From the NCBI GenBank assembly GCA_003153855.1, contig PMBM01000121.1, forward strand, positions 1-11,726: DNA of 11,726 nucleotides, in the 5' to 3' direction. Below the pieces are notes generated by a model, which saw nothing but the letters and a program-made list of their open reading frames with translations, ran no database searches and had not been told where the DNA came from. Within the stretch, counting starts at the first letter, position 1. Every line of letters starts with the position of its first letter. A program made the translations under genes and the position numbers. Shown here piece after piece: positions 1 to 11,726 of the stretch. This DNA is from Propionibacteriaceae bacterium. GTDB lineage: Bacteria > Actinomycetota > Actinomycetes > Propionibacteriales > Propionibacteriaceae.

Positions 1-1005
1 GCCGAGGCGGGCTCGCTGCTCAGCGTCAACGACCTCGTCCTCGGTGTCTGCGCTCTGGGCATCCTCGGGGCCGTCGCGATCTCGTCGATCATCGCGGTGA
101 AGAAGACCATGCCGTACGAGGTGTGGTACGTCATCCACCTCCTCACGTACATCGCCGTCGGCTTCTCGCTGCCTCACCAGTTCTCGATGGGCGCCCTGAT
201 GGGCCCGGGGACGTTCGCCCGCTGGTACTGGATCGCGATGTTCGTCGCGGCCGGCTTCGCGATGCTCGCGTTCCGCGTCTTCCTGCCGATCTTCGCCTCC
301 TTCGAGCACCAGCTCGTCGTGACGAAGGTACGGTTCGAAGCCAACGACGTGGTGTCCATCGAGATGCAGGGACGCAACCTCCCGGCGCTCGACGTCGAGG
401 GCGGCCAGTTCTTCCACTGGCGCTTCCTCGCCAAGGGCCTGTGGTGGCACCAGCATCCGTTCTCGGTGTCGGCGGCTCCCACGGCTGACACGCTGCGGAT
501 CACGATCCGCGCCCTGGGGCGCGGCACGACAGCCCTCATGAACGTGAAGCCCGGCACGCGGGTCATGATCGAGGGCCCGTACGGGATCTTCTCGGACGCG
601 TCGCGCACGGCGGCGAACCTGGTCCTCGTGGGGATCGGCATCGGCATCGCGCCGATCCGGGCCCTGCTCGAGGCCACCGACATCGTGCCCGGACGGGCGA
701 CAGTCATCCTCCGCGGCCACACGCCGAGCCAGCTGTACCTCCTGCGCGAGATCCAGGTCCTGTGCCAGGAGCGCGGCGTCAAGCTGATCACGCTGATCGG
801 GTCACGGACCCAGAACCGTCTCAACGAGACGGGCTGGATGCCGGCCTCACATCGCGGGAACCGCCTGGTCGACCTCGTCCCGTACGTGGCTGACAGCGAC
901 GTGTACGTGTGCGGCCCGCAGGCCGCGTCCGACCTTGTGGTCGCCGACGCCCTGGCCTGCGGCACCCCCGCCGACTCCATTCACAACGAAAGGTTCGTCT
1001 GGTGA
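1..1005 (+). CDS. Ferric reductase-like transmembrane / FAD-NAD(P)-binding oxidoreductase (5' partial)
   Basis: The frame is open from base 1, so the N-terminus and first membrane helices lie outside the window; 334 residues are visible. Counting from the window edge, helices lie at about 12-32, 42-60 and 75-97. H46 and H59, 13 residues apart in one helix, match the haem-ligand spacing of the NOX/ferric reductase family. A ferredoxin-reductase-like flavin domain follows: HPFSVS at 152-157 (the RxYS-like FAD site), GPYG at 192-195, the glycine-rich NAD(P) loop VGIGIGIAP at 210-218 and CGP at 304-306. The C-terminus ERFVW ends with an aromatic residue, as in ferredoxin-NADP reductases. By family knowledge it moves electrons from cytosolic NAD(P)H through FAD and haem across the membrane. 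Its stop overlaps the start of the FMN-binding gene by 4 bp, and apbE follows, so the acceptor is probably that flavoprotein rather than iron directly (inference). The final acceptor cannot be read from sequence. Confidence 0.9.
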   Translation, partial: AEAGSLLSVNDLVLGVCALGILGAVAISSIIAVKKTMPYEVWYVIHLLTYIAVGFSLPHQFSMGALMGPGTFARWYWIAMFVAAGFAMLAFRVFLPIFASFEHQLVVTKVRFEANDVVSIEMQGRNLPALDVEGGQFFHWRFLAKGLWWHQHPFSVSAAPTADTLRITIRALGRGTTALMNVKPGTRVMIEGPYGIFSDASRTAANLVLVGIGIGIAPIRALLEATDIVPGRATVILRGHTPSQLYLLREIQVLCQERGVKLITLIGSRTQNRLNETGWMPASHRGNRLVDLVPYVADSDVYVCGPQAASDLVVADALACGTPADSIHNERFVW

Positions 1006-1460
1006 GCATTCGAGCGAAAGTAGCCGCGGTCATCGCCTCGGCCGGCGTGCTCGGCGCAGGCTGGGCAGTCGGCACCGCGAACGGTGCGACCGTCACGACC
1101 ACGACGACCGGTTCGACGGCCACCACGGGTACGACAGCCACCTCGACGTCGACGGGCAAGACCACGACGACGGGCAGCACCTCGTACAAGGACGGTACGT
1201 ACACCGGTACGACCGTGCAGCACAGGTACGGCGCGGTGACGGTCACCGTGACCATCTCCGGCGGCAAGATCACCAACGTGACCGCCCAGGCTGACTCGGC
1301 CGGAGACCGCAGGTCGGCGTCGATCAACAGCCAGGCCGTGCCGATCATGAAGTCGGAGGTCCTGGCAGCCGGTTCGGGCAACGTGCAGACAGTGAGTGGC
1401 GCGACGTACACGACGACTGCGTACATCACCAGCCTGCAGTCGGCTCTGGCCAAGGCCTAG
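1002..1460 (+). CDS. Exported FMN-binding domain protein (ApbE substrate)
   Basis: This 152-residue protein starts at GTG 1002, overlapping the reductase stop (GTGA). A purine-rich GAAAGG site at 988-993 lies 8 nt upstream, which decides against starts further 5'. Residues 6-25 form a hydrophobic signal or anchor helix with no lipobox cysteine and no twin arginine. Residues 29-61 are a Thr/Ser/Gly linker. An FMN_bind domain fills 62-152, beginning YKDGTYTG and ending with VSGATYTT at 131-138. T135 of SGAT is the expected site of phosphoester-linked FMN. The acidic residue common a few positions before SGAT is replaced here by the NVQ stretch. By family knowledge such domains are flavinylated by ApbE and carry electrons outside the cytosolic membrane; the neighbouring reductase and apbE genes fit this. 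The acceptor is unknown. Confidence 0.9.
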   Translation: MSIRAKVAAVIASAGVLGAGWAVGTANGATVTTTTTGSTATTGTTATSTSTGKTTTTGSTSYKDGTYTGTTVQHRYGAVTVTVTISGGKITNVTAQADSAGDRRSASINSQAVPIMKSEVLAAGSGNVQTVSGATYTTTAYITSLQSALAKA

Positions 1461-1466
1461 TGCTCG

Positions 1467-2213
1467 ATGACTGTCGCGCTCGCGCCGACGAGGCTGGTCT
1501 TCGAGTCGATGGGCACGGTGGTGACAGCGGTCTCCACCGTGCCCATCGGCACGTCTACGGTTGACGCGATCGAGGAGGCCTTCCGCGATCTCGACGAGCG
1601 CTTCTCCTTGTACCGGCACGACTCCGAGGCCAGCGCCATCGGGCGCGACCGGTCCCTGATCCGCTCGGCCAGCGAGCCGTACCGCGACATGTACTGGGAT
1701 GCCGTCGCCTGGCTCGCCGCCACCGGTGGTGCGTTCACGCCGCACCGCCCGGACGGGGTCGTCGACCTCTCGGGCGTCGTCAAGGCACGAGCGATCGAAG
1801 CTGCCGGGGACGTCCTCGTGGCCGACGGCCACCTCGACTGGTGCCTCAACGCGGGCGGCGACGTCCTCGTGTCAGGGACTCAGGCATCGGGTGAGCCCTG
1901 GACCGTCGGCATCGTCGACCCCGACGACCGCGCCCGGCTCTGGACGCAGTTCGACACGCACCCGGGACGGATGGCCGTGGCCACGTCGGGGGTTCAGGAG
2001 CGTGGCGAGCACGTGTGGCGGATGGTGTGTGCCACGACGTTCAACCAGGTGACGGTGGCCGCGGCGGACATCGAGACCGCCGACGTCCTCGCGACGGCCA
2101 TCCTCGGCGGCGGCATCGCGACGCTCCAGCTCGTGCAGAAGGCGTACGACATCGACGTGATCGCTCTGGCCGGCGACGGCACGGTCTGGGCCTCGCCGGT
2201 CTTCACCGCCTGA
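1467..2213 (+). CDS. apbE: FAD:protein FMN transferase (ApbE family)
   Basis: This 248-residue protein belongs to the ApbE family, which transfers FMN from FAD to a Thr/Ser in SGAT-type motifs, with Mg2+. Family landmarks are MGT at 15-17, RFSLYRHDSEAS at 45-56, a DLSGVVKARA segment at 100-109 matching the dlgGi.KGya motif, LNAGGDVLVSG at 127-137, ATSG at 172-175 and TADVLATA at 204-211, whose Asp and Thr correspond to metal-binding positions. The usual HIidPrtG block after ATSG appears as HVWRMV, and the protein is shorter than typical 300-350-residue enzymes; this looks like an actinobacterial short form. The start is fixed by an in-frame TAG at 1458-1460, so no signal peptide can be added upstream, and none is seen. 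The gene lies 6 bp after the FMN-binding gene and surely serves it. AAGG at 1452-1455 is a modest ribosome site. Confidence 0.92.
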   Translation: MTVALAPTRLVFESMGTVVTAVSTVPIGTSTVDAIEEAFRDLDERFSLYRHDSEASAIGRDRSLIRSASEPYRDMYWDAVAWLAATGGAFTPHRPDGVVDLSGVVKARAIEAAGDVLVADGHLDWCLNAGGDVLVSGTQASGEPWTVGIVDPDDRARLWTQFDTHPGRMAVATSGVQERGEHVWRMVCATTFNQVTVAAADIETADVLATAILGGGIATLQLVQKAYDIDVIALAGDGTVWASPVFTA

Positions 2214-2236
2214 TTGTTGGTCGCACTCCCCGCTTG

Positions 2237-2614
2237 TTAGTCGTCGACCTCTCCCCAGTCGAGCTGCGAGTCGGGGATGCCGAGGCTCCGTCCGTACGCG
2301 ACGGCCTGCTCGTGGCCCCCGGGATCGCCAGTCCGGTAGCGGAAGATGCGTCCTGGGAAGATCACGACGTGGTCGGCGCCGATGCGGAAGTCCGCGTACC
2401 AGTGGCGCGTCGGCTCAAGGGCGATGGACAGCTGCTTGGCGAACCGGTCGGCCGCCTCCGCGGGGCCACGGAAGTCGACGATCGACCACTCGTCGGGCTG
2501 CTGGTCGGTCGCGCCCGCGACCGGCACGCGGAGGATGCGATCGATCCGTAGCCCGGGCGTCTGGATGTCCGTACCCAGCCTCAGACTCTCCAGGATCAAC
2601 CGTCCTGCGAACAT
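2237..2614 (-). CDS. Conserved actinobacterial-type protein of unknown function
   Basis: This 125-residue protein starts at the ATG at 2614, preceded by a strong purine-rich site (AGAAGGGGGAG) about 4-14 nt upstream. That start removes a 42-residue low-quality extension. It begins MFAGRLILESLRLGT and contains WSIVDFRG near 43-50, WYADFRIGADHVVIFPGRIF at 72-91, and a C-terminal GIPDSQLDWGE at 112-122. There is no signal peptide or membrane helix. I recognise the WYADFR...FPGR.FRY pattern only as belonging to small uncharacterised actinobacterial proteins, and I assign no function. Its stop is 23 bp from the apbE stop (convergent), so it is outside the redox operon. It is divergent from the DUF427 gene across 124 bp. 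Confidence 0.75.
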   Translation of the reverse strand: MFAGRLILESLRLGTDIQTPGLRIDRILRVPVAGATDQQPDEWSIVDFRGPAEAADRFAKQLSIALEPTRHWYADFRIGADHVVIFPGRIFRYRTGDPGGHEQAVAYGRSLGIPDSQLDWGEVDD

Positions 2615-2698
2615 CGTTCTCCCCCTTCTGCGCGCGTCCCTGAGCCGAAAGCCCCATCGTAGGTGGCATGTCCGACGGCTCGAGATGTGGGTATGGAG

Positions 2699-2717
2699 CC
2701 ACGACCTACAGTCGTGG
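2699..2717. promoter_or_regulatory. Perfect 7-bp inverted repeat upstream of the DUF427 gene
   Basis: CCACGAC, a 5-nt spacer, then GTCGTGG. It ends 21 bp before the DUF427 ATG at 2739, in the intergenic space between two divergent genes. It could be a repressor site over the start of the DUF427 transcript or a small leader hairpin. A TACAGT hexamer lies inside it at 2707-2712, but no -35 match is clear. Confidence 0.3.
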
Positions 2718-2738
2718 GCAGACATCGAGGAGGCAGTC

Positions 2739-3041
2739 ATGAGGATGCAGGCAGTGCTGAACGGGACCGTGATCGCGGACAGCGACAGGACGGTTGTCGT
2801 GGAGGGGAACCACTACTTCCCCACCGAGGACGTGAACACCGACTACTTCGAGCCGTCCGACACCCACACGACCTGTCCGTGGAAGGGCGTCGCGTCGTAC
2901 TACACCGTTGCCGTTCCCGGTACGACGAGCCAAGACGCCGCCTGGTACTACCCGACGCCGTCCGACGCCGCCAAGCAGATCACCGACCATGTCGCGTTCT
3001 GGAAGGGCGTCGTCGTACAGCCGGAGCCCCACGGCGACTGA
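2739..3041 (+). CDS. DUF427 family protein
   Basis: This 100-residue protein starts at ATG 2739 with an excellent GAGGAGG ribosome site at 2727-2733, 5 nt away; open frame further upstream is not needed. It shows the full DUF427 signature: ADSDRTVVVEGNHYFPTEDV at 13-32, CPWKG at 46-50, ASYYTV at 52-57, AWYYP at 68-72 and DHVAFWKGV at 83-91. Single-domain members of this length are common in actinobacteria. The fold is a small beta barrel-like domain and the biochemical role is not established. No signal peptide is present, so it is probably cytosolic. It converges with the SDR gene, their stops being about 15 bp apart. Confidence 0.9.
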   Translation: MRMQAVLNGTVIADSDRTVVVEGNHYFPTEDVNTDYFEPSDTHTTCPWKGVASYYTVAVPGTTSQDAAWYYPTPSDAAKQITDHVAFWKGVVVQPEPHGD

Positions 3042-3056
3042 GCCGCGGACTCGCCG

Positions 3057-3689
3057 TCAGCCGGCGACGATCGTGAACGCGTGACCGATGCTGGAGGCGT
3101 CGTCGAGGGCGGTCAGAAGCATGGCCGCCACGTCCGCCCGTGCGATGCGCCCCAGCGATCCTGACGAGCCGTCACCCGCTGCCAGACGTACGGTCCCGCG
3201 GGACTCCTCGTCGGTCAGGCCGCCAGGCCGGATCACGGTCCAGTCGAGGCCGCTGGCCGCGAGGGCTTCCTCCTGCAGGCCGTGATCGACGAGCGCCTGC
3301 TTGAGGATCAGCGGCACGATCACCCTCTTCATGACGAAGGGCATCGAGTCGTACGAGTCGCCGACACCCCACGAGCTCTGCACGACGATGCGCCGTACCC
3401 CCTCAGCCTTCATCGCCTCGAGCACCGCCCTCGTGATGTCGGCACGTGGCGTCTCGCCGGCCCGTGCAGGAGCGCCCACGGTGACGACGACGGCATCGGC
3501 ACCCGTCACCCCCGGCCGGAGCGCGGTCGCATCCGTCGCGTCGATGGTGAGCTGTTCCGCGCCTGCGATGGGCGAGCCGAGTGACCGCGACACCGTGCGG
3601 ACCGCATGGCCCGCAGCGGCCGCCCGCGCGGCGACGATCGCACCCGTACCCCGACTCCCCCCGACCACCGTGATGTTCATGCTGACCAT
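3057..3689 (-). CDS. Atypical SDR / NAD(P)-binding oxidoreductase
   Basis: This protein has 210 residues from ATG 3689, or 207 from the ATG at 3680 (MNITVVGG...), which would place the nucleotide-binding strand at the very N-terminus; neither start has a good Shine-Dalgarno site. The glycine-rich loop GGSRGTG at 10-16 begins a Rossmann fold. ADAVVVTVGAP at 65-75, QSSWGVGDSY at 104-113 and WTVIRPGGLTD at 150-160 match the NmrA/YwnB-like atypical SDR group. The classic YxxxK catalytic pair is not evident, so a dehydrogenase reaction cannot be assumed; many relatives are redox sensors or reductases of unknown substrate. It lies 51 bp downstream of the repeat-containing gene on the same strand and may be cotranscribed with it. 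Confidence 0.82.
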   Translation of the reverse strand: MVSMNITVVGGSRGTGAIVAARAAAAGHAVRTVSRSLGSPIAGAEQLTIDATDATALRPGVTGADAVVVTVGAPARAGETPRADITRAVLEAMKAEGVRRIVVQSSWGVGDSYDSMPFVMKRVIVPLILKQALVDHGLQEEALAASGLDWTVIRPGGLTDEESRGTVRLAAGDGSSGSLGRIARADVAAMLLTALDDASSIGHAFTIVAG

Positions 3690-3740
3690 GGTGGATCATG
3701 CGAGACGGAGCCGCCGAATCGGCGTGCGGGCAGTGGATCC

Positions 3741-4424
3741 CTATCGGCCGTAGCGGTACCTGTACCCGGCGGCCGCAGCGATCTGGCCGACCACCTCTCG
3801 TACCCGGGCGTAGGGGAAGTCGAGCGCGTACTGGCTGGAGTACTGGCGCGCCTGTTCCTCGATGGTGTCGGCGATGGTGTTCCTGCGGGTGTTGTACGAG
3901 GTGGTCTGGACTCCGAACCCCATACCCAGCGAGCCGTCTCCATCGTCGCCGCCGGACGACATCCCGGAGCCCTTTTCGGCCAGCAGCTCCGAGAACGCCA
4001 CCTCGCGTCGGGCATCGTCGATGGTGACCGTCGCACGGTAGGTGAGCCTGGCCGTACCAAGCATCACCTTTCGCTCAGCGACGATCCGCTCGAGCTGGAC
4101 CTTGTCCTTCTTCTGGCTCCATGTCAGGTGCCAGGCGTCGGCGAACCGGTGCAGCTCAGTGAGGACGGGGTGACCGCCAGGAGCGGGCGGTGGCGGAGGG
4201 GCTGCCTGCACCGGTACCCAGCGGGCGCCATCCCATCGATGACCATTGCTCACCTGACCGATGGCCGGAGGCGGAGGAAGGGGTACCCACTGGGTTCCGT
4301 TCCACTGGTGGCCGTTGCTGATCTGGCCGAGTGCGGGCGCGGTGATCGGCACCCACTGGGAGCCGTTCCACTGGTGGCCGTTGACGACCTGCCCCAGCGG
4401 GGGCGGTAGAGGCGTCTGGCTCAT
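3741..4424 (-). CDS. Unknown protein with three N-terminal NGHxW-x-G-x-x-WVP repeats
   Basis: I start this 227-residue protein at the ATG at 4424, because the open frame further upstream runs through a palindromic repeat and is not protein-like. Three imperfect copies of a G-Q-x-x-NGHxWxGxxWVP unit lie at 11-26, 33-48 and 56-71, separated by proline-rich spacers; a run of prolines at 76-80 ends the region. From 86 on is a charged alpha/beta region with HLTWSQKKDKVQLERIVAERK near 99-119, a beta-rich RLTYRATVTIDD, and a Ser/Gly/Asp-rich loop at 153-166. No membrane helix or signal is present. The repeats resemble short tryptophan-containing N-terminal motifs of some actinobacterial proteins (similar in spirit to DUF2510), but I do not recognise the rest. 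It may be a binding or scaffold protein; the function is unknown. Confidence 0.72.
   Translation of the reverse strand: MSQTPLPPPLGQVVNGHQWNGSQWVPITAPALGQISNGHQWNGTQWVPLPPPPAIGQVSNGHRWDGARWVPVQAAPPPPPAPGGHPVLTELHRFADAWHLTWSQKKDKVQLERIVAERKVMLGTARLTYRATVTIDDARREVAFSELLAEKGSGMSSGGDDGDGSLGMGFGVQTTSYNTRRNTIADTIEEQARQYSSQYALDFPYARVREVVGQIAAAAGYRYRYGR
4212..4394 (-). repeat. Three tandem 48-bp coding repeats (period about 66-69 bp)
   Basis: Units at 4347-4394, 4281-4328 and 4212-4259 encode the three NGHxWxGxxWVP motifs. The first two share a long identical core (CCACTGGTGGCCGTTG), while the third, nearest the folded domain, has diverged (HRWDGARW instead of HQWNGTQW). This pattern suggests the outer copy arose by recent duplication. 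Confidence 0.8.
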
Positions 4425-4430
4425 GTCTCG

Positions 4431-4436
4431 ACGATA
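4431..4436 (-). promoter_or_regulatory. Candidate -10 element for a leaderless transcript
   Basis: On the minus strand TATCGT lies exactly 6 nt before the ATG at 4424, which would place the transcription start at or next to the A of the start codon. No -35 hexamer is evident at 17-18 bp spacing, and no Shine-Dalgarno site precedes the ATG, both compatible with actinobacterial leaderless expression. Confidence 0.35.
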
Positions 4437-4505
4437 GTGAGACACGCTCGAGTCCTCCGGCGAATCCCTGAAGTGCCCGGGTAGGGCAAGGATCCTCAAC
4501 GAGCT

Positions 4506-4680
4506 CGCTTCAACCGGGTTTGTGGTCGCAATGGCGGGGGCAACGAGGGCGCGCCACGGTTCAACGGGGTTCGTGGTCGGTATGGAGCCGGAACCGGGCC
4601 TCATAACGACCACAACTCCCGGCGACCGTTGCGACAGCGTGAAGACTGGCCCCACAGCGACCACAAGCCCGGTTGAAGCG
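4506..4680. repeat. 175-bp symmetrical palindrome made of four 21-nt motif copies
   Basis: The element is symmetric about base 4593 with no indels; by eye 56 of 87 half-positions pair. The outer arms 4506-4529 and 4657-4680 match at 23 of 24 positions. Inside each half a related 21-nt motif (TTCAACsGGGTTyGTGGTCG plus one base) recurs: plus-strand copies at 4509-4529 and 4560-4580 (18/21 alike, period 51) and minus-strand copies at 4657-4677 and 4606-4626. The order is therefore two copies pointing right and two pointing left, at mirror positions. The right edge is 9 bp from the stop of the AbiEi/DUF559 gene; the left edge is 82 bp before the next minus-strand gene. No flanking target duplication is obvious. 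It could be a REP/MITE-like dispersed repeat, a large cruciform or terminator, or a protein-binding array. Confidence 0.85.
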
Positions 4681-4689
4681 CTCGCTCGG

Positions 4690-5646
4690 TCACCATGCGA
4701 GCGCTCGGGCGATCCGCTCCATGACGACAGCCGGCTCGAGCATGATCTCCCTCGCCAGCCAGCGCACGAATCGATAGCCGAGGTCGCGCAGCATCTGCTC
4801 GCGCTGCTTCTCGAGCACGAAGGCCTTGGCGTCGTCGTACTTCACCGCCCCGTCGCACTCTCCGATCAGCTTGAGGTCCTCCCAGAGGAAGTCGGGGTAG
4901 ACCTTGCCCATCGGGGTCCGGATCTCCGCCTGGAAGCTCGGCGTGGGGAGCTCGGCCAGGTGCAGGTGACCCGCCGACAGGGACTCGGCTGCTGACTCCC
5001 GCGATGGGTTCACGAGGGCGATTGCGGGACGCAGTCGGGTGGCGCGAACGGTGGTCGCCGCCTCCACCAAGAGGTCTGTGGCGACTCGCACGAGCTGCGG
5101 GTTCGCGTAGTCGCGGCGGCGGATCTGGTTCACCAGCGAGGCGCAGATCAGCCGGGCCGCACTGTCGAGCAGGACCAGTGCCTCGGGCAGCGGTAGGTCG
5201 GCTGCGAGATCAACCGCCGTACGTGCCGGCGTGGTCACGGAGTATCCCTCCCTGTCGCGCTGGACCTGCGCGGACGGCAGCCGGCCGGTGTGGTGGATGG
5301 CCGAGGCGGAGCTCGCGCTGTTGCCAGTCACCGGGAGGGTCACCGAGACCGGCAGGTCCTCCCAGCGCTGGAAGCCAGGAGTCGGCAGCCCCAGGATCAG
5401 CGCGGCCGACTGATGGCTCGCCACCGCGGTGGTGTGGACGGTCAGCTCTGCACGCGTCGCGACGAGGTGCTGACCCTTGGCGTCGGACGGCCAGGCGTCG
5501 GCCCGCACGTACACGCCCCGCCTCACCTGTACGAGGTCGCCGCTGTCGAGACGGGTCCGAAGCATCCGGGCCGTGACGCCGGAGCCGAGCAGATCAGCAC
5601 GGGCAATGGGTTGGGTGGGCAGAACCCAGGGCGTGGGGGTACGCAT
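4690..5646 (-). CDS. AbiEi-antitoxin-like N-terminal domain fused to a DUF559 (Vsr-like) nuclease-fold domain
   Basis: This 318-residue protein starts at ATG 5646, with GAGG 8 nt upstream. Residues 10-55 resemble the AbiEi-type antitoxin winged helix: IARADLLGSGVTARMLRTRL, then LVQVRRGVYVRADAWP. The middle (60-215) includes SHQSAALILGLPTP at 78-91 and TPARTAVDLAADLPLPEALV at 139-158, typical of this group. The C-terminus (216-318) is DUF559: E221, PDF with D252, GECDG with E263 and D265, K269, then a basic QREQMLRDLGYRFVRW at 281-296. D252, E263 and K269 form a PD-(D/E)XK-like set, so the active site looks intact. Family knowledge suggests DNA binding plus a nuclease fold; activity is rarely demonstrated. 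No cognate AbiEii toxin is adjacent. The palindrome beginning just after its stop is the notable context. Confidence 0.82.
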   Translation of the reverse strand: MRTPTPWVLPTQPIARADLLGSGVTARMLRTRLDSGDLVQVRRGVYVRADAWPSDAKGQHLVATRAELTVHTTAVASHQSAALILGLPTPGFQRWEDLPVSVTLPVTGNSASSASAIHHTGRLPSAQVQRDREGYSVTTPARTAVDLAADLPLPEALVLLDSAARLICASLVNQIRRRDYANPQLVRVATDLLVEAATTVRATRLRPAIALVNPSRESAAESLSAGHLHLAELPTPSFQAEIRTPMGKVYPDFLWEDLKLIGECDGAVKYDDAKAFVLEKQREQMLRDLGYRFVRWLAREIMLEPAVVMERIARALAW

Positions 5647-5722
5647 GCGTCAAGCCTCACTGACCAGAATCGCCCGGTGCAAGCGACCCTGTGGATAACT
5701 GCGTACCGCCTGGGGTGGAAAG
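5647..5722. promoter_or_regulatory. Short divergent promoter region
   Basis: Only 76 bp separate the start codons of the AbiEi/DUF559 gene (-) and the Imm5-like gene (+), so their promoters must overlap. It holds a TGTGGATAACT block at 5690-5700 that could serve as an AT-rich -10-like element for the rightward gene or as a protein site. No confident -35/-10 pair is seen in either direction. Confidence 0.4.
5690..5698 (-). promoter_or_regulatory. Single perfect DnaA-box-like 9-mer
   Basis: TTATCCACA on the minus strand matches the classical DnaA box exactly. It stands alone, without further boxes or an AT-rich unwinding region, so it is not an origin. It could be a DnaA-controlled promoter, a -10-like element or chance. 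Confidence 0.35.
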
Positions 5723-6268
5723 ATGAAACGCGTGACATCCAGCCAGACACTGAGCGATTCCGACAGGCGGATCCTCGCTCGCTGGGCGGCACTGTGCGCC
5801 GAACGCGTCCTGCCTCTGTTCGAGGTGGAGGTGCCGGACGACGATCGAGTACGCGATGCCGTAGCGCGCGCCCGTGCCTATGGGTGCGGCGACAGCAAGG
5901 CCGCCGACGAGATCCGGAAACGCCTTGTCGCCGTCAAGGCAGCAGGAGCAGCGACTTCTCCTGCGGGTGCCGCGGCGGCCAGGGCTGCCGCACAAGCCTC
6001 CGCTGTTGCTCACATGGGTGCGCACGCGCTGGGCGCCGCGGCCTACGCCGTCAAGGCCGTGTCACTCGCGAACCCCCATGAGCCTGGGGCGGCACCGGAC
6101 GAGCTCCGCTGGCAGCTCGACCAACTGACCCTCGAGCAGCGCGCGGCGCTCCGTCTGCTCCCCCCGCTCGGGTCGGACTCCGCGGGCCCGTTGGGTCCTG
6201 GCCTGTTGACAAGCGGCATCCTCGCCACGGTGGTTCGACAGATTCAGGCTGAGGTGGGAGTCGAGTAG
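5723..6268 (+). CDS. Imm5-like putative immunity protein
   Basis: This protein has 181 residues from ATG 5723, or 178 from GTG 5732; the GGAAAG at 5717-5722 abuts the ATG but sits 9 nt from the GTG, so the later start is quite possible. ILARWAALCAERVLPLFEVE at 17-36, then PDDDRVRDAVARARAY at 38-53 and an Ala-rich helical stretch with HMGAHALGAAAYAVKAV at 97-113 match the Imm5 immunity-protein pattern (WAa.CAeRvLp.FE ... P.D.R.r.Ai). The C-terminal part (125-181) is predicted helical, with no signal peptide. By family, Imm5 proteins protect against polymorphic toxins, but no toxin, RHS or secretion gene lies nearby. It is an orphan immunity gene or has another role. It is divergent from the AbiEi/DUF559 gene and convergent with the ATPase gene. 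Confidence 0.72.
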   Translation: MKRVTSSQTLSDSDRRILARWAALCAERVLPLFEVEVPDDDRVRDAVARARAYGCGDSKAADEIRKRLVAVKAAGAATSPAGAAAARAAAQASAVAHMGAHALGAAAYAVKAVSLANPHEPGAAPDELRWQLDQLTLEQRAALRLLPPLGSDSAGPLGPGLLTSGILATVVRQIQAEVGVE

Positions 6269-6349
6269 ACCTCGTCGGTACGGGATGTTGCCGGGGACTT
6301 CCGTCCCTACGAGCGCCACGCGGCCGCCCGCTCGGTGTCGGCCTCCGGA

Positions 6350-7525
6350 TCAGCCGACTGTCTTGAGGTACCGCCCGAAGTGGGGGACGGTGAACGCGAC
6401 GCGGCCGCGTTCACCGGAGTAGACGAGGCCCTTCTTGAGCAGGGAGTCGCGGGCGGGGGACAACGACTGGGGAGTACGGGCGAGGACCCGTGCCACCTCC
6501 GCGGTCGACACGGAGCCCAGGCTGTCCGCGTCGGCGTCAGCCATCGCGCGGAGGTAGTCGCGCTCGCCGGGGGTCGCCCGTTCGTACCGGCTCCCGAAGA
6601 ACCCCACCGCAAGCTCCGTCTCGGCCTGAGGGGCCCCGACCTGGACGTCCTCGCGGCTGATCGGCGTGCGTGGCGCGGTGTCCCAGACGGCCTTGCCGTA
6701 CGCCTGGACGAAGTACGGGTAGCCACCGGTCAGCTGGTACATCGCATCGAGCGCCTCGGGCGCCCACTCGACGCCCTCGTCGGTCGCCGGCGCCACGAGC
6801 GCCTGGTCGGCGGCCTCGCGCGGCAGACGGTCGACGAGCTGGTAGCGGAACAGCCGTTCCGAGTACGACTTCGAGGCGGACAGCACCGCCGGCAGGTGCG
6901 GGAGGCCGGCGCCGACGACGACGAGCGGCAACCCCTGCTGGCCGAGCTCGTGGACGGCGGCGCACACGGCGGACACGTCCGCGGGGCCGAGGTCCTGCAT
7001 CTCGTCGATGCACAGCGCGACGCCGCGTCCGACGTCGGAGGCGAGGCCCGCGATGTCGACGAGCAGCTCGACCAGGTCGATCTCGATGTCGCCCGAGTCC
7101 GCCCGCCCCGTCACGGTCGGCGCCATGATGCCGGGCTGCCAGCGGTCGGCCGGCTTCGACCCCTTGGGCGAGTCGCGCTCGACGAACGCCTTGAGCGCGC
7201 CGAGAACCGGCAGGGGATCGGGATGTGCCAGCTCCCGTACGGCCATGTGGAGGGCGGCACCGATCGGACGCCGCACGCTCTGGTCCGGCCGCGCCTCGAA
7301 CTTCCCGGTTCCCCAGCCCGCCCGTACAGCCGCCGACCGCATCGCGTTCAGCAGCACGGTCTTCCCCACGCCGCGCAGCCCGGTGAGAACCATCGAGCGC
7401 TCGGGACGGCCGCGTGCGATGCGCTCGAGAACGACGTCGAACTGGCGCAGCTGGTCGTCGCGCCCTGCCAGCTCAGGCGGTCGCTGCCCGGCCCCGGGTG
7501 CGTACGGGTTCTGGATGGGGTCCAT
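6350..7525 (-). CDS. AAA-family ATP-binding protein (stand-alone)
   Basis: This 391-residue protein starts at ATG 7525. Walker A is GLRGVGKT at 49-56 and Walker B LCIDEMQ at 171-177 (D174, E175). VVVGAGLPHLP near 202-212 is a sensor-1-like strand and SERLFRYQLVDRLP follows, as in the Orc1/Cdc6-like and MNS-type AAA_16 ATPases. LTGGYPYFVQAYGKAVWD marks the helical lid. The last ~80 residues, from ERATPGERDYLRAMADADAD, look like a winged-helix DNA-binding domain ending in FTVPHFGRYL. No signal or membrane helix is present. The N-terminus NPYAPGAGQRPPELAGRD is typical of actinobacterial single-gene ATPases of this kind, whose role is not established; DNA- or protein-remodelling is inference. No partner effector gene is adjacent. 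The start has no ribosome site but has a well-placed -10 element. Confidence 0.85.
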   Translation of the reverse strand: MDPIQNPYAPGAGQRPPELAGRDDQLRQFDVVLERIARGRPERSMVLTGLRGVGKTVLLNAMRSAAVRAGWGTGKFEARPDQSVRRPIGAALHMAVRELAHPDPLPVLGALKAFVERDSPKGSKPADRWQPGIMAPTVTGRADSGDIEIDLVELLVDIAGLASDVGRGVALCIDEMQDLGPADVSAVCAAVHELGQQGLPLVVVGAGLPHLPAVLSASKSYSERLFRYQLVDRLPREAADQALVAPATDEGVEWAPEALDAMYQLTGGYPYFVQAYGKAVWDTAPRTPISREDVQVGAPQAETELAVGFFGSRYERATPGERDYLRAMADADADSLGSVSTAEVARVLARTPQSLSPARDSLLKKGLVYSGERGRVAFTVPHFGRYLKTVG

Positions 7526-7531
7526 GTCCGG

Positions 7532-7537
7532 AGACTA
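7532..7537 (-). promoter_or_regulatory. Candidate -10 element for the AAA ATPase (leaderless)
   Basis: TAGTCT on the minus strand lies exactly 6 nt before the ATG at 7525, the same geometry as at 4431-4436. No Shine-Dalgarno site is present. The expected -35 position (about 7555-7560) coincides with a 12-bp palindrome. Confidence 0.4.
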
Positions 7538-7552
7538 TCCGGCTCTCTAGCG

Positions 7553-7564
7553 ATCTTCGAAGAT
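7553..7564. promoter_or_regulatory. 12-bp perfect palindrome, candidate operator
   Basis: ATCTTCGAAGAT is a perfect palindrome in the divergent region between the ATPase gene (-) and the DUF1800 gene (+). It covers the expected -35 region of the candidate ATPase promoter, so a dimeric regulator bound here could block it. A GGCGC-CGGA-GCGCC hairpin follows at 7567-7580. Confidence 0.45.
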
Positions 7565-7683
7565 TTGGCGCCGGAGCGCCGCGACCTTGAGACGAACCTG
7601 AGCGGAGACCCCGATAGCGCTCTAAACGCCCTTGCAGCTCGCAAGAACCCGCTGAGAAATTCGATCTTCATCTTCTCAGGAAT

Positions 7684-7722
7684 GGGCGCGAGAGATCCTG
7701 TGTCTCGGCTAGTCTCGCGCCC
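7684..7722. promoter_or_regulatory. 10-bp-arm inverted repeat upstream of the DUF1800 operon
   Basis: GGGCGCGAGA at 7684-7693 and TCTCGCGCCC at 7713-7722 are perfect inverted copies separated by 19 bp. The right arm overlaps a TAGTCT hexamer at 7710-7715 that could be the -10 for the DUF1800-DUF1501 operon. Two-site operator or hairpin are both possible. A smaller CTGAGAA/TTCTCAG repeat lies just upstream (7652-7679). Confidence 0.4.
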
Positions 7723-7780
7723 AGGTGACCGCTGCATCCGAGCCGCGGTGACCGGAACGGCCACCACCCCAGGAGGTTCC

Positions 7781-9916
7781 GTGACCGAACCGACGACGAG
7801 TGCCCCCACCGGGCCAGACAGCCCCGGCAGCGGCGGCCGACGCGGCATGCTGACGGCTGCGCTCCTCGGCGCAGCGGGACTCGGTGTGGCCGGCGCCGCG
7901 AAAGCTCTCAGCATGGGAGTCTCGTCCCCCGGCGCCAGCGTCACGACCACAGCACGACCCGGGCCGGCGTCCACGACGACCGCTGCCGCGCCCTCCGTCT
8001 CGTCGAACCTCCCCTCGTCGGGCGCGCCGACGACCGTGGTCACCTCATCCACCGGCCCGAACGCCGTCGACCTGGACCAGAGCTACCAGCGCACCGTACG
8101 CGCGCCTGCTCCCGTCAGCGAGCACCTCACGTACGTGGAGGTGGACATCGCCCCTGCTGCGACGGTGAGCGCAGCGGCCTCGACGAGCGCATCGGCGACG
8201 ACGTCCGCGACCGCCACGAGCAGCGTCCTCCCCGTGGTGTCGGCGACACCGTCTGTCGCGGCGAGCGCGAGTACGGCTGGGACCACCGCGGCCTCGAGCG
8301 CCGCGTCCTCGGCGGCAGGCACCGTCGCGTCCGCAGCGACCAGCGCGGCGTCGGCCACCGCGGCAGCCACGTCGGCCGCACCGACGGCCCAGACGACGAA
8401 GCAGTCGAGCAAGCCGCCCGTGGTGGTCAAGGGCGCCTTCAGCGCCGCAGCCGCGCAGGCGGTCCAGCCGGCGACCGTGTTCGGGCCTGCCGGCCCGCTC
8501 ACCGCCAAACAGGCTCAGGAACATCTGCTGCGCCGCGCGACGTGCGGGCCGCGACCCTCAGACCGTACGGAGATCGCCGCACTCGGCATCGACGCCTGGC
8601 TGGAGCGGCAGCTGAACCCGAGCTCCATCCCTGACGCTACCGGTGACGCGATCGCCGCCCGCTTCCTGACGAGCGGTACGAGCATCGCGCAGGTCGTCGG
8701 AGCGTCCCAGCAGTACGGGTGGAACGCGATGTTCGAGCTCGTGCAGCAGGTCATCGGGCGCCAGGTCTTCTCGACCCGGCAGCTCCAGGAAGTCGTCGTC
8801 GACGTGCTGGCGAACCTCGTCAACGCGACCGTACCGTCGGACTCGTTGTGGGCGACGGCCGCTGACTACCAGTACCAGGTCGTCCGTAAGAATGCGTTCG
8901 GCCGATACCGCGACCTGCTCCTCGCTGCCGAGAAGCACCCGGCGATGCTGACGTACCTCAACAACGACCAGTCGACACGCGAGCACGTCAACGAGAACCT
9001 CGGCCGTGAGCTGCTCGAGCTCCACACGGTGGGGGTGGGCGGCGGCTACACGGAGACCGACGTGCAGAACTCGGCCAAGATCCTGTCCGGCCGCACGATC
9101 CAGTGGGACGACACCAAGAGCAACTACTACCAGTTCGTCTACCAGCCGTCGCAGCACTACGTGGGGCCCGTGACCGTGATGGGGTTCACCGACCCGAACA
9201 CCGATGCGACGCAGGGCAACGCGCTGGCGGACCGGTACGTGTCGTACCTCGCGAACCTTCCGTCGACCGCGGCCCGGGTGGCACGCAAGCTGGCCGTACG
9301 GTTCGTCTCCGACGCACCGTCCGATGCGCTGGTCGCCGCGATGGCGAAGTCGTACCTCGACAACGACACCCAGATCGTTCCCGTCCTGCGCACGATGTTC
9401 AGCTCCGTCGAGTTCTGGTCGTCGGTCGGGGCCAAGACGAAGCGCCCGCAGCAGGACATCGTCTCGACCTGCCGCGCGCTCGACATCCAGATCGCCAACG
9501 CGGCGGGCAACGACTCGAAGGAGGGGATGGCCGACCTGTACTGGCTGCTCACGACCACCGACGACGCTCCGCTGCGCCGGGTGACCCCGGACGGCTACCC
9601 CGACGTCGCAGCCGCCTGGCAAGGGGCGGGCCAGATGCTCAAGAGGTGGGGTGCCCACCGCGGCCTCGCGTTCGGCTGGTCGAGCGGACTCAAGCCCACC
9701 ACGTTCTCGACGCAGCCGGCACCCGGTGCGACGGTCGGCGAGTGGGTCGACGGGATCAGCGTCGCGCTCCTGGGCGCGTACCTCCCGGGGACGGCCCGTG
9801 CGGCAATCGTCGAGTTCCTCGGGATGAGCTCCACCGACAAGGTGGACTGGCATTCCTGGGAGGGCGGCTACGTCGCGGCCCTCGTCCTCGACTCCCTCTA
9901 CTTCCAGGCCCGTTGA
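7781..9916 (+). CDS. DUF1800 family protein, Tat-like signal, long Ala/Ser/Thr linker
   Basis: This 711-residue protein starts at GTG 7781; AGGAGG at 7771-7776 is the best ribosome site in the region and decides this start over the open antisense-derived frame that runs back to 6335. GGRRGMLTAALLGAAGLG at 18-35 is a plausible twin-arginine export signal. Residues about 48-235 are a low-complexity segment, almost only Ala, Ser and Thr from 126 to 206. The DUF1800 domain fills ~240-711: AQEHLLRRATCGPRPSD at 245-261, AWLERQLNP at 272-280, REHVNENLGRELLELHTVGV at 400-419, GGYTETDVQNSAKILSG at 421-437, KRPQQDIVSTCRALD at 554-568 and PDGYPDVAAAW at 603-613. The family is widespread and always beside DUF1501 proteins; its chemistry is unproven. 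DUF1501 follows after 8 bp, so the two are cotranscribed and probably act together outside the membrane. Confidence 0.9.
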   Translation: MTEPTTSAPTGPDSPGSGGRRGMLTAALLGAAGLGVAGAAKALSMGVSSPGASVTTTARPGPASTTTAAAPSVSSNLPSSGAPTTVVTSSTGPNAVDLDQSYQRTVRAPAPVSEHLTYVEVDIAPAATVSAAASTSASATTSATATSSVLPVVSATPSVAASASTAGTTAASSAASSAAGTVASAATSAASATAAATSAAPTAQTTKQSSKPPVVVKGAFSAAAAQAVQPATVFGPAGPLTAKQAQEHLLRRATCGPRPSDRTEIAALGIDAWLERQLNPSSIPDATGDAIAARFLTSGTSIAQVVGASQQYGWNAMFELVQQVIGRQVFSTRQLQEVVVDVLANLVNATVPSDSLWATAADYQYQVVRKNAFGRYRDLLLAAEKHPAMLTYLNNDQSTREHVNENLGRELLELHTVGVGGGYTETDVQNSAKILSGRTIQWDDTKSNYYQFVYQPSQHYVGPVTVMGFTDPNTDATQGNALADRYVSYLANLPSTAARVARKLAVRFVSDAPSDALVAAMAKSYLDNDTQIVPVLRTMFSSVEFWSSVGAKTKRPQQDIVSTCRALDIQIANAAGNDSKEGMADLYWLLTTTDDAPLRRVTPDGYPDVAAAWQGAGQMLKRWGAHRGLAFGWSSGLKPTTFSTQPAPGATVGEWVDGISVALLGAYLPGTARAAIVEFLGMSSTDKVDWHSWEGGYVAALVLDSLYFQAR
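8153..8401 (+). repeat. Ala/Ser/Thr low-complexity coding segment
   Basis: Residues 125-207 of the DUF1800 protein are nearly all Ala, Ser and Thr with a few Val and Pro, and without an exact tandem unit. It would be a flexible, possibly O-glycosylated stalk between the export signal and the folded domain, similar in character to the Thr-rich linker of the FMN-binding protein at the other end of the window. Confidence 0.7.
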
Positions 9917-9924
9917 GGAGCCCC

Positions 9925-11286
9925 ATGACTCACGAGACCTCTCCACTCATCGCGGCATCCTTGCATCCCGACTGCCCCGACTGGCGCCGGCTCGGGCCGA
10001 CGACAGCTGACGCGGCCGTACGTGCCATGGCCGATGTCCACGAGATCCGCGAGGGCGGACGCGAGCAGGCCTGGTCGAAGGGCTTCACCCGGCGCCGACT
10101 GCTGGCCGGAGGCATGGGGGTCGGTGTCGCGGCGGTGGGATCGCAGCTCGTCACGACACGCGTGGCGTACGCAGCCGGGGCCGCCACAGGCACCCTCGTG
10201 GTCGTCTTCCTCCGCGGCGGCATGGACGGGCTCTCGATGCTCTCGCCGGCCGGCGAGGCTGCTGCACTCACCGCAGCGCGCGGATCCGTCGCGGTGACGT
10301 CGGGGATCAGCCTCGACCGCGGGTTCGTCCTGCACCCGGCGTTGATCGCCTTGAAGCCGTACGTGGACGGCGCCAAGCTGGCCGCCATCCCCGCCGTCTC
10401 GACGCCGGCGCTCAGCCGTAGTCACTTCCAGGCGCAGGACTGCCTGGAGCGTGGCGGCTTCAACGGCGCAGGGTCGTCGAGCGGCTGGCTGGACCGGCTG
10501 CTCGAGGTGCTCGGCGCCGGCACGACGTTCCGCTCGATCGCCGGCGGGTACAACGCGCCGCGGTCGCTGCTGGGGTCCAGCTCTCCCGTCGTGCTGGAGT
10601 CCCTCAGCGAGTTCGCCATCTCGGGGGTGGACCAGAGCCTCGTACCGGCGACCATGACCGCGCTGCGCAAGCTGTACACGGGCATCGACCACCCGATGTC
10701 GCGTCAGGCGCTCATCGCCCTGGCGGCCGCTGACACGGTCGGCCAGCTGAACACCACCGAGCAGACGCCCGCGGCGCGCGGCTACAGCGACGACGACTGG
10801 GGGCACGCGCTGTCGGCGATCGGGTCGCTCATCCGTACGGACAGCACGGTCCGCGTCGCCACGATCGACCTCGGCGGCTGGGACATGCACACCCAGATGG
10901 GGACCCAGTCCTCAGGCGACTTCTTCAACATGGCGAAGACCCTCGGTGACGGACTGAGCACGTTCTTGCACGACCTCGGGCCGACGATCGACCACACGAC
11001 GGTGGTCGTCATGAGCGAGTTCGGCCGGCGCGTGGAGAAGAACGCGAACAACGGCACCGACCACGGCCACGGCGGTGTCGCCCTGGTCATGGGCGGCGGC
11101 GTCTCGAGCGGCGTGAAAGGCACATGGGAGACCCTCGGCACCTTGGCCGACGGCGACATCCCTGGTTCGAACGACTACCGAGACCTTCTTTCGGAAGTCG
11201 TCATGAAACGGTTTGGGCTCACCGCAGCTCAGATCGCTCCGGTGTTCCCAGACTGGACGCCTACTGCAGTGGGCGCGATGGTCTAG
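9925..11286 (+). CDS. DUF1501 family protein, Tat-exported
   Basis: This 453-residue protein starts at ATG 9925 with GAGGAG at 9915-9920, overlapping the end of the DUF1800 gene. A strong twin-arginine motif FTRRRLLAGG lies at 54-63, then a hydrophobic stretch and a plausible AYA-A cleavage near 83. The 53-residue n-region before the arginines is unusually long; it contains HPDCPDWRRLGPTTADAAVR at 14-33. The DUF1501 domain follows: VVVFLRGGMDGLSML at 92-106, LHPAL at 136-140, SRSHFQAQD at 164-172, DLGGWDMH at 315-322, MSEFGRRV at 363-370 and GTDHGHGG at 377-384, with His and Asp at positions that bind metal in the alkaline-phosphatase/sulfatase superfamily. A hydrolase acting on a sulfated or phosphorylated extracellular substrate is possible but unproven. 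It is second in the DUF1800-DUF1501 operon, closed by a hairpin at 11305-11339. Confidence 0.92.
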   Translation: MTHETSPLIAASLHPDCPDWRRLGPTTADAAVRAMADVHEIREGGREQAWSKGFTRRRLLAGGMGVGVAAVGSQLVTTRVAYAAGAATGTLVVVFLRGGMDGLSMLSPAGEAAALTAARGSVAVTSGISLDRGFVLHPALIALKPYVDGAKLAAIPAVSTPALSRSHFQAQDCLERGGFNGAGSSSGWLDRLLEVLGAGTTFRSIAGGYNAPRSLLGSSSPVVLESLSEFAISGVDQSLVPATMTALRKLYTGIDHPMSRQALIALAAADTVGQLNTTEQTPAARGYSDDDWGHALSAIGSLIRTDSTVRVATIDLGGWDMHTQMGTQSSGDFFNMAKTLGDGLSTFLHDLGPTIDHTTVVVMSEFGRRVEKNANNGTDHGHGGVALVMGGGVSSGVKGTWETLGTLADGDIPGSNDYRDLLSEVVMKRFGLTAAQIAPVFPDWTPTAVGAMV

Positions 11287-11304
11287 GTCCCCCATGACAC
11301 CGGA

Positions 11305-11339
11305 AACGGGCTCGCATCTTCCCTCTGATGCGAGCCCGT
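11305..11339 (+). terminator. Strong hairpin terminator after the DUF1501 gene
   Basis: ACGGGCTCGCATC at 11306-11318 pairs perfectly with GATGCGAGCCCGT at 11327-11339: a 13-bp GC-rich stem with an 8-nt loop (TTCCCTCT), 20 bp after the DUF1501 stop. There is no T-tract, as is usual for actinobacterial hairpin terminators. Lying between convergent genes, it may also stop transcripts from nadE. Confidence 0.8.
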
Positions 11340-11348
11340 GGTGCGCCC

Positions 11349-11391
11349 GCACAACCTTCGTGGCGCGCGGACGTGGTCACAGGGGTTGTGC
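11349..11391. repeat. Loose inverted repeat between convergent genes
   Basis: GCACAACC (11349-11356) and GGTTGTGC (11384-11391) are perfect inverted arms with a 27-nt loop, 27 bp beyond the nadE stop. It could aid termination of nadE; the long loop makes this weak. Confidence 0.3.
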
Positions 11392-11417
11392 CGACGCCCG
11401 AAAGGCTGTGCGCACCC

Positions 11418-11726
11418 TCAGTCGAGGGGGACGCCCTCGAGGTCCGCGAGCCAGACGCGGGCGTTGCCGTCGGAGGGGGCACGCCAGTCGCCGCGCGGCG
11501 ACAGAGAACCGCCGGCGACGACCTTCGGCCCGTTCGGCAGCGCCGAGCGCTTGAACTGGCTGAACCCGAAGAACCGCTGCACGAACACCACCAGCCATTT
11601 CCGGATCGGCACCAGGTCGTAGGCGCGGCGCCGTTCCGGCGGGAAGCCGACGGGCCAGCGCCCGTCGTCCACGTCGTGCCAGGCGTGCAGCGCCAGGAAT
11701 GCGATCTTCGACGGCCGGAACCCGTA
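11418..11726 (-). CDS. nadE: Glutamine-dependent NAD(+) synthase, C-terminal part (cut by window edge)
   Basis: The frame is open to the last base, so the 102 visible residues are the C-terminus; the glutaminase and most of the synthetase domain lie beyond. The visible end reads [18 protein letters not shown], then [41 protein letters not shown] and [20 protein letters not shown], the characteristic tail of long actinobacterial NadE. By family it makes NAD+ from deamido-NAD+, ATP and glutamine in the cytosol. It converges with the DUF1501 gene and is unrelated to it in function. Confidence 0.93.

Follow-up and report, generated by a model that had tools for sequence, protein, structure and literature searches.

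The closest described partnership of a gene with repeats is that of RAYTs with REPs. According to two reports, REPs form specific families whose scattered copies sit mostly 3' of genes, where the neighbouring genes are convergent or codirectional, and the RAYT is flanked by palindromes (PMC3733652, PMC8266576). The CGTC REPs are said to be dispersed palindromes without a dedicated transposase (PMC3733652). For AbiEi and Rv2827c, another report describes binding to inverted repeats of 23 bp in the promoters of their genes, with four such repeats for Rv2827c (PMC7319586). Dispersed palindromes linked with DUF559 or AbiEi were not found in the open-access literature, which was covered by titles and the starts of abstracts (preprints and most subscription papers lie outside). 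The same literature yielded no paper that treats AbiEi and DUF559 together, and the open-access papers that hold both DUF559 and 'palindrom' concern other subjects only, as judged by title and abstract start.

The window in this work is the whole stretch of 11,726 nucleotides from Propionibacteriaceae bacterium. The coordinates of the array and the adjacent gene are shown in Table 1. An earlier note on this DNA described a 175-bp palindrome without indels, and this palindrome is real. It exhibits 56 complementary mirror pairs out of 87 with no indels, and its four-site score of 87 lies above the scores of 200 dinucleotide shuffles (mean 58.2, maximum 66). The outer arms that were identified by the repeat search are 29 nt long with 90% complementarity. 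The array consists of four sites of about 20 nt with a direct spacing of 51 bp on both sides. The four motif copies that were placed at mirror positions are present as far as the two exact rightward copies and the outer leftward copy (one mismatch) are concerned; the inner leftward copy departs from the motif at five positions. The array begins 9 bases beyond the stop codon on the minus strand, as the same note had stated. The tag search of the window array returned no GTAG, CTAC, CGTC, or GACG. The single strand at 4480-4710 folds well (z -7.1), and no known RNA family was matched at gathering score in the window or in loci L129, L121, and L092.

Table 1. Positions of the array, its four sites, and the adjacent gene in the window.
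Feature	Position	Strand	Basis
Inverted array (IR/DR) of four sites, described as a palindrome in the earlier note	4506..4680	.	Repeat search, mirror pairing, four-site score
Outer site TTCAACCGGGTTTGTGGTCG	4509..4528	+	Exact match to the motif
Inner site TTCAACGGGGTTCGTGGTCG; spacing to the outer + site 51 bp	4560..4579	+	Exact match to the motif
Diverged inner site of the minus strand: GTCGCCGGGAGTTGTGGTCG	4607..4626	-	5 mismatches, counted from the sequence
Outer site of the minus strand; spacing to the inner - site 51 bp	4658..4677	-	1 mismatch
AbiEi_4 + DUF559 (PD-(D/E)XK) gene, 318 aa	4690..5646	-	Pfam; stop codon 4690-4692, 9 bp from the array
AbiEi-type part at the N-terminus, residues 1-75; its divergence tracks the motif	5422..5646	-	Pfam and motif correlation
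C-terminal nuclease part, residues 216-318; E221, D252, E263, D265, K269	4693..5001	-	Pfam and alignment

The window protein matches the Pfam models DUF559 with 28.9 bits (cut-off 20.6) and AbiEi_4 with 25.4 bits (cut-off 25). It also matches MTES_1575 and AbiEi_3_N, each below its own cut-off, and eight AbiEi models of PADLOC. The solved endonuclease-like protein 3hrl is a weak sequence match (E 6e-4). Residues 1-75 are taken here to be a winged helix, from the AbiEi fold, and the DUF559 / MTES_1575 nuclease domain is presumably Vsr-like. The window protein resembles the DUF559, MTES_1575, and Vsr-like nucleases in its C-terminal domain and catalytic residues. The residues E221, D252, E263, and D265 are invariant in all 86 aligned sequences and K269 is present in 71 of the 86, in an alignment that leaves out proteins with stops or fewer than 240 residues and holds some close sequences twice.

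A search of plasmid and phage collections at 1e-5 returned nothing for the window protein, and no relative was confirmed in viral contigs that were searched with the family alignment. Carriage by any of the three was rejected on these searches. The DUF1814 (AbiEii toxin) model matched none of the ten other window proteins that were scanned, which matched other families or none. The window also holds genes for an FAD-binding protein, an FMN-binding protein, and ApbE in a row (97-2213), an Imm-5-like protein (5723-6268), an AAA ATPase (6350-7525), and tandem DUF1800 and DUF1501 proteins (7700-11286).

The close relatives were sampled as 39 loci from a scan of named genomes. These loci consist of 28 from Propionibacteriales, Propionibacteriaceae, or Micropruina/Propionicimonas/Propionicicella, 10 that are labelled only as "actinobacteria", and one from Solirubrobacteraceae. 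The best palindrome within 260 bp downstream of the gene has a mean score of 18.4 over 45 flanks, the own genome included, and the mean is 11.4 upstream (45 flanks) and 10.4 in 111 random control windows. Four-site scores of at least 72 were obtained for 30/45 downstream flanks, 1/43 upstream flanks, and 0/59 control windows. A motif common to both sides of the gene is found in 5/43 of the close subfamily, where three of the five are the distant loci L079-L081. The 5' copy is mostly missing in the close subfamily. Upstream of the window gene, the palindrome score of 9 and the four-site score of 57 are both at background level, and the inverted repeats that characterise AbiE promoters are not seen there.

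The spacing was tallied in 33 clear arrays that were hand-picked from the 45 scored flanks, and 27 of these selected arrays are spaced at 51/51, whereas the remaining six have 51 or 52 bp on their sides. The flanks that were dropped are L044, L057, L059, L062, L070, L074, L076, L077, L079, L080, L081, and C198 of the own genome, some of which partly fit. In the 33 arrays, sites at mirror positions resemble each other no more than sites on the same side (Wilcoxon p 0.81) or on the diagonal (p 0.59), and spacer pairing is 0.317 in register versus 0.24-0.315 off register. The symmetry thus resides in the four sites, and "inverted array of direct repeats" describes the gene-flanking palindrome better than "175-bp hairpin". 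A long hairpin as the selected feature was rejected for the window's subfamily on the same two grounds. The palindrome as a unit stands as four equal sites and falls as a long hairpin, at least in the window's subfamily as represented by the 33 arrays.

The genus and family hold 16 extra arrays, and four sites were resolved in 15 of them, with 14 spaced at 51/51 and one at 51/52. Locus L177 is outside the scan behind these 16. One of the extra arrays (G400:C204) is found upstream of a family gene with a second array on its downstream side, which means that this gene is flanked on both sides, and another (G400:C139) lies inside a frame that was predicted by the GC3-based gene finder. The family profile matches in 33/37 relatives. 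The pairing of gene and array is less clean in the window's own genus. Two genomes that are fragmented drafts hold window-type arrays: G398 (80% complete) has an intact gene that is at most 56% identical, and G400 has an intact gene that is 62% identical and only a 61-residue fragment at 75%.

The own genome is a 3.67-Mb draft that is 78% complete. It contains eight full-length family members, and the other seven are 52-76% identical to the window protein. The contig of the C216 paralogue ends 95 bp beyond the stop codon. Six of the seven members with enough flank have a clean four-site array 3' of the stop codon, and these arrays start 1-16 bases past the stop codon with four-site scores of 76-93. 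The seventh member, C198, has four copies that are interrupted by N runs. At this locus (L033), N runs and duplicated pieces surround the array 3' of the family gene, which looks like a scaffolding artefact at the repeat. Six motifs were identified among the own-genome arrays; C54 and C198 share one and the rest differ. Gene-free arrays are also present, four with the C54 motif (C139, C4, C103, and C142) and one with the C48 motif (C189). All five of these stray arrays have four sites, spaced at 51/51 bp in four of them and 51/52 bp in C103. The check for gene remnants covered these own-genome stray arrays, and none was found beside the five by tblastn at 0.01 in flanks of about 3 kb to the left and 0.6-3 kb to the right.

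The similarity of motifs was compared with the identity of protein parts in 31 gene-array pairs, after L073 and L078 with broken frames had been dropped from the 33. The correlation with residues 1-75 is rho 0.37, which none of 1000 permutations reached, in a test that does not fully remove relatedness. The correlation with residues 216-318 is rho 0.09 (148/1000 permutations as high), and the middle parts of the protein give rho 0.15 and 0.17 (50/1000 and 31/1000). The divergence of the motif tracks the N-terminal domain, not the nuclease.

The genus of G424 consists of 38 species, all with some homologue. The G424 palindrome with at most three mismatches occurs at 25 places in G424, nine in G455, and four in G437. 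It also occurs at one place in G431, with three mismatches, where the best gene is not close (58%). None was found in the other 34 species of the genus at the same limit, and the reversed pattern was found in none of the 38. Copy number within the genus thus ranges from 0 to 25. The genes closest to that of G424 are those of G455 (82%) and G437 (77%), followed by G416 (64%). With G424 set aside, the palindrome co-occurs with a close gene in 2/2 species versus 1/35 for the rest (p about 0.005 by hand), where the threshold of 77% or more was set after the data had been seen. Among homologues at 57-63%, palindromes that resemble it in scaffold but differ in letters are frequent, and 8 of the 30 homologues examined have no strong palindrome on either side. 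In the G424 family, for which G455 and G437 were included to give 18 copies (17 of them distinct), the spacers pair at 0.60 in register versus 0.16-0.39 off register, so a hairpin may matter in this family. Four loci of G437 (L241, L244, L247, and L249) have a G424-type core with outer CCCACCACTGGTGGG sites, as if two palindrome families had been fused.

Element-free sites were sought by comparing the joined flanks of eight G424 copies with seven congeners. Both flanks were located in one of 30 loci for 17/56 site/species pairs, and one of these (gap 1088) was set aside. The element is present in 3 of the 16 usable pairs, all in G455 or G437 and two of them variants, and absent in 13. The clearest empty site is L235, where G437 is without about 90 bp between well-aligned flanks. 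For a comparison with MITEs and other IS-derived miniature elements, which are marked by a target-site duplication and a parent transposase, element-free sites are present, but the congeners, with the L254 pair as one case, are too diverged for base-exact ends of the element. These element-free sites fit insertion, and loss could give the same pattern.

Across the phylum, 106 of 396 sampled genomes have a match to the family profile. A 16-mer that is shared at 15 or 16 identities by both sides of the gene was found in 26/44 distant homologues, from other actinobacterial families, versus 1/112 control windows (p 8e-17), where 330 bp upstream were compared with 230 bp downstream of homologues with full flanks and the controls were other loci. 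Palindromes upstream of the gene occur in many distant homologues. The remaining 18 of the 44 have no flank motif common to both sides by this test. Pfam was run on eight distant homologues with palindromes: an AbiEi model matches in four (two below its cut-off), MTES_1575 matches below its cut-off in one, three have no match, and DUF559 matches in none of the eight. In view of this weak Pfam support, the family placement of distant homologues rests on profile A1 and the aligned residues. Two loci of G416 downstream of a family gene (L123 and L141) exhibit head-to-tail units of about 20 bp (GGGGTTAGCCCACTGTTCTG) followed by inverted copies, which is an expanded array. The loci L103 (G054) and L109 (G364), from two genera of one family, have the common motif TTGTCGCCCGAAA beside the homologues.

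Dispersed copies were searched with 16 downstream palindromes together against their 16 genomes at 1e-4, with both strands counted and 23 places scored per genome. Each genome has 2 to 60 matches, 472 in all, and the segments and places of matches were judged among the matches listed, roughly a third of the 472. At least 11 of the 16 genomes have palindrome copies away from the gene, at 1 to 22 places each among the matches listed, and each match read among them falls in that genome's own palindrome segment. G421, G288, and G364 have 40, 11, and 21 matches, and among the matches listed a place is given only for the gene's own flank. No dispersed family was seen in G008 and G062, with two and three matches. 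The copies of G429 are 88-100% identical among the matches listed.

A total of 40 copies were located from three genomes (20 from G429, 13 from G214, and seven from G424) against genes that were predicted by a home-made, GC3-based finder. None of them is wholly inside a predicted gene, and nine overlap a gene end by 2-24 bp. The orientation of the neighbouring genes was assigned for 38 copies, as convergent for 20, codirectional for 16, and divergent for two. Comparison across genomes shows that many genes of the family have an array of inverted, often also direct, short sites that is specific to the locus and is placed 3' of the gene or on both of its sides. Most genomes looked at also have gene-free copies of this array between other genes, mostly near the predicted 3' end of a gene. 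The earlier note had proposed to look for copies elsewhere in the host genome, in intergenic regions, with variation between strains and together with DUF559/AbiEi genes. Related arrays are indeed present elsewhere in the host genome outside predicted genes, none of the 40 copies is wholly inside a gene by the GC3-based finder, and variation, which was compared between species in this work, is seen in the 13 congener sites of 16 without the element. The link to genes of this family holds well beyond the window, and arrays dispersed without that link were not the outcome seen.

These findings resemble the REP/RAYT system (REPtron) in layout, where the gene is flanked by the palindrome (on the 3' side for most close family members and on both sides in the 26 distant homologues), and in distribution, where extragenic copies lie mostly 3' of genes as placed by the GC3-based finder. 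However, the protein has PD-(D/E)XK and AbiEi-type domains here instead of an HUH Y1 transposase, and the repeat is a four-site inverted array that lacks GTAG and CGTC in the window. The CGTC REPs are similar in being dispersed palindromes and differ in the CGTC tag, which is absent from the window's array. The transposase search covered PF01797 (Y1/RAYT), which matched in 0/20 genomes, some of them drafts, while control genomes matched in 5/14. A RAYT in the background was rejected on this absence in all 20. The AbiEi antitoxin (AbiE type IV) is similar in its N-terminal part and in having inverted repeats of about 20 nt near the gene, whereas here a C-terminal nuclease is present and the sites are 3' of the gene and dispersed. 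The 23-bp length of the AbiEi repeats fits the site length here, but these repeats do not fit the 3' place or the dispersed copies. The comparison suggests that this partnership of gene and repeat is so far undescribed and that it resembles the REP/transposase partnership yet is unrelated to it. The REP/RAYT parallel that had been drawn from the sequence is apt as a working analogy, and REP/RAYT, the closest kind, is alike in layout and distribution but is defined by a different enzyme.

We consider it rather probable that the gene and the array form one self-referring unit, in which the protein binds, cuts, and spreads the array. The evidence supports well that gene, array, and dispersed copies belong together; binding is a likely step, and the cutting and spreading steps are what we infer. 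The N-terminal AbiEi-type winged helix would bind the sites of about 20 nt, with one protomer on each of the four. The sites repeat directly at 51 bp and at about 20 bp, and both distances are close to a whole number of helical turns. The PD-(D/E)XK domain would nick or cut the array or one of its strands, and replication or repair would then copy the array to new sites. A point against this is that no PD-(D/E)XK nuclease alone is known to join DNA. The gene would stay put while the array would spread in trans, as is thought for REPs with RAYTs. The protein and the motif would change together, so that each paralogue would serve its own array family. The mobility of the arrays is what we infer from presence and absence between species. 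For the family as a whole, we lean slightly towards a second, independent invention of the REP/RAYT kind. The AbiEi-DUF559-like nucleases would then make up a large family in actinobacteria, with several members in many genomes, and each nuclease would bind, cut, and spread its own palindromic array independently of HUH chemistry. The DNA-binding part would co-evolve with the array rapidly enough for congeners to differ in motif.

The protein may instead be a settled DNA-binding host factor whose arrays are dispersed binding sites 3' of genes, acting in transcript ends, chromosome organisation, or regulation, and copied by another process rather than moved by the protein. The copies mostly near 3' gene ends, the lack of a match to the window protein among plasmids and phages at 1e-5, and the N-terminal part that tracks the motif all agree with such a role. 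However, the acidic nuclease residues are invariant in 86/86 sequences, copy number varies from 0 to 25 within one genus, the G429 copies are 88-100% identical among the matches listed, and orthologous sites without the element exist. These four features suggest spread over a fixed function, and we regard the host factor as doubtful. The palindromes may also be operators for autoregulation only, as in AbiEi antitoxins. The AbiEi-type N-terminal part of the window protein, the upstream palindromes of many distant homologues, and the 23-bp inverted repeats bound by AbiEi and Rv2827c (PMC7319586) are in line with operators. The array in the window's subfamily is nevertheless 3' of the gene with usually none 5', the ten other window proteins hold no DUF1814 toxin match, and the copies elsewhere in at least 11 of 16 genomes, among the matches listed, are hard to reconcile with operators, which makes this reading very improbable.

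Another explanation is that the arrays are non-autonomous elements of an unrelated transposase and that the DUF559 protein beside a copy restrains or exploits them. Transposon ends with two transposase sites each have a similar IR/DR layout, and presence and absence between species would also be expected of such elements. However, the gene-motif pairing and the covariation of the motif with residues 1-75 would then need a separate explanation, and no Y1 match was found with PF01797 in 20 genomes; we regard this explanation as quite improbable. The strong single-strand fold and the 3' position would suit an ordinary intrinsic terminator, or the palindrome may be due to chance. Neither accounts for the near-constant direct spacing of 51 bp, the four equal sites, the motif that changes with the paralogue, or the spacers that are not clearly paired. 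A terminator as the complete explanation misfits the arrays compared and is extremely improbable, while a terminator role alongside the rest is possible.

The family profile is common in actinobacteria (106/396 genomes), and no task for such proteins was found in the open-access literature. If the self-referring unit is true, this family would have dispersed repeats as partners in the way that RAYTs have REPs, through unrelated chemistry. This would give a function to a widespread family whose function is unknown and would explain intergenic repeats in these genomes. Numerous orthogonal pairs of protein and site would become available for study, and the question of why partnerships of genes and palindromes are kept in bacteria could be tested independently.
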